Shown here piece by piece: positions 1 to 64,000 of a stretch of DNA of 64,000 nucleotides (position 1 is the first letter of the stretch; each line of letters begins with the position of its first letter). The translations under genes and the position numbers were made by a program. The stretch is from Ignavibacteria bacterium (GTDB lineage: Bacteria; Bacteroidota; Ignavibacteria; Ignavibacteriales; Melioribacteraceae). The notes under the pieces were generated by a model. It did not search any database. It saw only the letters and a program-made list of their open reading frames with translations, and had not been told where the DNA came from. The stretch is taken from contig VGVY01000003.1 in the NCBI GenBank assembly GCA_016873835.1, positions 38,854-102,853 on the forward strand, written 5' to 3'.

Positions 1-162
1 GAATTAAAAGCCATACTTGCAACTGCATTAGAAAGCAACGGAACTTTTGTATGGAAGGTACCGATTGATATTCAAAACTCAGTTCATTACAGAATAAAAA
101 TAACTTGTTTAGATGTACCTACCGTTTCTGCATTAAGTGACTATTTTTATATAGTTGAATAA
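1..162 (+). CDS. C-terminal end of a secreted protein with a Kre9/KNH-like domain (partial)
   Basis: The frame is open from base 1 to a TAA at 160-162, giving the last 53 residues of a protein whose start lies outside the window. The pattern (a Trp-Lys-Val-Pro segment, then a Tyr-Arg-Ile-Lys-Ile strand, then a Leu-Ser-Asp-Tyr-Phe end) resembles the Kre9/KNH-like Ser-Thr-rich anchored-membrane domain, a small beta-sandwich often repeated in secreted bacterial proteins. The function of the whole protein cannot be told from this piece. The family call is from memory of the pattern and is moderate at best. Confidence 0.55.
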   Translation, partial: ELKAILATALESNGTFVWKVPIDIQNSVHYRIKITCLDVPTVSALSDYFYIVE

Positions 163-190
163 CAAAACTAATATCAATTGGAGGAGACTC

Positions 191-685
191 ATGCGAATTT
201 CAAAAATTTTACTTCTCTTGTTAATTATTTCTTTCGTAGGTTCCATAGGACAGACAAAAAGTTCTTCTAAATCAAAAACAACAAAAGCTAAAGAAGAAAC
301 GGTTCAATACGTTCCTCCACCACCGCCTCCTAAAGACGGTGTAATAATCCATATCAGCAGCGGACTTGATAGTCCAACTTCTGTCTTAGCTGGATTAACG
401 AAAGCTTTAAAAATGTCTGATCGTTATGATGTTTATGTTTTTTTTGATGTCAATGGTCCTGAAGTTGTTCTGTCATCATCAAAAAGTCTTGAGTATAAAA
501 AATATGAGCCTTCAAAACTAATTATAACTAAGTTAATTGATAAAGGTGTACCAATTGCTGCTTGTTCTATGTGTTTAGAAATGATGAATAGAACACAGTT
601 CGATTTGATGAAAGGGGTACGATTAGCAAACTTGGAAGATTTTTTTGATTTCACTAAAGGAAGAATTTTAACTCTCGATTATTAG
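191..685 (+). CDS. exported DsrE/DsrF-like family protein
   Basis: This encodes a 164-residue protein. The ATG at 191 is chosen over an upstream in-frame TTG because a strong ribosome binding site (GGAGGAG, 180-186) sits just before it and a signal peptide follows directly (hydrophobic residues 6-19). After it come a Ser/Lys-rich linker and a run of six prolines (42-47), then a DsrE-like alpha/beta domain from about residue 50. The Cys pair C125-x-x-C128 lies where DsrE-family proteins carry their sulfur-handling cysteine. DsrE relatives usually act in cytoplasmic sulfur relay, so the export signal and proline linker are unusual. The partner and substrate are unknown. A strong hairpin terminator follows, so the gene is probably the end of its transcript. 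Confidence 0.75.
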   Translation: MRISKILLLLLIISFVGSIGQTKSSSKSKTTKAKEETVQYVPPPPPPKDGVIIHISSGLDSPTSVLAGLTKALKMSDRYDVYVFFDVNGPEVVLSSSKSLEYKKYEPSKLIITKLIDKGVPIAACSMCLEMMNRTQFDLMKGVRLANLEDFFDFTKGRILTLDY

Positions 686-693
686 TAGGAGGT

Positions 694-726
694 GTCCGAT
701 TAGCTTTTCAGCTAATCGGACTTTTT
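694..726 (+). terminator. rho-independent terminator
   Basis: A perfect 12-bp stem (694-705 with 710-721) has a TTTC loop and is followed by five T. It lies 8 bases after the DsrE-like gene and between two convergent genes, so its stem may also stop the gene arriving from the other strand, although the T run is only on the plus side. Confidence 0.9.
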
Positions 727-744
727 GGTTTTGGGACTCTCGAG

Positions 745-1194
745 TTAGAACTTGATGTAGGTAAGTTCTGTAGCTTTTTCAGGATGTTTTTCTAAGAATT
801 TTTTCATCAAATAAGAGAGATAAAACTTTTCACTCATCTTTCTTACCCCTTCAATCTCGTTAAAAAGTGAAGTACGGTGAACAAAATAAACACCTTTAGG
901 ATTATCAATCTTAATCAACGACAATGCCGCAACAATACGAGCTGCATAACATCCATCCTCGCGGAGTATTGACATCAATTGATTAACGGCCTTTTCAGAT
1001 TTCATTTCACCTAGATAATATGCGCAGCTTATTTTCAATCCTTCATTATCAGAATTAAGGCCAACTAATAAATTAGCTTCGATTGTTTTGTACTTAGCTT
1101 TCACAATAGGGTCGAGTTCTTGATTCGCTAGAATTGTTGTTGATAGGATAAAAATAGATAAAATAATAACTGAAATGATTCTTGTTATTTTCAT
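745..1194 (-). CDS. exported HEAT-repeat-like protein
   Basis: A 149-residue protein. The ATG at 1194 is preferred over one 16 codons upstream because a run of six G's lies 3 bases ahead of it and a signal peptide begins there (hydrophobic residues 6-22, ending near Ala-Asn-Gln). The mature part is helical, with a HEAT/PBS-type pattern: a Leu-Lys-Ile-Ser-Cys-Ala-Tyr-Tyr-Leu-Gly-Glu helix, then a Lys-Ala-Val-Asn-Gln-Leu helix, then a second Ala-Ala-Arg-Ile-Val-Ala-Ala-Leu-Ser-Leu unit. Such repeats are protein-binding scaffolds; no catalytic motif is visible. It is convergent with the DsrE-like gene and divergent from the PagL-like gene. Its specific function is unknown. Confidence 0.7.
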   Translation of the reverse strand: MKITRIISVIILSIFILSTTILANQELDPIVKAKYKTIEANLLVGLNSDNEGLKISCAYYLGEMKSEKAVNQLMSILREDGCYAARIVAALSLIKIDNPKGVYFVHRTSLFNEIEGVRKMSEKFYLSYLMKKFLEKHPEKATELTYIKF

Positions 1195-1407
1195 ATGCCC
1201 CCCATACGATTTATAATTTTCAAAGAAGAAATTCAGCAACATTACTTAAGACGATTAATTTTGCGATTAGTTCAATAGTGTATTGTTTATTGCATTATTG
1301 AAGAAAACAGAATAAAAATTTCATCCAAACTAATTTTTTGTTTAAAATGTTAATATTATTTTGGCACGTAAGTGAAAATAGTTATTAATATTAATCGAAC
1401 TTATTTT

Positions 1408-1980
1408 ATGAAATTATCCTTTGTTCAAACATTGTGTAATAGAGAAAATTTTCTTTTCTACAAAAATTTTCATCTGGCGTTCATTACTTTATTTTTTTCA
1501 TCAACTGTTTTTTGTCAAGTTGAATTAGATTCATATGGACTAAGAAGCGGTTTATATGCTAGCAGAGGTTATGTTGATTTTCATCAAACCGAGCTTTATA
1601 TAAATTGGAGTTTGCCAATGGATTATGCGATTAATGATGAATATACAATTAAAAATAAACTAGAATTTACGATTGGTAGATTAGCTGCAACGGGGGAAGA
1701 AGCGTTTATAACATCTTTTGGAGGAAAATTTCTTCTTGAAAAGAAGGATTTCCCCGTAACATTTGCATTCGCTAGCGTTCCTACCTTTATTAGCAGATAT
1801 AAATTTCCTAGAAGAAATCTTGGTACTAAGCTACAATTTATTACTTCGTTCGGTTTGGAATTTAAGATTACAAAATCTTTTGAAGTTTCATATCGATTTC
1901 AACATATGTCAAATGCAAGTTTAAGCAGAAATAATCCTGGTTTAAATTTAAGTATGTTCTCATTTGGGTATCGATTTTAA
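1408..1980 (+). CDS. acyloxyacyl hydrolase / lipid A 3-O-deacylase (PagL-like) outer membrane protein
   Basis: A 190-residue protein counted from the ATG at 1408; a GTG at 1372 would add 12 residues, and neither has a clear ribosome binding site. An N-terminal hydrophobic export segment is followed by alternating beta strands that end in Phe, as in an eight-stranded outer-membrane barrel. The C-terminal His-Met-Ser-Asn segment followed by Asn-Pro-Gly matches the PagL active-site region. PagL removes an acyl chain from lipid A in the outer leaflet. H166 and S168 correspond to the PagL catalytic His and Ser, but the position 14 residues after the His, which is Glu in Pseudomonas PagL, is Asn180 here. 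Activity may therefore differ. The family call is fairly secure, the exact reaction less so. Confidence 0.75.
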   Translation: MKLSFVQTLCNRENFLFYKNFHLAFITLFFSSTVFCQVELDSYGLRSGLYASRGYVDFHQTELYINWSLPMDYAINDEYTIKNKLEFTIGRLAATGEEAFITSFGGKFLLEKKDFPVTFAFASVPTFISRYKFPRRNLGTKLQFITSFGLEFKITKSFEVSYRFQHMSNASLSRNNPGLNLSMFSFGYRF

Positions 1981-2046
1981 CTAACAACATGAATATAGAT
2001 TTTGACAATTACCTTAACTTAAAAGAAATCACTAAGGAGAATAAGT

Positions 2047-4713
2047 ATGAAAAAACTTTCTGTAGTTCTTTTATTTGTATTTATCAATATTTCTTTTGCT
2101 CAGCAGACGCCATTAATCGATCGAGAAATATTTTTTGGAGATCCAGAAATATCTGCAGCTCAAATTTCACCAAATGGTAAGTATATAACATTTGTAAAAC
2201 CGTTTAATAATGTTCGCAATATTTGGGTAAAAGAAAGAAATCAAAAATTCGATGAAGCTCGCCCGATAACGGCAGATACAAAACGTCCGGTGACTAGTTA
2301 TTTTTGGTCGCACGACAGCAAGTATATTTTATTTGTTCAAGATCAAGGCGGTAATGAAAACTTCAGAGTATACGCGGTTAATCCAATGGAAAAAGGAGAT
2401 CCAGTACCTACTGCACGTGATTTAACACCAATGGAAAATGTTCGCGCTATCATAATTGATGTTCCTAAAAATAATCCACATGAAATATTAGTTGGATTGA
2501 ATGATAGAAATCCTCAACTGCATGATGTTTACAAATTGAACTTAATTTCTGGTGAAATAACTTTAGTAAGAAAAAATGATGAAAATATTGCTGGTTGGGC
2601 AACCGACCTTGATGGAAATTTGAGACTTGGCGTTAGGTTAATGTCAGATGGAGGAACTGAAATTTTAAAACTCGATGGAGAAAATTTAGTACAAATTTAT
2701 TCTGTCAATAATGAAGAAACTGCCAGCCCAATTCAATTTACTCCAGACGGGAAAAATTTCTATATGATTACTAATAAAGGGGCTCGGGACAAAACAGAAT
2801 TTTCTATTTTCAATCTTGAGACTGGTGATGTAAAATTGATTGAGAAAGATCCCTTAGATGAAGTTGATTTTGCTGGTGCAGTTTTTTCTGATGTGACTAA
2901 TGAATTATTAGCTACTTATTACTTGGGTGATAAAGTCAGAATTTATTTTAAGAACGATGAATTCAAAAAAGCTTATGAAAAAATGAAAAGTTTATTGCCA
3001 GACGGTGAAATTGGATTTACTTCGATGACAGCAGATGAAAATGTATGGCTTGTTTCTGTTTCTCGTGATGTTGACCCAGGTTCTGTTTATCTTTTTGATA
3101 GAGTTGCTGGAAAGACCGAATTATTATATCGTTCTCGTCCAAACTTACCAAGTGAACATCTAGCAACAATGAAACCAATGAGAATTAAAGTTCGTGATGG
3201 TTTAGAAATACCAGGTTATCTAACTTTGCCAAAGGGAGTTGATTCTAAAAAATTTCCACTTGTAATGTTCATTCATGGAGGTCCATGGGCAAGAGACAGA
3301 TGGGGATACAGTTCATATCCGCAATTTTTAGCAAATAGAGGTTATGCAGTATTTCAACCAAATTTTAGAGGATCCACTGGCTATGGGAAGAAATTTTTAA
3401 ATGCTGGCAACAAACAGTGGGGCACGGGTTCGATGCAGCACGATATTACAGATGTTGTTAATTATCTTGTAAAAGAAGGAATTGCTGATCCTAAAAAAGT
3501 TGCGATAGCTGGTGGTTCTTATGGCGGTTATGCTACATTGGCTGGATTAGCTTTTACTCCGGATCTTTATGCATGCGGATTTGATATTGTTGGACCATCA
3601 AACATAATTACTTTGTTAAATTCAATTCCTCCTTATTGGGCTCCTCTCAAAAAAATGTTTGCTGTACGTGTTGGTGATATGGAAAATCCAGACGAATTGA
3701 AAATGCTTGAATCTCAATCGCCACTTAACTTTGCAAAAAATATTAAAGCTCCGCTATATGTAGTTCAAGGAGCAAATGATCCGCGTGTTAAAAAAGCTGA
3801 ATCAGATCAGATTGTTGTTGCTCTTCGTGAATTAGAAAGAAATGTTGAATATATGGTTGCGCCAGATGAAGGACATGGATTTGCGGGCCTTGAAAATAGA
3901 TTAGCAATGGTTGTAGCCATGGAAAATTTTCTTGCTAAATATTTGAGTGGCAGAGTCCAAAAGGATGTTTCAGAAAAGATTCAAAAGAGATTAAATGAAA
4001 TTACAGTTGATATTAAAACAGTTGAGTTACCAAAGAAAAAAGAAACGTCAGAATTAAAAATTCTCGAATCATTTGATGGCTCGAAAATCAAAGAAGAAAA
4101 TTCAAAATACAAAATGACTGTTGAAGCTCGTGGACAAACTATCCCAATGGGAGTATCAAGTGAGTTAATTAAAACGACTCTTAATGGGAAAAACGTTTAT
4201 AGAGCAATTGATGTAACTTCTGGCATGATGGGAGGCGCTGATACTCTTTATGTTGATGTTGAAACACTTCTGCCAATTCAGAGAAATGTTAAACAAGGTC
4301 CAGCAGTTGTTAATGTATTTTTTGAAAAAGGAAAAGTTGTTGGTAATATTATTGCTGGTCCTCAAAATATTCCTATCGATGTTAAATTAAATCAAGCTGT
4401 AGTAACCGATGGCTCTGGAATTGGACTTTTAATCGAATCACTTAATTTGAGAGACAATTTTACAGCGCAGTTTAATCTTTTTGAATTACAAACAGCTCAT
4501 GCAAAGAAAATGAAATTAAAAGTTATTTCCAGTGAAAAGATCAAAGTCCCAGCTGGAGAATTTGATTGTTATAAGATTGAAATCAATCCAGTTGAAGGGA
4601 CTGACGGCGCATCAGTAGTTTGGGTAAAAAAGTCTGATCAAAAAATGGTAAGGCTGCAAATGAGTTTAGGCGGCCAAATGGCTGGCGCTACAATTACAAT
4701 GGAATTAGAGTAA
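2047..4713 (+). CDS. secreted S9 prolyl-oligopeptidase-family peptidase with extra C-terminal domain
   Basis: An 888-residue protein. The ATG is preceded by AAGGAG and begins a clean signal peptide ending in Phe-Ala-Gln. Residues about 25-370 form a WD40-like (TolB-type) beta-propeller, and residues about 380-640 the alpha/beta-hydrolase domain. The catalytic triad is visible: Ser491 in Gly-Gly-Ser-Tyr-Gly-Gly, Asp578 in Ala-Asn-Asp-Pro-Arg, and His610 in Glu-Gly-His-Gly-Phe. The enzyme should cleave oligopeptides in the periplasm or outside the cell, in the dipeptidyl/acylaminoacyl-peptidase group. About 240 further residues follow, which ordinary S9 enzymes lack. Their last part (about 819-848, Val-Pro-Ala-Gly-Glu-Phe-Asp-Cys-Tyr) resembles DUF3108-type beta domains. 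A hairpin terminator follows. Confidence 0.9.
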   Translation: MKKLSVVLLFVFINISFAQQTPLIDREIFFGDPEISAAQISPNGKYITFVKPFNNVRNIWVKERNQKFDEARPITADTKRPVTSYFWSHDSKYILFVQDQGGNENFRVYAVNPMEKGDPVPTARDLTPMENVRAIIIDVPKNNPHEILVGLNDRNPQLHDVYKLNLISGEITLVRKNDENIAGWATDLDGNLRLGVRLMSDGGTEILKLDGENLVQIYSVNNEETASPIQFTPDGKNFYMITNKGARDKTEFSIFNLETGDVKLIEKDPLDEVDFAGAVFSDVTNELLATYYLGDKVRIYFKNDEFKKAYEKMKSLLPDGEIGFTSMTADENVWLVSVSRDVDPGSVYLFDRVAGKTELLYRSRPNLPSEHLATMKPMRIKVRDGLEIPGYLTLPKGVDSKKFPLVMFIHGGPWARDRWGYSSYPQFLANRGYAVFQPNFRGSTGYGKKFLNAGNKQWGTGSMQHDITDVVNYLVKEGIADPKKVAIAGGSYGGYATLAGLAFTPDLYACGFDIVGPSNIITLLNSIPPYWAPLKKMFAVRVGDMENPDELKMLESQSPLNFAKNIKAPLYVVQGANDPRVKKAESDQIVVALRELERNVEYMVAPDEGHGFAGLENRLAMVVAMENFLAKYLSGRVQKDVSEKIQKRLNEITVDIKTVELPKKKETSELKILESFDGSKIKEENSKYKMTVEARGQTIPMGVSSELIKTTLNGKNVYRAIDVTSGMMGGADTLYVDVETLLPIQRNVKQGPAVVNVFFEKGKVVGNIIAGPQNIPIDVKLNQAVVTDGSGIGLLIESLNLRDNFTAQFNLFELQTAHAKKMKLKVISSEKIKVPAGEFDCYKIEINPVEGTDGASVVWVKKSDQKMVRLQMSLGGQMAGATITMELE

Positions 4714-4754
4714 ATAATTTACAAATCTGACAAAGATTGATTTCATGTTTTCTG

Positions 4755-4800
4755 AAGGGAGAATTCTTTTATTATATAAATGGTTCTCCCTTTAATTTTT
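4755..4800 (+). terminator. rho-independent terminator between convergent genes
   Basis: The stem 4755-4763 pairs with 4784-4792 (AAGGGAGAA / TTCTCCCTT) around a 20-base loop and is followed by a T-rich tail. It lies after the S9 peptidase gene and touches the stop codon of the convergent GMC gene. Confidence 0.65.
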
Positions 4801-6357
4801 AAGTGGAATTTTGCTCATTGCTCTTTCACTTAAAGCAAGAATTGTAAGTGAAGGATTAACTCCTGGATTTGCAGAAATCATTGAACCATCACACACATAC
4901 ATATTTTCGTAACCAAAAACACGATTGTTTTTGTCAATTACTCCTTCTTCAGTATTTGCACCCATTGTAGCTCCGCCAAGAATATGTGCAGTAGTTGGTA
5001 TTCCAAAAATTATTTCCGAAAGTAATGCTCCGGGAGTACCATTTACAATTTCAGCATATTTTTTTGCAAGTTTGTTTGCTTCTGGTAAAAATGCAGTTGG
5101 TAAAGTTCCTTCTCCAATAGCACTTTTCATTCTGAACCAACCATTTTTGAATCGGAGAGTTCCACTGATAGTTCTCATGTATAAAAGTATTTGAGTTCTT
5201 TTTGCCCAATCTCTAACAAAGTAGAGTTTAAAATATTTTATTGGATGTTTGATGATTTCAAAAATTGATTTTAATAATCTTGTAAAAACATTTTCTCCGA
5301 TGACCAAAGGCGCAATTTGCAATCTCCAAAATCCTGATCCTGATGGATAACGTACTGGCTCTAAATGGCTGTGTTCATCGGTATGTAGAATTGATCCGAT
5401 TGCAATACCATCTGAAAAAACAGTTTCTTTTTGAGGAGCAACAATTCCCATCAGACTTTCTGAATTTGTTCTTACATTATATCCAACTTTCTCTGAAAGT
5501 TTTGGAAATGTAGTTTTTTTCAATTTGAGTAAAAGGGGAAGGGTGCCTAAAACACCGCCAGCAAACACAATTCCCTTGGTGACATATTTCCCTTTTTTCT
5601 TGAAAAATTTTGTTGAGCTTTTCCAATAGACTTCGTAACAGTTTTGATCATATAAATGAACGATATCATAAACTATAGATTCAGCTTTTATTTGAGCACC
5701 TTTTTTTTGCGCAAGGTATAAATAGTTTTTGTCTAATGAATTTTTTGCATTTTCACGACATCCAACCATACAAGCACCACAAAAAATGCAGCCCGCTCTT
5801 TCTGGTCCATCGCCATTAAAATATGGATCTTCAACAGTTTTACCTGGTTCTCCAAAATAAACTGCCACATCAGTCGGTTCAAATGCAGTTTCTTTGTTTA
5901 TTTCTTTTGATAATTTTTTTAGTGCTAGGTCACCATTTTCCAATCTTGGATTTTTTACAACTCCCAACATTTTGGAAGACAATTCATAAAATTTTGAAAG
6001 TTCTTTTTTCCAATCTGCAAGGTGTGCCCAAGATTTTGCAATGAAAAATTCATCTTTTGGGACTGGTAATGTATTTGCATACACTAGTGATCCGCCTCCA
6101 ACTCCAACACCTGATAAAATTCCCACATGGCGGAAAAAAGTAATTTTAAATATTCCGTAAAATTTAAATAACGGGATCCAAAGCCATCGTTTAAGATTCC
6201 AATTTGTTTTAGCAAAATCTTTTGCGTGATACCATCTTCCTTTTTCGATTACAAGTACTTTGTAACCTTTTTCTGAGAGTCGAAGTGCTGCAACTGAACC
6301 GCCGAATCCGCTGCCTATGACAATGTAATCAAAATCGAGTTGTCTATTTTCTATCAT
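4792..6357 (-). CDS. GMC-family FAD oxidoreductase (cholesterol-oxidase-like)
   Basis: A 521-residue protein. The N-terminus has the FAD-binding Gly-Ser-Gly-Phe-Gly-Gly (15-20) followed by the ribose-binding Glu38. The C-terminus has the family's second FAD segment, Cys-Asp-Gly-Ser-Met-Ile through Asn-Pro-Gly-Val-Asn-Pro-Ser. These place it with GMC alcohol/sterol oxidoreductases, which oxidise an alcohol to a carbonyl. No signal peptide is evident, so it probably acts in the cytoplasm. C190, C193, C196 and C200 have the CxxCxxCxxxC spacing of a 4Fe-4S ferredoxin, a feature of this cholesterol-oxidase-like branch. The substrate is unknown. It is convergent with the S9 peptidase and is the first gene downstream of the tRNA on the same strand. 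Confidence 0.85.
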   Translation of the reverse strand: MIENRQLDFDYIVIGSGFGGSVAALRLSEKGYKVLVIEKGRWYHAKDFAKTNWNLKRWLWIPLFKFYGIFKITFFRHVGILSGVGVGGGSLVYANTLPVPKDEFFIAKSWAHLADWKKELSKFYELSSKMLGVVKNPRLENGDLALKKLSKEINKETAFEPTDVAVYFGEPGKTVEDPYFNGDGPERAGCIFCGACMVGCRENAKNSLDKNYLYLAQKKGAQIKAESIVYDIVHLYDQNCYEVYWKSSTKFFKKKGKYVTKGIVFAGGVLGTLPLLLKLKKTTFPKLSEKVGYNVRTNSESLMGIVAPQKETVFSDGIAIGSILHTDEHSHLEPVRYPSGSGFWRLQIAPLVIGENVFTRLLKSIFEIIKHPIKYFKLYFVRDWAKRTQILLYMRTISGTLRFKNGWFRMKSAIGEGTLPTAFLPEANKLAKKYAEIVNGTPGALLSEIIFGIPTTAHILGGATMGANTEEGVIDKNNRVFGYENMYVCDGSMISANPGVNPSLTILALSERAMSKIPLKN

Positions 6358-6410
6358 GGAATTTTAGATTATTTCGGTGAGAAATTAAGAAGAAAAAAAT
6401 CAACAATCAT

Positions 6411-6440
6411 TAAAATAAAAAATCCGACATAAGTCAGATT
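6411..6440 (-). terminator. rho-independent terminator downstream of the tRNA pseudogene
   Basis: Read on the minus strand, an 8-bp stem (6433-6440 with 6421-6428, one G-U pair) has a UUAU loop and runs into a T-rich tract at 6411-6420. It probably ended the transcript of the decayed tRNA copy just upstream. Confidence 0.6.
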
Positions 6441-6450
6441 TTTATTTTTG

Positions 6451-6515
6451 TAGCGGAGGTAAGATCCAGATTTATTTCGGGATTTCGCTCATTGCATTTG
6501 CACAGCTGAAAAGCA
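6451..6515 (-). pseudogene. decayed tRNA copy (initiator tRNA-Met-like)
   Basis: On the minus strand this stretch aligns with the 3' half of the intact tRNA-Met next door. The terminal Cys-Gly-Cys-Thr-Ala-coding-like block CCGCTA, the TACC before it and the CCCGAA of the anticodon stem are kept, with a 4-base deletion in the variable loop. Almost all substitutions in the T arm are transitions. The upstream flank up to the 3' end is shared too: 6439-6464 matches 6571-6596 at 24 of 26 positions. The anticodon is not intact and the T stem no longer pairs, so it is not a working tRNA. The 5' boundary is approximate. Confidence 0.55.
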
Positions 6516-6536
6516 GATTCTGTTTTTATCACTATT

Positions 6537-6575
6537 TAAAACAAAAAACCCCACACATACGTATGAGGTTTTTTT
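6537..6575 (-). terminator. rho-independent terminator downstream of tRNA-Met
   Basis: An A8/T8-flanked stem (6543-6550 with 6567-6574) contains a perfect inner palindrome CATACGTATG (6556-6565). On the minus strand it ends in a GGGG-T6 tract 8-40 bases after the tRNA 3' end. Confidence 0.6.
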
Positions 6576-6582
6576 ATTTTTG

Positions 6583-6655
<73 letters not shown>

Positions 6656-6809
6656 GTTTAATTTTTTATTCAGAAGAACAAACTATTTCAAACTTGGGTT
6701 TCAAATATATTAAACCATAACTGTTCTGTCAAATAATCATTTTATGTAAAACAAAAACTTGCTTAATACTGATTCATTCATAATATTCGTGAAAATCAAA
6801 TCAGAGAAA

Positions 6810-8507
6810 ATGCTTAAATCAATCCAGATAAAAGATTACGCGCTTATCGAGAATATTTTTGTAGAATTTGGCGAGGGCTTGAACATCATAACCGGTGAAA
6901 CCGGCGCCGGGAAATCAATTATTATTGATGCAATGAGTTTATTGTTGGGCGAAAGAGCGACGATAGAGGTAGTTAGAAAGGGAACAGAGAAATCAATAGT
7001 AGAGGGAATTTTTGATGTCAAAAAAAATAATAAGGTTAAAGAAATTTGTAAGCTGAACGAGATTGAATATTCCGATGAACTAATTATTCGTAGAGAAATT
7101 TCTCTCAAAGGCACAAATAGATGTTTTCTGAACGATACACCAGTAACATTAAATCAGATAAAAGAAATTGGAGATTTGCTTGTCGATCTTCATGGGCAGC
7201 ATGAACATCAATCTTTATTAAAAGCAGAAACTCATATTGATATGTTAGATGATGTTGCGGATTTGACAGATCAGTTGATACTTTTTTCCGAAGCTTATTA
7301 TAAATTGAATCATTTACTTAAGGATCTCAAGAATTTACAAGAAAAGGAAAGTTTGTTAAAAGAGAAAAAGGATCTCCTCGAATTTCAAATTAAAGAAATA
7401 GATTCTGTATCGCCCGAAATTGATGAAGATGAAAAAATTGAAAATGATTTGCGGATATTAGAGAATTCTGAAAAGTTATTATCGTTGACAAATGAAATCT
7501 ATGAATCGATTTATGAAGATGAAAATTCCATTCAAGACCGCCTTTCAGAAATAAAATCAAAATTGAATGAACTAAGTCATATTGATATTACGCTTAATGA
7601 AAAAGTAAATGAATTTGAATCCGTTGTTGCAATCTTAAATGATATATCTTCTTATTTAAGAGGGTATAGAGATAAAATTGATATTGACCCAGATTTACTT
7701 GAAAGCATGAGAGCAAGAGTAAGCTCAATTAATATGTTAAAGAAAAAATTCGGAGTAACTTTAAAGTCTGTACTAGAGCATCGCAAAAAAATAGGAGATG
7801 AATTTGATCTCGTTGAAAATTTTTCATCCAAAATAAGTGAAATAAATAATTTAATTGAAATTGCAAGGAAAGAATGTGGTTCGTTAGCTAAATCAATTTC
7901 AACAGAAAGAAAAACAGTTGCAAAGAAAATTAAAAAGGAAATTGAAGCTGAGTTAAAAAATCTGGGAATTGCCGACTCAAAATTTGAAGTAAAAATTGTT
8001 AATGAAAAAGCAGAGGATAATTATATTCTTATTGATGGACAAAAGTTTACATATGATCATAAAGGATATGACAAAGTAGAATTTTATATTTCAACGAATT
8101 TAGGAGAAGATCCAAAACCGTTAATTAAGGTTGCTTCCGGCGGTGAAGTTTCGAGAATAATGCTTGCTTTAAAGTCTATACTTGCAAAATCCGACAAGCT
8201 TCCTATTCTGATCTTTGATGAAATTGATATTGGAATAAGCGGACGAATTGCGCAGAAAGTTGGTAACGCATTAAAAGCATTGGCATCATATCATCAAATA
8301 ATTGCAATAACCCATTTGCCTCAGATAGCTGGAGTTTGTGATCATCATTATTCAGTTGAAAAGAAAAAAATTGCCGATAGAATTGTGAGTTCAATTCGCA
8401 AATTAGAGTTTGATGAAAGGGTTAATGAAGTTGCAAAATTGATGAGCGGTGAAAAAATTACTGAAGCAGCAATCAACGGAGCAAAAGAATTAATTGCTTC
8501 GAAATAA
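6810..8507 (+). CDS. recN: DNA repair protein RecN
   Basis: A 565-residue protein starting at the ATG at 6810; an upstream in-frame ATG at 6759 would add 17 residues that the family lacks. RecN is an SMC-like ATPase that acts early at DNA double-strand breaks. The Walker A motif Gly-Glu-Thr-Gly-Ala-Gly-Lys-Ser is at 29-36. Two long coiled-coil arms occupy roughly 165-370. The ABC signature (Ala-Ser-Gly-Gly-Glu-Val-Ser) and Walker B (Ile-Phe-Asp-Glu-Ile-Asp) are near the C-terminus, followed by the His-switch region Ile-Thr-His-Leu-Pro-Gln. The length is normal for RecN. It stands alone, divergent from the tRNA, with a weak ribosome binding site. Confidence 0.95.
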   Translation: MLKSIQIKDYALIENIFVEFGEGLNIITGETGAGKSIIIDAMSLLLGERATIEVVRKGTEKSIVEGIFDVKKNNKVKEICKLNEIEYSDELIIRREISLKGTNRCFLNDTPVTLNQIKEIGDLLVDLHGQHEHQSLLKAETHIDMLDDVADLTDQLILFSEAYYKLNHLLKDLKNLQEKESLLKEKKDLLEFQIKEIDSVSPEIDEDEKIENDLRILENSEKLLSLTNEIYESIYEDENSIQDRLSEIKSKLNELSHIDITLNEKVNEFESVVAILNDISSYLRGYRDKIDIDPDLLESMRARVSSINMLKKKFGVTLKSVLEHRKKIGDEFDLVENFSSKISEINNLIEIARKECGSLAKSISTERKTVAKKIKKEIEAELKNLGIADSKFEVKIVNEKAEDNYILIDGQKFTYDHKGYDKVEFYISTNLGEDPKPLIKVASGGEVSRIMLALKSILAKSDKLPILIFDEIDIGISGRIAQKVGNALKALASYHQIIAITHLPQIAGVCDHHYSVEKKKIADRIVSSIRKLEFDERVNEVAKLMSGEKITEAAINGAKELIASK

Positions 8508-8598
8508 ATATCATAATTCACTTTCTATGAAAAAAATTTTACATCTATTTTATGATTCATTAAATTGAATCAAGTATTTAGAACTGAGAGGAAAAACT

Positions 8599-9675
8599 AT
8601 GAGAAAGATAATAACAATTTCATTTGCCTTAATTGGTATTCTCTTTTTTGTTCAAAAATCTAATGCTCAAAACCTTGAAGAGTCATTATCAAAGCTGACT
8701 TCAACTGTAAGCACAAAATATTTATCACCCGTAGTTAATGCATTTGGTTCAAATTTAAATTCTGGCTGGGTAAACAATGTGCCGTCAGCCACAAAATTAG
8801 GATTCAATTTCAATATTAAACTAATTGGTATGGCTTCTTTCTTTGGTGATGAAGATAAAAGTTTTTCAGCTTCTGGAAAATTTTTCTTCGATGAAAATCA
8901 AATTCAGTCTATACTTCAAAACTCCAATATCACGCCGCAATCAATTGGGCAAACAAGCTATAATGATTTGGTCAACCAAATTAAAAAAGATGAATTCACT
9001 GTAACCTTCTCCGGTCCAACAGTCGTCGGCGATAAAAATGACAAATTAAAAGTTTCATTTCCCGGGAAATCTTATACTGTAGCAAGCGGAACTTTTAATG
9101 TTAATCCTTATAACGTATTCATAGATCAAGTGAAAGGGTACATTAATAAATTTTTCCCGACTGGCGCCATTCAACTTACCGTTGGAACTGTTGCTGGCAC
9201 AAATGTAGCTATGCGATACTTTCCAAGTATTGAAATTGAAGATTTTGGGAAATTTAGTTTTTGGGGATTTGGTGCAATTCATAATCCTGGTGTATGGTTA
9301 AAAAATCCTCTGCCGTTAGAAATTGGATTAGGATATTTTTTCCAGAAGATGACTGTAGGAGATATTTTTGAAAGTAGTGCAAATCAGTTTGGGATTTATT
9401 TAGGAAAACGAATTGGCGGAATTATTGCAGTTGAACCCTATGCTGGATTAACATTTGAATCAGCTAAAACTAAAGTCAATTACGATTATCAATCCAATGA
9501 GACCATTAATGGTGTTAAGGTTAAGCCCGTTAATTTAGGATTTGATATTAAAAGCCAGAATTCAGCTTCATTTGTAGTTGGATTGAGTATTAAGCTTGCC
9601 GTTATAAATATTAATGCAGATTATAAAATGGCTAATATCAATACTGCAAGTGCCGGAATCTCATTAGGTTTTTGA
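8599..9675 (+). CDS. outer-membrane-type protein, DUF6588-like
   Basis: A 358-residue protein with a signal peptide (hydrophobic residues 5-19, cleavage after Ser-Asn-Ala). The mature part has an Asn-Leu-Asn-Ser-Gly-Trp motif near residue 55, then glycine-rich amphipathic strands and a terminal Gly-Phe. This resembles the Bacteroidota DUF6588 family of predicted barrel proteins; that match is recalled by pattern and not searched. A ribosome binding site (GAGAGGAAA) precedes the ATG. The gene is followed by a strong terminator, so it is probably a single-gene unit. The cargo or function is unknown. Confidence 0.6.
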   Translation: MRKIITISFALIGILFFVQKSNAQNLEESLSKLTSTVSTKYLSPVVNAFGSNLNSGWVNNVPSATKLGFNFNIKLIGMASFFGDEDKSFSASGKFFFDENQIQSILQNSNITPQSIGQTSYNDLVNQIKKDEFTVTFSGPTVVGDKNDKLKVSFPGKSYTVASGTFNVNPYNVFIDQVKGYINKFFPTGAIQLTVGTVAGTNVAMRYFPSIEIEDFGKFSFWGFGAIHNPGVWLKNPLPLEIGLGYFFQKMTVGDIFESSANQFGIYLGKRIGGIIAVEPYAGLTFESAKTKVNYDYQSNETINGVKVKPVNLGFDIKSQNSASFVVGLSIKLAVININADYKMANINTASAGISLGF

Positions 9676-9704
9676 TTGAATGTTTAGATAAATACCTTTT
9701 ATTT

Positions 9705-9732
9705 ATCGCCAGTTTTACTGGCGATTTTTTTT
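9705..9732 (+). terminator. rho-independent terminator
   Basis: A perfect 9-bp stem, ATCGCCAGT (9705-9713) with ACTGGCGAT (9717-9725), has a TTT loop and a run of eight T. It ends 16 bases before the hemW start codon. Confidence 0.92.
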
Positions 9733-9748
9733 GATTGGAATTCCCTTT

Positions 9749-10888
9749 ATGAACGAAACAGCAATTTATATTCACATCCCTTTCTGCGATCATAAATGTA
9801 TTTACTGCGATTTTTATTCAATCATCAATTATGATAATGTTTCAAGTTATCTTGCTTCGCTTAAAACAGAAATAAATTATTATTCAAAAAAATTTTCTAA
9901 CGACAGAAAAATTATTTCAATTTTTTTTGGCGGCGGAACTCCGTCATATATGGAACCGCAATACATTCAGCAAATTATTGATATAGTGAAAGAAAATTTT
10001 TTTGTTGCTGATGAAGCAGAAATAACACTTGAAACTAATCCCGGAACAGTTGATAAAGAGAAATTAATTGAGTTTAAGAAATCTGGAATAAACAGAATAA
10101 GTATTGGCGTTCAATCCTTTGATGATGATGAATTAAAATTTCTAACTCGAATTCATAATTCTGAAACTGCTGTAAAAACTGTGCGCGATTCATTTGAATC
10201 TGGAATTGAAAATATTAGTCTTGATCTAATTTTTAATCTGCCAAAGCAGTCAAAGCAAAAATGGCTGTCAAATCTTGAAAAAGCTGTGGCATTGCCGATT
10301 AAACACTTATCTGCATATAGTTTAATTCTTGAGCCGGGAACTATTCTAAATAAAATGGTGATGGATGGAAAGGTAAAAATGCAAAGCGAAGAGCATGATG
10401 CTGACTTGTACGAAATGACAATCGATTTTCTAACTCAAAATGGGTATGAGCAATACGAAGTTTCTAACTTTGCAAAACCCGGTTATCAATGCATTCATAA
10501 CATTGCATATTGGGAATACAATGATTACATCGGTTTTGGTACTTCTGCACACTCATTTGTAAATGGAGAAAGATGGTGGAATTATTCGAGTCTTAATTTT
10601 TACAATGCTGCAGTTAAAGCAAAATACAATGCGGTTTGCGGAAGTGAAAAACTAACTGATAAACAAAAACTTGAAGAGTATGTCATGCTTTCTTTGCGGA
10701 GTGAAGGATTAGATATTGATGCTCTTAAAAATCGTTTTGACCTTAACTGGTTTGCAGAAAATCAAAAATTAATCACTCAACTAATTGAAGAAAAATATTT
10801 AATCCTTACAGATTCGTTTCTAAAGTTAACTCCAAAAGGTTATGCAGTTTGTGATGAAATTCTTACGAAAATTGTAAATAGAGACTAA
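9749..10888 (+). CDS. hemW: HemW-type radical SAM protein (coproporphyrinogen oxidase-like)
   Basis: A 379-residue protein. The ATG at 9749 is used because the family starts a few residues before the Tyr-Ile-His-Ile-Pro-Phe-Cys segment; an upstream TTG at 9731 lies within the preceding terminator T run. The radical-SAM cluster motif is C13-x3-C17-x2-C20 followed by Phe22. A Gly-Gly-Gly-Thr-Pro SAM-binding motif and the HemW-like C-terminal helical domain follow. HemW is a haem-binding relative of HemN thought to deliver haem to respiratory enzymes. The fourth-residue Cys pattern of true HemN (CxxxCxxCxC) is absent: Asp21-Phe22 is found instead, supporting HemW over HemN. Confidence 0.9.
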   Translation: MNETAIYIHIPFCDHKCIYCDFYSIINYDNVSSYLASLKTEINYYSKKFSNDRKIISIFFGGGTPSYMEPQYIQQIIDIVKENFFVADEAEITLETNPGTVDKEKLIEFKKSGINRISIGVQSFDDDELKFLTRIHNSETAVKTVRDSFESGIENISLDLIFNLPKQSKQKWLSNLEKAVALPIKHLSAYSLILEPGTILNKMVMDGKVKMQSEEHDADLYEMTIDFLTQNGYEQYEVSNFAKPGYQCIHNIAYWEYNDYIGFGTSAHSFVNGERWWNYSSLNFYNAAVKAKYNAVCGSEKLTDKQKLEEYVMLSLRSEGLDIDALKNRFDLNWFAENQKLITQLIEEKYLILTDSFLKLTPKGYAVCDEILTKIVNRD

Positions 10889-10965
10889 ACCTCTTTATTC
10901 AAAATTTTTTGAATTGTTTTTTAATTTAATATTGATAAATTAGACTAAAAGCTTTTATAATTGAG

Positions 10966-13557
10966 TTGAAAAGTTTAAAACCATTCATATCGATTTACTT
11001 AATTCTAATTTCAAATCTGTTAATAACACAAGTCAACTTATGCCAAGTTCAACCTCAACACTATTATAAACACTATTCAAAATTTAACATCAATAAGATT
11101 TCCACTTATATTTTTAATAATGGCGAGGCTGATATTAATATTAATGGAAATTCTGGTTTCGTATATCCAAGGAATTTGATTGGGCATTATGGAAGTTTAA
11201 CTTCAATTTTTCAATCAGGTTTTTTATGGGGCGCAAAAATAAATGGTCAAATAAGAACTGGCGGTTCTGCTTACAGAAGCGGTTTAACACCTGGGAGAAT
11301 TTTAAATCATGGAAAAGCTGAAAATCCAAATTCAGTAAGTGTTCGCGTCTATAGAGTAAGAAGAGATTATAAAACTGCAGATTTAACTTCTGAAGCACTT
11401 GATGAAAGAAAAATTGTTCTGGAAGTATATAATCAATATCAAAATGATTGGAATGAATGGCGCGGGAATGATGGCGCTCCATTTGAAGATATTGATAAAG
11501 ACGGTAAATATAATCCATCAATAGATATTCCCGGAATTCCTGGTGCAGACCAAACTCTATGGTTTGTTGCAAATGATCTTGATTCTAATCAAACAAAATA
11601 TTTATACGGTTCTTTACCAATGGGAATTGAGATGCAGACAACTGTTTGGGGATATTTTAATCCGACACCTTTTTCAAACATAGTATTCAAAAAATATATA
11701 CTTATAAATAAAAGTAGCACAACATTTAATGATATGTACATTGGAATATGGTCTGATCCAGATTTAGGATATGCTTCGGATGATGCTGTTGGTTGTGATA
11801 GTTTATTGGAAGTTGGGTACATATATAACTATAATCCGACTGATGGAACATATTTGCCTCTAAATCCTCCAAGCGTTGGTTTTGCATTATTGCAAGGTCC
11901 AATTGTTAATGCCAATACTAATGATAATGCTTTATTCTTAGGTAGGAGTATCAAGGGTAAAAAAAATCTAAAGATGACAGCTTTTAGTTGGATTTATAAA
12001 AATGGACCTTATCCATGGCATGATCCACAACAAGGAAATTATGAGCGTGGTACACTTTTTCTTTATAATCTATTCCAGGGTTTGCTTGGAAATGGTGAAG
12101 GTCACCCTCTAGAGTTATCATTAGGACCAGGAACCACTAAATTCCCATATTCTGGGGATCCATTGACTAAAACTGGTTTTGTTGATGGAATAATAAATTT
12201 TAACACTACCGGCAGTACGCAACCTGGCGATAAAAGATTAATGGTTTGTTCCGGTCCATTTAATATGGCACCGGGTGATACACAAGAAGTGATTTTTGCT
12301 CAAGTTGCTGGCGGTACTGAATTCAGCATAGATCATTTAAATGCAATTACAGTGATGAAGTCATATGTTGCAAAAGCTAAATTCTTTTACAATCAAAATA
12401 AACCGTTTGCAAATTTTGAAACAATTAATCCTACAGTTATTCAACTTGATAGGAAGATTATTTTATCATGGGGTGAAGAGATTGAAAAATTAGAGAGAAT
12501 TGAAAAGGGAATTTACTTACATAAATTCCAAGGATATAATGTTTACCAACTTCCATTATATAATTCCAAAATCTCTGATGGAAAATTAATTGCAACTTAT
12601 GATGTTGTTGATGGAATAGGAAAAATATTTGATTATGAATTTGATCCAATCACTCAATCCTTAAATAAAAGGGTAAAGTTTTTTGGAACGGATTCTGGCA
12701 TTAAAAGATTTATAGAAATCAATAAGGATTATTTGAAAGATCAACCGCTTGCAAATGGAAGCAGTTATTATTTTGGTGTAACAAGCTATTCCAATGTAAA
12801 TAATTTTGAATTCCCCTCAAGTTATGAAACGCCGTTGTTAATAAAAAAAGTAGTTCCTCAAACGAGAAATCCGGGGATTACAAAAACTTATGACTATGGC
12901 GAGGAAATAATCCCTCAACATGTTTTTGGAAACTCTGATGCAAAAGTATCTGTAATGATAATTGACCCTACAAAGTTAAAAGATTGCGAGTATGAAGTTA
13001 CCTTTCAAAAGGTAAACGGAGTTTTAAGTTTTACTATAAAAAACAAAACAGAGAATAAAGTTTTGGCTGTCAATCAAACCAACTTTAGTGGAGATTATGA
13101 CTATTACATTACAGATGGATTTTTGGTGCGGGTAAAAAATAATAGTTTAAGACCACTGAATGAAAGTGATGTTTATAAATTCAGTTTAACAAAACAGACA
13201 TATGAAAAGAATTTAGCAAAATCTGATGTTGAAAAAATAAATGTATTTCCAAATCCATATTATGGAGTTAATTCTCAAGAATTAAGTAAGTATGAAAGGA
13301 TTGTTACATTTAGTCATCTTCCAGATAAAGCAACAATAAAAATATTTAATCTAGCTGGTCAGCAAGTAAGAAAGTTGGATAAAAACTCAACAGAACAATT
13401 TTTAAGATGGGATATGCTGAATGAAGATCGTTTTCTAGTTCCGAGCGGAATATATATAGCATATATAGAAATGCCTGAATTAGGAAGAAAAAAAATATTG
13501 AAGCTTGCTATTATACAAGAAGAAATTGTACCGGATTGGTTTCCTTTGGGATACTAA
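10966..13557 (+). CDS. large secreted protein with T9SS-type C-terminal sorting domain
   Basis: An 863-residue protein; the only plausible start is TTG at 10966, which leads into a signal peptide (hydrophobic residues 7-24). Early in the mature protein is a calcium-loop-like Asp-Ile-Asp-Lys-Asp-Gly-Lys-Tyr-Asn-Pro, then a Pro-Gly-Ile-Pro-Gly-Ala-Asp-Gln segment, a combination typical of long secreted Ignavibacteria proteins. The last ~90 residues start with Val-Phe-Pro-Asn-Pro-Tyr and continue with Ile-Phe-Asn-Leu-Ala-Gly-Gln, then a Ser-Gly-Ile-Tyr-Ile-Ala-Tyr-Ile segment: a FlgD/Por-type sorting domain. It should therefore be exported and surface-attached or released by the type IX system. 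No enzymatic motif is recognised. A short tail of about 12 residues after the sorting domain is unusual. Confidence 0.75.
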   Translation: MKSLKPFISIYLILISNLLITQVNLCQVQPQHYYKHYSKFNINKISTYIFNNGEADININGNSGFVYPRNLIGHYGSLTSIFQSGFLWGAKINGQIRTGGSAYRSGLTPGRILNHGKAENPNSVSVRVYRVRRDYKTADLTSEALDERKIVLEVYNQYQNDWNEWRGNDGAPFEDIDKDGKYNPSIDIPGIPGADQTLWFVANDLDSNQTKYLYGSLPMGIEMQTTVWGYFNPTPFSNIVFKKYILINKSSTTFNDMYIGIWSDPDLGYASDDAVGCDSLLEVGYIYNYNPTDGTYLPLNPPSVGFALLQGPIVNANTNDNALFLGRSIKGKKNLKMTAFSWIYKNGPYPWHDPQQGNYERGTLFLYNLFQGLLGNGEGHPLELSLGPGTTKFPYSGDPLTKTGFVDGIINFNTTGSTQPGDKRLMVCSGPFNMAPGDTQEVIFAQVAGGTEFSIDHLNAITVMKSYVAKAKFFYNQNKPFANFETINPTVIQLDRKIILSWGEEIEKLERIEKGIYLHKFQGYNVYQLPLYNSKISDGKLIATYDVVDGIGKIFDYEFDPITQSLNKRVKFFGTDSGIKRFIEINKDYLKDQPLANGSSYYFGVTSYSNVNNFEFPSSYETPLLIKKVVPQTRNPGITKTYDYGEEIIPQHVFGNSDAKVSVMIIDPTKLKDCEYEVTFQKVNGVLSFTIKNKTENKVLAVNQTNFSGDYDYYITDGFLVRVKNNSLRPLNESDVYKFSLTKQTYEKNLAKSDVEKINVFPNPYYGVNSQELSKYERIVTFSHLPDKATIKIFNLAGQQVRKLDKNSTEQFLRWDMLNEDRFLVPSGIYIAYIEMPELGRKKILKLAIIQEEIVPDWFPLGY

Positions 13558-13754
13558 ATTGAAAATTATGTGGAGGATTTTTGAGAACTGAAACAAAAAT
13601 ATTTCGTATAGGTGTTTAGTCTATCCATTGGTATTTATTTTTGCAGATTTCAAACCAGTGACTATTCCCAAATAAAATAGATGATAATTCTAAATTAATT
13701 ATTTGAAATTCCTATCTGTTGTTTTATATTGCCCTCAAATAAGAGGGTATATTT

Positions 13755-14486
13755 ATGAAAGAGAAAAATAATTTAATCATTCCGTTTTCAGTCATAGCTG
13801 GATCATTAGTTCTATCTGTAATAATTTTCTCGATGGTTTGGAAATCAGCAAAAAATGCTGATCAAACTATTACTGTAACCGGTTCAGCCAAAAAAGCAAT
13901 TGTAAGCGATCTTGGAATTCAGAGAGGAACTCTTCAAGCATCAAGTATAGATCGGAGATCAGCATATCAAATAGTTGTTCAGCAGATGCCAATAATAATG
14001 AAATATCTTGAATCTCAAGGATTTAAAAAAGAGCAGATTGAAGTGTTCGCCATTAATGGCTATCCTATTTTTGAATTGAATTCTCAGGGCTATCAAACTC
14101 AAAGAGTATTAAGCTATGTTTATAGCCAAAGATTTGAAGTAAGATCAAATGACGTTCAAAAGATTAAAGAATTGTCGCTGTCATTAAGTTCGCTTGTTGA
14201 AAAAGGATTAGATATTAGCGTAGATATGCCAGAATATTTATTCACAAAGCTTGATGACTTAAAAGTTGAAATACAAGCAGAAGCAGCTAAAAATGCCATG
14301 GAACGAGCAGAAAAAATTGCATTGGCGACCGGACGTTCTCTGGGTCCATTACGTACAGCACGAATGGGTGTAATACAAATTACTCCTCTCAACTCTACTA
14401 TGATTTCCGATTATGGATTAAATGATGTTTCATCAATTGATAAGGAGATTACCGCCGTAGTTTCGGCATCGTTTGAAATCAACTAG
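13755..14486 (+). CDS. SIMPL (DUF541) domain protein
   Basis: A 243-residue protein with one N-terminal membrane segment (residues 8-30) and a SIMPL domain after it, starting with Ile-Thr-Val-Thr-Gly-Ser-Ala and ending with the typical Ala-Val-Val-Ser-Ala-Ser-Phe-Glu strand. SIMPL proteins are periplasmic or membrane-anchored and poorly understood; some are linked to oxidative stress or signalling. An AAGAGGG ribosome binding site is 8 bases ahead of the ATG. About 200 bases upstream carry no gene. Confidence 0.85.
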   Translation: MKEKNNLIIPFSVIAGSLVLSVIIFSMVWKSAKNADQTITVTGSAKKAIVSDLGIQRGTLQASSIDRRSAYQIVVQQMPIIMKYLESQGFKKEQIEVFAINGYPIFELNSQGYQTQRVLSYVYSQRFEVRSNDVQKIKELSLSLSSLVEKGLDISVDMPEYLFTKLDDLKVEIQAEAAKNAMERAEKIALATGRSLGPLRTARMGVIQITPLNSTMISDYGLNDVSSIDKEITAVVSASFEIN

Positions 14487-14518
14487 TTTTTAGAGATTAA
14501 ACCAAATTAAGAACTACA

Positions 14519-14548
14519 AATTTCGAAGTACGAGTTACGATATTTAAA
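14519..14548 (+). repeat. left arm of imperfect inverted repeat around four-helix-bundle gene
   Basis: The 30 bases here pair with the reverse complement of 14940-14967. Twenty-six positions match, with one substitution and three short gaps. Its core TACGAGTTACGA also recurs in part 28 bases downstream (14557-14568). Confidence 0.7.
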
Positions 14549-14588
14549 GTTCTTATTACGAGTTGCAAATTCAAATTGAATGTTAAAT

Positions 14589-14951
14589 ATGAAAACAAAT
14601 TTAATCGATAGAACTAAGAAATTTTCGCTGGATGTTATTTCTTTTGTTAATAAAATAGAAAAAAACAATACAAATAAAATATTATCATCTCAATTAGTAA
14701 GAGCGGCGACTTCAATTGGAGCAAATTATAGGGCTGCTCTTCGAGCAAAATCAAAAGCTGATTTTATTTATAAAATCAAAATTGTTGAAGAAGAAGCAGA
14801 CGAAACGATTTATTGGTTAGAATTAATCAAGGAGACAAATATGATATTGAACGCAAATATTGACTTTATTTTACAAGAAGCAAATGAATTAACAGCAATT
14901 TTCTCCCAAATTTCAATTACAAGTAAAATTAATAAAAAATTTAAATCGTAA
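14589..14951 (+). CDS. four-helix-bundle protein, 23S rRNA intervening-sequence (S23/IVP) family
   Basis: A 120-residue protein from the ATG at 14589 (another ATG three codons earlier is equally open). The family pattern is clear: an N-terminal Thr-Lys-Lys-Phe-Ser-Leu-Asp-Val helix, then Leu-Val-Arg-Ala-Ala-Thr-Ser-Ile-Gly-Ala-Asn-Tyr, then the Lys-Ile-Val-Glu-Glu-Glu-Ala-Asp-Glu-Thr-Ile-Tyr-Trp-Leu-Glu helix. Members occur in 23S rRNA insertions and as isolated genes, and the fold is shared with the Avd protein of diversity-generating retroelements; no reverse transcriptase is nearby. The function is unknown, with nucleic-acid binding proposed for relatives. It sits between unrelated genes and has no clear ribosome binding site. 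Confidence 0.85.
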   Translation: MKTNLIDRTKKFSLDVISFVNKIEKNNTNKILSSQLVRAATSIGANYRAALRAKSKADFIYKIKIVEEEADETIYWLELIKETNMILNANIDFILQEANELTAIFSQISITSKINKKFKS

Positions 14952-14967
14952 TTCGACTTTCGAAATT
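14940..14967 (-). repeat. right arm of imperfect inverted repeat around four-helix-bundle gene
   Basis: The reverse complement of these 28 bases matches 14519-14548 at 26 positions. The TAA stop codon of the four-helix-bundle gene (14949-14951) lies within this arm. Confidence 0.7.
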
Positions 14968-15030
14968 AGTACCTCCATAAAGACTGTTTGCAAATTCCAT
15001 TAATTATAGCTAAGTTTGTTCATTCATTTT

Positions 15031-15050
15031 CGCCCCTCGAGGGCGATTTT
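15031..15050 (+). terminator. terminator or attenuator hairpin just upstream of rimP
   Basis: A GC-rich 5-bp stem CGCCC/GGGCG with a CTCGA loop is followed by ATTTTT. It ends 12 bases before the rimP start. It either ends upstream transcription or attenuates the rimP-nusA-infB operon; the sequence alone cannot decide. Confidence 0.55.
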
Positions 15051-15062
15051 TGTTTATAGAAT

Positions 15063-15509
15063 ATGGAAAAAGCTCAAATATTTGCAAAATTCGAAGAAAT
15101 TGTTGCATCGCTCGGTTGTCTTCTCATTGACTTACAATTTCGGGGTGATGACCGGTTTCGAATTGTTGAAGTCTACATCGATAATGAAAAAGGAATTACT
15201 ACTGATGATTGTTCTGCAGTTAGTAGAGCTTTAAATGAAGTCATTCAGTTAGAAAATTTGATTGATTCAAATTTTCGATTGGATGTGTCTTCTCCTGGAG
15301 TTGATAGACCGCTTAAATATTTGGTTCAGTATACAAAACATATTAATCGAAAATTAGAAATTGAATTCACAAAAGATTTAGAAACCAAAAAGATTATTGG
15401 AAAACTTGTTCGAGTAGAAGGCGAAGATATTTTTCTTCAAGAAAAACAAAACGAGTATAAAATAAATTTCAAAAATGTAATTAAAGCAAAAGTACAAATT
15501 AGCTTTTGA
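15063..15509 (+). CDS. rimP: ribosome maturation factor RimP
   Basis: A 148-residue protein of normal RimP length. RimP helps assemble the 30S subunit by preparing 16S rRNA for early binding proteins. The N-terminal alpha/beta domain shows Val-Glu-Val-Tyr-Ile-Asp, and the family signature Leu-Asp-Val-Ser-Ser-Pro-Gly-Val-Asp-Arg-Pro-Leu is near residue 80. The C-terminal part is an Sm-like barrel. It heads a rimP-nusA-infB-rbfA-truB-ribF-rpsO-pnp block, the classic order. No clear ribosome binding site precedes the ATG, and a hairpin with a T run sits immediately upstream. Confidence 0.95.
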   Translation: MEKAQIFAKFEEIVASLGCLLIDLQFRGDDRFRIVEVYIDNEKGITTDDCSAVSRALNEVIQLENLIDSNFRLDVSSPGVDRPLKYLVQYTKHINRKLEIEFTKDLETKKIIGKLVRVEGEDIFLQEKQNEYKINFKNVIKAKVQISF

Positions 15510-15525
15510 TCACGGAGGAGTATAG

Positions 15526-16773
15526 ATGAACACCGAAATAGTAGAATCCTTTTCGCAGATGGTGCGCGAAAAAAGTCTTGACAAAGATGTTCTTGCCGGT
15601 ATTATTGAAGAAATTTTTGGACTTATGGTAAAGAAAAAATTTGGACAAGAAGCAAAATATGATGTTGTTGTAAATATGGACAAAGGTGATATTGAAATCT
15701 TTCTAGAAAGAACGATAGTTGATGAAGTCCAAGATCCTGGAACAGAGATAAGTATTAATGAAGTTAATGAAAAAGGAAATGATGATGAACTTGAAGTGGG
15801 AGAAGACTTTGTAGAAAAAATAGAGCTTAATCATTTTGGCAGAAGACTAATAAATCTTGCTAGACAAAGTTTAAATCAAAAAATTCGCGAAATAGAAAAA
15901 GAGATAGTATATAATGAATACAGTGAGATGATTGGTGAAATTGTTGTTGGTGATATTTATCAAGTTAGAAGAAATGATGTTCTGGTTAATCACAATAAGA
16001 ATGAATTGCTGCTTCCTAGAATTGAACAAATTCCACGAGAGAAATATAGGAAAGGTGATACAATTCGTGCGGTTATTAAAGAAGTTAAGAAAACACCGAA
16101 TGGACCAGTAATAATTGTTTCGCGTGGAGATAATTTATTCTTACGAAGATTGTTTGAAATTGAAATCCCGGAAATTTATGACGGAGTGATAGAGATAAAA
16201 GGAATTGCACGGGAACCCGGAGAACGGGCAAAGGTTGCAGTTGAATCTCAGGATGCTAGAATTGATGCAGTTGGCGCTTGCGTTGGAATGAAAGGTGTTC
16301 GTATTCACGCTATCGTTCGCGAATTAAATAATGAAAACATCGATGTTGTTAATTACTCTGAAGATTCTTTTGTGTTTGTACAAAGATGTTTAGCTCCGGC
16401 AAAACTTAAACAGATAGAAATTGATGACGATGCAAAAAAATGTATTGTAACGGCAGATAGCGACCAGGTTTCTCTAATAGTTGGAAGAAGCGGTGTAAAC
16501 ATTCGGCTTGCAATGAAATTGAGCGGATATGATATTGAAGTCATTCGAGTTGAAAAACCACTCGAAGAATATGAAGAAGATGTTGAATTACCAGAACTAA
16601 GAGAAGAACTTGGAAGTGACATAGTTGATCTGTTGATCAACCATAATTTTGAAACTGCTGTTGAAGTATTAAAAGCTGGTGTTGATAAATTGATAGAAAT
16701 TGAAGGAATTGATGAAGAAAAAGCAAAAGAGATTGTTGAAATCCTTGAGAATCAATTTGAGGAAGAAGAATAG
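15526..16773 (+). CDS. nusA: transcription termination/antitermination factor NusA
   Basis: A 415-residue protein with an excellent ribosome binding site (ACGGAGGAG). Order of domains: N-terminal RNA-polymerase-binding domain (1-~130), an S1 RNA-binding domain (~135-200), two KH domains (~200-350, including Val-Gly-Ala-Cys-Val-Gly-Met-Lys-Gly-Val-Arg and Ile-Val-Gly-Arg-Ser-Gly-Val-Asn), then a helix-hairpin-helix-like acidic tail. NusA binds RNA polymerase to modulate pausing, termination and rRNA antitermination. It lies 16 bases after rimP and is surely in the same operon. It lacks the two C-terminal acidic repeats of enteric NusA, as is usual outside proteobacteria. Confidence 0.96.
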   Translation: MNTEIVESFSQMVREKSLDKDVLAGIIEEIFGLMVKKKFGQEAKYDVVVNMDKGDIEIFLERTIVDEVQDPGTEISINEVNEKGNDDELEVGEDFVEKIELNHFGRRLINLARQSLNQKIREIEKEIVYNEYSEMIGEIVVGDIYQVRRNDVLVNHNKNELLLPRIEQIPREKYRKGDTIRAVIKEVKKTPNGPVIIVSRGDNLFLRRLFEIEIPEIYDGVIEIKGIAREPGERAKVAVESQDARIDAVGACVGMKGVRIHAIVRELNNENIDVVNYSEDSFVFVQRCLAPAKLKQIEIDDDAKKCIVTADSDQVSLIVGRSGVNIRLAMKLSGYDIEVIRVEKPLEEYEEDVELPELREELGSDIVDLLINHNFETAVEVLKAGVDKLIEIEGIDEEKAKEIVEILENQFEEEE

Positions 16774-16857
16774 GTACAAGATTAAAAATTAGAACAAGTA
16801 TAAATTATTACTTAGAAAACAAATTATAGAAAAAATCTCAAAATCGGGTAAATACTA

Positions 16858-19467
16858 ATGACTGAAGCTGCAAAAGGAAAGAAATTAAGAATTTACAAAT
16901 TTGCATCAGAATTTAATCTATCTACTGACTCAATTATTGAGTTTCTTACTAAGAAAAATTATGATGTAAAATCTCATATGGCACTTCTTACTGACGAAAT
17001 GCTAGCTGATGTTAAAGCACATTTCAAAAAAGATATAGAGAAAGCTGAAAAACACTATAAGAAAATTTCAGATTTCCAAAAGAAAAGAAGCGAAAGATCG
17101 GATACTGAAATTGCACCATCAGTGCCCGAAACGGTTGAATTAGAAGTAAAAGAAACAACAAAAACCTCTGCTGAAGCTGAAGAAATACAATCAAAAATTG
17201 AAGAGACTGAACCTCAAGTTACGGAAGAAGCTACTGAATCAGAAGCTGAAGAATTAGCAGAGACATTTAAAACTGAAGCTGAGATAGAATTTCAAGCTAA
17301 GAAAAAAGGATTGACTATTGTTGGCAAGATGGATCTTTCGAAAAAACGAAAAGAAAAAATTCAACCCAAGTCAAAAGTAATTGAAGAACCTGAAACTAAG
17401 CCGCAAGTTGTAGAAGCTAAGAAAACTGAAGACCAAGCAGCAGAAGATTCTGATAAAAAGAAGAAGAAGAAAGTTTTAAAATCCAAGAAAAAAGTAAAAG
17501 CCGCAGATGACACTTCAGAAGAAGCAGTTTCAAAAAGAAAAAGAAAAATTAAAAAGTTAGAAATTGATAAACGTGAAGTTGATGAAGCAATAAAGAGAAC
17601 TATGCTTAGTATTGATGAATCGTCAGTTGGTGAAAGAGCTCACGTTCGTAAAAAGAAAAGAAAAGAGAAGCAAGAAATTCAAGAAAAAATACTTGAGCAA
17701 AAACAATTAGAAAAAAATAAAATTCAGGTAACCGAATTCATTGCTGTCAACGAGCTTGCAAATTTAATGAGCGTTCCCGTTAGCGATGTAATTCAAAAGT
17801 GCATAGGACTCGGATTAATGGTTTCTATAAATCAGCGGCTTGATGTAGAAACAATTACACTTGTTGCTGATGAATTTGGATTTGAAATAGAATTAGAAGA
17901 TGAATATAAATCTGAAATTGAAGCCGAAGTTCCTGATTTAGAGGAAACACTAGAGCCCCGTCCGCCAGTTGTAACTATCATGGGTCACGTTGATCATGGA
18001 AAAACTTCTTTGCTTGATTACATTAGAAGAACTAATGTTGTTGCTGGTGAATCCGGCGGTATAACTCAACATATTGGTGCTTATCAAGTTGAATTAGAAG
18101 ATTCAAGAAGAATTACATTTTTAGATACACCAGGTCACGAAGCATTTACTGCTATGCGAGCACGTGGTGCAAGAGTAACAGATATAGTAATTCTTGTAGT
18201 TGCTGCCGATGATGCTGTAATGCCTCAAACAGTTGAAGCAATTAATCACGCTCAAGCTGCTAATGTTCCGATTATTGTTGCCATTAATAAAATTGATAAA
18301 CCAAATTCCAACTTAGAAAAAATCAAACAACAGCTAGCTGAAAGAAATATTTTAGTTGAAGATTGGGGTGGAAAATATCAATGTGTAGAAATCTCTGCTA
18401 AATTTGGAAAGAATGTTGATCTGCTTCTAGAAAAAATAGTTCTTGAAGCTGAAATGATTGATATGAAAGCTAATCCGAACAGATTGGCGCATGGGACAAT
18501 TATTGAATCGCAGATGGATAAAGGAAAAGGTGTAACTGCAACAGTTCTTGTTCAAAAGGGAACATTAAAAATTGGCGATTCGTTTATAGCTGGTGTAGTT
18601 CATGGTCGTGTTCGTGCTATGCTTGATGAACGAGGTCATAAAATTAAAGAAGCTGCTCCATCAACCCCAGTTTTAGTTCTAGGTTTTGAATCTGCACCGC
18701 AAGCTGGTGATATATTTGTTGCAACAGAATCCGAAAGAGATGCTAGAGAAATTAGTTCTAAACGTCAGCAATTAAAACGAGAACAAGATCATCGCCAAGT
18801 ACGTCACATAACTCTGGATGAAATTGCAAGTCAAATTAGCCGTGGCGGTTTCAAAGAATTACCTTTAATTGTTAAAGGTGACGTTGATGGATCAATCGAA
18901 GCATTATCTGATTCATTAATGAAATTGTCGAATCAAGAAGTTGCAGTGCGTGTAATTCATAAAGGTGTTGGTGCAATCTCGGAAGGAGATGTTCTTTTAG
19001 CTGCTGCTTCAGGTGCCATCATTATTGGTTTCCATGTGAGACCAAATATTGGAGCTCGAAGATTAGCTGACCAAGAGAAAGTTGATATCCGTCTTTACAA
19101 TATAATTTATGATGCTATCAGTGAAGTAAAATCAGCTTTAGAAGGATTGTTATCTCCAGTTCTTTCTGAAGAAGTAGTAGGAACTATTGAAGTGCGCGAA
19201 ATATTTAAGGTGCCAAAAGTTGGAACTGTGGCTGGTTGTTATGTGCAAGATGGAAAGGTTGCAAGAGCAAATAAAGTCCGTTTATTTAGAGACGGTATTG
19301 TTGTTTACGAAGGTGAACTAACATCTTTAAAGAGATTTAAAGATGACGTTCGTGAAGTTGAAAAAGGTTTTGAATGCGGACTTGGAATATCTAATTATAA
19401 CGATATTAAAATCGGCGACATTGTTGAATCATATAAAATAATTGAAACTAAAAAGAAGCTAAGCTAA
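16858..19467 (+). CDS. infB: translation initiation factor IF-2
   Basis: An 869-residue protein. The first ~280 residues are a charged Lys/Glu-rich extension that begins with an IF2 N-terminal helical motif (Leu-Arg-Ile-Tyr-Lys-Phe-Ala). The GTPase domain carries G1 Gly-His-Val-Asp-His-Gly-Lys-Thr (376-383), G3 Asp-Thr-Pro-Gly-His (from 423) and G4 Asn-Lys-Ile-Asp (from 477). Domains II-IV follow, which bind the ribosome and formyl-Met-tRNA. IF-2 places initiator tRNA on the 30S subunit. Its stop overlaps the rbfA start by one base (TAATG), so the two are translationally coupled. Confidence 0.97.
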
Positions 19468-19826
19468 TGTCATTTAGGTTGGATAAGGTATCAAGTTTAA
19501 TAAAAGAAGAATTGAGTTTAATTTTTCTTCATAAAGTACAAGATTCAAATTTGGGATTAGTTACTGTTACTAATGTTAAGATGAGTCCGGATTTGCGTCA
19601 TTCAAAAATTTACTTATCTGTATATGATAAAGAAAAGCGTGAAGATGCATTAAAAAAAGTAAATGATTTAAAAGGAATGATTAGAAGTGAACTTGCTTCA
19701 AGAGTAAAAATGAGATTTGTGCCCGAACTTCATTTTTTTATTGATGATACATTGGACTACGTTGAGAAGATGGAAGGAATATTTAAACAAATTCATGAAA
19801 ATGATAACGAAAAAGATAACCAGTGA
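19467..19826 (+). CDS. rbfA: 30S ribosome-binding factor RbfA
   Basis: A 119-residue protein of normal length. RbfA is a KH-fold cold-shock assembly factor that binds the 30S subunit near helix 1 of 16S rRNA. Typical segments are the N-terminal Val-Ser-Ser-Leu-Ile-Lys-Glu-Glu-Leu, the Val-Lys-Met-Ser-Pro-Asp-Leu-Arg-His-Ser strand and the C-terminal Pro-Glu-Leu-His-Phe-Phe-Ile-Asp-Asp. The ATG overlaps the infB stop codon by one base, and the tail overlaps truB. Confidence 0.95.
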   Translation: MSFRLDKVSSLIKEELSLIFLHKVQDSNLGLVTVTNVKMSPDLRHSKIYLSVYDKEKREDALKKVNDLKGMIRSELASRVKMRFVPELHFFIDDTLDYVEKMEGIFKQIHENDNEKDNQ

Positions 19827-20511
19827 TTACAATCCTGATTTTGAATCAGGTGAAGTTATATTAATTGACAAGCACTTGCGTGCTTCATCATTTAGTATTG
19901 TTTATAAAGTTCGCAAAGCCGTTAATGTTAAAAAAGTTGGGCATGCGGGTACGCTTGATCCCATGGCTACGGGTTTATTGATTATTTGTACGGGTAAAAA
20001 AACAAAAGAAATTTCTGAATTGCAGAACTTGGATAAAACTTATACTGGAATTATTTCTATTGGTAAAACTACTCCGTCATTTGATTTAGAGACTGATTTC
20101 AATACAGAAGAGAACATTAGTAATATTAACGAAGGAATAATATTTAAAGTACAGAAGAATTTTATTGGGAACTTGTTACAAACACCACCAATGTACTCTG
20201 CATTAAAGAAAAATGGTAAGGCTTTATACTGTTTTGCAAGAAAAGGTCAAGTCGTAGAGAGAAAAGCAAGAGAAATAAATATCTCTTCTTTTGAAATTTA
20301 TAAAATAGAATTACCAGATATATATTTTAAAATTAGGTGTTCCTCTGGTACTTATATAAGGGTAATTGCTGATGATTTTGGTTCAGCACTTGGCTGTGGT
20401 GCTTACTTAAAAAGTTTAAGAAGGGAAATGATTGGGGAATTTAATGTTTCTGATGCAATGGATGTCAGGGAGTTTGTAGAATACGCAACTGAATTCTCTA
20501 TTGCAGTTTAA
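19801..20511 (+). CDS. truB: tRNA pseudouridine(55) synthase TruB
   Basis: A 236-residue protein. Two adjacent ATGs (19795, 19801) are possible; longer starts would run deep into rbfA. The 26-base overlap with rbfA implies coupling. TruB makes pseudouridine 55 in the T loop of tRNAs. The catalytic Asp53 lies in Gly-His-Ala-Gly-Thr-Leu-Asp-Pro-Met-Ala-Thr-Gly. Further family segments are Thr-Pro-Pro-Met-Tyr-Ser-Ala-Leu-Lys and Cys-Ser-Ser-Gly-Thr-Tyr-Ile-Arg. The C-terminal PUA domain found in some TruB proteins seems absent, as in other short forms. Confidence 0.95.
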   Translation: MITKKITSDYNPDFESGEVILIDKHLRASSFSIVYKVRKAVNVKKVGHAGTLDPMATGLLIICTGKKTKEISELQNLDKTYTGIISIGKTTPSFDLETDFNTEENISNINEGIIFKVQKNFIGNLLQTPPMYSALKKNGKALYCFARKGQVVERKAREINISSFEIYKIELPDIYFKIRCSSGTYIRVIADDFGSALGCGAYLKSLRREMIGEFNVSDAMDVREFVEYATEFSIAV

Positions 20512-20527
20512 TTCTGAAAGTTTATAG

Positions 20528-21466
20528 ATGAAAGTTTTAAGAGATTTAGAAAAGTTTGACGAAAATATCAAATCAATTGTAACTGTTGGTACTTTTGATG
20601 GATTGCATCTTGGGCATTTAAGTATTTTAGAAGCATTGAAGAGAATTTCTAAGGACGTAAAAGGTACGACAGTACTTGTAACTTTTGAACCGCATCCAAG
20701 GACTGTTGTTTCAAAAAATTATGAGTTAAAAATGCTTCTGTCATTTGAGGAGAAAGAAAAATTACTCAACTCTTTTGGAATAGAGCATTTAATTGTTATT
20801 ACTTTCACAGATAAATTTGCAAACTTAACTTCTGATGAATTTATCAAAGAATATATTGTTGGAAAATTTAATGCTGTGCATATGGTTGTTGGTCATGATC
20901 ATAAATTTGGAAAAGACAGATTGGGAGATGAGCAGAAATTGAAAGATGTTGGTGAAACTTTGAATTTTACAGTTACTTCTGTTCCAGCAGAAACTGTGGA
21001 TGGTGAGATCATCAGCAGTACAATAATCCGAAATTCGCTCCTAAATGGGAATGTAGAAAAGGCTAATCAATTTTTAGGAAGGTATTATTCATTTAGTGGT
21101 ATAATTGTTAAAGGAGCTCAGCGAGGAAGAACACTTGGTTTTCCAACGGCAAATTTAAAACTAGATTTTGAAAAAAAAGTTATTCCAAAAAAGGGAGTCT
21201 ATTTAGTTAAATGTGAATGCGAATCTGAAATTAGATTCGGAATAATGAATATTGGGTACAGACCAACTTTTGAAGAGAGAAGTGAATTAGTAATCGAAAC
21301 CCATTTACTCAATTTTGACCGAGATATTTATGGAAAGCGGATGAATATCCAATTTTTAAATCGCTTGCGGGATGAAAAAAAATTTGGTTCAATGGATGAA
21401 TTAATTCATCAAATCGAAGATGATAAAAAAAGGGCAATTGAATTAATAAATATTTTAGTTAATTAA
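20528..21466 (+). CDS. ribF: bifunctional riboflavin kinase / FAD synthetase
   Basis: A 312-residue protein. The N-terminal FMN-adenylyltransferase domain has the nucleotidyltransferase motif Gly-Thr-Phe-Asp-Gly-Leu-His-Leu-Gly-His and a Ser-Ser-Thr-Ile-Ile-Arg segment. The C-terminal riboflavin kinase domain has Gly-Arg-Thr-Leu-Gly-Phe-Pro-Thr-Ala-Asn and the late Asn-Ile-Gly-Tyr-Arg-Pro-Thr-Phe. Together they convert riboflavin to FMN and then FAD in the cytoplasm. It lies 16 bases after truB, a common neighbour arrangement. Confidence 0.96.
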   Translation: MKVLRDLEKFDENIKSIVTVGTFDGLHLGHLSILEALKRISKDVKGTTVLVTFEPHPRTVVSKNYELKMLLSFEEKEKLLNSFGIEHLIVITFTDKFANLTSDEFIKEYIVGKFNAVHMVVGHDHKFGKDRLGDEQKLKDVGETLNFTVTSVPAETVDGEIISSTIIRNSLLNGNVEKANQFLGRYYSFSGIIVKGAQRGRTLGFPTANLKLDFEKKVIPKKGVYLVKCECESEIRFGIMNIGYRPTFEERSELVIETHLLNFDRDIYGKRMNIQFLNRLRDEKKFGSMDELIHQIEDDKKRAIELINILVN

Positions 21467-21515
21467 TCCTGGTTAAATCTGGGATTGAATTGAACAATCA
21501 AAAAGGAGCAACAAA

Positions 21516-21785
21516 ATGTCTTTAACAAAAGAAGTAAAACATAACATTATCAAAAAATTTGGTAAAAGTGATAGCGATAGCGGAACTGCTGAAGTTCAAA
21601 TCGCATTACTAACAGAAAGAATTAATAATCTTACATCTCATTTTGAAGGGCATAAAAAGGATCATGCTTCAAGAAGAGGTTTATTGCAGTTAGTTGGTAA
21701 ACGAAAAAGACTATTAAACTATTTGCAAGAAAAAGATATTGAAAGGTATCGAACAATAATTAAAGAATTGAACATTAGAAAGTAA
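21516..21785 (+). CDS. rpsO: 30S ribosomal protein S15
   Basis: An 89-residue protein, the standard S15 length. It binds the 16S rRNA central domain three-way junction. Signature segments include [13 protein letters not shown] and His-Ala-Ser-Arg-Arg-Gly-Leu. A strong AAAGGAG ribosome binding site precedes the ATG. The 49 bases after ribF contain a weak AATCC/GGATT pairing that might be part of a leader. rpsO-pnp adjacency is the conserved arrangement. Confidence 0.97.
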
Positions 21786-21796
21786 AGAGGAAATAA

Positions 21797-23917
21797 ATGG
21801 TATATTCCAAAGAAGTAGAGATTGGTGGAAAATTATTAAAAATAGAAACTGGAAAACTTGCAAAACAATCAAACGGTGCAGTAACAGTTCAATATGGCGA
21901 TACTGTTGTGCTTGTAACTGCAGTTGCTGGTGAATTAAGAGAAGATGTGGATTTCTTTCCACTCAATGTTGAGTATAGAGAAAAAGCATTTGCTGCAGGA
22001 AAAATTCCAGGCGGTTTTTTGAAGCGTGAAGGAAAACCGAGTGATAAAGAAGTGCTAAGCGCTAGACTAATTGATAGACCGATTAGACCTTTATTTGCTG
22101 ATAATTATCTTAACGATACGCAAGTTGCTGCATTTGTATATTCTTTTGATAATGAAAATGATGCAGATGTATTAGGAGCTGTTGGTGCTTCAGCAGCTTT
22201 AGTTATTTCCGACATTCCATTTCTTGAACCAATTGGAGAAGTAAGGGTTGGCAGAGTAAATAGTGAATTTGTAATTAATCCAACTCATCAACAGTTGCTT
22301 GAAAGTGATATTGAGCTTGTTGTAGCCGGAACTGAGTCTTCTATTATGATGGTTGAAGGTGAGGCGAAAGAAGTGAGTGAAGAAGATATGTTAAATGCTT
22401 TAAAAACAGCTCATGCAGAAATTAAAAAACTTATTGATATGCAGAATGAACTTCGTAAAATGTGTGGTAAACCTAAATTGGAAGTTCAAGTAAAAGCAAT
22501 TGACGAAACTTTAGTAAAAGATGTAAATGATTTAGCATATCAAAAATTCAAAGAAATTGTTTCATCTGTCCTTTCTAAAGAAGAGAGATCTTCAAAGAAT
22601 AAAGAACTTGAAGCAGAAGTATTAATTTCCTTAGCAGAAAAATATCCTGAACAAGAAAAAGTAATAAAAGTAATTTTGCATGATATCGAAAAAGAATTGA
22701 TGAGAAAAAGGATTCTTGATGAAGGATTACGACTTGACGGCAGAAAAACAAATGAGATTCGCCCAATTTCAATTGAACTCGGATTATTACCAAGAACTCA
22801 TGGTTCTGCATTGTTTACACGAGGCGAAACTCAAAGCATAGCAACTCTTACATTAGGAACCAAACAAGACGAACAAATTATTGATGGGCTGCAAGAGGAA
22901 TATCGAAAAAAATATGTACTTCATTACAATTTCCCTCCATTCAGTGTCGGTGAAACTGGCAGATACGGTGGTGTTGGCAGACGCGAAGTAGGGCATGGCA
23001 ACTTAGCTGAGCGTTCATTGAAATGTGCAATTCCATCAGAGGAAAAATTTCCTTATATGATTAGAATCAACTCTGATATTCTTGAATCAAACGGTTCTTC
23101 TTCGATGGCAACGGTATGTTCTGGATCTCTCGTTTTAATGGAAGGTGGAGTTCCGGTTACTTCTGCGATTGCCGGCATTGCTATGGGGCTTGTAAAAGAA
23201 GGAGAACAATACGCTGTTCTTTCTGATATTTTAGGAAATGAAGATCATCTTGGCGATATGGATTTTAAAGTTGCTGGTTCTGAGAAAGGAATTTCTGGAT
23301 TCCAAATGGATATTAAAATTCAAGGAATCTCATTTGAAATAATCGAAAAGGCGCTTGCTCAAGCAAAAGATGGTCGATTGCACATTCTTAAAATAATGAA
23401 CCAAGCAATTTCTGCTCCAAGAGAAAATCTTTCTAAATATGCACCAACATTGTTATCAACAAAAATAAGCACTGAGAAAATTGGCGCAGTTATTGGACCT
23501 GGTGGAAAAGTAATCCAGAAAATTCAAAAGGAATTCAGCGTAGAAATAAATATTGAAGAAGACGGTACTGTTAGTATTGCTGGTCACGATCGCCAAAAAG
23601 CTAAAGAAGCAAAAGAATATATTAAGTTGTTAACTGCAGAACCTGAAGTCGGTAAGAATTATAATGGTAAAATTATGAAGATTACTGATTTTGGCGCTTT
23701 TGTTGAAATATTGCCCGGCATTCAAGGACTGCTTCATATTTCACAAGTTGATATTAAACGGATCGATAAAGTAACAGATGTGTTGAAAGAAGGTGAAATG
23801 GTAAAGGTTAAGTTGCTGAGTATCGAAGGTGGAAAATTTTCATTATCAAGAAAGGTTTTACTTAAAGAAAAACCCCAAGGTGATGAAGAAAAAAATGATG
23901 AAGAAAATAATAATTAA
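21797..23917 (+). CDS. pnp: polyribonucleotide nucleotidyltransferase (PNPase)
   Basis: A 706-residue protein with an AGAGGAA ribosome binding site, 11 bases after rpsO. PNPase degrades RNA 3' to 5' using phosphate. It contains two RNase PH domains (1-~220 and ~310-540), a helical linker, a KH domain (Ile-Gly-Pro-Gly-Gly-Lys-Val-Ile-Gln, near 565) and an S1 domain (Lys-Ile-Thr-Asp-Phe-Gly-Ala-Phe-Val-Glu, near 630). Catalytic-site Gly-Ser-Glu-Lys-Gly-Ile-Ser-Gly is near 495. The C-terminus is an acidic low-complexity tail. It closes the translation operon. Confidence 0.97.
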   Translation: MVYSKEVEIGGKLLKIETGKLAKQSNGAVTVQYGDTVVLVTAVAGELREDVDFFPLNVEYREKAFAAGKIPGGFLKREGKPSDKEVLSARLIDRPIRPLFADNYLNDTQVAAFVYSFDNENDADVLGAVGASAALVISDIPFLEPIGEVRVGRVNSEFVINPTHQQLLESDIELVVAGTESSIMMVEGEAKEVSEEDMLNALKTAHAEIKKLIDMQNELRKMCGKPKLEVQVKAIDETLVKDVNDLAYQKFKEIVSSVLSKEERSSKNKELEAEVLISLAEKYPEQEKVIKVILHDIEKELMRKRILDEGLRLDGRKTNEIRPISIELGLLPRTHGSALFTRGETQSIATLTLGTKQDEQIIDGLQEEYRKKYVLHYNFPPFSVGETGRYGGVGRREVGHGNLAERSLKCAIPSEEKFPYMIRINSDILESNGSSSMATVCSGSLVLMEGGVPVTSAIAGIAMGLVKEGEQYAVLSDILGNEDHLGDMDFKVAGSEKGISGFQMDIKIQGISFEIIEKALAQAKDGRLHILKIMNQAISAPRENLSKYAPTLLSTKISTEKIGAVIGPGGKVIQKIQKEFSVEINIEEDGTVSIAGHDRQKAKEAKEYIKLLTAEPEVGKNYNGKIMKITDFGAFVEILPGIQGLLHISQVDIKRIDKVTDVLKEGEMVKVKLLSIEGGKFSLSRKVLLKEKPQGDEEKNDEENNN

Positions 23918-23988
23918 TTCATGTCCCAACATAGTTCGGGATTTGTTAATTAATAAAGCAAAAACTGTAGAAATAAAAAGTATATGAG

Positions 23989-25056
23989 ATGAAGATAGGT
24001 AATTGTGATATAGGGAATAAGTTGTTTTTAGCACCAATGGCAGATGTAACTGATACAGCCTTTAGAAAAATTTCTGCAGAATATGGTGCGGGATTTACAT
24101 TTACGCAGATGGTTAGTGCATTAGGAATTATTGAAAATGAATTTGAATCATTACGTTATCTTACGTTCAATAGATCTGAGAAACCAATTGGAGTACAACT
24201 GCTTGGAAGTGATTTTGGAATAATTAGAGAAGCAGTCAAAGAAGTTTCTAAATTTAATCCAGATTTGATTGATTTAAATTGTGGTTGTTCTGTTGATAAG
24301 GTAACTAATTACAATTTTGGTTCAGCGCTGCTTGACGATCCAAAGACAATTGGCAAATTGGTAGACACAATGGTCCATTCATCAAATGGAATTCCAATAT
24401 CAATTAAGGTTAGATTAGGAAAAGATAAAAACCATATCAATGTAATTGAGACTGCAAAAGCCGCCGAAGAAAATGGTGCTTCGGTAATATTTGTTCATGC
24501 AAGAATGAGAAATGATAAATACAGCACCGTTGTTCAAACTGAATGGATAAAAAAAGTTAAAGATGAATTAAAAATTCCGGTTGTGGGTAATGGTTCAGTA
24601 TTTACTCCAGCAGATGCTAAAAAAATGATTAATGACACTGGTTGTGATTCAGTTATGATTGCTAGAGGTGCTTTAGGGAACCCATTTCTTTTCCAGCGTT
24701 ACAATGCAATGCTGGATACCGGAAACGACCCTGGTGAGCCGGAAATTGAAACTGTGACAGAAGTTTTACTAAAACACATAGCGTTAGTGGTTAAAGATTA
24801 TGGCGAAATAAATTCATTCGATAAGATAAAAAAATTAGCAGTCTGGTATTTTAAAAATTATCCAGGCATAGACAATTTTTTAGAAAAAGTTTTTGCGCTA
24901 ACAAATGTAAGCGAGTTAATCAATTTGATTAATACCCATACTGGTGATATTAAAAGTAAAAAGTTTAAGCTGATTGAAATGTCAGAAGTTCAAAATAAGT
25001 TTAAGGAAAGAGTACTTTTTTGGTTGGTTGATAATAAAACTGAGAGTGTAAACTGA
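23989..25056 (+). CDS. tRNA-dihydrouridine synthase family protein
   Basis: A 355-residue FMN enzyme of the Dus family, which reduces uridines in tRNA. The N-terminal Leu-Ala-Pro-Met-Ala-Asp-Val-Thr-Asp is diagnostic. The substrate-base segment reads Asn97-Cys-Gly-Cys100-Ser; Cys100 is the expected proton donor. Most homologues have Pro after that Cys, here Ser101. FMN phosphate-binding Gly-Asn-Gly-Ser and Ala-Arg-Gly-Ala-Leu-Gly-Asn-Pro follow, then a helical C-terminal tRNA-binding domain. DusB-type is the likeliest subgroup, but the target position cannot be read from sequence. It lies 71 bases after pnp. Confidence 0.9.
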   Translation: MKIGNCDIGNKLFLAPMADVTDTAFRKISAEYGAGFTFTQMVSALGIIENEFESLRYLTFNRSEKPIGVQLLGSDFGIIREAVKEVSKFNPDLIDLNCGCSVDKVTNYNFGSALLDDPKTIGKLVDTMVHSSNGIPISIKVRLGKDKNHINVIETAKAAEENGASVIFVHARMRNDKYSTVVQTEWIKKVKDELKIPVVGNGSVFTPADAKKMINDTGCDSVMIARGALGNPFLFQRYNAMLDTGNDPGEPEIETVTEVLLKHIALVVKDYGEINSFDKIKKLAVWYFKNYPGIDNFLEKVFALTNVSELINLINTHTGDIKSKKFKLIEMSEVQNKFKERVLFWLVDNKTESVN

Positions 25057-25081
25057 ACCAATAAAAGTATTTAAGTTTTTC

Positions 25082-26668
25082 ATGAATAAAGAAATTATAA
25101 TTAATTCATCGACAACTCAAAACCGAGTTGCGATAACCGAGGATGGATATCTTGTAGATTTTTTTGTAGATCATCCAGAAAAAGAGAGAATGGTTGGAGA
25201 TGTTTATCTCGGTAAAGTTGCAAGAGTACTTCCTGGAATCCGTGCTGCTTTCATAGATATTGGACTTAAGCACGATGCTTTTCTTCATTTTTCAGACATC
25301 GGAGAGCGCACAGAAGCACTTCAAGGCATCTTTGAAGATGATGATGACGATGAAGAAGAATTGCAGACTAACGAACAACCGCTTCCTCAAAATAGTGAAC
25401 AACCCACTCTTGAAGTAGAAAAACCCGAACAAAAAGAAAAGCAAACTACAAAACTCCACAAAGGGCAAGAGATTCTAATTCAAATATTGAAAGAGCCCGT
25501 TAAAGATAAAGGAGTTCGTGTAACTTCATCTATATCTATTCCTGGTAGGTTTTGTGTATTGCTTCCAATGGATTTTAAAATTGGTGTATCAAAAAAAATT
25601 ACTGATTTCCGTGAAAGAAAAAGATTAAGGAAAATTGCCCGCGGTATTTTACCTAAAAATTGTGGATTAATAATTAGAACTGCCGCCAAAGAACAAGACG
25701 AAGAATCGTTATCAGCTGATTTGAAATATCTTGTAAAAATTTGGAAAGATATTGAAGATGATGCAAAAAAACTTGATCCTCCATCGTTGCTTTATAAAGA
25801 CTTGAGTACTACTATCTCTGTTATCCGAGATCTGTTTACTCCTGATGTGTCGAAAGTTTTTGTAGACTCAAAGAAACTTTATAAGGAAATAAGAAATTAT
25901 GTTCAATTTGTTCAACCGGCTCTTTCGGATCGAATTGAATTGTTTAAGGAAGGTGAACCGATTTTTGAATCATTCAAGATTGAGCAGCAAATAAAAGCTT
26001 TAATGGGTAGAAAAGTTTCGCTTCCCAGCGGCGGACATATTGTGATTGAACATACTGAAGCAATGACGGTAATTGATGTTAATAGCGGAAGGTATGCTGC
26101 CAAAAAGGACCAAGAATTAAATTCTCTCAAAACTGATTTAGAAGCATCGCGTGAAATAGTTAGGCAATTAAGATTGAGAGATATTGGAGGGTTACTAGTT
26201 GTGGATTTTATTGATTTAGAAGACGATAAGAACAGAAAGAAAATCTACGATGAATTAAAAAAGGAATTCAAAAAAGATAGAGCAAAAACAGCAATGCTTC
26301 CAATGACTGAATTTGGTTTGATGCAGATTACTAGAGAACGAGTACGTGAAAATATTGTTCAATCGATGACTGAAGTTTGTTCTTATTGTCAAGGAAGTGG
26401 ATTGTTAACAAAAAAATCAAACACAATTCATGAACTTGAAGCATGGTTAAAACGATACAAATTAGAAGGGAAGTATAGATCACTAATTCTAAAGGTGCAT
26501 CCTTCTCTTGCAGAAAGTCTGCAAAAAGGATTTATTTCTACTCATAAAAAGATTCAATTAAAATATTTTTTGAAATTAAACCTAAGTAAAGATGAAAAAA
26601 TAAATCCACAATCATTTAGATTAGTTGCAAAAAAAACTGGGGAAGATTTAACAGAAGAATTTATTTGA
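25082..26668 (+). CDS. rng: ribonuclease G/E family endoribonuclease
   Basis: A 528-residue protein. RNase G/E cuts single-stranded AU-rich RNA and matures 16S rRNA 5' ends. The N-terminal S1 domain is split by an acidic, Gln/Glu-rich insertion (about 84-125, starting with five Asp in a row). The catalytic magnesium site is in Asp332-Val-Asn-Ser-Gly-Arg, with a second Asp in the later Val-Val-Asp-Phe-Ile-Asp segment. The zinc-link Cys pair is C433-x2-C436. It lacks the long C-terminal degradosome scaffold of RNase E, so RNase G is the better label. Confidence 0.92.
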   Translation: MNKEIIINSSTTQNRVAITEDGYLVDFFVDHPEKERMVGDVYLGKVARVLPGIRAAFIDIGLKHDAFLHFSDIGERTEALQGIFEDDDDDEEELQTNEQPLPQNSEQPTLEVEKPEQKEKQTTKLHKGQEILIQILKEPVKDKGVRVTSSISIPGRFCVLLPMDFKIGVSKKITDFRERKRLRKIARGILPKNCGLIIRTAAKEQDEESLSADLKYLVKIWKDIEDDAKKLDPPSLLYKDLSTTISVIRDLFTPDVSKVFVDSKKLYKEIRNYVQFVQPALSDRIELFKEGEPIFESFKIEQQIKALMGRKVSLPSGGHIVIEHTEAMTVIDVNSGRYAAKKDQELNSLKTDLEASREIVRQLRLRDIGGLLVVDFIDLEDDKNRKKIYDELKKEFKKDRAKTAMLPMTEFGLMQITRERVRENIVQSMTEVCSYCQGSGLLTKKSNTIHELEAWLKRYKLEGKYRSLILKVHPSLAESLQKGFISTHKKIQLKYFLKLNLSKDEKINPQSFRLVAKKTGEDLTEEFI

Positions 26669-26747
26669 TAGAATTGTAAAATAAAATTACATAAATCGTT
26701 TTGTTATTTTTAAGAACCAAGCTTTATAAAGAAATTATGGAGATTAA

Positions 26748-27392
26748 ATGAAAATCTTTATTGATACAGCAAATCTAGCTCAAATAAAAGAAGCAGCTTC
26801 ATATGGTTTATTAGATGGTGTAACCACAAACCCTTCCTTAGTTGCAAAAGAGGGAAAGAATTTTAAACAGTTACTGCAAGAAATTGTTGAAATTGTAGAT
26901 GGGCCTATTAGTGCAGAAGTAGTTGCTACTGATTACAATGGAATTATTAAAGAAGCCAATGAACTTGCTAAAATCCATGAAAATATTGTTGTAAAAGTAC
27001 CTTTAATTAAGGATGGAATTAAAGCTGTTAAAAAATTAACTGAGGAAGATATTAAAACAAATGTGACTCTTTGTTTTTCTGCTTCACAAGCGATTTTGGC
27101 TGCTAAAGCTGGTGCTACATATATTAGTCCTTTTGTTGGCAGACTAGATGATATTAGCTTTAATGGAATGGATCTTATTAAACAAATTGTTGAGATTTAT
27201 AAGAATTACAATTACAAAACACAAATTTTAGTTGCAAGCATTAGGCATCCGCTTCATGTCGTTGAAGCTGCTTTAATGGGAGCTCATGTGTGTACAATGC
27301 CATTTGATGTTATTGAAAAATTATTTAATCACCCTTTAACAAGTATTGGACTTGAAAAATTTTTAAAGGACTGGGAGAAATCAAATCAATAG
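26748..27392 (+). CDS. transaldolase / fructose-6-phosphate aldolase family
   Basis: A 214-residue protein of the short transaldolase (type 3B / FSA) group. N-terminal Phe-Ile-Asp-Thr-Ala-Asn and Gly-Val-Thr-Thr-Asn-Pro-Ser are characteristic. The Schiff-base lysine should be K83 in Val-Val-Lys-Val-Pro. A Ser-Pro-Phe-Val-Gly-Arg segment shapes the phosphate site. Such enzymes move dihydroxyacetone units between sugar phosphates in the pentose phosphate pathway; some are aldolases on fructose-6-phosphate. Which activity applies cannot be told. A GGAG ribosome binding site is present. gcvT starts 3 bases after the stop. Confidence 0.93.
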
Positions 27393-27395
27393 AAT

Positions 27396-28478
27396 ATGAA
27401 AAAAACAAAATTATATTCACTTCACGAAAAGCTCAACGCAAAGATTGTTGATTTTGCTGGATTCAAAATGCCAATTCATTACAGCTCTATTATTAAAGAA
27501 CACAAAGCAGTAAGAACTTCAGTTGGTGTTTTTGATGTATCTCATATGGGAGAAATTTTTGTGCGAGGCAAAAATGCATTGGATTTTATTCAATTAATAA
27601 CTGTAAATGATGCATCATTGCTTACAGATGGAAGAGTACAATACTCTGCAATGTGTTACGATGATGGCGGAATAGTTGATGATTTGCTTGTATATCGTTT
27701 ATCTGAAAATGAATTCATGTTAGTTGTAAATGCATCTAACAAGGATAAAGACTTTGAATGGATGAATAAAAACAAAATTGATGATGTAGAACTTATTGAT
27801 GAAAGTGATGAATATTCATTGCTAGCCGTGCAAGGTCCAAAATCAAAATCTGTGATTGAAAAAATTTGTGACAATTCTTTAGACATAGAATATTATCATT
27901 TTACAAGTACAAAAATTGCTGGGATTGAACTACTTATTTCACGAACTGGATATACTGGTGAACTGGGCTACGAATTGTATTTCAAAGGGAATGAATCTGA
28001 CGCTAGAAAAGTTTGGAATGCAGTATTTGAGGCTGGTAAAGAATTTGAAATTCAACCAGTTGGATTAGGTGCAAGAGATTCACTTCGTTTAGAAATGGGT
28101 TTTTGTTTATATGGAAATGATATTGACCAAACAACTAATACTTTAGAAGCTGGTTTAGGCTGGATTACAAAATTAAAAAAACCTTCATTTCTAGGTAAAG
28201 AAGCTTTGCTAAAAATAAAAGAGAACGGTTTACGAAAAAAATTAGTGCCAATAATATCGAGCGAAAAGATTTTTCCGCGTAATGGTTATGAAATTGCTGC
28301 AGATGGTAAAATTGTTGGGCGTTTAACAAGCGGAACTGTCAGCCCGATACTTGATAAAGCGATTGCACTTGGCTACATTGAGATTAAATTTGCAAACGAA
28401 GGAAATCAAATTAGTATTTTAATTAGGGGGAAGGAGATTCCCGCATTTATAACAAAACTTCCATTTATAAAGAACTAA
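27396..28478 (+). CDS. gcvT: aminomethyltransferase, glycine cleavage T protein
   Basis: A 360-residue protein of normal GcvT length. The T protein takes the aminomethyl group from lipoyl-H protein onto tetrahydrofolate. Visible family segments: Phe-Asp-Val-Ser-His-Met-Gly-Glu near residue 47, the folate-site Arg-Thr-Gly-Tyr-Thr-Gly-Glu-Leu-Gly-Tyr-Glu near residue 190, and Leu-Gly-Ala-Arg-Asp-Ser-Leu-Arg-Leu-Glu-Met-Gly. The other gcv genes are not in the window, so it is separated from its partners. Confidence 0.95.
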   Translation: MKKTKLYSLHEKLNAKIVDFAGFKMPIHYSSIIKEHKAVRTSVGVFDVSHMGEIFVRGKNALDFIQLITVNDASLLTDGRVQYSAMCYDDGGIVDDLLVYRLSENEFMLVVNASNKDKDFEWMNKNKIDDVELIDESDEYSLLAVQGPKSKSVIEKICDNSLDIEYYHFTSTKIAGIELLISRTGYTGELGYELYFKGNESDARKVWNAVFEAGKEFEIQPVGLGARDSLRLEMGFCLYGNDIDQTTNTLEAGLGWITKLKKPSFLGKEALLKIKENGLRKKLVPIISSEKIFPRNGYEIAADGKIVGRLTSGTVSPILDKAIALGYIEIKFANEGNQISILIRGKEIPAFITKLPFIKN

Positions 28479-28479
28479 T

Positions 28480-29262
28480 ATGAAAATAAATGTTGTTTAT
28501 TCTAATCTTCACTATGACGAACTCCATTTTACCGGAAAAACTTGTGTAATAATAGATGTATTACGCGCTTCAACTGTAATAGTAACTGCATTAACCAATG
28601 GCGCTCGAGAAGTTATTCCAGTCAATACAGTGGATTTTGCAATGAAAGTAAGCGGGGATGCATTTAGAAGTCAGACAATTTTAGCTGGCGAACGGAATAC
28701 AAAAAAAGTTGAAGGATTTGCACTTGGAAATTCACCGCTTGAATATACACAAGAAGCAATTGCCGGGAAATCTATTATTCTTTATACTACAAATGGATCA
28801 AAGTCGGTTGTAAAAGCAAAATTTTCAGAGAATTTATTTGTTGCCAGCTTTAATAATTTATCGGCTGTTGCAAATCATTTAATTAAACTTAACAAAGATG
28901 CAGAAATTATCTGTGCTGGAACTAATGGCGGATTTAATTATGAAGATGCTGTCTGTGCCGGCTACTTAGTTGATAAACTTAAAAAACAAAATAAAGAACT
29001 TGAACTTAGTGATTCTGCAAATGCAAGTGGAGTATTATACAAATCTAGTTCTAAAAACATTCTTTTGATGCTGAAAAAAACTGAACATGGTAAATTATTA
29101 ATTGAGAACGGATTTGCTGAAGATCTAAAAGAATGTGCAAAAATAGATATTTCTGAAGTAGTTCCTTATTATACATCTGGCGTTCTTAAAAAATTAGATA
29201 TTACAGATACGTTAAATAAATCTGGGAATAAACAAAACCAAAAAAATGGCAAAGAGAAATAG
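28480..29262 (+). CDS. comB: 2-phosphosulfolactate phosphatase (ComB family)
   Basis: A 260-residue protein starting one base after the gcvT stop. ComB dephosphorylates 2-phosphosulfolactate to sulfolactate, a step known from coenzyme M synthesis in methanogens; bacterial members may serve sulfolactate or other pathways. Family segments: Val-Ile-Ile-Asp-Val-Leu-Arg-Ala-Ser-Thr, Ala-Gly-Glu-Arg-Asn, Gly-Asn-Ser-Pro-Leu and Thr-Thr-Asn-Gly. Neighbouring genes for the rest of the pathway (comA, comC) are not seen. The end overlaps the ftsK start by 17 bases. Confidence 0.88.
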   Translation: MKINVVYSNLHYDELHFTGKTCVIIDVLRASTVIVTALTNGAREVIPVNTVDFAMKVSGDAFRSQTILAGERNTKKVEGFALGNSPLEYTQEAIAGKSIILYTTNGSKSVVKAKFSENLFVASFNNLSAVANHLIKLNKDAEIICAGTNGGFNYEDAVCAGYLVDKLKKQNKELELSDSANASGVLYKSSSKNILLMLKKTEHGKLLIENGFAEDLKECAKIDISEVVPYYTSGVLKKLDITDTLNKSGNKQNQKNGKEK

Positions 29263-31726
29263 CAAAAGGGAATCCTCGAGCGAAAAAGAATTCTTTGTAG
29301 TTTCTCCAGCAAAAAAGAAAAAACTTCTCGGAATTTTTTTAGCTGCTTTTTCACTTTTAATTTTTTTAAGCATATTATCTTATTCTAAATTAGATGTTGC
29401 ATCATTGCCGACCAAATTAACCGACCTCTTTAGTATTTTTAGCTCCAATCCAGAGTTTTCTGCTAAAGCAGCAACTGTCAATAACTGGCTTGGTATTTTC
29501 GGTGCATTTATATCTCACTTTTTAATACAATCGACTTTAGGATATTTTTCAATTGTTTTTCCGATTATCATGTTTATCTGGGGATATACGGTGCTCAAAG
29601 GTAATGAAATCAAACTCGCAATTTATTTCACAAATTTTTTACTAGTCTCTGGTATTTTGTTGTCAACTTTTTTTGGTATGCTCAGATTCACTCCTGAAAT
29701 CAATCTGCTTACAGATGTATATGAACTATCTGGAAATATAGGCGATTTTTTGGGAACAGCTATAAGTAGACTTCTTGGCGGTCTAGGGAGTATTATTTTT
29801 CTAGCTGCTGCAATGATAGTTACTCTAATAATTGCTTTTGATGTTCGATTTGGTTCGATCCTTAACTTCTTCAAAAATTTATTTTCAAAAGATGATGACG
29901 ATAACGTTAAAATAAAAAGTACAGAACAAGAAAAAACAGATTCGAATTTAGAAAAAATAAAAAGTCTGAAAGATGAAGGGAAACTAAAAAGTTTATTCAA
30001 ATCACGTGAAGAAGATGAAATAAATGCAAGTGAGTTAGAAGAAACCGAAACTCGAATTAAAATTATTAAAAAGGATGAACCCGAAAAAATAATTGACCCT
30101 GAAATAGACAATGAAATTTCAAAAGCAAAACCTATAAAAATTGATATTAGCAAAGCTGAAAAGCAAAAAATGTCTGAAGATGATATTCCTATTGTTGATA
30201 AAGATGTTGAGCAAACTCTGCCGGATCAATGGAACGAGGAGTTAAATTATGTTCCGCCAAAACTTGATTTGTTAGTTGCTGCAGATTCAGAAGAAGTAAA
30301 AATTCATGAAAGTGAATTAAAAAGAAATGCAGAACTGCTGAAAGAGAAACTATCACTATTCGATATTCAAATTGAAGATATAACAGTAACTCCTGGCCCA
30401 GTAGTTACTTTATATGAAATTGTTCCAGCACCAGGCGTAAAGATAAGTAGGATTGTAAGTTTAGAGCACGATATCGCATTGGCGTTAGCGGCGAGAGGTA
30501 TAAGAATTATTGCGCCTATTCCAGGGAAAAGCGCTATTGGTGTTGAAATACCTAATACAGAAGCATCAATAGTAAGAGCAAAATCAGTAGTTAGTAAATT
30601 GAAAGATTCCAAAGCTGAATTGCCATTGGCACTAGGAAAAACTATAGCTGGAGATGTTTATATAACAGATTTGGCAAAGATGCCGCACTTATTAATTGCT
30701 GGTTCAACTGGTTCGGGAAAAAGTGTTGGAATAAATATGCTTATTAACAGTTTAATTTATTCCAAACATCCTTCAGAAATAAAATTTGTAATAATCGATC
30801 CAAAGAAAATAGAGCTTTCATTCTACCGAAAACTTAATAAACATTTTTTAGCGGTTTCCCCAGATTTAGAAGAAGAGATAATAACCAATCCGCAAAATTC
30901 ATTACTAGCTTTAAAAGCTGTTGAATATGAAATGGAAAAAAGATATGACAGATTAGCAAAAGCTGGTGTTAGAAATATTGTTGATTATAATAAAAAAATA
31001 GGAAATCCGAAGAGCAGACCTAAAGACACAGATGAAATAAAGCATTATAAAATGCCGTATATAATTATTGTAATAGATGAGTTAGCAGATTTGATGATTA
31101 CATCTGGAAGAGAAGTTGAAGAACCGATTGCACGTTTAGCTCAACTTGCAAGAGCTGTAGGTATTCATCTTATTCTTGCTACTCAAAGACCATCTGTTAA
31201 TGTTATAACCGGCGTTATTAAAGCTAACTTTAGTGCTAGAATGGCCTATCAAGTTGCCACAAAAATTGATTCCCGTACAATTCTAGATATGAATGGAGCA
31301 GAGCAGCTTCTCGGTAATGGTGATATGTTATTTTTACCAGGAGGTATGCCAAAACCAATTAGAATTCAAAATGCATTTATTACTACCGAAGAAGTAGAAA
31401 AGATTATGAATTTTATCTACACACAGAAAGGTTATTCAAAGAGATTCTTTTTACCTTCTATGTTTGAAAAAAAGAAAACTGATAATGCAAACTTTTTAGC
31501 AGATTTGGATCCAATGTTTGAAGACGCAGCAAGAGTAATTGTAAGGCATCAGCAAGGTTCAGTTTCATTATTGCAGCGTAGACTTAAACTCGGATATTCT
31601 AGAGCAGCAAGAATTATTGATCAATTAGAACAAGCTGGAATAGTTGGGCAGTCTGAGGGCAGTAAAGCACGTGACGTTTTAGTCGAAAACGAAGAGCAGT
31701 TAGAGACAATTTTAAGATCTTTATAA
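29246..31726 (+). CDS. ftsK: DNA translocase FtsK/SpoIIIE
   Basis: An 826-residue protein. Membrane segments fill residues about 25-205, followed by an acidic/lysine-rich linker (~210-340). The motor has Walker A Ala-Gly-Ser-Thr-Gly-Ser-Gly-Lys-Ser near 487-496 and Walker B Ile-Ile-Val-Ile-Asp-Glu-Leu-Ala-Asp. The C-terminal gamma winged helix (Gln-Gly-Ser-Val-Ser-Leu-Leu-Gln-Arg-Arg) reads KOPS-type polar sequences. FtsK clears and resolves chromosome termini at the division septum with Xer recombinases; a xerD-like gene is about 17 kb downstream. It overlaps comB by 17 bases. Confidence 0.96.
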   Translation: MAKRNSKRESSSEKEFFVVSPAKKKKLLGIFLAAFSLLIFLSILSYSKLDVASLPTKLTDLFSIFSSNPEFSAKAATVNNWLGIFGAFISHFLIQSTLGYFSIVFPIIMFIWGYTVLKGNEIKLAIYFTNFLLVSGILLSTFFGMLRFTPEINLLTDVYELSGNIGDFLGTAISRLLGGLGSIIFLAAAMIVTLIIAFDVRFGSILNFFKNLFSKDDDDNVKIKSTEQEKTDSNLEKIKSLKDEGKLKSLFKSREEDEINASELEETETRIKIIKKDEPEKIIDPEIDNEISKAKPIKIDISKAEKQKMSEDDIPIVDKDVEQTLPDQWNEELNYVPPKLDLLVAADSEEVKIHESELKRNAELLKEKLSLFDIQIEDITVTPGPVVTLYEIVPAPGVKISRIVSLEHDIALALAARGIRIIAPIPGKSAIGVEIPNTEASIVRAKSVVSKLKDSKAELPLALGKTIAGDVYITDLAKMPHLLIAGSTGSGKSVGINMLINSLIYSKHPSEIKFVIIDPKKIELSFYRKLNKHFLAVSPDLEEEIITNPQNSLLALKAVEYEMEKRYDRLAKAGVRNIVDYNKKIGNPKSRPKDTDEIKHYKMPYIIIVIDELADLMITSGREVEEPIARLAQLARAVGIHLILATQRPSVNVITGVIKANFSARMAYQVATKIDSRTILDMNGAEQLLGNGDMLFLPGGMPKPIRIQNAFITTEEVEKIMNFIYTQKGYSKRFFLPSMFEKKKTDNANFLADLDPMFEDAARVIVRHQQGSVSLLQRRLKLGYSRAARIIDQLEQAGIVGQSEGSKARDVLVENEEQLETILRSL

Positions 31727-31729
31727 AAA

Positions 31730-32347
31730 ATGAAAACGAAATTATTCTTACTATTTATCATTACCTCGCAAGCATTTTATGCGCAGTCTGGAACGGAAGT
31801 ATTAAAAAAGGTTCAGACAAAATTTAATTCCATTCAAAGTTTCAGTGCTAACTTTACTTTAATTTTTTATGAAGCTGATGGAAAAGGGGGAAGTAAGACA
31901 AGCGGAAAATTTTTTTACAAGCGAAAAAATAAATTTGTTGTTGAGCAGAAAAATCTGCTCATTACTTCAAATGGGGAAACTATTTGGAATTATGATAAAT
32001 CAAGAAAAAGAGTTGTAATAAGTTATTTTACTGATGATCCTACTTCATTTTCTATTGAGCGATATGTTTTTGATTATCCAAGCCAATGTAGGATAAGATT
32101 GAGCGTTCCTGAAAGTACATCATCAGAAAAAGTCCTTGTTCTGATACCCAAAGATGAACAAATAGATTTTCAAGAAACTAAACTCTGGATAAACACAGAC
32201 AATCTAATTTCAAAAATGGAAGTAATTGATTTAATGGGAACTAAATTCAGTTTTAGCTTTTCTGATATTTTAGAAAATGCTGATATAAACGAATCTCGTT
32301 TTACATATCACCCTCCAAAAGGAATTCAAATTATTGATCTCCGTTAA
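31730..32347 (+). CDS. lolA: outer membrane lipoprotein carrier LolA family
   Basis: A 205-residue protein, 3 bases after ftsK, the typical LolA neighbour. It has a signal peptide (residues 4-19, cut after Phe-Tyr-Ala-Gln). LolA is a periplasmic half-barrel chaperone that carries lipoproteins from the inner to the outer membrane. The family pattern is present: Val-Gln-Thr-Lys-Phe-Asn-Ser-Ile-Gln-Ser-Phe-Ser-Ala-Asn-Phe, then Lys-Phe-Phe-Tyr-Lys-Arg, then Thr-Ile-Trp-Asn-Tyr-Asp. Confidence 0.9.
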   Translation: MKTKLFLLFIITSQAFYAQSGTEVLKKVQTKFNSIQSFSANFTLIFYEADGKGGSKTSGKFFYKRKNKFVVEQKNLLITSNGETIWNYDKSRKRVVISYFTDDPTSFSIERYVFDYPSQCRIRLSVPESTSSEKVLVLIPKDEQIDFQETKLWINTDNLISKMEVIDLMGTKFSFSFSDILENADINESRFTYHPPKGIQIIDLR

Positions 32348-33401
32348 ACAAATATCCTTCAAAAAAATCTCGGGATATCTAATACCCGTAATTTTGACAC
32401 TTCTCTTTTTGTACTTAGCACTTCGTGGAATTGATTTGCAAGAATCATTTGAAATAATTTTTAATGTATCAGTAATCTGGTTAGTTGTTTATATACTTGT
32501 TTTTATTTTTTCGCATTTCATTCGGGCTATAAGATGGAAATTGATGATTTCGCAAGTAAAGAAGGATGTTTCATTAACAAATCTTTTTGGTGCAGTAATG
32601 ATTGGGTATGGAGTTAATTGTGTAATTCCGAGGTTAGGGGAAGTTTACCGCGGTTTTTTCCTTGGTAAGTGGGAAGGTGTTTCGAGAACTACGATGTTGG
32701 GAACAGTAATTGTTGAAAGAATAATTGATATTTCTGCATTTGCATTTGCTTCATTATTAAGTGTCTATTTATTTCCTGGTAATCTTTTTGATAAAATTGT
32801 TTGGTTGAAAACATCACTGATAATTGGATTTAGCATAATTTTTATCCTTGCAGTTGTAGTAATATTTCTTGTAAGATTCGAAGCGAAATTTGATTCTGCT
32901 ATTGTTAAAATTGTAGGCAAGTTTAGTAAAAAAGCCTCGGAAACATTATCAGACATTTTTTCAACACTTGTCAGCGGCTTTTCTATTATTGATGGTTCAA
33001 AATCAATTTTTTATATAGTAACTCTCACCATGTTTATTTTAATTCTCTATGCACTCAACGCTTATGTAGGATTTTATATGTTAGATATGCAGATAAATGG
33101 TAATGTAAATTTGGTAATGGCTTGGGTATTTATGACTATTAGTGCTTACGGCATGATAATTCCAACCCCTGGCGGTACTGGTTCATATCATATGATTTCA
33201 ATTCTGGTTTTAACTCAGGTTTATAGCTTTAACTATGAATTAAGTGCTGCATATGCAATTCTTACTCATTTTATTTCGTATGTAATTTTTATCGGTTCTA
33301 CACTTGGATTTGTTTATGTAATTAATAGAATTAGAATTAAGAAAGGGTACAGCAGCGAAAATTTTTACAGTGTGTTTAGTTTAAGGAACGATTCCAAATG
33401 A
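32334..33401 (+). CDS. flippase-like / LPG-synthase-type membrane protein
   Basis: A 355-residue polytopic protein starting at a TTG inside the end of lolA (14-base overlap); no ATG is available near the expected start. About eight hydrophobic segments are visible. The family (UPF0104, lysylphosphatidylglycerol synthase TM region) is recognised by Phe-Ile-Arg-Ala-Ile-Arg-Trp, Asn-Cys-Val-Ile-Pro-Arg-Leu-Gly-Glu and Pro-Thr-Pro-Gly-Gly-Thr-Gly. Members are inner-membrane proteins, some lipid flippases. No synthase domain follows, so lysyl-lipid synthesis is not implied. Confidence 0.85.
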   Translation: MISVKQISFKKISGYLIPVILTLLFLYLALRGIDLQESFEIIFNVSVIWLVVYILVFIFSHFIRAIRWKLMISQVKKDVSLTNLFGAVMIGYGVNCVIPRLGEVYRGFFLGKWEGVSRTTMLGTVIVERIIDISAFAFASLLSVYLFPGNLFDKIVWLKTSLIIGFSIIFILAVVVIFLVRFEAKFDSAIVKIVGKFSKKASETLSDIFSTLVSGFSIIDGSKSIFYIVTLTMFILILYALNAYVGFYMLDMQINGNVNLVMAWVFMTISAYGMIIPTPGGTGSYHMISILVLTQVYSFNYELSAAYAILTHFISYVIFIGSTLGFVYVINRIRIKKGYSSENFYSVFSLRNDSK

Positions 33402-34039
33402 AAAAATTATTTCTCCTTATTTTTATTTTTCCTTGTATCACAATAATCGCACAATTCGACTTAAGTTTGTCAATGGGATTAGACTTTAAGACTGCACCAT
33501 CATTTAGAGATTACGTGAATTCTAATTTTGCACCTCCAAATAATCAACTTTCATCATTTTCAAGTTCAGTAAGTTTTTCTGGAGAAGTAGGTTATCAATA
33601 CTCTAGCAATATGCAATGCGGGATTGAGTACAGTTTACTTTTAGATTCATACAATACTCCTATTGGTTCTGGAGGAAAATATGAAATCTCTTATTCCAGC
33701 CATAGACCTTCAATAATTCTTTATTACGTAATTTCTGGTCAAGGGTATAAGTTTAAGTTTGGCGGTGGATTGGGTTTAAGGTTTATTTCTTTGACTGAAG
33801 ATATTTTCGTACAAACAAATTATACTTCAACTGGAGTTGGAATTTTGTTAAAAGCTGATGGAAATACTCTAATCAGTGAGAATTTGTTTGCATTAATTGG
33901 TGTTGATGTTAGATATGACTTGCCCGGTGAAATTGCTTCGGAAAATAATTCTAAGATTGTAAACTTTGCGAACGGAGAGATAGTTAATTTAAATGCTCTT
34001 TCTGTTGGGATTAAATTAGGCGTTTCTTACAATTTTTAA
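33398..34039 (+). CDS. putative outer membrane beta-barrel protein
   Basis: A 213-residue protein with a signal peptide (residues 3-17, cut near Ile-Ile-Ala-Gln). The mature part has alternating strands rich in Gly, Ser and aromatic residues, and ends in Val-Ser-Tyr-Asn-Phe, the terminal-Phe pattern of outer membrane barrels. Its ATG overlaps the previous stop by 4 bases (ATGA). No specific family is recognised. Position next to lolA and uppP suits an envelope role. Confidence 0.6.
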   Translation: MKKLFLLIFIFPCITIIAQFDLSLSMGLDFKTAPSFRDYVNSNFAPPNNQLSSFSSSVSFSGEVGYQYSSNMQCGIEYSLLLDSYNTPIGSGGKYEISYSSHRPSIILYYVISGQGYKFKFGGGLGLRFISLTEDIFVQTNYTSTGVGILLKADGNTLISENLFALIGVDVRYDLPGEIASENNSKIVNFANGEIVNLNALSVGIKLGVSYNF

Positions 34040-34048
34040 AGGTAATAA

Positions 34049-34897
34049 ATGACAGTTCTTGAAGCTGTATTTCTTGGAATAATTCAAGGATTAACAGAAT
34101 TCTTGCCAATTAGCAGCACTGGTCATTTAACAGTTGCTGGTAAATTTCTAAATTTAATTACTAATGACCTTCCTGAGCAATGGACTGCATTTATTGCAAT
34201 TATTCAATTAGGGACATTGATTGCTGTATTGATTTACTTTAGAATTGAACTCTATCATATTGCTAAAGATTTTTTTATTGAAAATATTATTAGCAGAAAA
34301 AAATTTAGTGATCAAAAACTAAATGCTAAAATGGGTTGGTATTTAATATTAGCCACCATTCCGGTTGTTATAATAGGACTTTGGTTTAAAGATTTCATTG
34401 AAAGTGTATTTACAAAAAATTTATATGTCATAGCTACAAGTTTAATTGCACTTGCAGTAATTCTCAGCATTGCAGAGAAATTTTCTAACTTCCAACGTAA
34501 ACCTGAAAATATAAAATGGTTCGATGCATTAGTAATTGGATTAGCACAATCCTTAGCATTAATACCAGGATCTTCAAGATCAGGAACAACGATAACTGCG
34601 GCACTATTTTTAGGATTCAATAGAGAAACTGCCGCAAGGTTCTCATTCCTTATGAGTATACCAGCGGTTTTGGCAAGTGGACTATTACAATTTTATCAAT
34701 CACTTGAATATATTGATTCGGCAAGTTTGTTAAATCTCATTATCGCAATAATTGTATCTGCAATTTCAGGATATCTTTCGATTGAATACTTGCTTAGATA
34801 TCTGCGTAAAAATTCTACAATGATTTTTGTATATTATCGAATTGCTGCTGGAATAATCATATTTATTTTAATTTCAATAGGAGTGATTCAATTCTAA
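34049..34897 (+). CDS. uppP: undecaprenyl-diphosphatase (UppP/BacA)
   Basis: A 282-residue polytopic inner-membrane enzyme that removes a phosphate from undecaprenyl diphosphate to recycle the carrier for peptidoglycan and polysaccharide synthesis. Catalytic motif 1 is [13 protein letters not shown]. Motif 2 is Pro-Gly-Ser-Ser-Arg-Ser-Gly-Thr. The length is normal for the family. Nine bases separate it from the barrel gene and ten from the cyclophilin gene. Confidence 0.96.
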
Positions 34898-34907
34898 AGG
34901 AGCTATC

Positions 34908-35525
34908 ATGTCAAAGAAGTTAGTTATTTTTTTATTTTTTTCATTAATATTAGTTTCATGTAAATCCACACCGGAAAAGGAAATCAATAAAGAAGCAAAA
35001 ATAGAGAAAGGAGATTCCTTGGAAAATTTATTTGATTTAAAAAACAACGAGAAATTAATTGCAACTATGGTAACGAATATGGGTACCATCGAAATTGAAT
35101 TGTTTGCACCCGATGTTCCCAAGACTGTAAAGAATTTTGTTGGCTTGGCAACAAAAGGTTATTACGATAGAATTATTTTTCATAGAGTTATAAAAGATTT
35201 TATGATTCAAGGCGGAGATCCTACTGGTACTGGCAGAGGCGGTGAAAGTTATTGGGGTGGTCAATTTGAGGATGAGTTTGTTCCATCACTTATGCATGAC
35301 AAACCAGGTATTTTATCTATGGCCAATGCTGGTCCAAATACTAATACAAGTCAATTTTTTATTACTGTGGTACCAACTCCTTGGCTTAACGCAAGGCATA
35401 CGGTTTTTGGCAAGGTTGTTAAAGGAATGGAAGTTATAAATGCAATAAGTACAGTTCCGACAAATCAAATGGATAGACCAATATCTGATGTAATAATGCA
35501 TAAGGTTACAATAGAAAAAAGGTAA
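34908..35525 (+). CDS. cyclophilin-type peptidylprolyl isomerase lipoprotein
   Basis: A 205-residue protein with an AAAGGAG ribosome binding site. The signal peptide ends in a lipobox with Cys18 (Leu-Val-Ser-Cys), so it is a lipoprotein. The cyclophilin domain covers about 45-203, with [24 protein letters not shown] and the catalytic Arg in Phe-His-Arg. It catalyses cis-trans isomerisation of X-Pro bonds, probably helping fold periplasmic or outer-membrane proteins. The stop is immediately followed by the next start. Confidence 0.93.
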
Positions 35526-36995
35526 ATGAAACAAGAAGAATTTTTTACATCTCGCTTGGGTTTAATTTTAGCTACTCTTGGAATTGCAGTTGGAACTGGA
35601 AATATTTGGCGTTTTTCAAGAATAGTTGCACAAAACGGTGGTGGATCCTTTTTGATCCCCTGGGTTTTTTTCCTATTGTTTTGGTCACTGCCTCTAATTA
35701 TTGCTGAATTTGCATTAGGAAAATCTACTCGCCATTCTCCGATAGGTGCAATAGCTAAAACTGCTGGTAAAAAATTTGGCTGGATGGGTGCATTCATTGC
35801 ATTTGTTTCAACAGCCATTATGTTTTACTATTCAGTTGTTGTTGGGTGGTGTATAAAGTATTTAGTTTCTGCCGCTAGCGGAGATCTTTTCTCAACAAGT
35901 AATCATTTAGAATATTGGAATAATTTTTCGGGGTCAAGCTATCCAATTGTTTTTCACTTTATTGCTATGTTAATTGGATCGATTGTGATATTTAAAGGAA
36001 TAGTTAAAGGTGTTGAAAAGGTTAATAAAATTCTTGTGTCATCGTTGCTTGTCATTTTAGTTATATTATTTATTAGAGCTGTAACTCTACCAAACGCTCT
36101 CGAAGGTATCAAGTATTTATTTACACCTAAATTAGATTTAATTCTAGATTACAAAGTATGGTTAAATGCATTAACACAAAATGCATGGGATACTGGGGCT
36201 GGCTGGGGATTAATATTAACATATGCAATTTATATGAAAAAGAAAGAAGATATTGCTTTAAATGCAGCACTAATTGGGTTTGGTAATAATTCTGTATCCT
36301 TAATTGCTGGTATAATTATTTTTTCAACTGTTTTCTCTCTAAGTTCAACTGATGCGCTTATTCAAGTTTCTCAATCTGGCCCAGCAAATACGGGATTAAC
36401 TTTCATTTATTTACCATTACTTTTTTCGAATATATCCGGCAGCATGATTTTTAACACAATATTTGCTTCATTATTTTTTTTGGCGCTCTCATTTGCTGCA
36501 CTTACTTCTTTGATTTCGATGATTGAATTAGCTACCAGAACCTTAATTGATTTTGGAATTGTAAGAAACAGAGCAATACTTTTTGTCGGAGCTCTTGGTT
36601 TTGCATTTGGAATACCATCAGCAATAGATGTAAAATTTTTAATTAACCAAGATTGGGTCTGGGGTGTTGGATTAATTCTTAGTGGTGCATTTATATCCTT
36701 TTCTGTGATAAAATATGGTGTTGATAGATTTCGAACAGAAATAATCAATGGACCAGGAAGTGATATAAAAATTGGGAAGTGGTACAACTATCTGATCAAA
36801 TACTTAATTCCGTTTCAAGCAGTAGTTTTACTTGCGTGGTGGCTAATTTCTTCAACTGCGTGGGATCCTGAATGGTGGAATCCTTTTCATTCAGAAAATT
36901 TAGGTACATGTATTGTCCAATGGTTTTTAATAATTACAGTTTTCATTATGACAAATAAATACTTAGTTAAATATACGTTGGATAGGAAATCATGA
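35526..36995 (+). CDS. sodium-dependent amino-acid transporter, NSS family (MetP-like)
   Basis: A 489-residue polytopic protein, roughly 11-12 membrane segments. The first segment has the NSS signature Val-Gly-Thr-Gly-Asn-Ile-Trp-Arg-Phe, which shapes the sodium and substrate sites, then Asn-Gly-Gly-Gly-Ser-Phe. The family imports amino acids or osmolytes with sodium. The ATG directly follows the cyclophilin stop. The next gene encodes a 39-residue protein of the MetS/MaAIMP small-subunit type, which pairs with MetP-type methionine/alanine importers, so methionine or a similar neutral amino acid is the best guess. Confidence 0.9.
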   Translation: MKQEEFFTSRLGLILATLGIAVGTGNIWRFSRIVAQNGGGSFLIPWVFFLLFWSLPLIIAEFALGKSTRHSPIGAIAKTAGKKFGWMGAFIAFVSTAIMFYYSVVVGWCIKYLVSAASGDLFSTSNHLEYWNNFSGSSYPIVFHFIAMLIGSIVIFKGIVKGVEKVNKILVSSLLVILVILFIRAVTLPNALEGIKYLFTPKLDLILDYKVWLNALTQNAWDTGAGWGLILTYAIYMKKKEDIALNAALIGFGNNSVSLIAGIIIFSTVFSLSSTDALIQVSQSGPANTGLTFIYLPLLFSNISGSMIFNTIFASLFFLALSFAALTSLISMIELATRTLIDFGIVRNRAILFVGALGFAFGIPSAIDVKFLINQDWVWGVGLILSGAFISFSVIKYGVDRFRTEIINGPGSDIKIGKWYNYLIKYLIPFQAVVLLAWWLISSTAWDPEWWNPFHSENLGTCIVQWFLIITVFIMTNKYLVKYTLDRKS

Positions 36996-37111
36996 AAATT
37001 GAAACTATTGTTACAGCAATATTTGTTATTGGAATTGTGTGGGGCGGAGTTTCATATTTTCTTCTTCGTGCAATAAAATTTGAAAAATCGAAAAATTCTG
37101 ATCAAGAATAA
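36992..37111 (+). CDS. MetS-type NSS transporter small subunit
   Basis: A 39-residue protein whose ATG overlaps the transporter stop by 4 bases (ATGA) and whose stop abuts the holA start. It has one membrane segment (about residues 5-25) with an N-terminal Lys-Ile-Glu, a Gly-Ile-Val-Trp-Gly-Gly centre and a basic-acidic tail. This matches the methionine/alanine importer small subunit family (MetS, MaAIMP_sms), which is needed by MetP transporters in Corynebacterium. Size, position and coupling make it a real gene despite its length. Confidence 0.8.
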   Translation: MKIETIVTAIFVIGIVWGGVSYFLLRAIKFEKSKNSDQE

Positions 37112-38122
37112 ATGGCAAAAAAGAATCTTCAATCGGTAAATGAAATCACTAAGTATTTGAAGAAAGATAAATTACTGCCAATTTATTTTCTTAGCGGCGA
37201 AGATAACTTTTCAATCGAATATTCAATTGAACAGATTAGAAAAACGTTTGAGCAATATGTATTATCAGATTTTGATAAGGAAATTGTAACTTTAGAAAAA
37301 TCAAGTAATTTGAATCAGATTTTGGATTATGCATATTCATTTCCATTTGGTGGTGGTAAGAAATTATATATTTTACAAAATTTTGAAAAGGTTAGTGATA
37401 AAAAAGATTTAGTAAATTATGTAACAAATCCACCTGAATTTACGTTATTAATTATTTCTTATTTTGAAAAGGTTAAAGATTTATCAAAAGAACCATTTGC
37501 ATCACTTGCCTTAAAAAATTATTTATTCGAAGCTAGAATAGAAACCGGTGAAGAGTTAATCAATTGGGTGATTGAAAAAGCAAATGAACTGAATTTTGCT
37601 ATAAATTATGATTTAGCTGAATCACTAATTGAAATAGTTGGAGAAGAAAAAAGTCTAATAAGAACTCAGATACAAAAACTTTCTGATTATTCTCTAGGAA
37701 AAAAAGAAATAACATTTGTTGATATCCAGAAAATTGCTTCACCAACAAAGAAATATTCTATATTTGATTTGCAAGATGCACTAGGAAAGGGTGATAAATC
37801 CAATTCAGTTGAAATTGCATACAATTTATTGGATTCCAACCAAGAAATAGTTGTAATTATTAATATGATTTCAAAATTTATTAGCACAGTTGCCCAAATA
37901 ACAGAATTAATTAAATTAAAAGTTAGTGATAATGACGGTGCAAAAATGCTGGGAGTGAGCTGGTATTATTATGTAAATTGTAAAAAAGCTCAATTTTTAA
38001 TGCCAGATGAAAAACTTCTTAAAGCATCAAAAGCTTTGTTGAATGCAGATCTAGCAGTAAAAACCTCATCAGTTGATTCTAAGACAATTTTACTGGTTTT
38101 AATAACGGAAATGCTGAAGTAA
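37112..38122 (+). CDS. holA: DNA polymerase III subunit delta
   Basis: A 336-residue protein of normal HolA length. The delta subunit opens the sliding clamp within the clamp loader. The N-terminal domain begins with Leu-Pro-Ile-Tyr-Phe-Leu-Ser-Gly-Glu-Asp, as in the family, and shows Pro-Phe-Gly-Gly-Gly-Lys-Lys-Leu. The C-terminal collar domain ends with Leu-Lys-Ala-Ser-Lys-Ala-Leu-Leu-Asn-Ala-Asp-Leu-Ala-Val-Lys. As expected for delta it lacks a working Walker motif. The start codon directly follows the small-subunit stop. Confidence 0.92.
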   Translation: MAKKNLQSVNEITKYLKKDKLLPIYFLSGEDNFSIEYSIEQIRKTFEQYVLSDFDKEIVTLEKSSNLNQILDYAYSFPFGGGKKLYILQNFEKVSDKKDLVNYVTNPPEFTLLIISYFEKVKDLSKEPFASLALKNYLFEARIETGEELINWVIEKANELNFAINYDLAESLIEIVGEEKSLIRTQIQKLSDYSLGKKEITFVDIQKIASPTKKYSIFDLQDALGKGDKSNSVEIAYNLLDSNQEIVVIINMISKFISTVAQITELIKLKVSDNDGAKMLGVSWYYYVNCKKAQFLMPDEKLLKASKALLNADLAVKTSSVDSKTILLVLITEMLK

Positions 38123-38214
38123 CATGATCGATTACTGATGAGATGGAAAAAGCTTCCTTTTTAGAGTAAATTTGACAAAAAAATTGAAACATTCTCAAAA
38201 CTTATTAGGTATAA

Positions 38215-38808
38215 TTGGCACTCAATAAAAAATTATCTGAACTATCAGACGAAGAAGTAATTAAAAATTTTCAAGAAACCAATAATCTTGAAGCATATGA
38301 AGTTTTAGTTAAGCGCTATAAGGATCCATTAATGAATTTTGTGTATCGTTTTGTTGGTGATCGTGATGCTTGTACGGATATTGTTCAAGACACTATGATT
38401 AAGTTTTACCTTAATAAAGATTCGTATAGAGAGTTTGCAAAATTTTCAACATGGATCTACACTATTGCTGGAAATCTGGCTAAGAATGAATTAAAGAGAA
38501 GAAAGAGAAGGAATATCTTTTCATTGAGTCAATCATCGGATGATGAATGGACGCCTCAAATTGAAGATAAATCATTCTTAGCACCAGACCGTGCTGCAGA
38601 TAGTGAAATCAAAAATGAATTTATTCAACGTGCTTTATTGAAAGTGAAACCAGTTTATAGAGAAGTTGTAATTCTCAGGGATATTCAAGAACTATCATAT
38701 GAAGAAATAGCTGAGATAACTGGTCTTTCACTTGGAACTGTAAAATCAAGGATTAATCGGGGGAGAAATCAATTGCAAAAATTATTAAAAACAATTTATC
38801 ACGGGTAA
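38215..38808 (+). CDS. RNA polymerase sigma factor, ECF type
   Basis: A 197-residue protein. The only start is TTG at 38215, since a stop codon lies directly upstream in frame; an AGGT five bases earlier may serve as ribosome binding site. Region 2 (about residues 25-100) includes Asp-Ile-Val-Gln-Asp-Thr and Phe-Ser-Thr-Trp-Ile-Tyr-Thr-Ile-Ala, contacting core polymerase and the -10 element. Region 4 (about 135-190) has Leu-Ser-Tyr-Glu-Glu-Ile-Ala-Glu and the recognition helix Leu-Gly-Thr-Val-Lys-Ser-Arg-Ile. No region 3 is present, so it is ECF type. Its target promoters are unknown. A candidate anti-sigma is 3 bases downstream. Confidence 0.93.
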   Translation: MALNKKLSELSDEEVIKNFQETNNLEAYEVLVKRYKDPLMNFVYRFVGDRDACTDIVQDTMIKFYLNKDSYREFAKFSTWIYTIAGNLAKNELKRRKRRNIFSLSQSSDDEWTPQIEDKSFLAPDRAADSEIKNEFIQRALLKVKPVYREVVILRDIQELSYEEIAEITGLSLGTVKSRINRGRNQLQKLLKTIYHG

Positions 38809-38811
38809 ATA

Positions 38812-39507
38812 ATGGAAAAAAATTTTTACAGTGAAGAGAATAACAGACATTCAGAGTTAATAAAAGACCTTAATAAACTTCCAAAGATTTCCGCACCAGA
38901 AAATTTTGAATTTAGCTTAATGACAAGAATTCAAAACCAGAATTTTATTGGAACCGAAGAACTTAAACCACAATTTAATCTTGTGAAGTTCTTTGCTCCT
39001 TCAGCTGTTGTTGCCGTTGTTATCATTATGTTCTTTTTATTTCTACCTTCGAATGATTCAATGTTTGAAAATCCATTAATGTCTGAACCAACTATTATTG
39101 CTGAAAAATCGAAACAAATTATTGGCTCTGCTTCAAACGGTGCTGAAAATATAAAAAGTACTAAAAAGAAAAACGCGTCTAACAAAGTTCAGCTTTCAAC
39201 TTCAAATAACTATGATATTGTTGTCAATAGAAATGACGCTGTAATGAAAGAAAAAGCAAAGTATCCTATATTTAGCAAAAGGTCTGTATCACTTGATGAT
39301 TACATTTCTGGAGACAATGCAAAAAGAAATAATTTACAAGAGGGAAATGTTGTAAGAGCATCTGAAGAGTCTCCTGAGTTCGATGGATTTTTTGTAAAAC
39401 AAGAACCTGATAAAAAGACAATTGAAAAATATCGTGCAATGCTGGATTCAGCTAAAAAAGCACAAACTAAAGCAGATTCTGTAAAAAAAGCTAAAAAAGT
39501 AGAATAA
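38812..39507 (+). CDS. candidate membrane anti-sigma factor
   Basis: A 231-residue protein with one central membrane segment (about 60-79). The cytoplasmic N-terminus (Leu-Pro-Lys-Ile-Ser-Ala-Pro-Glu-Asn-Phe-Glu) resembles anti-sigma partners of ECF factors in this phylum. The zinc-finger His-x3-Cys-x2-Cys motif of classical anti-sigmas is absent. The periplasmic part is low-complexity, Lys- and Ser-rich. The call rests mainly on the 3-base spacing after the sigma gene and the topology. Confidence 0.55.
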   Translation: MEKNFYSEENNRHSELIKDLNKLPKISAPENFEFSLMTRIQNQNFIGTEELKPQFNLVKFFAPSAVVAVVIIMFFLFLPSNDSMFENPLMSEPTIIAEKSKQIIGSASNGAENIKSTKKKNASNKVQLSTSNNYDIVVNRNDAVMKEKAKYPIFSKRSVSLDDYISGDNAKRNNLQEGNVVRASEESPEFDGFFVKQEPDKKTIEKYRAMLDSAKKAQTKADSVKKAKKVE

Positions 39508-39592
39508 ATATCAAGAAATGCTCAAAAATTTGTTTTTTTAGCTCATCATCCTTAAATTTCGACCTCAAAAATTAGTAAGGAAATACATTACA

Positions 39593-39799
39593 ATGAAAAC
39601 TGGTATTCATCCGGTCTATAGAAAATGTGAAGTTTCATGTGTTTGCGGCAATAATTTTATCACTAGATCAACTGTTAGCAGTATAAAATTAGAAATTTGC
39701 TCAGAATGTCATCCATTTTTCACTGGTAAACAAAAAATAGTTGATTCTACTGGACGAGTTGAAAGATTCAAAAAGAAATATGGCTTGAAGGAAGCATAA
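39593..39799 (+). CDS. rpmE: 50S ribosomal protein L31, zinc-binding type
   Basis: A 68-residue protein starting Met-Lys-Thr-Gly-Ile-His-Pro, as in L31. The paired Cys motifs Cys-Val-Cys and Cys-Ser-Glu-Cys are those of the zinc-binding (type A) form. L31 bridges the two ribosomal subunits. An AAGGAAA element lies 10 bases upstream, and a strong terminator follows, so it is a single-gene unit. Confidence 0.95.
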
Positions 39800-39819
39800 T
39801 TGGACTTCAGAAATTATAC

Positions 39820-39848
39820 AAGGGCTGTTTCTTTACAGCCCTTTCGCA
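39820..39848 (+). terminator. rho-independent terminator after rpmE
   Basis: A perfect 9-bp stem AAGGGCTGT (39820-39828) with ACAGCCCTT (39835-39843) has a TTCTTT loop; the T tract is short (TTTCGCATTTT). Confidence 0.8.
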
Positions 39849-39899
39849 TTTTAAAGACCTCCCGAATAATTTCACAAAAATAAGTTTGTATCACTCAAA

Positions 39900-41270
39900 A
39901 TGAATGAAGAACAACAAAAAGAAATCACAGAATTAAATTTATATCAAGGTGTTCGGGGACACGCTATTAAAATTCTTAATCGAGTCGATCGGACAGATGC
40001 CTATTTAGATAAATTGTTGGATATAGAAATTAAGAATTCAAATTTGACTGGTCCTGATAAAGCTCTTCTTTTTGAAATTGTACATGGTGTAATGCGTTGG
40101 TCTGGTAGGATTGACTGGATTCTCAATGGATTTTATAAAGGTCAATTTTCAAAAGTAATACCAAATATCAAAAATGCGCTTAGAGTTGCTTTGTATCAAA
40201 TACTTTTTTTAGATAAGATTCCTGATTATGCAGCAGTTTATGAATCAGTTGAATTTGTAAAAAAATTACAAGGTCAGAAATATGCTGATATTGCAAATGC
40301 AGTCCTTCGGAATATAATTAGAAGTAAAGACGGTATTCGATATCCAAATCCAGAGGAGGATCTAGTTGGATATTTAAGTGCATATTATTCTCATCCAACG
40401 TGGATTGTAAAAAGATGGTTATCGAGATTTGGCCAAGAAGCCACAGAAAAATTATTGATCGCTAATAATAATAAACCGATAATAACACTTAGAGTTAATG
40501 GACTAGTTACTAATAAAGTTGAATTTATTAAACTGCTTGAATTTGTTGATTTAAAATTCAGTGAAAGCAAATATCTTGATCAATTTATTAAATTAAATAT
40601 TTTAACAAACATTGCCGATTGGGAATTTTTTCAAAAAGGATATTTTTCGATCCAAGATGAAAGTACTGGACTTCCAGTAATTTTACTTGATACTAAACCG
40701 GGAATGAGGGTATTGGACTTATGTGCAGCACCTGGTGGAAAGACTGCTTTCTTAGCTGACTTAATGGAAAACGAGGGTGAAATTGTTGCCATTGATAGAT
40801 TTGAAAGCAGATTGAAAATTTTGGACAAAAATTTGGAGCGATTAAAAGTTAAAAATGTTAAATCAATTGCTATTGATTCGCTGACCTACGAAGATGATAA
40901 ATTATTCGATCGTGTACTTATTGATGCTCCTTGCAGTGGACTGGGTACATTAACTAAAAAACCTGATTTGAAATGGAAGAAAGATTTGGGCGATATAAGA
41001 AAAATTGTTAATATTCAATACGATTTACTAAAAAAAGGTGCGTCATTAGTCAGATCTGGAGGCAGTATTGTTTATAGCACATGTACTATTGAACCAGAGG
41101 AAAACCAAGATTTAATTAATAAGTTTTTAAGTGAGCATCCTAATTTTAAACTTGTTAATGGAAAAGATTTTCTACCTCATGAGTTAATAAATGAAGAAGG
41201 TTTTGCAGCAACGTATCCTCACATTCACGGAATTGATGGATCATTTGCATCAAAATTAATTAAAAATTAA
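39900..41270 (+). CDS. rsmB: 16S rRNA (cytosine-967 C5)-methyltransferase RsmB
   Basis: A 456-residue protein. Residues about 15-145 form a NusB-like RNA-binding domain, and about 240-455 the methyltransferase. SAM binding is in Asp-Leu-Cys-Ala-Ala-Pro-Gly-Gly-Lys-Thr. Two catalytic cysteines are visible: Cys345 in Asp-Ala-Pro-Cys-Ser-Gly, for product release, and Cys395 in Tyr-Ser-Thr-Cys-Thr, the nucleophile. The enzyme methylates C967 of 16S rRNA. Its start lies about 50 bases after the L31 terminator. Confidence 0.94.
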   Translation: MNEEQQKEITELNLYQGVRGHAIKILNRVDRTDAYLDKLLDIEIKNSNLTGPDKALLFEIVHGVMRWSGRIDWILNGFYKGQFSKVIPNIKNALRVALYQILFLDKIPDYAAVYESVEFVKKLQGQKYADIANAVLRNIIRSKDGIRYPNPEEDLVGYLSAYYSHPTWIVKRWLSRFGQEATEKLLIANNNKPIITLRVNGLVTNKVEFIKLLEFVDLKFSESKYLDQFIKLNILTNIADWEFFQKGYFSIQDESTGLPVILLDTKPGMRVLDLCAAPGGKTAFLADLMENEGEIVAIDRFESRLKILDKNLERLKVKNVKSIAIDSLTYEDDKLFDRVLIDAPCSGLGTLTKKPDLKWKKDLGDIRKIVNIQYDLLKKGASLVRSGGSIVYSTCTIEPEENQDLINKFLSEHPNFKLVNGKDFLPHELINEEGFAATYPHIHGIDGSFASKLIKN

Positions 41271-41277
41271 AATACAT

Positions 41278-42165
41278 ATGCCAACTGAAGCTTTAAAAAA
41301 ATTTGCAGAAGAACTAAAGCAAACCAGAGAAGCTAAAGAAATTACTCTCAAATCCATTTCCAATCGAACAAAAATTGATATAAAATATTTACAAGCTATT
41401 GAGAACTGCAATTTAAGTATTCTTCCTGATCTTTATATTCGTGAATTTATAAAGGAATATGCTCAAGTATTAGATTTAAATGTCAAAGAAATTATTAAGA
41501 AGTATGATAATGCTAAACTTGGAAAAATTGAAAGCAAAAATACCGAGGTTGCCGAAGAATCTGAAGAACTTAAAAGCGAAAAAGAAGATCAATTAATTGA
41601 AAGTGTTGAAGAAAATGTTGAATTTTCAGCCAATATAAAAACCACAGATCAAGAATTTCATTGGAAAAAGTTTTTTAAAAAATATCTTTTTCCAATTGGT
41701 TTTTTATTCTTTTTGGCATTATTAATATTAGTTTATTATTTATTTATTAAGGAATCCTCTCAAGAAATTATCACTGAATCTACATTTACTGAATCAACAT
41801 CCGAAATTAATGCAAGGTTTGAAGTTGATTCTTCTTTATCTGGTGAGGTTGTTCCAAAGGATGACAGTTTACGACTCAGTTTAAGTGCTTCTGCTCGAGT
41901 ATGGATAAAAATAATTTGCGATAAAAAAGAAGTATTGCAAGGATTTGTTGACAAAGATAAAAGCATTTCCTACAAAGCAATTAAAGAATTTCGTGTAGTA
42001 GTTGGAAATGCTGGATTGGTCAGCATGGAATTGAATAACAATCGATTAACTTTAATCGGAAATAGAGGTGAAATAAGAAGTTATAACATTACTGCTGATA
42101 CTGTAAAATCTTTTCTAATATCTGTTCCAACGAAAAATGAAAATAGATCCAATCCGCAGAATTGA
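41278..42165 (+). CDS. RodZ-like protein (HTH_25, one membrane segment, DUF4115)
   Basis: A 295-residue protein. Residues about 7-75 are a Cro-type helix-turn-helix of the HTH_25 kind (Leu-Lys-Ser-Ile-Ser-Asn-Arg-Thr-Lys-Ile). An acidic linker follows, then a single membrane segment (137-157), then a C-terminal DUF4115-like beta domain starting near Leu-Ser-Ala-Ser-Ala-Arg-Val-Trp-Ile-Lys. RodZ links MreB to the membrane in rod-shape control; the same layout is used by other membrane-bound regulators. mreB is not in the window, so RodZ function is inferred by architecture. It overlaps ligA by 29 bases. Confidence 0.8.
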   Translation: MPTEALKKFAEELKQTREAKEITLKSISNRTKIDIKYLQAIENCNLSILPDLYIREFIKEYAQVLDLNVKEIIKKYDNAKLGKIESKNTEVAEESEELKSEKEDQLIESVEENVEFSANIKTTDQEFHWKKFFKKYLFPIGFLFFLALLILVYYLFIKESSQEIITESTFTESTSEINARFEVDSSLSGEVVPKDDSLRLSLSASARVWIKIICDKKEVLQGFVDKDKSISYKAIKEFRVVVGNAGLVSMELNNNRLTLIGNRGEIRSYNITADTVKSFLISVPTKNENRSNPQN

Positions 42166-44149
42166 AGAACTCCGTACCATTATTCAAGAGCACGATTATA
42201 ATTATTTTGTTCTTGCAAATCCCATAGTTAGTGATTTTACCTATGATCAGTTATTAAAAGAATTGATCGAACTCGAAAAAAAATATCCAGAATATTTAAC
42301 TCCAGATTCTCCAACTCAACGTGTCGGTTCAGATATTTCAAATGAATTCGATTCTGTAAATCATAAAATTCCTATGTTAAGTTTGTCTAATACATATAGT
42401 GAAGATGAATTAATTGATTTTGATAGACGCGTAAGAGATTTTGCTGGAGAAGCTACTACACCTGATTATATCTGTGAACTTAAAATTGATGGTGTATCCA
42501 TAAGTTTGCAATATGAAAACGGTATTCTAAAAACGGCAGCTACAAGAGGAGATGGTATTATTGGCGAGGATGTAACAAATAATATTAAAACTATTCGTTC
42601 AATACCACTCAGCGTAAATAAAAAGTTTCTAAAAGAATTTGGGTCATTTAATTTTGAAGTTAGAGGTGAAGTATATATGGAAAATGAAGACTTCAAAAAG
42701 ATGAATGATGAAAGGGAATTGAATGGTGAAAAGTTGTTTGCTAATCCACGCAATTCAACTGCTGGAACAATTAAATTATTGGATTCCAAAATAGTTGCTA
42801 AAAGACCTATTAAAGCATTTATGTATTATTACTATTCTGAGTATACTAAAATCGGTTCTCAACTTGAAAATTTACTTATGCTCAAGAAATTAGGTTTTCG
42901 TATAAATGCAAATTATAAACATTGTAAAACAATTAATGATGTAATAGTTTTTTGTAAGGAATGGGAGGAGAGAAGAAATGAAATCCCATTTGAGATTGAT
43001 GGAGTAGTCATTAAAGTAAACTCAATCAATTTACAGCAAAATCTTGGCAGTATTGCAAAATCACCGCGTTGGGCTGTTGCTTATAAATTTAAAGCAAAAC
43101 AAGCTTCCACTTTACTAAAAAAAATAACTTGGCAAGTTGGCAGAACTGGTACTTTAACACCGGTTGCTGAACTGGAACCAATATTCTTAGCTGGTTCTAC
43201 TATAAGCCGTGCTACGCTGCATAACTTTGATGAAATTAAACGGAAAGATATTCGTGAAGGTGACTCAGTTGTAATTGAAAAAGGCGGAGATGTAATTCCA
43301 AAAGTAGTTTCTGTGGATGTTTCAAAAAGGAATAAAAACTTAACAGAAACAGAATTACCAATTCGCTGCCCGACATGCGGCTCAAAATTGTTTAAACCTG
43401 AAAATGAAGTTGCAATTTACTGTGATAACAACTTCTGTCCAGATCAAATAAAGGGTAGATTGATTCATTTTGCCTCTCGTGGAGCAATGGATATAGAAGG
43501 GTTAGGCGAGTCATTAATTAATTTATTTACAGAAATGAAATTCTTAAAAGACTTTGCTGATATTTATGACCTCAAAAATAAAAGAAATGAATTAATTGAG
43601 ATTGAGAGACTTGGTGAGAAAAGTGTTGATAATTTACTTAATGCAATTGATAAAAGTAAAAATCAACAATTTGAAAAGGTTTTATTTTCATTGGGAATAA
43701 GATATGTTGGTTCTGGAGCAGCAAAAAAGCTTGCTGAACATTTTATTAGTATTGATAATCTAATTTCAGCAACTAAAGAGGAAATTGAAGGAATTTATGA
43801 GATTGGTCCAAGCATTAGCTCAAGTATTATTAGATTTTTTAAAAGTAAAGATAATTTGAAACTTATAGAAAGATTGAAAAAGGCTGGTCTGAATTTTAAT
43901 ACAAGTATTGCAAAAGGTGTAAATAAGTTTAACGGAAAATCATTTGTGTTAACCGGAACACTCTCAATTTTAACACGCGATGAAGCTAAAGAAAAAATTA
44001 TTTATTTTGGAGGTAAAGTATCTTCTTCTGTAAGCAAACTTACAGATTATGTTGTTGTTGGGGAAAATCCCGGTTCTAAACTTGATAAAGCTGTAAAACT
44101 TGGATTAAAAATTTTGACTGAAGAAGAATTTATTGAAATGATCAAATAA
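42137..44149 (+). CDS. ligA: NAD-dependent DNA ligase LigA
   Basis: A 670-residue protein of normal LigA length. It seals nicks using NAD. Order of domains: Ia, adenylation domain with nucleophile Lys116 in Lys-Ile-Asp-Gly, OB fold, zinc finger (C411, C414, C429, C434), helix-hairpin-helix repeats and a C-terminal BRCT domain (from about residue 590, Gly-Lys-Ser-Phe-Val-Leu-Thr-Gly-Thr-Leu). The ATG is within the end of the RodZ-like gene, implying translational coupling. Confidence 0.97.
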   Translation: MKIDPIRRIEELRTIIQEHDYNYFVLANPIVSDFTYDQLLKELIELEKKYPEYLTPDSPTQRVGSDISNEFDSVNHKIPMLSLSNTYSEDELIDFDRRVRDFAGEATTPDYICELKIDGVSISLQYENGILKTAATRGDGIIGEDVTNNIKTIRSIPLSVNKKFLKEFGSFNFEVRGEVYMENEDFKKMNDERELNGEKLFANPRNSTAGTIKLLDSKIVAKRPIKAFMYYYYSEYTKIGSQLENLLMLKKLGFRINANYKHCKTINDVIVFCKEWEERRNEIPFEIDGVVIKVNSINLQQNLGSIAKSPRWAVAYKFKAKQASTLLKKITWQVGRTGTLTPVAELEPIFLAGSTISRATLHNFDEIKRKDIREGDSVVIEKGGDVIPKVVSVDVSKRNKNLTETELPIRCPTCGSKLFKPENEVAIYCDNNFCPDQIKGRLIHFASRGAMDIEGLGESLINLFTEMKFLKDFADIYDLKNKRNELIEIERLGEKSVDNLLNAIDKSKNQQFEKVLFSLGIRYVGSGAAKKLAEHFISIDNLISATKEEIEGIYEIGPSISSSIIRFFKSKDNLKLIERLKKAGLNFNTSIAKGVNKFNGKSFVLTGTLSILTRDEAKEKIIYFGGKVSSSVSKLTDYVVVGENPGSKLDKAVKLGLKILTEEEFIEMIK

Positions 44150-44153
44150 TATT

Positions 44154-44684
44154 ATGATTGAGAAAATAAAACTTAGAATATCGCACTACCTAATTCATAA
44201 AAATTACTTAAGAAAGAGAAATGAACCTTTCTCATTTAATAAAATTATATCTAATGCCACTGACTTTTTAATTATTATGCCATCTGAAGAAAATGATTTT
44301 TATCATTCCTTAGAACTCATAAAATATATCTTAATCCATAAAAAGAACATCTCACTTTTTCTACCAGAATATAGATATTCATTACTACCCGAAAAGGAAA
44401 AGTTTAAAATTATTTCTTATCATGAAAAGCAAAAAACAAGGTTTAATTTACCTGAAAAATCCTTAGGCAATAGACTTAGGGCCAAGGAATTCGATATAGT
44501 AATAGACTTGAACAAAAAAGAGGATGTATTTTTCAGTGCTGTTTCAAATTTAGTGACAGCCAAGCTTAGAATGAGCTTTGTAAAAGAACGCTCTGATGAT
44601 TACTATGACCTACAAATAGCTAACAGTATTGAAAATTCTGAACAAATATACCGGCAGTTTTTAAGTTATCTGCAGATGTTTTGA
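44154..44684 (+). CDS. uncharacterised protein, DUF6913 / GT9-fragment-like
   Basis: A 176-residue protein starting 4 bases after ligA. It has a Rossmann-like layout: an Ile-Ile-Met-Pro-Ser-Glu strand-loop, a helix, then Phe-Asp-Ile-Val-Ile-Asp-Leu-Asn-Lys-Lys, and later Ala-Lys-Leu-Arg-Met-Ser-Phe-Val and Asp-Asp-Tyr-Tyr-Asp-Leu-Gln-Ile. This resembles the N-terminal half of family-9 (heptosyltransferase) glycosyltransferases and the small Bacteroidota DUF6913 proteins. No substrate-binding half follows, so it is not a complete transferase. Both resemblances are by eye; function is unknown. Confidence 0.6.
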   Translation: MIEKIKLRISHYLIHKNYLRKRNEPFSFNKIISNATDFLIIMPSEENDFYHSLELIKYILIHKKNISLFLPEYRYSLLPEKEKFKIISYHEKQKTRFNLPEKSLGNRLRAKEFDIVIDLNKKEDVFFSAVSNLVTAKLRMSFVKERSDDYYDLQIANSIENSEQIYRQFLSYLQMF

Positions 44685-44756
44685 GAAAACTTCTTTTGAA
44701 AAATGAAATGAATTTGTAGATTATATATAGAAAAATTCAAAAAAGGCTAATTTCTG

Positions 44757-45119
44757 ATGGACGAAAACATAAATTTTGAACTAAAAAGAATTGGAGATAT
44801 TTCGGTTTTTAAATTAAATGAAAAACGATTTGATGCTTCGATTGCTGGATTTGTAAAAGGTGAATTTACTATTATACTCCACACAGATGAGGTTAAAAAA
44901 TTAGTTATTGATCTTTCTGAAATTGAATATTGTGACAGCTCAGGATTATCAGCAATATTATTGGCTTTTAGAATTCTGCAATCCAGTGATGGCCATATTA
45001 GATTAGCATCACCGACAAAAAATGTAAAGACACTCATAGAAATTTCACAATTGGATAGAGTTCTTACAATTTGTAATACTGTCAATGAAGCTGTTAAAGA
45101 TCTTGAAAATATTGTTTGA
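44757..45119 (+). CDS. STAS-domain anti-sigma factor antagonist
   Basis: A 120-residue single-domain STAS protein of the SpoIIAA type. The phosphorylatable motif is Asp60-Ser-Ser-Gly-Leu64. In the family, serine phosphorylation by an anti-sigma kinase turns binding off, and dephosphorylation releases a sigma factor or other partner. Neither a cognate HATPase kinase nor a PP2C phosphatase is in the window, so the partner is unknown. About 70 bases of AT-rich DNA precede it. Confidence 0.9.
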   Translation: MDENINFELKRIGDISVFKLNEKRFDASIAGFVKGEFTIILHTDEVKKLVIDLSEIEYCDSSGLSAILLAFRILQSSDGHIRLASPTKNVKTLIEISQLDRVLTICNTVNEAVKDLENIV

Positions 45120-45229
45120 TCATCAAATCAAGATAAATTCTCAAAACGACTACAAAAAATATTATCCCTTAAATTGCTCTTCATTAAAATTATTCCTTAT
45201 TTACAATAACTATAACAATTTTATTGCAA

Positions 45230-46075
45230 ATGATTAATAAAGAAGTCTTACGACAGATAAAATTAGTAGTTTCTGATCTTGACGGCACTTTATTAAATGA
45301 CAATGGAGATTTGGATAAGAGCACAATTGATTTAATACATCAATTAAATAAAAACAATGTCCCATTTGCTCTTGCTACTGGTCGTTTATTTAATGCAATT
45401 AAAGATTATATACAAATACTGAATTTGAAAATTCCACAGATTACTTTAGATGGAACATATATTGTTAATCCCTTTTCAAATGAAGTATTATTTGAAGAAT
45501 ATCTTCCTCGCAAATATGTAAAACGTGCGCTAAACTTGTCCGATAAATATTTATTAAAGGTTGCTCTCTGTCATGGTTCTGCTATTCTTTATACTAAAGA
45601 GAATTCTTTAATATCCGATATGCTGGAAAAATATAATGCTAATTATTCACTCGTGGAAACTTATGAAGATCATTTAGATAATACCTTAGAAATTCTTATA
45701 ACAAGCGAGTATAGTGAACAGTTAAGATATGTTAGCAAAAAAATGTCGTTTCCTTATACGTACGGGATTAGAAATTCGTTTTATAAATCACAAACTCATG
45801 GTGGAATTTATTATCTTGAAATTAGAAAGATTGGTTCCAGTAAAGGTGAAGGATTAAAGAAGCTTTGTGAACACCTTAACATTAAAGTTAAAGAAGCAGC
45901 TGTTATTGGAGATTGGTATAATGATAAAACATTATTTGAAACAGATGCGCTAAAAGTTGCAATGGCTAATGCTGTTCCAGAAATAAAAAGATTATCTGAT
46001 ATAGTTACAAGGAAAGATAATAATTGTGGGGGTGCAGCTGAGTTTTTGGAAATATTATTATCAGCAAAAAAATAA
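45230..46075 (+). CDS. HAD-superfamily Cof-type phosphatase
   Basis: A 281-residue protein starting at the ATG at 45230; a TTG two codons earlier is also open. HAD motif I is Asp16-Leu-Asp18-Gly-Thr, with Asp16 the nucleophile. Motif II lies in Ala-Leu-Ala-Thr-Gly-Arg. Motif IV is Ile-Gly-Asp-Trp-Tyr-Asn-Asp. The C2-type cap sits between, and Gly-Ser-Ser-Lys-Gly-Glu-Gly-Leu is typical of Cof-like enzymes. These hydrolyse sugar phosphates, flavin or pyridoxal phosphates; the exact substrate cannot be read. It is 3 bases from the next gene. Confidence 0.9.
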   Translation: MINKEVLRQIKLVVSDLDGTLLNDNGDLDKSTIDLIHQLNKNNVPFALATGRLFNAIKDYIQILNLKIPQITLDGTYIVNPFSNEVLFEEYLPRKYVKRALNLSDKYLLKVALCHGSAILYTKENSLISDMLEKYNANYSLVETYEDHLDNTLEILITSEYSEQLRYVSKKMSFPYTYGIRNSFYKSQTHGGIYYLEIRKIGSSKGEGLKKLCEHLNIKVKEAAVIGDWYNDKTLFETDALKVAMANAVPEIKRLSDIVTRKDNNCGGAAEFLEILLSAKK

Positions 46076-46078
46076 ACC

Positions 46079-48271
46079 ATGACTACCGACCAAAAAAATA
46101 GGTTAAGGACTAGTTTAAGAATAAAAATTCTTATCGTTCTATCTGCAGTTATTCTAATTGTAATGATGTTTCCGCAAGGTGAGTCTATAGAATCTGAAGT
46201 TACTATTGGTTCAATATGGATAAAAGATGATCTAATAGCTTCAGCAACATTTGAAATACTAAAAAATCCAGAACAGTATAAAAAAGAAGTACAGCAAGCA
46301 GCACAAAAAAACTACCCAATTTTTTTACGTGATAATTCCATTACTTCAATAAGTATCGATTCAATTAAAAAAAATAATTCTAGAATACTTAAATTTTTGA
46401 ATGCGAATAGACAAATAAATGGGATTGATAATACTACATTCCTTAGCGATCAAACTGTTAAAACATTTTATCTACTAAAAAAGAACCCTCGTTCATTTAA
46501 TAAATTAAGAGTTTCTTCTTTAGTAGAAATTCTGAATTATTCTAAGGATTTAGTAGAAAGGCTTTATCAACGAGGAATTCTTAACAAATCCTACGGTGAG
46601 GTTAACAAAGATAGTGTTGCGGTTAGGGATGGAAAATATGAAAGAGCATTCTTAAAAACTCTTTATCTTGATCGAAATTCTGTTAACGACTACATATCAA
46701 CTGCACTTATTTCCAATGTTGGAGAAAATGTTGAAGTGAATGAAGCAGTTCAAGAGTATGTTTTATATCACCTAAAACCAAATCTTATCTTTAGTTATGA
46801 ATTAACAGAAGCTGCAATTGCTAATGCGAAAGACAAAGTACCAAGAAATATTGGAATTGTAAATGAAGACGAAAGGATTGTTGGCAAGCATGATAGAATT
46901 ACTAGTGATATTAAATTAAAAATAGATTCATATCGAATTGCAAGAGGTGAAGAGATTGGTTTTTGGGGAAGGTTTTCTCAAAATCTTGGTAAATTTATAC
47001 ATGTTCTTGTTATTCTAATTTTATTCATTATATATGTCTATTTATTTAGGAAAAGGATTTATAATGATAACCTAAAAATAGTTTTGATTATTACAATCAT
47101 TCTTTTTATTAGTTTCGTAACCTACCTTATCAACAACTTAAATGTATCTACACCAATTGAGCTTTTGGTTTTAGTGCCCGTTGCCTCAATGCTTCTTACA
47201 ATAATTTTTGATTCAAGAATTGGATTTTATGGAACAGTTGTAATTTCATTAATTGCCGGTGGTTTGCGGGGAAATGATTATGTATTTGCTGTGATGAATA
47301 TTATTGCTGGTGGATTAGCTGCGTATACTGTTAGAGATATCAAAAACCGCACTCAGATATTTCGTTCTTTTGTATATATCTTAATTGGATATGTTCTGAG
47401 TATTATTGCATTCGGATTGGAACGCTTTGATACTTTAGATGAAATGCTTTCTAGTTTTGCCTTTGCAACTTCAAATGCACTTATAAGTCCAGTATTCACT
47501 TTTGGTCTAATTATTTTTATAGAAAGGTTATTTAACATTACAACAGATTTAACACTTCTAGAATTAACAGATTTCAACCACCCTTTATTAAAGGAACTGG
47601 CTAAAAATGCTCCTGGTACATTTAATCACTCAATGGTAATTGGTACATTAGTCGAATCGGCAGCAGAAGCAATAGGAGCCAATACAATTTTAGCCAGGGT
47701 AGGCGCTTATTATCATGATATTGGTAAATCTGTGGATCCATATAGTTTTGTAGAAAATCAATTAATAACTGAAAATATTCATGAGACCATCAAACCTGAA
47801 AAGAGTGTTAATCTTATCCTTAATCATGTAAAGAAAGGAATTGAATTAGCTGAAGAAAAAAACTTGCCTAAAGAAATTATTGATTTCATTCCAATGCACC
47901 ATGGTACAATGGTTGTTACTTATTTTTATGAAAAAGCCAAAGAGATTTATGGTGAAGAGAATGTTAATATAAATAATTACCGGTATCCTGGTCCTAAGCC
48001 AACCTCCAAAGAAACAGCTTTAGTAATGCTTGCTGATGCATGTGAATCTGCTGTTAGATCTTTAGATGATCCAAACCCTGAAGTAGTCGAAAATCTGATT
48101 AATAATTTGATTAACGCAAGGATTAATGACGGGCAGCTTGATAATTCTCCAATGACATTTAATGATATAAAGAAAATCAAAGAAGCATTTTTAAGCATAT
48201 TGCTAGGACAACACCACAAAAGAATAAAGTATCCAAACCAAGCTGAAGTTGAATCAAGTAAGGACAATTAA
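46079..48271 (+). CDS. PgpH-type membrane HD phosphodiesterase (7TM-7TMR-HD)
   Basis: A 730-residue protein with an N-terminal membrane segment (about 14-32), an extracellular 7TMR-HD domain (about 35-290), a block of membrane segments (about 305-490) and a cytoplasmic HD domain (about 510-700). The HD dyad is His546-Asp547 in Tyr-Tyr-His-Asp-Ile-Gly-Lys, preceded by Asn-His-Ser-Met. Listeria PgpH with the same layout degrades cyclic di-AMP to pApA. Membrane and osmotic control by c-di-AMP is therefore likely. Confidence 0.92.
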   Translation: MTTDQKNRLRTSLRIKILIVLSAVILIVMMFPQGESIESEVTIGSIWIKDDLIASATFEILKNPEQYKKEVQQAAQKNYPIFLRDNSITSISIDSIKKNNSRILKFLNANRQINGIDNTTFLSDQTVKTFYLLKKNPRSFNKLRVSSLVEILNYSKDLVERLYQRGILNKSYGEVNKDSVAVRDGKYERAFLKTLYLDRNSVNDYISTALISNVGENVEVNEAVQEYVLYHLKPNLIFSYELTEAAIANAKDKVPRNIGIVNEDERIVGKHDRITSDIKLKIDSYRIARGEEIGFWGRFSQNLGKFIHVLVILILFIIYVYLFRKRIYNDNLKIVLIITIILFISFVTYLINNLNVSTPIELLVLVPVASMLLTIIFDSRIGFYGTVVISLIAGGLRGNDYVFAVMNIIAGGLAAYTVRDIKNRTQIFRSFVYILIGYVLSIIAFGLERFDTLDEMLSSFAFATSNALISPVFTFGLIIFIERLFNITTDLTLLELTDFNHPLLKELAKNAPGTFNHSMVIGTLVESAAEAIGANTILARVGAYYHDIGKSVDPYSFVENQLITENIHETIKPEKSVNLILNHVKKGIELAEEKNLPKEIIDFIPMHHGTMVVTYFYEKAKEIYGEENVNINNYRYPGPKPTSKETALVMLADACESAVRSLDDPNPEVVENLINNLINARINDGQLDNSPMTFNDIKKIKEAFLSILLGQHHKRIKYPNQAEVESSKDN

Positions 48272-48279
48272 TAAGTACA

Positions 48280-49170
48280 ATGGAGGATTTTTTAAAAGAA
48301 TATCTCTCGATACTTCGCTTTGAGAAAAACCTTTCTGAAAATACTGTTAAATCTTATGAAACGGATTTACGCAGCTTTTTTGATTTTATTAAAAATAATG
48401 GAATAAATGACATTAATGAAATCAAGTCAGCTACTATATCAGATTTTTTTGAAAGACAGAGAAAAATAGGAAAGGATAGTTCAACTTCAGCACGCTACAT
48501 GTCCTCTATAAAAAGTTTTTTTGGATATCTTGAAGACAACTCATATATTGAAAAGAATCCTACTGAAAAACTTGCATCCGTAAAAAAATCTAGAAAGCTT
48601 CCATCGGTACTCTCTTTCATTGAAATTGAGCAAATCTTAAATCAACCAGATACAGAAGATATAATTGGCTTAAGGGACAAAGCGATATTAGAATTATTGT
48701 ATTCATCTGGATTAAGAGTATCTGAGCTCATTAATTTAAAAATCAATGATCTATTTTTTACAGATGAAGTAATTCGTGTTCTTGGAAAAGGTTCAAAGGA
48801 AAGGATTGTTCCGATAGGAAGCAGTGCTTCAAAGTGGGTTCAAGATTATTTATTTAAAACTCGTCCTTCGTTAGAGAACAAAATACGAAGTCAAAACTTT
48901 GTATTTTTAAATAAGAGAGGTAAAAAACTTTCGAGAATGTGGATTTGGAAAATTGTTGAATTATATTCAAAAGCAGCCGGAATTGAAAAGGAAATTCATC
49001 CTCATACTTTTAGGCATTCTTTTGCAACACATTTACTTGAAGGAGGAGCCGATTTAAGAGCAGTTCAAGAGATGCTTGGGCATGCTGATATTTCGACAAC
49101 ACAAATATACACGCACATTGATAGAGAATATGTTAAACAAGTTCATAGAGATCATCATCCAAGAGGTTAA
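48280..49170 (+). CDS. xerD: tyrosine recombinase XerD-like
   Basis: A 296-residue protein of normal XerC/D length. The N-terminal SAM-like domain (1-~90) clamps DNA. The catalytic set is complete: Arg146, Lys170, His242, Arg245, His268 and nucleophile Tyr277. Xer enzymes resolve chromosome dimers at dif with FtsK, whose gene is in the same window. No integrase-associated att sites are visible, and the neighbours are chromosomal, so a mobile-element integrase is less likely. Whether it is XerC or XerD is not decidable here. Confidence 0.9.
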   Translation: MEDFLKEYLSILRFEKNLSENTVKSYETDLRSFFDFIKNNGINDINEIKSATISDFFERQRKIGKDSSTSARYMSSIKSFFGYLEDNSYIEKNPTEKLASVKKSRKLPSVLSFIEIEQILNQPDTEDIIGLRDKAILELLYSSGLRVSELINLKINDLFFTDEVIRVLGKGSKERIVPIGSSASKWVQDYLFKTRPSLENKIRSQNFVFLNKRGKKLSRMWIWKIVELYSKAAGIEKEIHPHTFRHSFATHLLEGGADLRAVQEMLGHADISTTQIYTHIDREYVKQVHRDHHPRG

Positions 49171-49178
49171 AATTTAAG

Positions 49179-50399
49179 ATGAAACTTTTGTATATCAAAT
49201 ATTTACTTATTGTGTTATTGCAAATATTGGTTTTTTCTTGTAAGCCTTACAATTTGGATGAGAAACAGCTAAGTGGTTACACAATTTGTTTAGGTGAATT
49301 CCAAAGTTTCGATGAGGCTGATGTTTACAAATCGAAAATGGATTTTGATTTATGGCGTGATATGAAAATTGTAAATGTTGAAACAAAAAAGTTTTTACTT
49401 TTATATCACTCATTTAATAGTTCATTTGAAGCTGGTAAAAAAGCTTTCGAGTTGTATTCAAAATCAACAATATATAATTATAAAATCTTCAAAGAAAAAG
49501 AATATGTCCGGGATGATTTTGCAAATACTTTTTTTGTTGCCAAATATCAGGGGCGTGCTTCCGTATATAATTATAATTTAATTTCTAAAAAAACTTCTCT
49601 CGTTTGGAGCAGATGGGGCAGAAAAGTAATTACATTAAATCATGCACCAAATTATAATTCAGCTTTTTTCACTACAGCTTTAGGATATGGAAGGAAAGGA
49701 AGTTTCCCTTATGTTAGAGATGCTCGTGTTTATTTTTATGATTTTAAAAAAGAGCTTTTTTCCGAATTAGATGAGCTTGATTCTGGTATTCAGATTTATA
49801 CTTATTGGGAAGGGTCAGATACTTTTAAGGTTAATATTACAAAACCTGATTCAATAAAATCAGATATATTGAGGCAAGAAATTTATTCTTACAATACAGA
49901 TGGAGAGCGAATCGGTAAAAAAGAAAGGTCCTTTAATATTATTGTTGACGGCTTTCCCAAACCTCCAACAATTATTCCTCGTAATATTTCAAGTACAAAA
50001 AAATATTTACTGAGAGAAGTGAAAGATGAAAAGAAATATTTCATTAATTTAAAAAACTTAAAATCTAATTCAGAAATAATGCTTCTTGAAAATGATAGCA
50101 ATCTTATAAATTCTTACTGGTCAAGTGATGATAAATATTTATTCTTATTTACTAATAAAAATAAAAAAGTAAATGCAGACATTGATAAAGAACTATATAT
50201 TATTAATACAGAATCAACGGAGATAATTAAAAAATTTACATCAATAAAATATCCACAACTCATAATCAACGGTAATTTTATATTTTTTACTGAATATTCA
50301 GGCAGGGATTCGAAAATAATTATTTATGATTTTTATTTAAATAATATATTTGACCAGATTCTAATGTCCGGGGGATGTGGAATTTCTCAATTACCTTAA
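49179..50399 (+). CDS. lipoprotein with SPOR-like N-terminus and propeller-like body
   Basis: A 406-residue protein with a lipoprotein signal peptide; the lipobox Cys is C21. Residues about 34-95 (Gly-Tyr-Thr-Ile-Cys-Leu-Gly-Glu-Phe, then an alternating helix and strands) resemble a SPOR-type peptidoglycan-binding fold. The remainder consists of short repeated strands of the TolB/WD40 kind (for example Tyr-Trp-Ser-Ser-Asp-Asp-Lys-Tyr-Leu-Phe-Leu-Phe). No catalytic motif is visible. It sits directly before the MsbA-like exporter (6-base gap), so an envelope role is likely. Both domain calls are by eye. Confidence 0.55.
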   Translation: MKLLYIKYLLIVLLQILVFSCKPYNLDEKQLSGYTICLGEFQSFDEADVYKSKMDFDLWRDMKIVNVETKKFLLLYHSFNSSFEAGKKAFELYSKSTIYNYKIFKEKEYVRDDFANTFFVAKYQGRASVYNYNLISKKTSLVWSRWGRKVITLNHAPNYNSAFFTTALGYGRKGSFPYVRDARVYFYDFKKELFSELDELDSGIQIYTYWEGSDTFKVNITKPDSIKSDILRQEIYSYNTDGERIGKKERSFNIIVDGFPKPPTIIPRNISSTKKYLLREVKDEKKYFINLKNLKSNSEIMLLENDSNLINSYWSSDDKYLFLFTNKNKKVNADIDKELYIINTESTEIIKKFTSIKYPQLIINGNFIFFTEYSGRDSKIIIYDFYLNNIFDQILMSGGCGISQLP

Positions 50400-50405
50400 A
50401 CTATT

Positions 50406-52259
50406 ATGAAAACTTATTTTAGAATCCTACATTATGTAAACCCTTACTGGAAACATTTAACAGTTTCTGTTATCTGTACAATTTTATATGCATTATTAAA
50501 CGGTGCATCAATTTATCTATCCATTCCGCTTTTAGATACTTTGTTTCAACAAGCTGGTGTTGGGGTAGAAAGTATTGGAAGAATGTCGCCAGAAATAAAT
50601 ACAAATGCTTCCGGATGGATTTCAAATTTTGTCAATGAAATAACAAATTTCTTTAAAGGTCTAATATTCAGTGGAACAACTTCAGAAGTATTGTTTAAAA
50701 TATGTACTCTAATTCTTATAGCATTTTTAGGAAAAAATATTTTTGGTTATATGCAAGCTTATTTTTTAGCTTATGTAGAACAAGGTGTAATCAGAGATCT
50801 GAGAAACAAAGCATATAATCACCTTCATAAACTGCCAATGAGTTATTTCAAAAACGAAAAAACCGGCAATTTGATTTCAAGGATAACTAATGATGTTAAC
50901 GTTGTTCAATCAAGTGTTTCTGCCGTTTTCTTGAATATGATTAGAGAGCCTCTTACAATTATCGTGTTCATTGGAATAGCAATATCAATTAGCTGGAAAC
51001 TGACTTTATTTTCCATTGCAGTTCTTCCATTTTCATTAATAGTAATTAGTTACATCGGATTAGTATTACGTAAACAAAGCGGTTTGCTTCAAGAGAAAAT
51101 GGCAGATATTACTACAACGCTCCATGAAACTATAACCGGTGTGAAAATAGTTAAAGCTTTTGGAATGGAAGAATATGAGAACAAAAAATTCTTTAGTGAA
51201 ACATTCAAATTTTTTAAGCTTGTTCTTAAAATTACAAGGATTAGAAATATCTCAAGTCCAATTACTGAATTTTTAAGTGTAACAGTTGGAGTTCTGATTA
51301 TTTACTATGGAGCGCAATTAGTAGTTGTTGATAAAACTATAACAGCCGGTGAGTTCATTACATTTTTACTGGCAATATTTCAAATAATGCCTCCAGTAAA
51401 AGAATTAAGCACAGTGAACAATAGGATCCAAGAATCAAGTGCGGCTGCAGATAGAATTTTTCAGATTATCGATACTGAACCAATTATTAAAGACACTGAA
51501 AAATCCATTTTCTTCACTGATTTTAAAAATTCAATAGTATTTGAAAATGTTTCCTTTATGTATGAAGACTCAACGGAATTAGTCCTTGATAATATTAACC
51601 TTGAAGTGAAGAAAGGGAACATCGTTGCATTTGTAGGAGGCAGCGGAGCTGGAAAAACTACTCTGGTTGATATGGTCCCAAGATTTTTTGATCCAACTTC
51701 TGGGAAAATACTATTAGATGATATTGATATAAAAACCATAAAGATAAATGACTTACGAAAACTAATGGGTATTGTAACCCAAGAGACTGTTTTATTTAAT
51801 GAAACAGTTCGAAGCAATATTGCATATGGATTTGACGATTATCCCGAAGAACAAATTATTGAAGCTGCCAAAGCTGCAAATGCACATAATTTTATTATTG
51901 AACTGCCTAAGGGATACGATACAATAATCGGAGAAAAGGGAACTAAACTTTCTGGTGGGCAGCGTCAGAGAATTTCAATTGCACGTGCATTATTGAAAAA
52001 TCCTCCAATAATGATTTTTGATGAAGCTACTTCTGCTCTCGACAATGAATCAGAAGTTCTTGTGCAAGAAGCGATTGAACGATTAATGCATGATAGAACA
52101 ACTCTGGTAATAGCACATAGACTAAGTACTATCCGGAATTCTGATCGAATAATTGTATTGGACAAAGGCAAGATTGTTCAAGATGGCAAGCATGATAAAT
52201 TGCTTTCGGAAGAAAATGGAATTTATAGAAAATTATATGAACTCCAGTTCAGAGCCTAA
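50406..52259 (+). CDS. ABC exporter, MsbA-like fused permease/ATPase
   Basis: A 617-residue half-transporter. Residues 1-~350 are the six-helix membrane domain. The ATPase has Walker A Gly-Gly-Ser-Gly-Ala-Gly-Lys-Thr (about 412-420), the signature Leu-Ser-Gly-Gly-Gln, Walker B Ile-Met-Ile-Phe-Asp-Glu and the H-loop His in Ile-Ala-His-Arg. MsbA-type proteins flip lipid A-core or other amphiphiles across the inner membrane. The neighbourhood (O-antigen-ligase-like protein and a WaaE-like transferase next to it) favours lipopolysaccharide export. Confidence 0.88.
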   Translation: MKTYFRILHYVNPYWKHLTVSVICTILYALLNGASIYLSIPLLDTLFQQAGVGVESIGRMSPEINTNASGWISNFVNEITNFFKGLIFSGTTSEVLFKICTLILIAFLGKNIFGYMQAYFLAYVEQGVIRDLRNKAYNHLHKLPMSYFKNEKTGNLISRITNDVNVVQSSVSAVFLNMIREPLTIIVFIGIAISISWKLTLFSIAVLPFSLIVISYIGLVLRKQSGLLQEKMADITTTLHETITGVKIVKAFGMEEYENKKFFSETFKFFKLVLKITRIRNISSPITEFLSVTVGVLIIYYGAQLVVVDKTITAGEFITFLLAIFQIMPPVKELSTVNNRIQESSAAADRIFQIIDTEPIIKDTEKSIFFTDFKNSIVFENVSFMYEDSTELVLDNINLEVKKGNIVAFVGGSGAGKTTLVDMVPRFFDPTSGKILLDDIDIKTIKINDLRKLMGIVTQETVLFNETVRSNIAYGFDDYPEEQIIEAAKAANAHNFIIELPKGYDTIIGEKGTKLSGGQRQRISIARALLKNPPIMIFDEATSALDNESEVLVQEAIERLMHDRTTLVIAHRLSTIRNSDRIIVLDKGKIVQDGKHDKLLSEENGIYRKLYELQFRA

Positions 52260-52264
52260 TAAAA

Positions 52265-54316
52265 GTGGAATTAGAAAAGAAAAAAATAAAATCATACGAT
52301 AGACTAATTTTTGGGTTCATAGTGATTTTTCTATTAAGTATGACTAATTCAATATTTTTTAACCAAATCGGTTATTTTGGAGCGTTATTAGTTCTTTTAA
52401 TAAAATGGTATAAATCTAAAGAGAAGATATTTTCAAATGTTGGTTTAGAAATTCCTTTCATTTTATTTCTTATTGCAGAATTAATATCAGCTCTCTTTTC
52501 TTGGAATCAATCTCAAGCTTTCGCAAATTTTTCAAAACGATTACTTCTAATTCCAGTTGTATATTTAATAGCTTTTACTGCAGATGATATCAAGAAAGCA
52601 AAAGCCTATTTCAATATTTTTATCTCTGCTGCAGTAATAACGGTTTTAGTTTACTTAGGTTTTGCGTATCGGCATTATATTCTTCAGCTATATCAGTTAG
52701 AATCAAAAGGACCTTCACCTTTTCAATATGTAATGACAGCCGGCGGATTGATGAGTTTTATTGTCGTAATTCTATTTTCATTTATAGTTAATGAAAAATC
52801 AGAACTAAAGATAAAATTACTTCAAGTAATCGGATTTGTAATTTCATTAATTGCTTTGATATCAAGTTATACACGCGCAGCTTGGCTTGGAGCCGCATTC
52901 GGAATGTTTCTGATTCTTGCAATAAAAAGGAAATGGTTTGTATTACTTCCAGCAGTATTAGTAATAATTCTATTTATAGTATTTTCTAAAAGCGAAAGCA
53001 AAATATTGATTTATCATGTTAACAACGAGCCACCAAATTTAATAAAGGAATTAAACACAGATGGACGTGCGAGAGATGTTTTCCCAATAAATAGTGATAC
53101 ACTTTTAGTCGCTGATTATGAAGAAGGAATTAAGTTAATTGTCGATGATAAAGTTATTCAGACAATTCCAACTCCATCACCAGCGACAAGAACTTGGCAC
53201 TGGAAAAATAACTATTATGTAGTTTATTTAATTGATAGTAGACAATTTTTATTAAGAATGAATGACACACTTAATGTAGTTAAAATTTTTACTTCACCGG
53301 GGCTGACCAAAGATTTAGAACTAAAAAAGGAAAAATATTTTGTTGCAGATTATGATACTGGACTTACTGTTTTTACATTGGAAGGAGATTCTATATTATC
53401 AAAAACTTACTCTGAATTAATTGGAATTACTCGCATCGATTTTCAAGATTCAATACTTACAGCATATAATGCTAAAAGCAGCTCCTTAAATTTTTATCGG
53501 TTCGACAATAAGTTAAAACTAATTGACTCCATTAATATTGAAACTGGTATTGGACTACTCTGGATTCATCAAGGGCATACATTTTTTCAAACTGAAAGTG
53601 AACTATTACATTTTTATGTAACTCACAATGAGGTTAAGACTTTAGATAGTTATAATATACAAGGACTATATCGAATGAGATTTTTAGGAAGCAGACTTTA
53701 TGGTATAACTACGAATGGTGAATTATTCAAAGGATTAATTACTGAAGATAATTTTGCTATTAATAAAATTTATGAATGCGGGATTGTACCTTCTGACTTC
53801 CATTTTCGCGATAGCACAATTTATCTTACCATGAGCAAGAGAAATAGAATATTATCTATGATTGATCCTTATCATGAAACAAATCTCGAAAGAATTAATC
53901 AATGGAAAACTGGATGGAATATTTTCAAAGACAATCCATTATTTGGTGTTGGTGATATAGATTTGAAAGAAGTTTATGCTCATTATAAAGAATATTATTT
54001 AAAGGAGAATTTTGGGCACTTGCATAATAACTATGTTCACTTTCTTGTAATTCTTGGTGGTTTTGGAATTATTATAGTTTTTTATTTGCTGATAAAGATA
54101 TTTCTTACACATTTGAAAATTTACAACTCTGTAAAACAGATCCCTTTTGCATCCTCATATACTCTTGGTGCTCTTGCATCATTTGCTGGATTTCTTGTTT
54201 CTGGATTGGCAGAATGGAATTTTGGCGATCAAGAGATTATCACAATAGTGTGGTTCTTACTTGGTTTAAATATTGCTTTCTATCGTTCATTAAAAATTGA
54301 TTCTAAAATAAAATGA
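52265..54316 (+). CDS. O-antigen-ligase-like (Wzy_C) membrane protein with inserted beta-propeller
   Basis: A 683-residue protein starting at GTG 52265. About nine membrane segments fill residues 12-240. The Wzy_C loop and the final membrane segments follow from about 530: Glu-Arg-Ile-Asn-Gln-Trp-Lys-Thr-Gly-Trp, then Asp-Asn-Pro-Leu-Phe-Gly-Val-Gly, then the conserved His-Leu-His-Asn-Asn-Tyr-Val-His. Between them, residues about 245-530 (about 285 residues) have a repeating strand pattern like a six- or seven-bladed beta-propeller, which normal O-antigen ligases lack. The enzyme should join polysaccharide to lipid A-core or polymerise it in the periplasm. The 4-base overlap with the next gene shows coupling. 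Confidence 0.85.
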   Translation: MELEKKKIKSYDRLIFGFIVIFLLSMTNSIFFNQIGYFGALLVLLIKWYKSKEKIFSNVGLEIPFILFLIAELISALFSWNQSQAFANFSKRLLLIPVVYLIAFTADDIKKAKAYFNIFISAAVITVLVYLGFAYRHYILQLYQLESKGPSPFQYVMTAGGLMSFIVVILFSFIVNEKSELKIKLLQVIGFVISLIALISSYTRAAWLGAAFGMFLILAIKRKWFVLLPAVLVIILFIVFSKSESKILIYHVNNEPPNLIKELNTDGRARDVFPINSDTLLVADYEEGIKLIVDDKVIQTIPTPSPATRTWHWKNNYYVVYLIDSRQFLLRMNDTLNVVKIFTSPGLTKDLELKKEKYFVADYDTGLTVFTLEGDSILSKTYSELIGITRIDFQDSILTAYNAKSSSLNFYRFDNKLKLIDSINIETGIGLLWIHQGHTFFQTESELLHFYVTHNEVKTLDSYNIQGLYRMRFLGSRLYGITTNGELFKGLITEDNFAINKIYECGIVPSDFHFRDSTIYLTMSKRNRILSMIDPYHETNLERINQWKTGWNIFKDNPLFGVGDIDLKEVYAHYKEYYLKENFGHLHNNYVHFLVILGGFGIIIVFYLLIKIFLTHLKIYNSVKQIPFASSYTLGALASFAGFLVSGLAEWNFGDQEIITIVWFLLGLNIAFYRSLKIDSKIK

Positions 54317-55089
54317 ATTCAGAATTAAAAATATCTTCAATAGTAATTGCCAAGGACGAAGAATTAAATATTGGGAGATGTATTCGAAGTCAAATGGAGG
54401 TTATTGATGAGATTATTGTCATAGTCGATTCTTCAACTAAAGATAAAACATCTCAAGTTGCTTCTTCATTCAAGAATGTCATTTGTGAAATGCGTGATTG
54501 GGAAGGATATTCAGCTTCCAAAAAATATGCGTTGTCTAAAACACAAAATGATTGGATTTTTTGGATTGATGCGGACGAAGAATTTACACCGGAGTTAACA
54601 GAAGAATTATCAAAATTTAAAAAGAAGTTAAGTCATTCACATAATGCATTTTCAGTTGCACGAAGAGCTTATTTTTTAGGTAAGTGGATAAAACATAGCG
54701 GTTGGTATCCAGCAAGAGTTGTTCGTTTTTTTAATAAAAATTTTGCTGAATTCAATGATAAGGAAGTTCATGAAGGGTTAATTATTAAAGGCGGTATAGG
54801 CGAGTTAAAGAATGATCTAAATCATTACACCGATCCGACTATTGAGCATTATTACCATAAATTCAATAATTATACTACATTAGCGGCTAATGCATTACAT
54901 AACTCAAATAAAAATGCAAATATTATTGACTTTGCGATCCGACCCTTATTTCTATTTGTTAAAATGTATATTTTTAGGTTAGGTTTTTTAGATGGAATAC
55001 ACGGTTTTATTCTAGCTGTATTATCATCAGCATATGTTTTTACAAAATACATCAAACTTTGGGAATTAAATAGACGAGAAAGAGAATGA
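54313..55089 (+). CDS. family 2 glycosyltransferase, WaaE/KdtX-like
   Basis: A 258-residue protein overlapping the previous stop by 4 bases (ATGA). The GT-A fold begins with Ser-Ser-Ile-Val-Ile-Ala-Lys-Asp-Glu-Glu-Leu-Asn-Ile and has the metal-binding Asp-Ala-Asp-Glu motif near residue 85. The WaaE-like core (Trp-Ile-Asp-Ala-Asp-Glu and later His-Glu-Gly-Leu-Ile) fits enzymes adding a sugar to the lipopolysaccharide inner core. A C-terminal hydrophobic region may bind the membrane. The acceptor and sugar are unknown. Confidence 0.85.
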   Translation: MNSELKISSIVIAKDEELNIGRCIRSQMEVIDEIIVIVDSSTKDKTSQVASSFKNVICEMRDWEGYSASKKYALSKTQNDWIFWIDADEEFTPELTEELSKFKKKLSHSHNAFSVARRAYFLGKWIKHSGWYPARVVRFFNKNFAEFNDKEVHEGLIIKGGIGELKNDLNHYTDPTIEHYYHKFNNYTTLAANALHNSNKNANIIDFAIRPLFLFVKMYIFRLGFLDGIHGFILAVLSSAYVFTKYIKLWELNRRERE

Positions 55090-55988
55090 TTCTTGGAATT
55101 ATTCCTAACATATCGAAACCCGAAATTATTAATGTACTTTCTGAAATAATTGATGATCTAAATACTCACAAAATGAAATTCTACGTTAGTCAATCTCTTT
55201 TAAAACATGGTGGGAATTTTAAAAATATTCTCGCTGAAAACTTATTATTAGAAGATGAAGAACTAATCAAAAAATCTGACATGGTAATTTCAATTGGCGG
55301 AGACGGAACGATGCTTCACACCGCATACGAGGTGAGAAATTATTCAACTCCTATTCTTGGTGTGAATATTGGTAAGCTTGGTTTTTTAGCAGAATTTGAT
55401 TTGAACAGTTTTGGTGAATTTATAACTGAAATAAAAGAAAAAAATTATATTGTTGAAGAGCGAATGGCTTTAGTTGGATTTGTTAACGAAGAATCTGATA
55501 GCAAACTTTATTCAATAAATGATATTGTGATTGATAAAGGTCCTTGGCAGAAAATGATTGAATTAACCGTAAAGGTTGATGATGACTATGTTACAACTTT
55601 CTCAGCAGATGGAATTATTATTGCTACACCAACTGGTTCAACCGGTTATTCTTTGTCTACTGGCGGACCAATTCTAAGTCCATCTGCCGACGTAATAGCG
55701 TTAAGTCCAATTGCACCTCATTCACTTACTATGAGACCACTTGTAATCGCAAGCAATCAAAAAATATCAATTATTGTTAAGTCGCCTCATGAAAAAATAC
55801 AAGTTAGTTGTGATGGGCAACGAGTATTTACTTTCCCATCAAAAACTAGAATTGATATTGAAAAAAGTAATAAACCAATTAAACTGGTACATTCAAGTAA
55901 AACCAACTATTTTGAAATTTTGCGGAACAAACTTTATTGGGGATTAGATGTTCGATTGGCAAATAGCTCAAAGGAGAAATTATCATGA
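55086..55988 (+). CDS. nadK: NAD kinase
   Basis: A 300-residue protein overlapping the transferase gene by 4 bases. It phosphorylates NAD to NADP in the cytoplasm. The signature Gly-Gly-Asp73-Gly-Thr is present, as are Gly-Val-Asn-Ile-Gly-Lys-Leu-Gly-Phe-Leu and Thr-Pro-Thr-Gly-Ser-Thr-Gly-Tyr-Ser-Leu-Ser. The length is normal. It is coupled to envelope genes only by position. Confidence 0.95.
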   Translation: MILGIIPNISKPEIINVLSEIIDDLNTHKMKFYVSQSLLKHGGNFKNILAENLLLEDEELIKKSDMVISIGGDGTMLHTAYEVRNYSTPILGVNIGKLGFLAEFDLNSFGEFITEIKEKNYIVEERMALVGFVNEESDSKLYSINDIVIDKGPWQKMIELTVKVDDDYVTTFSADGIIIATPTGSTGYSLSTGGPILSPSADVIALSPIAPHSLTMRPLVIASNQKISIIVKSPHEKIQVSCDGQRVFTFPSKTRIDIEKSNKPIKLVHSSKTNYFEILRNKLYWGLDVRLANSSKEKLS

Positions 55989-56488
55989 GAAAAACTTTTA
56001 TGTTTATTTTGTTATTAGGAATCATTTCATATGCACAAGAAAAAAACAAACAAATGATTGATGAGAAATCAGGGAAATTAATTTTAATCGGCTATTGTGA
56101 TAGAACTGCTTTTGCTGATACTAACTATTCTTGGTGGTTTAACAGTGAGTACGATAACTATGAATATAATGCTTCAACTGTAGATTCACTAAAACATGAA
56201 TTATCCAATATTCTCATAAAAATTGTTATGGGTTCATGGTGCAGTGATAGCAGAAGGGAAGTCCCTCGTTTTTATAAATTGCTGGATGCTATAGAATATA
56301 ATTATAATAATTTTACATTGATTTCTACAGATAGAAAAAAGGAAAGTCCGGAAGGAAATATTTCAGAGTTAGAAATAAAATACGTTCCAACATTTATCGT
56401 ATATAGAAATGATAAAGAAATCGGAAGAATAATAGAAACGCCAAAAATTTCGTTAGAAAAAGATTTGCTAGATATAATAAGACAATAG
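55985..56488 (+). CDS. thioredoxin-fold protein with CxxS active site
   Basis: A 167-residue protein overlapping nadK by 4 bases. An N-terminal signal peptide (residues 4-17) points to the periplasm. The fold is thioredoxin-like, with Gly-Ser-Trp-Cys86-Ser-Asp-Ser89 in place of the Cys-x-x-Cys pair and a cis-Pro in Val-Pro-Thr-Phe. CxxS proteins cannot act as ordinary dithiol reductants and more often trap or isomerise disulfides. A second Cys (C38) is in the mature part but remote. The family is secure; the function is unknown. Confidence 0.8.
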   Translation: MRKTFMFILLLGIISYAQEKNKQMIDEKSGKLILIGYCDRTAFADTNYSWWFNSEYDNYEYNASTVDSLKHELSNILIKIVMGSWCSDSRREVPRFYKLLDAIEYNYNNFTLISTDRKKESPEGNISELEIKYVPTFIVYRNDKEIGRIIETPKISLEKDLLDIIRQ

Positions 56489-56516
56489 AAGGGCAGTAAG
56501 CCCTTCTAATTTAGTT
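56488..56516 (+). terminator. rho-independent terminator between convergent genes
   Basis: A 7-bp stem GAAGGGC (56488-56494) with GCCCTTC (56500-56506) and loop AGTAA, then TAATTTAGTTTTTT. The stem begins with the last base of the thioredoxin-like gene's stop codon, and the tail overlaps the kamA stop. Confidence 0.8.
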
Positions 56517-57701
56517 TTTTGAATTTTCAGATTGAACTACTTTTACCGATGATGCTTCTTTATAATTTTTCGGTTTTTTACTCGAACCATTTTTCTTATC
56601 ACTTACTTCTACTTTAATATTATTTAGGCCAAATTCAGGGTGCTTACCATTTCCGTTTGTATTAGTTGCTTCGTGATACACATAAACCTGATTTTTATAA
56701 TTCTGAAGAATAATACTATTCTCATCTTTATGAAGAACATATTGAGGCAAAATAGGAATCTTACCGCCGCCGCCTGGTGCATCAATAACAAAATGAGGAA
56801 TAGCCAACCCGCTTGTATGTCCGCGCAACTTAAACATTATTTCCAATCCTTTATCAATCGAGGTTCGAAAATAATTTGCTCCTCTTGTTTCGTCAGCCAT
56901 ATATAAGTAGTATGGTTTAACTCTAATCCTCAATAACTTATTAAACAATTCTTTCATCACATCTGCATCATCATTCACACCTTTCATAAGAACAGCTTGG
57001 TTTTGAACTGGACATCCGGCATTGGCAAGCATTTCGCATGCTTTTGTACTTTCTGGTGTTATTTCCCAAGGATGATTGAAATGTGTATTGATATAAATAG
57101 GGTGATATTTTTTAATTATCTCGCAAAGTTTTGGTGTTATTCTGTGTGGTAAAACACATGGCATCTTTGTACCAATGCGAATTATTTCAATGTGTGGTAT
57201 TTGTCTAATTCTTTTAAGAATTTTTTCCAGCATTGTATCGGTCAGCATTAAAGGATCACCGCCAGACATTATTACATCCCGAATTTCTTTATGATCTTCG
57301 AGATATTTAAATGCTGATTCAAGCTGCCTCATAGAAATTTTATCAGAGTTACCAACTTTTCTTTTTCTTGTACAAAAACGGCAATACATTCCACATTGAC
57401 TTGTAGTGAGAAAAAGAACTCTATCAGGATAGCGGTGAGTAATATTAGGCACCGGACTCATTGCATCTTCCTGAAGCGGATCTTCATAACCTTCCATATC
57501 TTCAAGTTCCTGAATATTCGGTACGCACTGCAGCCAGATTGGATCACCTGGATAACGAATCAAACTAAGATAATAAGGATTAATTCTAGCTTGAAAGAAT
57601 TCATCTAGCCCTTCAGCTACAGTTCTATCAAGTTTAAATTTATCAACTAATTGATCTACTGTGTGAATACTATCCCGGATCATTTGCTGCCAAAGTTCCA
57701 T
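56511..57701 (-). CDS. kamA: KamA-family radical SAM aminomutase, lysine 2,3-aminomutase type
   Basis: A 396-residue protein. The radical SAM cluster is C103-x3-C107-x2-C110. The PLP lysine is K314 in Ala-Pro-Gly-Gly-Gly-Gly-Lys. D270 and D307 are spaced exactly like the two Asp residues (293, 330) that hold the lysine side chain in Clostridium lysine 2,3-aminomutase, and K314 matches K337. Lysine to beta-lysine is therefore the expected reaction. Glutamate 2,3-aminomutases are reported to replace both Asp residues. The C-terminus ends in a Lys/Ser-rich tail of about 40 residues. It is last in a minus-strand operon after two ATP-grasp genes and a GNAT, an arrangement suggesting a beta-lysine product. 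Confidence 0.88.
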   Translation of the reverse strand: MELWQQMIRDSIHTVDQLVDKFKLDRTVAEGLDEFFQARINPYYLSLIRYPGDPIWLQCVPNIQELEDMEGYEDPLQEDAMSPVPNITHRYPDRVLFLTTSQCGMYCRFCTRKRKVGNSDKISMRQLESAFKYLEDHKEIRDVIMSGGDPLMLTDTMLEKILKRIRQIPHIEIIRIGTKMPCVLPHRITPKLCEIIKKYHPIYINTHFNHPWEITPESTKACEMLANAGCPVQNQAVLMKGVNDDADVMKELFNKLLRIRVKPYYLYMADETRGANYFRTSIDKGLEIMFKLRGHTSGLAIPHFVIDAPGGGGKIPILPQYVLHKDENSIILQNYKNQVYVYHEATNTNGNGKHPEFGLNNIKVEVSDKKNGSSKKPKNYKEASSVKVVQSENSKN

Positions 57702-57712
57702 GACTTGTCCCT

Positions 57713-58186
57713 TTATGTTTTTATGTATTTACCAAAGACTATTAAATCGTCATTGATTTTATAAAAATCTTTAATTTCTGCAACAATTGAATAATTATTT
57801 CTGAAATAAAAATTTCTAGTTGGAGCATAATTTTCTTTAGATGAAGTTTCTGCAAGAATCCACCTTCCATTATTCTCTTTAACGAAATTTTCTGCATGCT
57901 CAAGTAATTTTTTTCCAACTCCATTATTTTGTGAATTAGGGTCAACAACAATCCAATACATGTCAAATACTCCATCGGTGAGGGCTCTTTTACCAGTGCA
58001 ATGGTACCCACTGATTAATCCATTTTCTTCATAGATAAAGATGTTGTAATAACCATTCTGTTTATCACTGAGTGTATCATCAATTAATTCAACAGCAACT
58101 TTCTTTTCTTCATCAGAGAAGTTTTCTATGTTACTAATAATATTAATCAGTATTTCTCTATCGTCAGATTGCAATCTGCGTATCAT
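57713..58186 (-). CDS. GNAT-family N-acetyltransferase
   Basis: A 157-residue single-domain acetyltransferase. The acetyl-CoA pyrophosphate loop is Gln-Asn-Asn-Gly-Val-Gly-Lys-Lys-Leu, preceded by the Val-Val-Asp-Pro strand. Its start overlaps the preceding ATP-grasp stop by 23 bases, and kamA follows 11 bases after its stop, so all are in one operon. It is shorter than AblB, the beta-lysine acetyltransferase of methanogens (about 270 residues), so AblB identity is not supported, but acetylation of a beta-lysine product is possible. Confidence 0.85.
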   Translation of the reverse strand: MIRRLQSDDREILINIISNIENFSDEEKKVAVELIDDTLSDKQNGYYNIFIYEENGLISGYHCTGKRALTDGVFDMYWIVVDPNSQNNGVGKKLLEHAENFVKENNGRWILAETSSKENYAPTRNFYFRNNYSIVAEIKDFYKINDDLIVFGKYIKT

Positions 58187-59222
58187 ATTGCGCTCTATTT
58201 AAAGCAAAATTTAAAATCTTGTTAAGTAATTGTTCATAACTAATTCCGGCTGCATTTGCAGACCTTACAAATCCAGAATCAGGGGAGATATCCGGGTTCG
58301 GATTAATTTCTATTACATAAGGAACATTTTTTGTGCTCAACCGAATGTCAACTCTTGAATAGTCACGGCACTCAAGAGCATGGAAAGAAGTTAAAGCAAT
58401 TTTTTCAATTCTTTGTTTTAATTTTTTATCTAATGGAGCCGGGCATCTGCCAGCAGTATTTTTATAGTATATACTTTCTGGCGACCACTTAGCCTCATAC
58501 GTTATTATTTTTGGTAAGTCATTTGGGAGTCCATCAAAAATAATTTCAGAGATTGGAAGTATTTCATTACCAAGAATTGCCACATTTAATTCTCTACCAT
58601 CAATATATTCTTCGATTATCACACTCTGATTAAATGCATTGAATAAATAATTTAGCCTTTCTCTCAGACTCTCATAATTGTTTACAACAGAGTGCTCTGA
58701 AATACCAATGCTTGCATCTTCATTTGCAAGTTTTAAGATAACCGGGAACCTAAGATTAAATTTATTCTCTTTTGGAATTTTGTTAATATCTGCAATTACA
58801 TGCTTAGGGGTTCTTACACCATGCGAATGTAATATTTGTTTAGTTAGATCTTTACCAAGACAATTACCAAGGCAAGTGGAATTATTACCCGTGAATGGAA
58901 TGTTTAGCAAATCGTACAAACCAGCAAAGTAGCTCTCAAGGTTAGAGTTCCCTTCAACAGATTCAACAAAGTTTAGAATTGCATCAGGACTGTAATTAGT
59001 TATTTTTTTAATTGCATGCTGAATATTTCGATTGATTGCAAGAGAATCAACAGTATAATATTTCTTCTGTAATATTTTTTGAATATTATCAATCTGCTTC
59101 AGAAAATCTCGTTCAGATAAATCTACATCTTGATGTTCCTCTTGTATCTCTTTGCCAAGGTAGTTATTATAATATTTAATAGGCTCGTTATAACAGATTA
59201 ATATTTTTCGATCAAGCGTCAT
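58164..59222 (-). CDS. ATP-grasp ligase, D-Ala-D-Ala-ligase-like (second copy)
   Basis: A 352-residue protein. The ATG overlaps the upstream ATP-grasp stop by 4 bases (ATGA). The N-terminal domain precedes Asn-Ile-Pro-Phe-Thr-Gly-Asn. The ATP-grasp core has Phe-Pro-Val-Ile-Leu-Lys, Glu-Glu-Tyr-Ile-Asp-Gly-Arg-Glu, Arg-Val-Asp-Ile-Arg-Leu and the metal-site Glu-Ile-Asn-Pro-Asn-Pro-Asp. These enzymes form an amide between two amino acids through an acyl-phosphate. The end Asn-Pro-Asp-Ile-Ser-Pro-Asp-Ser-Gly-Phe differs from true Ddl (Asn-Thr-Xaa-Pro-Gly), so peptidoglycan D-Ala-D-Ala is unlikely. The substrate is unknown. Confidence 0.85.
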   Translation of the reverse strand: MTLDRKILICYNEPIKYYNNYLGKEIQEEHQDVDLSERDFLKQIDNIQKILQKKYYTVDSLAINRNIQHAIKKITNYSPDAILNFVESVEGNSNLESYFAGLYDLLNIPFTGNNSTCLGNCLGKDLTKQILHSHGVRTPKHVIADINKIPKENKFNLRFPVILKLANEDASIGISEHSVVNNYESLRERLNYLFNAFNQSVIIEEYIDGRELNVAILGNEILPISEIIFDGLPNDLPKIITYEAKWSPESIYYKNTAGRCPAPLDKKLKQRIEKIALTSFHALECRDYSRVDIRLSTKNVPYVIEINPNPDISPDSGFVRSANAAGISYEQLLNKILNFALNRAQYDTQIAI

Positions 59223-60295
59223 AATAAATTATATCTTTTAGCTGCAGTTACTAATACTCTATTTATAGTATCTTCATAAGTCATCCCAATTGCTCTAGCC
59301 GCCTTAGGAAAACATGAATTATCAATTGGATTTGGTAGCATGCCGGGCAATGGATTAATTTCAATAATATTTGGATTACCATCACTATCCAATCGAAGAT
59401 CGATACGACTCCAGTCTTTGCACCTTAATACTTTATAGGTTCTAAGAGCAATATCTTTAATCTTGTTTTCTAATTCTTGATCGATCTTAGCTGGGCAAGT
59501 AAAGATATTTAATGGATTATCGCGTGTATCCGCAATCCATTTAGCTTCGAATGAATAGATAGGGATTAAATCTTTGGGTAATTCATTAAAATTAATTTCA
59601 ACGATTGGAAGAATTGTTGTATCAGAATTATTGCCAATAATTGCAACAGTAAATTCGCGCCCTGGTAAAAACTCTTCTATTATAAAAGGCTGGTTGTAGG
59701 TTTCTAAATTTTCTTTTAATCGATTTTTAAGGTCCTCTAAATTAGTGATATAAGATGAATTAAAAATCCCTTTACCTGATCCTTCGGCAATTGGTTTCAT
59801 GATTACTGGGAATTTCAAGTTAAAGTTATCAATATCCTCCAAAGATTCTGCCAATTGAAATTTTGCGTTTGGGATATTGTGATAACTCAATACTTCTTTT
59901 GCTCTTGATTTATCAAGGCAAGTCGAAAGAGTAAGTGGATCAGAACCGGTGTAAGGAATATTTAACATATCTAGCATAGCTGGGATTTGAGATTCGCGAC
60001 TTATTCCGTTAATACACTCCGCTACATTGAAAACAATATCAGGTTTTGCAGTTTTAAATTTTTCAAATGCATTATCATTAGCTTCAATTAAAGAAACATT
60101 ATGAAATTTTTCTAAGGCATTCTTAATTGCATTGATGGTTTCGAAAGTGTCCCATTCAGCGTATTTGTCATTAAACGAATTATTCTTTTTGCTATCTGGA
60201 GGGTCTTGTGCGGATTCGAAAGAATCATCTTCTTCCGGTTTTACATTATATGTTAGAACAACTTTTAATTTTTTATTTGGTACAAAGGAACTAAT
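59219..60295 (-). CDS. ATP-grasp ligase, D-Ala-D-Ala-ligase-like (first copy), predicted ATT start
   Basis: This is a 358-residue protein with a predicted ATT start at 60293-60295. The frame is open from 60412, but no ATG, GTG or TTG occurs in it before the ATG at 59977, which would delete the first 106 residues. Those residues are conserved family sequence: Lys-Val-Val-Leu-Thr-Tyr-Asn, then Tyr-Ala-Glu-Trp-Asp-Thr, then Pro-Asp-Ile-Val-Phe-Asn-Val-Ala-Glu. AAGGA lies 7 bases before the ATT. The core has Ile-Pro-Tyr-Thr-Gly-Ser-Asp-Pro, Glu-Glu-Phe-Leu-Pro-Gly-Arg-Glu and Glu-Ile-Asn-Pro-Leu-Pro-Gly. It is a paralogue of the next gene. Confidence 0.75.
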   Translation of the reverse strand: MSSFVPNKKLKVVLTYNVKPEEDDSFESAQDPPDSKKNNSFNDKYAEWDTFETINAIKNALEKFHNVSLIEANDNAFEKFKTAKPDIVFNVAECINGISRESQIPAMLDMLNIPYTGSDPLTLSTCLDKSRAKEVLSYHNIPNAKFQLAESLEDIDNFNLKFPVIMKPIAEGSGKGIFNSSYITNLEDLKNRLKENLETYNQPFIIEEFLPGREFTVAIIGNNSDTTILPIVEINFNELPKDLIPIYSFEAKWIADTRDNPLNIFTCPAKIDQELENKIKDIALRTYKVLRCKDWSRIDLRLDSDGNPNIIEINPLPGMLPNPIDNSCFPKAARAIGMTYEDTINRVLVTAAKRYNLL

Positions 60296-60323
60296 AAAGA
60301 ATTCCTTCCAAATTTTTGTTACT

Positions 60324-60351
60324 AATATAACTATTAATTTTTTTTTTGCAA
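60324..60351 (-). promoter_or_regulatory. candidate promoter for the ATP-grasp/GNAT/kamA operon
   Basis: On the minus strand TTGCAA (60351-60346) and TATATT (60329-60324) are separated by 16 bases, about 28 bases ahead of the predicted ATT start. The region is very AT-rich, so a chance match is possible. recG ends 123 bases upstream, so read-through from recG is the alternative. Confidence 0.3.
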
Positions 60352-60418
60352 GAAATTTGATAAAAAATTTTTCAAATAGAAAATCCGAGTGAGAGAAAAA
60401 AAATTCACAAAGTCAAGT

Positions 60419-62596
60419 CTAACCGATCTTCGAGAGTTGAATGTGGTTTGAATAATTTTCTTTTAGAATTGTTTTGATCAAAGAATTTTTTTGTTCGCGA
60501 AGAAATGGATCATCAGAAATAATTTTAAATGCTGAGTCGCGTGCATCTGTTACAATTTTATAATCATCAATCAAGCTGGCAAATTTTAATTCTGGAATAC
60601 CACTTTGTTTTGTACCAAATATATCTCCTGGACCGCGCAACTTAAAATCAATTTCAGACAAATCAAATCCATTAGAAAATTGCAGCATGGCATTTAATCT
60701 TATAATAGATTTGTTTCTTTCAATTTGTTCTTGTGATAGATATTCAAAGTTGTAATTAAATTGATTTGATTTAATTGCAAGAGCATCTTTTGTGATTAAT
60801 ATGCAGTATGCTTGCTTAATACCCCTACCAACTCTTCCTCGTAATTGGTGAAGTTGAGATAATCCGAATCTATAAGCATCATTAATAACTATAATGTTTG
60901 CATCTGGGATATCAATTCCCACTTCAATTACAGTTGTTGAAATGAGGACATGATACTTTTTATTAGCAAAATCTAACATAACTTGTTCTTTTTCTTGCCA
61001 ATTCATTTTTCCGTGAATCAAACCAACATTCAACACGTTTAAATAATTGTTTTTCAATTCCTTATAGTATGTTTCAGCAGCTTTCAAATCAAGTTTATCT
61101 GAATCTTCAACTAATGGGTAAATCAAAAAGGTTTGGTTATTTTCTTTTGATTTATCAATTATGAATTTGTAAACATCGAGTAATTTATTTTCACCTCTTA
61201 TATATGTTTTAATTTGCTTTCGATTAGCTGGCATTTCATCAATTATTGATAAATCCAGGTCGCCATATAAGGTCATCGTTAGTGTACGCGGTATTGGAGT
61301 TGCCGTCATAATTAATACATCTGGGCATAAGCCTTTGCTGATTAAGGCTGATCTTTGTACTACACCAAATCTATGCTGCTCATCTATAATAATCAGTCCT
61401 AAATTTTTATACTCAACGTTTTCTTCAATCAAGGCATGAGTGCCAATTATTATTTGAGCTTTTCCACTTTTTATATCAGATAAATTTTGATCTTTTAAAG
61501 ATTTTTTCTGACCTCCAATAAGTAATGTAATATGAATGCTAAATTTTTGTAATAGAATTGCAAAATTTTTAAAGTGCTGATCAGCTAATATTTCAGTTGG
61601 CACCATAAATACTGATTGATACCCACTACTAACAACAATGAGCATTGTTATTAATGCAACAATAGTTTTTCCGCTGCCGACATCACCTTGTAAAAGCCGG
61701 TGCATTGGTTTATCACTTTCTAAATCTTTACGAATTTCGCTTAATACATTTACTTGGGATTTTGTCAATTGATACGGCAATGAATTTAAAAACTCTTTTA
61801 AAAATACTGATGGAGTTTGATAGTAATGATTTCTATTCTCATTTTTTACTAGCGTCTTCCTAAGGGCAACTAAACATTCAACATAGAATAACTCTTCGTA
61901 TTTCATTCGGTGTTGAGCGTTATGTAGTAAATCATGATTCTGTGGAAAATGCAAGTTCTGGATTGTCGTTTTAATATCAAGCAGATTCTTTTCTTTAATT
62001 AGGAATTCTGGAAGAGTTTCATTTAACTCATCTGAAAAGTTATCAACTGCCTGATGAATTATTTTTCTTAGACTGAAATCTCCGATGTTTGTTAATCGCA
62101 GTTCTTTTGGCAGTCGATAAAAAGGAATAATTTTACCGGTGTTTATAAACTCCTTGGATTCTATTTCTGCAAGTTTGTCAAAATCTGGATGTGCAAATTG
62201 CAAATGTTCATATTTTGTTATAACTGGTTTTGAAGATATAGCATATATCTCACCGGTATTAAAAATATCTTTGAAAAACTTTATCCCTTGAAACCAAATA
62301 CATTCAAAAAATCCAGATTTATCTTTAAACTTTACTTTAAGAAGTTGTTTTTTACCATATCTAATAAATTGTTTTGAAACAACTTCTCCTATGATAGTCA
62401 CTTCTCCATCATAACCATTACGAATTAATTGATAGACTTTTACTGTATTTAATATTGTTGTTCTATCTAAATATTTTGTTGGGAAGTAGTACAATAAATC
62501 TTCAATAGTATTAATTCCTATTTGAGCGAAAGATTCGGCTCTTTTAGGCCCAACCGATTTTAAATACTGAACAGACTTTGAAAGATTATCCGTCAT
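60419..62596 (-). CDS. recG: ATP-dependent DNA helicase RecG
   Basis: A 725-residue protein of normal length. RecG remodels stalled replication forks and Holliday junctions. The N-terminal wedge/OB domain runs to about 250. The helicase core has Walker A Gly-Asp-Val-Gly-Ser-Gly-Lys-Thr, the DExH box Asp-Glu-Gln-His-Arg-Phe-Gly-Val, motif III Thr-Ala-Thr-Pro-Ile-Pro-Arg and motif VI Gln-Leu-Arg-Gly-Arg-Val-Gly-Arg-Gly. It lies 59 bases after gpsA on the same strand, so plsY-gpsA-recG are probably co-transcribed. Confidence 0.96.
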   Translation of the reverse strand: MTDNLSKSVQYLKSVGPKRAESFAQIGINTIEDLLYYFPTKYLDRTTILNTVKVYQLIRNGYDGEVTIIGEVVSKQFIRYGKKQLLKVKFKDKSGFFECIWFQGIKFFKDIFNTGEIYAISSKPVITKYEHLQFAHPDFDKLAEIESKEFINTGKIIPFYRLPKELRLTNIGDFSLRKIIHQAVDNFSDELNETLPEFLIKEKNLLDIKTTIQNLHFPQNHDLLHNAQHRMKYEELFYVECLVALRKTLVKNENRNHYYQTPSVFLKEFLNSLPYQLTKSQVNVLSEIRKDLESDKPMHRLLQGDVGSGKTIVALITMLIVVSSGYQSVFMVPTEILADQHFKNFAILLQKFSIHITLLIGGQKKSLKDQNLSDIKSGKAQIIIGTHALIEENVEYKNLGLIIIDEQHRFGVVQRSALISKGLCPDVLIMTATPIPRTLTMTLYGDLDLSIIDEMPANRKQIKTYIRGENKLLDVYKFIIDKSKENNQTFLIYPLVEDSDKLDLKAAETYYKELKNNYLNVLNVGLIHGKMNWQEKEQVMLDFANKKYHVLISTTVIEVGIDIPDANIIVINDAYRFGLSQLHQLRGRVGRGIKQAYCILITKDALAIKSNQFNYNFEYLSQEQIERNKSIIRLNAMLQFSNGFDLSEIDFKLRGPGDIFGTKQSGIPELKFASLIDDYKIVTDARDSAFKIISDDPFLREQKNSLIKTILKENYSNHIQLSKIG

Positions 62597-62655
62597 AAAG
62601 TAAATGATAAGTTATATTAAAATATAAAGAAAAATTAAGAAGTGAAGTAGTTGAA

Positions 62656-63654
62656 TTAATCTTCAGGCTTCATTTCACGAGTCATTAATTCGTAAGTAAC
62701 CTTGATGGGATCTCTTTCCTCAAATAGTATTTTATATACTGCATTACAAATCGGCATTTGAATTTTATATTTTTGTCCAAGCTGATAAACAGACCGGCTT
62801 GTTTCCACTCCTTCTGCAACCATTTCCATTGAATTCAAAATATCCTTTAACTTTCTACCTTTTCCAATTTGCTCGCCAACAAATCTATTTCTACTATGTT
62901 TGCTCATACAAGTTACAATCAGATCTCCCATTCCAGACAAACCGGAGAAAGTTTCAGGCTTTGCCCCTAATGCAATCCCAAGTCTAGATATTTCTACAAT
63001 TCCTCGTGTCATGATTGCGGCTTTTGTATTATCACCAAATTTTGCACCATCAATTATTCCGGCTCCAATTGCGATTACATTTTTTAATGCACCTCCATAT
63101 TCAACACCGAGTAAATCAGTTGAATAATAAACGCGGAAGTAAGAAGTTATGAATGCAGACTGAATTTGTTTTGCTGTAAATTCATCTGTAGATGCAGCGA
63201 CAATTGCAGTGGGGACTTTTCGAGATACTTCCTCTGCATGACTTGGACCAGATAAAACACCAATTTGTGAAGGTGAGATATTTTTGATTTCATCTTGAAT
63301 AATTTGTGAGACAGTGAGGATTGTGTTTTTCTCTATTCCTTTTGCTACACTAACAAAAGTAGTATCAAGGTAATCATATCGTTTAACATATTTCAAAATG
63401 TCACGAATAAATTGCGAAGGGACCGCCAATACTATCATATGTTTATCAGTACAGCTTTCTTGAAGTGAATGTGTAATAGTTATTTCTTTAGGAATTTTAA
63501 CGTTGGGAAGGTATACTTTATTTTCTCGATTTTTAAAAAGAGCTTTAGCATAGCTCTTTTTGTATTCCCATAAAGTTATATCATGGCCATTGTGATAGAG
63601 TAAAATCGCTAAAGTAGTTCCCCATCCACCGGCACCTAGGACAGATATCCTCAT
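62656..63654 (-). CDS. gpsA: glycerol-3-phosphate dehydrogenase (NAD(P)+)
   Basis: A 332-residue protein. It reduces dihydroxyacetone phosphate to sn-glycerol-3-phosphate, the backbone for phospholipids. The NAD-binding Gly-Ala-Gly-Gly-Trp-Gly-Thr-Thr is at the N-terminus, and the catalytic-domain segment Glu-Tyr-Gly-Gly-Ala-Leu-Lys-Asn with its catalytic Lys is near residue 190. It lies 4 bases after plsY, whose product uses the same metabolite, so the pair is functionally matched. Confidence 0.96.
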   Translation of the reverse strand: MRISVLGAGGWGTTLAILLYHNGHDITLWEYKKSYAKALFKNRENKVYLPNVKIPKEITITHSLQESCTDKHMIVLAVPSQFIRDILKYVKRYDYLDTTFVSVAKGIEKNTILTVSQIIQDEIKNISPSQIGVLSGPSHAEEVSRKVPTAIVAASTDEFTAKQIQSAFITSYFRVYYSTDLLGVEYGGALKNVIAIGAGIIDGAKFGDNTKAAIMTRGIVEISRLGIALGAKPETFSGLSGMGDLIVTCMSKHSRNRFVGEQIGKGRKLKDILNSMEMVAEGVETSRSVYQLGQKYKIQMPICNAVYKILFEERDPIKVTYELMTREMKPED

Positions 63655-63658
63655 ATTG

Positions 63659-64000
63659 CTATTTCTTTTTTATGAATGATATCTTGCTTTCATTTCCTTT
63701 GATAAGTCGATCAATATTCTTACGATGAGTATAAATTACTAAAACAGCTAATCCAATTACGAATGGTAAAATAGTCTGATATCCAGGAATTTCAACACCA
63801 AAAAGATTTTCTCGGATAAATAAAATAACCGGAACTGATACAGCAGCCATTAGAGAGCCAAGAGAAATATATCTAGAAAATGTTACCGTTACTGAAAATA
63901 CTAATAAGGCAAGGAGCATATCAATTGTAATTAGGGTAATTAAAAATCCAAGTGCAGTTGCAATTCCTTTACCTCCTCTAAAGCCCGCAAAAACTGTCCA
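63659..64000 (-). CDS. plsY: glycerol-3-phosphate acyltransferase PlsY (partial, N-terminus outside window)
   Basis: The last 113 residues of a polytopic membrane protein; the frame is open to base 64000, and the start lies beyond. The visible N-terminal piece contains Phe-Arg-Gly-Gly-Lys-Gly-Ile-Ala-Thr-Ala-Leu-Gly, a catalytic loop of PlsY, which transfers an acyl group from acyl-phosphate to glycerol-3-phosphate. Three hydrophobic segments follow, then a loop with His-Arg-Lys-Asn-Ile, also family-typical. An internal ATG at 63919 is not the true start. gpsA is 4 bases downstream. Confidence 0.95.
   Translation of the reverse strand, partial: WTVFAGFRGGKGIATALGFLITLITIDMLLALLVFSVTVTFSRYISLGSLMAAVSVPVILFIRENLFGVEIPGYQTILPFVIGLAVLVIYTHRKNIDRLIKGNESKISFIKKK

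Follow-up and report, generated by a model that had tools for sequence, protein, structure and literature searches.

A conserved four-gene set in Ignavibacteria with a possible role in the synthesis of an acetylated beta-lysine peptide

What is made by two ATP-grasp ligases, an acetyltransferase and a radical-SAM aminomutase that are encoded side by side in a 64,000-nucleotide stretch of DNA from an Ignavibacteria bacterium (contig VGVY01000003.1; hereafter the window)? All four frames lie on the minus strand, in the order LigA (59219..60295), LigB (58164..59222), GNAT (57713..58186) and KamA (56511..57701), with overlaps of 4 bases between LigA and LigB and 23 bases between LigB and GNAT and a gap of 11 bases between GNAT and KamA, exactly as described in the first-pass annotation. 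The family calls of that annotation were likewise confirmed by Pfam and curated models. LigA and LigB are Ddl-like ATP-grasp ligases (PF07478, 128 and 120 bits, respectively), GNAT is a small acetyltransferase (Pfam GNAT; solved relative 2r7h), and KamA is a lysine 2,3-aminomutase-like radical-SAM/PLP enzyme by profile matches and alignment to 2a5h. In the interval between KamA and a convergent thioredoxin-like gene, a pattern scan identified a terminator-like hairpin (56486..56508, both strands), which has the longest stem among a total of six sites (2.4 expected in shuffles), this total counting the hairpin on both strands. No transporter or regulator is present within the four-gene set.

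The order LigA-LigB-GNAT-KamA was found in 71 of 80 related genome records, and the four-base overlap of LigA and LigB in 72 of 90 sets that are intact, a number that includes certain genomes twice. The cassette is also carried by Stygiobacter electus (L031), which is in culture. Within the class of the window, a close KamA was detected in 43 of 73 sampled genomes, and in all 43 a LigB was located within about 2 kb. Both KamA and a B-type ligase were present in 43 of these 73 genomes, the ligase only in two, neither in 28 and KamA only in none (Fisher p 3.5e-18, a guide only because the class genomes are related); the cassette as such is missing from 29 of the 73. A strong GNAT match was obtained in 22 of 22 KamA-positive and 0 of 13 KamA-negative class genomes, and a single weak match (E 2e-5) in G023. 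Incomplete cases include G296 (KamA and a LigB-like gene, no GNAT match), G300 (a LigB-like gene, no KamA match), G386 (set without GNAT) and G442 (ligase alone), and KamA is absent from the fetched stretches of G342 and G333 and from the short loci of G355 and G380. Acidobacteriota-type genomes carry the same four families in two rearranged orders, and in three other families of genomes the four are scattered, yet all present (f37, 7/7; f49, 1/1; f22, 1/2 genomes). The co-occurrence predicted in the first-pass annotation thus held strongly: the four genes exist as described and form a unit that recurs in two phyla.

The first-pass assignment of KamA to the lysine type was borne out by alignment, in which D270, D307 and K314 correspond to D293, D330 and K337 of the solved lysine 2,3-aminomutase 2a5h. 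The CxxxCxxC cluster, Arg134, Asp293, Asp330 and Lys337 (2a5h numbering), which we take to be the functional residues, are all kept in the window KamA, and the Asp/Asp/Lys combination in all 110 complete rows of its type. Among the models for lysine, glutamate and arginine aminomutases, the best for the window KamA was TIGR03820 (AblA), at 451.8 bits, which is below the curated cut-off of 525.4. KamA is predicted to convert lysine to beta-lysine; arginine or other diamino compounds could also be its substrates. A related arrangement, here named KamR-LigR, occurs in other Bacteroidota families, where a KamA-like gene and an A-side ligase gene are adjacent in 18 of 26 genomes. It resembles the window set in the combination of a KamA-family enzyme with an A-side ligase, but differs in having Gln at the place of D293 (12 of 12 rows) and in giving no GNAT match in the two genomes tested.

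The ligases had been set apart from true Ddl on account of their metal-site ends, and this argument failed: K97, K144, E187, K215, R255, D257, E270 and N272 (E. coli DdlB numbering, used for both ligases unless stated) are kept in both. LigA and LigB share with D-alanine-D-alanine ligase the fold family and the ATP and metal residues. The departures are found instead in the specificity residues (Ser150, Tyr216, Ser281 and Leu282) and in the acceptor loop. The window LigA keeps Ser150 and Ser281, and is changed at Tyr216 (to Trp) and Leu282, while the window LigB keeps only Ser281 of the four. In LigA, the residue at the S150 place is Ser and the E15 place is mostly acidic. In LigB, Ala occupies the 150 place, and the alignment at E15 is unsure: MAFFT gives no acid in most rows, whereas BLASTP pairs E36 (LigB's own numbering) with an acid of LigA. 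The two proteins are 37% identical to each other, and both score below the curated cut-off of each of the 25 NCBIfam Ddl models listed. In the ligase tree, LigA is on the A side and LigB on the B side, both apart from a clade formed by E. coli DdlB and five separate Ddl-type proteins, two of them from cassette-bearing genomes (G140 and G152). That the two are other than D-Ala-D-Ala ligases is therefore supported by the specificity residues, the curated cut-offs and the tree, not by the metal site. In Acidobacteriota-type LigA, Trp at the Y216 place was found in 0 of 11 and Thr at the S150 place in 10 of 11, and for this reason the ligase substrate may differ between lineages.

Ligase relatives on plasmids amounted to 72 records; of the two opened, one was unrelated and the other, pTHIMO01, has an adjoining KamA-family gene. 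Two apparent ligase fusions were rejected. The 898-codon frame of L137 has Pfam ligase domains only, at its C-terminal end, and the remainder was therefore read as GC-rich sequence that happens to be open. In L095, where Pfam shows a methyltransferase fused to a ligase, no KamA is nearby in the fetched stretch.

By structure prediction and structure search, the nearest solved relative of the window GNAT (157 aa) is Dde_3044 of Desulfovibrio desulfuricans (2r7h), to which it is 34% identical and its predicted model aligns with a TM-score of 0.93-0.95. The activity of 2r7h, named putative D-alanine N-acetyltransferase, is itself putative only. AblB (TIGR03827) gave no match in the window's genome and exceeded its cut-off in 12 of 296 genomes of the phylum and in none of the class, so that GNAT as a true AblB was ruled out. 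Plasmid relatives of GNAT were found in nine records, and the four opened showed other gene contexts.

At the LigA start given in the first-pass annotation, 60295, the codon is ATT, and the first ATG, at 59977, is inside the conserved domain. The window LigA has no ATG, GTG or TTG in the interval from the in-frame stop to the first conserved strand. The predicted start codon ATT (AUU; 60293..60295, minus strand) is preceded at 7 bases by the Shine-Dalgarno-like AAGGA (60303..60307, minus strand), with similar spacing in relatives. In 64 of 71 Ignavibacteria loci the apparent LigA start is AUU, AUC or AUA, preceded by a Shine-Dalgarno-like site that is defined loosely (4 bases suffice); in none of the 71 does an ATG, GTG or TTG occupy such a place. 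A control scan covered 8 codons on each side of the first residue, a different stretch from that behind the 64 of 71, so that the two rates are only roughly comparable. At the codon corresponding to the ATT of the window, AT[TCA] is present in 59 of the 71. By this comparison of sequences, the predicted AUU-type start of LigA is a feature conserved across the Ignavibacteria loci. Starts other than AUG, GUG and UUG are described for infC (ATT) and sigR (GTC), both repressed by IF3 (PMC5472188).

Two known osmoprotectant systems resemble the set in part. The gene ablA and beta-lysine form an osmoprotectant route under a Na+ riboswitch (PMC9337991), and NAGGN, an osmoprotectant dipeptide that is acetylated, comes from an operon with a gene for a GNAT-family acetyltransferase (PMC8070244). 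AblA-AblB, which makes the osmolyte N-epsilon-acetyl-beta-lysine, likewise has a lysine-type aminomutase beside an acetyltransferase, but the window set differs by its two ATP-grasp ligases, a shorter and different GNAT and a KamA under the AblA cut-off. The NAGGN pathway (AsnO, Ngg) likewise combines GNAT chemistry with an amide bond to give its product; its operon is without an aminomutase, whereas the window set is without an asparagine-synthase-like amidotransferase, no AsnO-type enzyme being detected by Pfam among the four genes and two flanking genes. Control by a Na+ riboswitch, as in PMC9337991, or by a c-di-AMP riboswitch was rejected. No riboswitch reached the gathering score in 10 loci and 11 further loci that carry the set in full or for the most part (L219 and L221 being incomplete sets and L010 having little flanking DNA), and a scan of positions 55900-62700 of the window with E values up to 1 gave none.

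Our preferred reading, to which we give slightly less than an even chance, is that of a biosynthetic operon making a di- or tripeptide of beta-lysine that is small, soluble and acetylated, its substrates, step order and product all being deduced from the enzyme families. KamA would supply beta-lysine from lysine, LigA and LigB would form ATP-dependent amide bonds with it, and GNAT would acetylate an amine. LigA probably acts first, on a free amino acid, because of the Ser at S150 and the mostly acidic E15 place, and LigB, because of its Ala at 150, probably acts on the LigA product or another acid. The AUU-type start of LigA may set the translation of the overlapping genes and so make it sensitive to initiation factor 3. 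Most likely, such a product would act in the cytoplasm as a stress-protecting metabolite, a compatible solute being the first candidate. Against the solute role stand the negative riboswitch scans and the lack of a transporter or regulator in the set, and somewhat also the AUU-type start, which is weak and would fit low-level synthesis better than a bulk osmolyte.

The product might instead be N-epsilon-acetyl-beta-lysine itself rather than a larger acetylated peptide, as the lysine-type residues of KamA and the lack of AblB over its cut-off in the class would allow; this is unlikely, because in two phyla LigA and LigB accompany KamA and GNAT, even where the genes are scattered, and GNAT is nearest to Dde_3044, not AblB. 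Less probable is a role in protein modification, in which the ATP-grasp enzymes would attach the beta-lysine made by KamA to a protein such as elongation factor P in place of EpmA. In its favour, the EF-P of the window's genome has the lysine loop KPGKGG, and EpmA (TIGR00462) exceeded its cut-off in 0 of 19 genomes, the window's own included, a result on which the EpmA-type modification itself was rejected; however, the ligases are closest to Ddl, a joiner of free amino acids, and two ligases and an acetyltransferase exceed the need.

Beta-lysine peptides occur in antibiotics, e.g. of the streptothricin type, and small peptides are among the products of ATP-grasp ligases. On these grounds the set could conceivably make an antibiotic or a signal peptide for secretion and use GNAT for self-protection, as for streptothricin-type compounds. 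At a distance of about 4 kb, the opposite strand carries an ABC-transporter-like gene (50406-52259 of the window), a member of its cluster being present in 27 of 104 stretches. The absence of a transporter and regulator from the set itself argues against it, as does the fixed neighbourhood, with a recG-family gene in 77 of 104 stretches, unlike most antibiotic clusters, and we regard it as improbable. The lowest likelihood is given to a role in the cell wall, where the ligases would make a beta-lysine peptidoglycan precursor or cross-bridge: they belong to the Ddl superfamily and the solved GNAT relative bears the name of a putative D-alanine N-acetyltransferase, but separate Ddl-type proteins, including those of the cassette genomes G140 and G152, form a clade with E. 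coli DdlB, and the set is without a mur or flippase gene.

No description of the four-gene set was found in the literature (open-licence papers), and the acetylated beta-lysine peptide pathway proposed here is a new combination of known enzyme families. We suggest, tentatively and with considerable doubt, that it is widespread and undescribed, that in Ignavibacteria its operon is opened by the conserved AUU-type start, and that the production of a stress metabolite is thereby governed by IF3 and by the condition of the ribosome pool. If the pattern of LigA starts is true, a metabolic operon would join infC and sigR on the short list of non-AUG/GUG/UUG starts. If the pathway is true, many database proteins named D-alanine-D-alanine ligase, probably misnamed, would gain a role, radical-SAM amino acid rearrangement would be linked in one route with ATP-grasp peptide-bond formation, and Ignavibacteria and Acidobacteriota, whose members are for the most part known from metagenomes only, would share a small-peptide metabolite of which the literature search gave no report.

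The window carries four genes on its minus strand, LigA (60295-59219), LigB (59222-58164), GNAT (58186-57713) and KamA (57701-56511), with overlaps of 4 bases between LigA and LigB and 23 bases between LigB and GNAT, and a gap of 11 bases before KamA. A recG gene on the same strand ends 123 bases upstream of the set, and a terminator-like hairpin (56486-56508) lies between KamA and a thioredoxin-like gene that converges on it. LigA and LigB are both Ddl-like ligases (PF07478), with 37% identity over 316 columns and Pfam scores of 128 and 120 bits, respectively, for the D-Ala-D-Ala ligase C-terminal family; none of the 25 listed Ddl-type models, however, reached its curated cut-off for either ligase. 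GNAT matched general GNAT families, with no curated equivalog above cut-off. KamA passed the broad model TIGR00238, and among the aminomutase models scored highest against TIGR03820 (451.8 bits, under the cut-off of 525.4), compared with 435.3 for the glutamate (cut-off 650) and 354.7 for the arginine (cut-off 600) aminomutase model.

A total of 147 related stretches in named genomes were identified with the LigB profile, and among the best 80 of these the order LigA-LigB-GNAT-KamA on one strand was found in 71, including five in which the contig edge removes part of an end gene (L021, L024, L026, L057 and L065). In four others (L035, L042, L051 and L071) the contig end truncates the set before completion. 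The remaining five (L049, L079, L083, L088 and L089), labelled Acidobacteria or Aminicenantes, carry in the stretch a lone LigB-like gene with 50-52% identity to the query LigB; G298 and G299, both among these genomes, have in addition a separate set of the four genes, in which the ligases are distant. In the phylum sample (taken as Bacteroidota) of 296 genomes, 73 of them from the class of the window (taken as Ignavibacteria), a close KamA (E at most 2.2e-163) was counted by hand in 43 class genomes, and in all 43 LigB is located on the same contig at most about 2 kb from KamA. In 28 of the other 30 class genomes, both a close KamA and, at 1e-60, a B-type ligase are missing; G066, G196 and G287, which belong to these 28, have a distant KamA-family match. 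In G047 no KamA accompanies the ligases, which sit at the end of a contig, and G156 has the third ligase paralogue only. The KamA and GNAT searches overlap in 35 class genomes, and among these a strong GNAT match was detected in 22/22 with a close KamA and 0/13 without, a weak match (E 2e-5) being present in one of the latter, G023. Fisher tests gave 3.5e-18 for the KamA/ligase counts and 6.8e-10 for the GNAT counts, the genomes being related and not independent. Since a recG-family gene is present in 77 of 104 clustered stretches, the genomic place of the cassette looks inherited rather than mobile.

Outside the class, the order KamA-LigA-LigB-GNAT was found in G298 (an Acidobacteria record) and G299 (an Aminicenantes record), with ligases only 29-34% identical to those of the window. 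Tandem ligases are numerous among the 199 genomes of the Acidobacteriota phylum searched. The 22 regions opened (20 from this search plus G298 and G299) were taken from the best ligase matches and are not a gauge of the frequency of the set in the phylum: nine have KamA-LigA-LigB-GNAT, six LigA-LigB-GNAT-KamA, two KamA-LigA-LigB with GNAT about 1.8 kb further along, and five are incomplete (no KamA in the stretch in G342 and G333, a contig-end cut in G317, no GNAT in G386, and a ligase only in G442). Among the short loci, the order is LigA-LigB-GNAT-KamA in G433 and G384, and LigA-LigB-GNAT with KamA absent from view in G355 and G380; G296 carries KamA and a LigB-like gene with no GNAT match, and G300 a LigB-like gene with no KamA match. 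All four genes are present but dispersed in 7/7 genomes of family f37, 1/1 of f49 and 1/2 of f22, in which G005 is without a close KamA. Recurrence of these parts in two arrangements and as dispersed genes is what a shared pathway predicts.

The active site of KamA was compared at R134, D293, D330 and K337, which we take to be the key positions of the solved lysine 2,3-aminomutase (2a5h). In the 112 rows nearest the window's type (copies from cassettes, dispersed copies and a few of AblA type, some genomes being counted twice), Arg is retained in 112, the first Asp in 111 with one gap, and the second Asp and the Lys in 110 each with two gaps, the gaps falling in frames truncated where the contig (L143) or the retrieved stretch (L203) ends. 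Both Asp are retained in 14/15 Acidobacteriota-type rows; L152, the one that departs, comes from a second and distant KamA copy of G299. A 650-residue radical-SAM protein (L136:3321-5273) is KamA-like in its C-terminal part, and in several relatives KamA-like matches lie inside long open frames of similar size. An EF-P with a KPGKGG lysine loop is encoded at L147:1495-2061, in a genome where a model search detected no EpmA above cut-off.

In the ligases, K97, K144, E187, K215, R255, D257, E270 and N272 of E. coli DdlB are retained throughout the LigA and LigB rows, the one departure being Asp for E270 in 3/25 LigB rows. Trp replaces Y216 in 45/47 LigA and 25/25 LigB; the S150 place is Ser in 45/47 LigA and Ala in 23/25 LigB; and the L282 place is Cys in 40/47 LigA and Gly in 25/25 LigB. 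In the Acidobacteriota-type LigA, Trp is found at 216 in 0/11 and Thr at 150 in 10/11. Both ligases should therefore be able to bind ATP and metal, and the amide bonds that they form should involve substrates other than D-Ala. In a tree of 133 rows, LigA, its Acidobacteriota form, LigR (the ligase of the simpler pair described below) and Ddl form the A side, with Ddl as a separate clade (support 100), and LigB, its Acidobacteriota form and the third paralogue Lig3 form the B side; the split has an SH-aLRT of 93, below the 95 mark, under midpoint rooting. From this separation, LigA and LigB look like old paralogues travelling as a pair. Another contig of the window's own genome encodes a third, B-side paralogue (L094:355-1431), transcribed away from a C39-peptidase-like gene, and that pair adjoins again in L101 and L102. 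Proteins of about 650 residues at L095:5996-7939 and L097:5815-7785 contain a methyltransferase domain followed by a Ddl-like ligase (Pfam for L095 only).

The predicted GNAT model (pLDDT 94.4) is closest among solved structures to 2r7h (34% identity, TM 0.93-0.95), Dde_3044 of Desulfovibrio desulfuricans, named a putative D-alanine N-acetyltransferase. In the pathway we propose, KamA would turn lysine into beta-lysine; LigA would activate a free amino acid for coupling to beta-lysine, or activate beta-lysine for coupling to the amino acid; LigB would add a second bond or work on the product of LigA; and GNAT would acetylate an amine, removing its charge.

None of ATG, GTG and TTG occurs close to where LigA of the window begins; the ATT taken as its start (60295) has AAGGA 7 bases upstream. 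A total of 71 loci (70 of the best-80 records plus the window; four more, open at the left end, were left out) were scanned from the last in-frame stop to the conserved first strand for start-like codons with a Shine-Dalgarno-like site of at least 4 bases located 4-10 bases upstream. The only such codon is ATT, ATC or ATA in 64 loci, seven have none, and ATG, GTG or TTG with a site occurs in 0/71; in 24 the stretch is wholly without these three codons. In 59 loci the codon is at the same place, nine codons before the strand (49 ATT, 5 ATC and 5 ATA), and in 31 of these an in-frame stop lies at most 12 codons upstream. Against an unusual start, an in-frame ATG, GTG or TTG lacking a site of this kind is present in 47/71 loci, in many cases a TTG right at the strand, L045, L048, L051 and L068 carry an ATG four codons ahead of it, and in several distant relatives an ATG at the strand opens LigA. 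The other genes of these records served as an approximate control: an ATG lies no more than 8 codons from the expected start in 79/80 LigB, 69/70 KamA and 68/72 GNAT, and a site-bearing AT[TCA] in the absence of any site-bearing standard start was found in 1/80, 0/70 and 6/72, respectively. From sequence, LigA is predicted to begin at a conserved AUU-type codon, and because LigB and GNAT overlap the preceding gene, a large part of the set may rely on this codon. Unusual starts are documented for infC (ATT) and sigR (GTC), both of them repressed by IF3 (PMC5472188).

A role for the product as a stress solute is opposed by the lack of a riboswitch in 21 loci with all or most of the set, and by the absence of both transporter and regulator from the set; a gene resembling those of ABC transporters is encoded on the opposite strand at a distance of about 4 kb (50406-52259). 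The weak start codon fits a product of low abundance. No description of the set was found in the open-licence literature searched, and the text of the Melioribacter roseus genome paper (PMC3534657) contains no word beginning with lysine or compatible.

A simpler pair, a KamA-like enzyme (KamR) and an A-side ligase (LigR), is present in 12 other families of the phylum. Counted by hand, a KamA match is found in all 26 genomes bearing LigR and is adjacent in 18, as at L127:6879-9128 in G242 and likewise in 17 others. On plasmid pTHIMO01 of Thioflavicoccus mobilis (L235), a Ddl-like ligase and a KamA-family gene face each other near diaminopropionate/diaminobutyrate genes. Since KamR has Gln at the D293 place in 12/12 rows compared, it probably rearranges another amino acid. 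The simpler KamR-LigR pair points to a broader group of aminomutase-ligase pathways, in which the four-gene set would be the lysine version extended by two steps.
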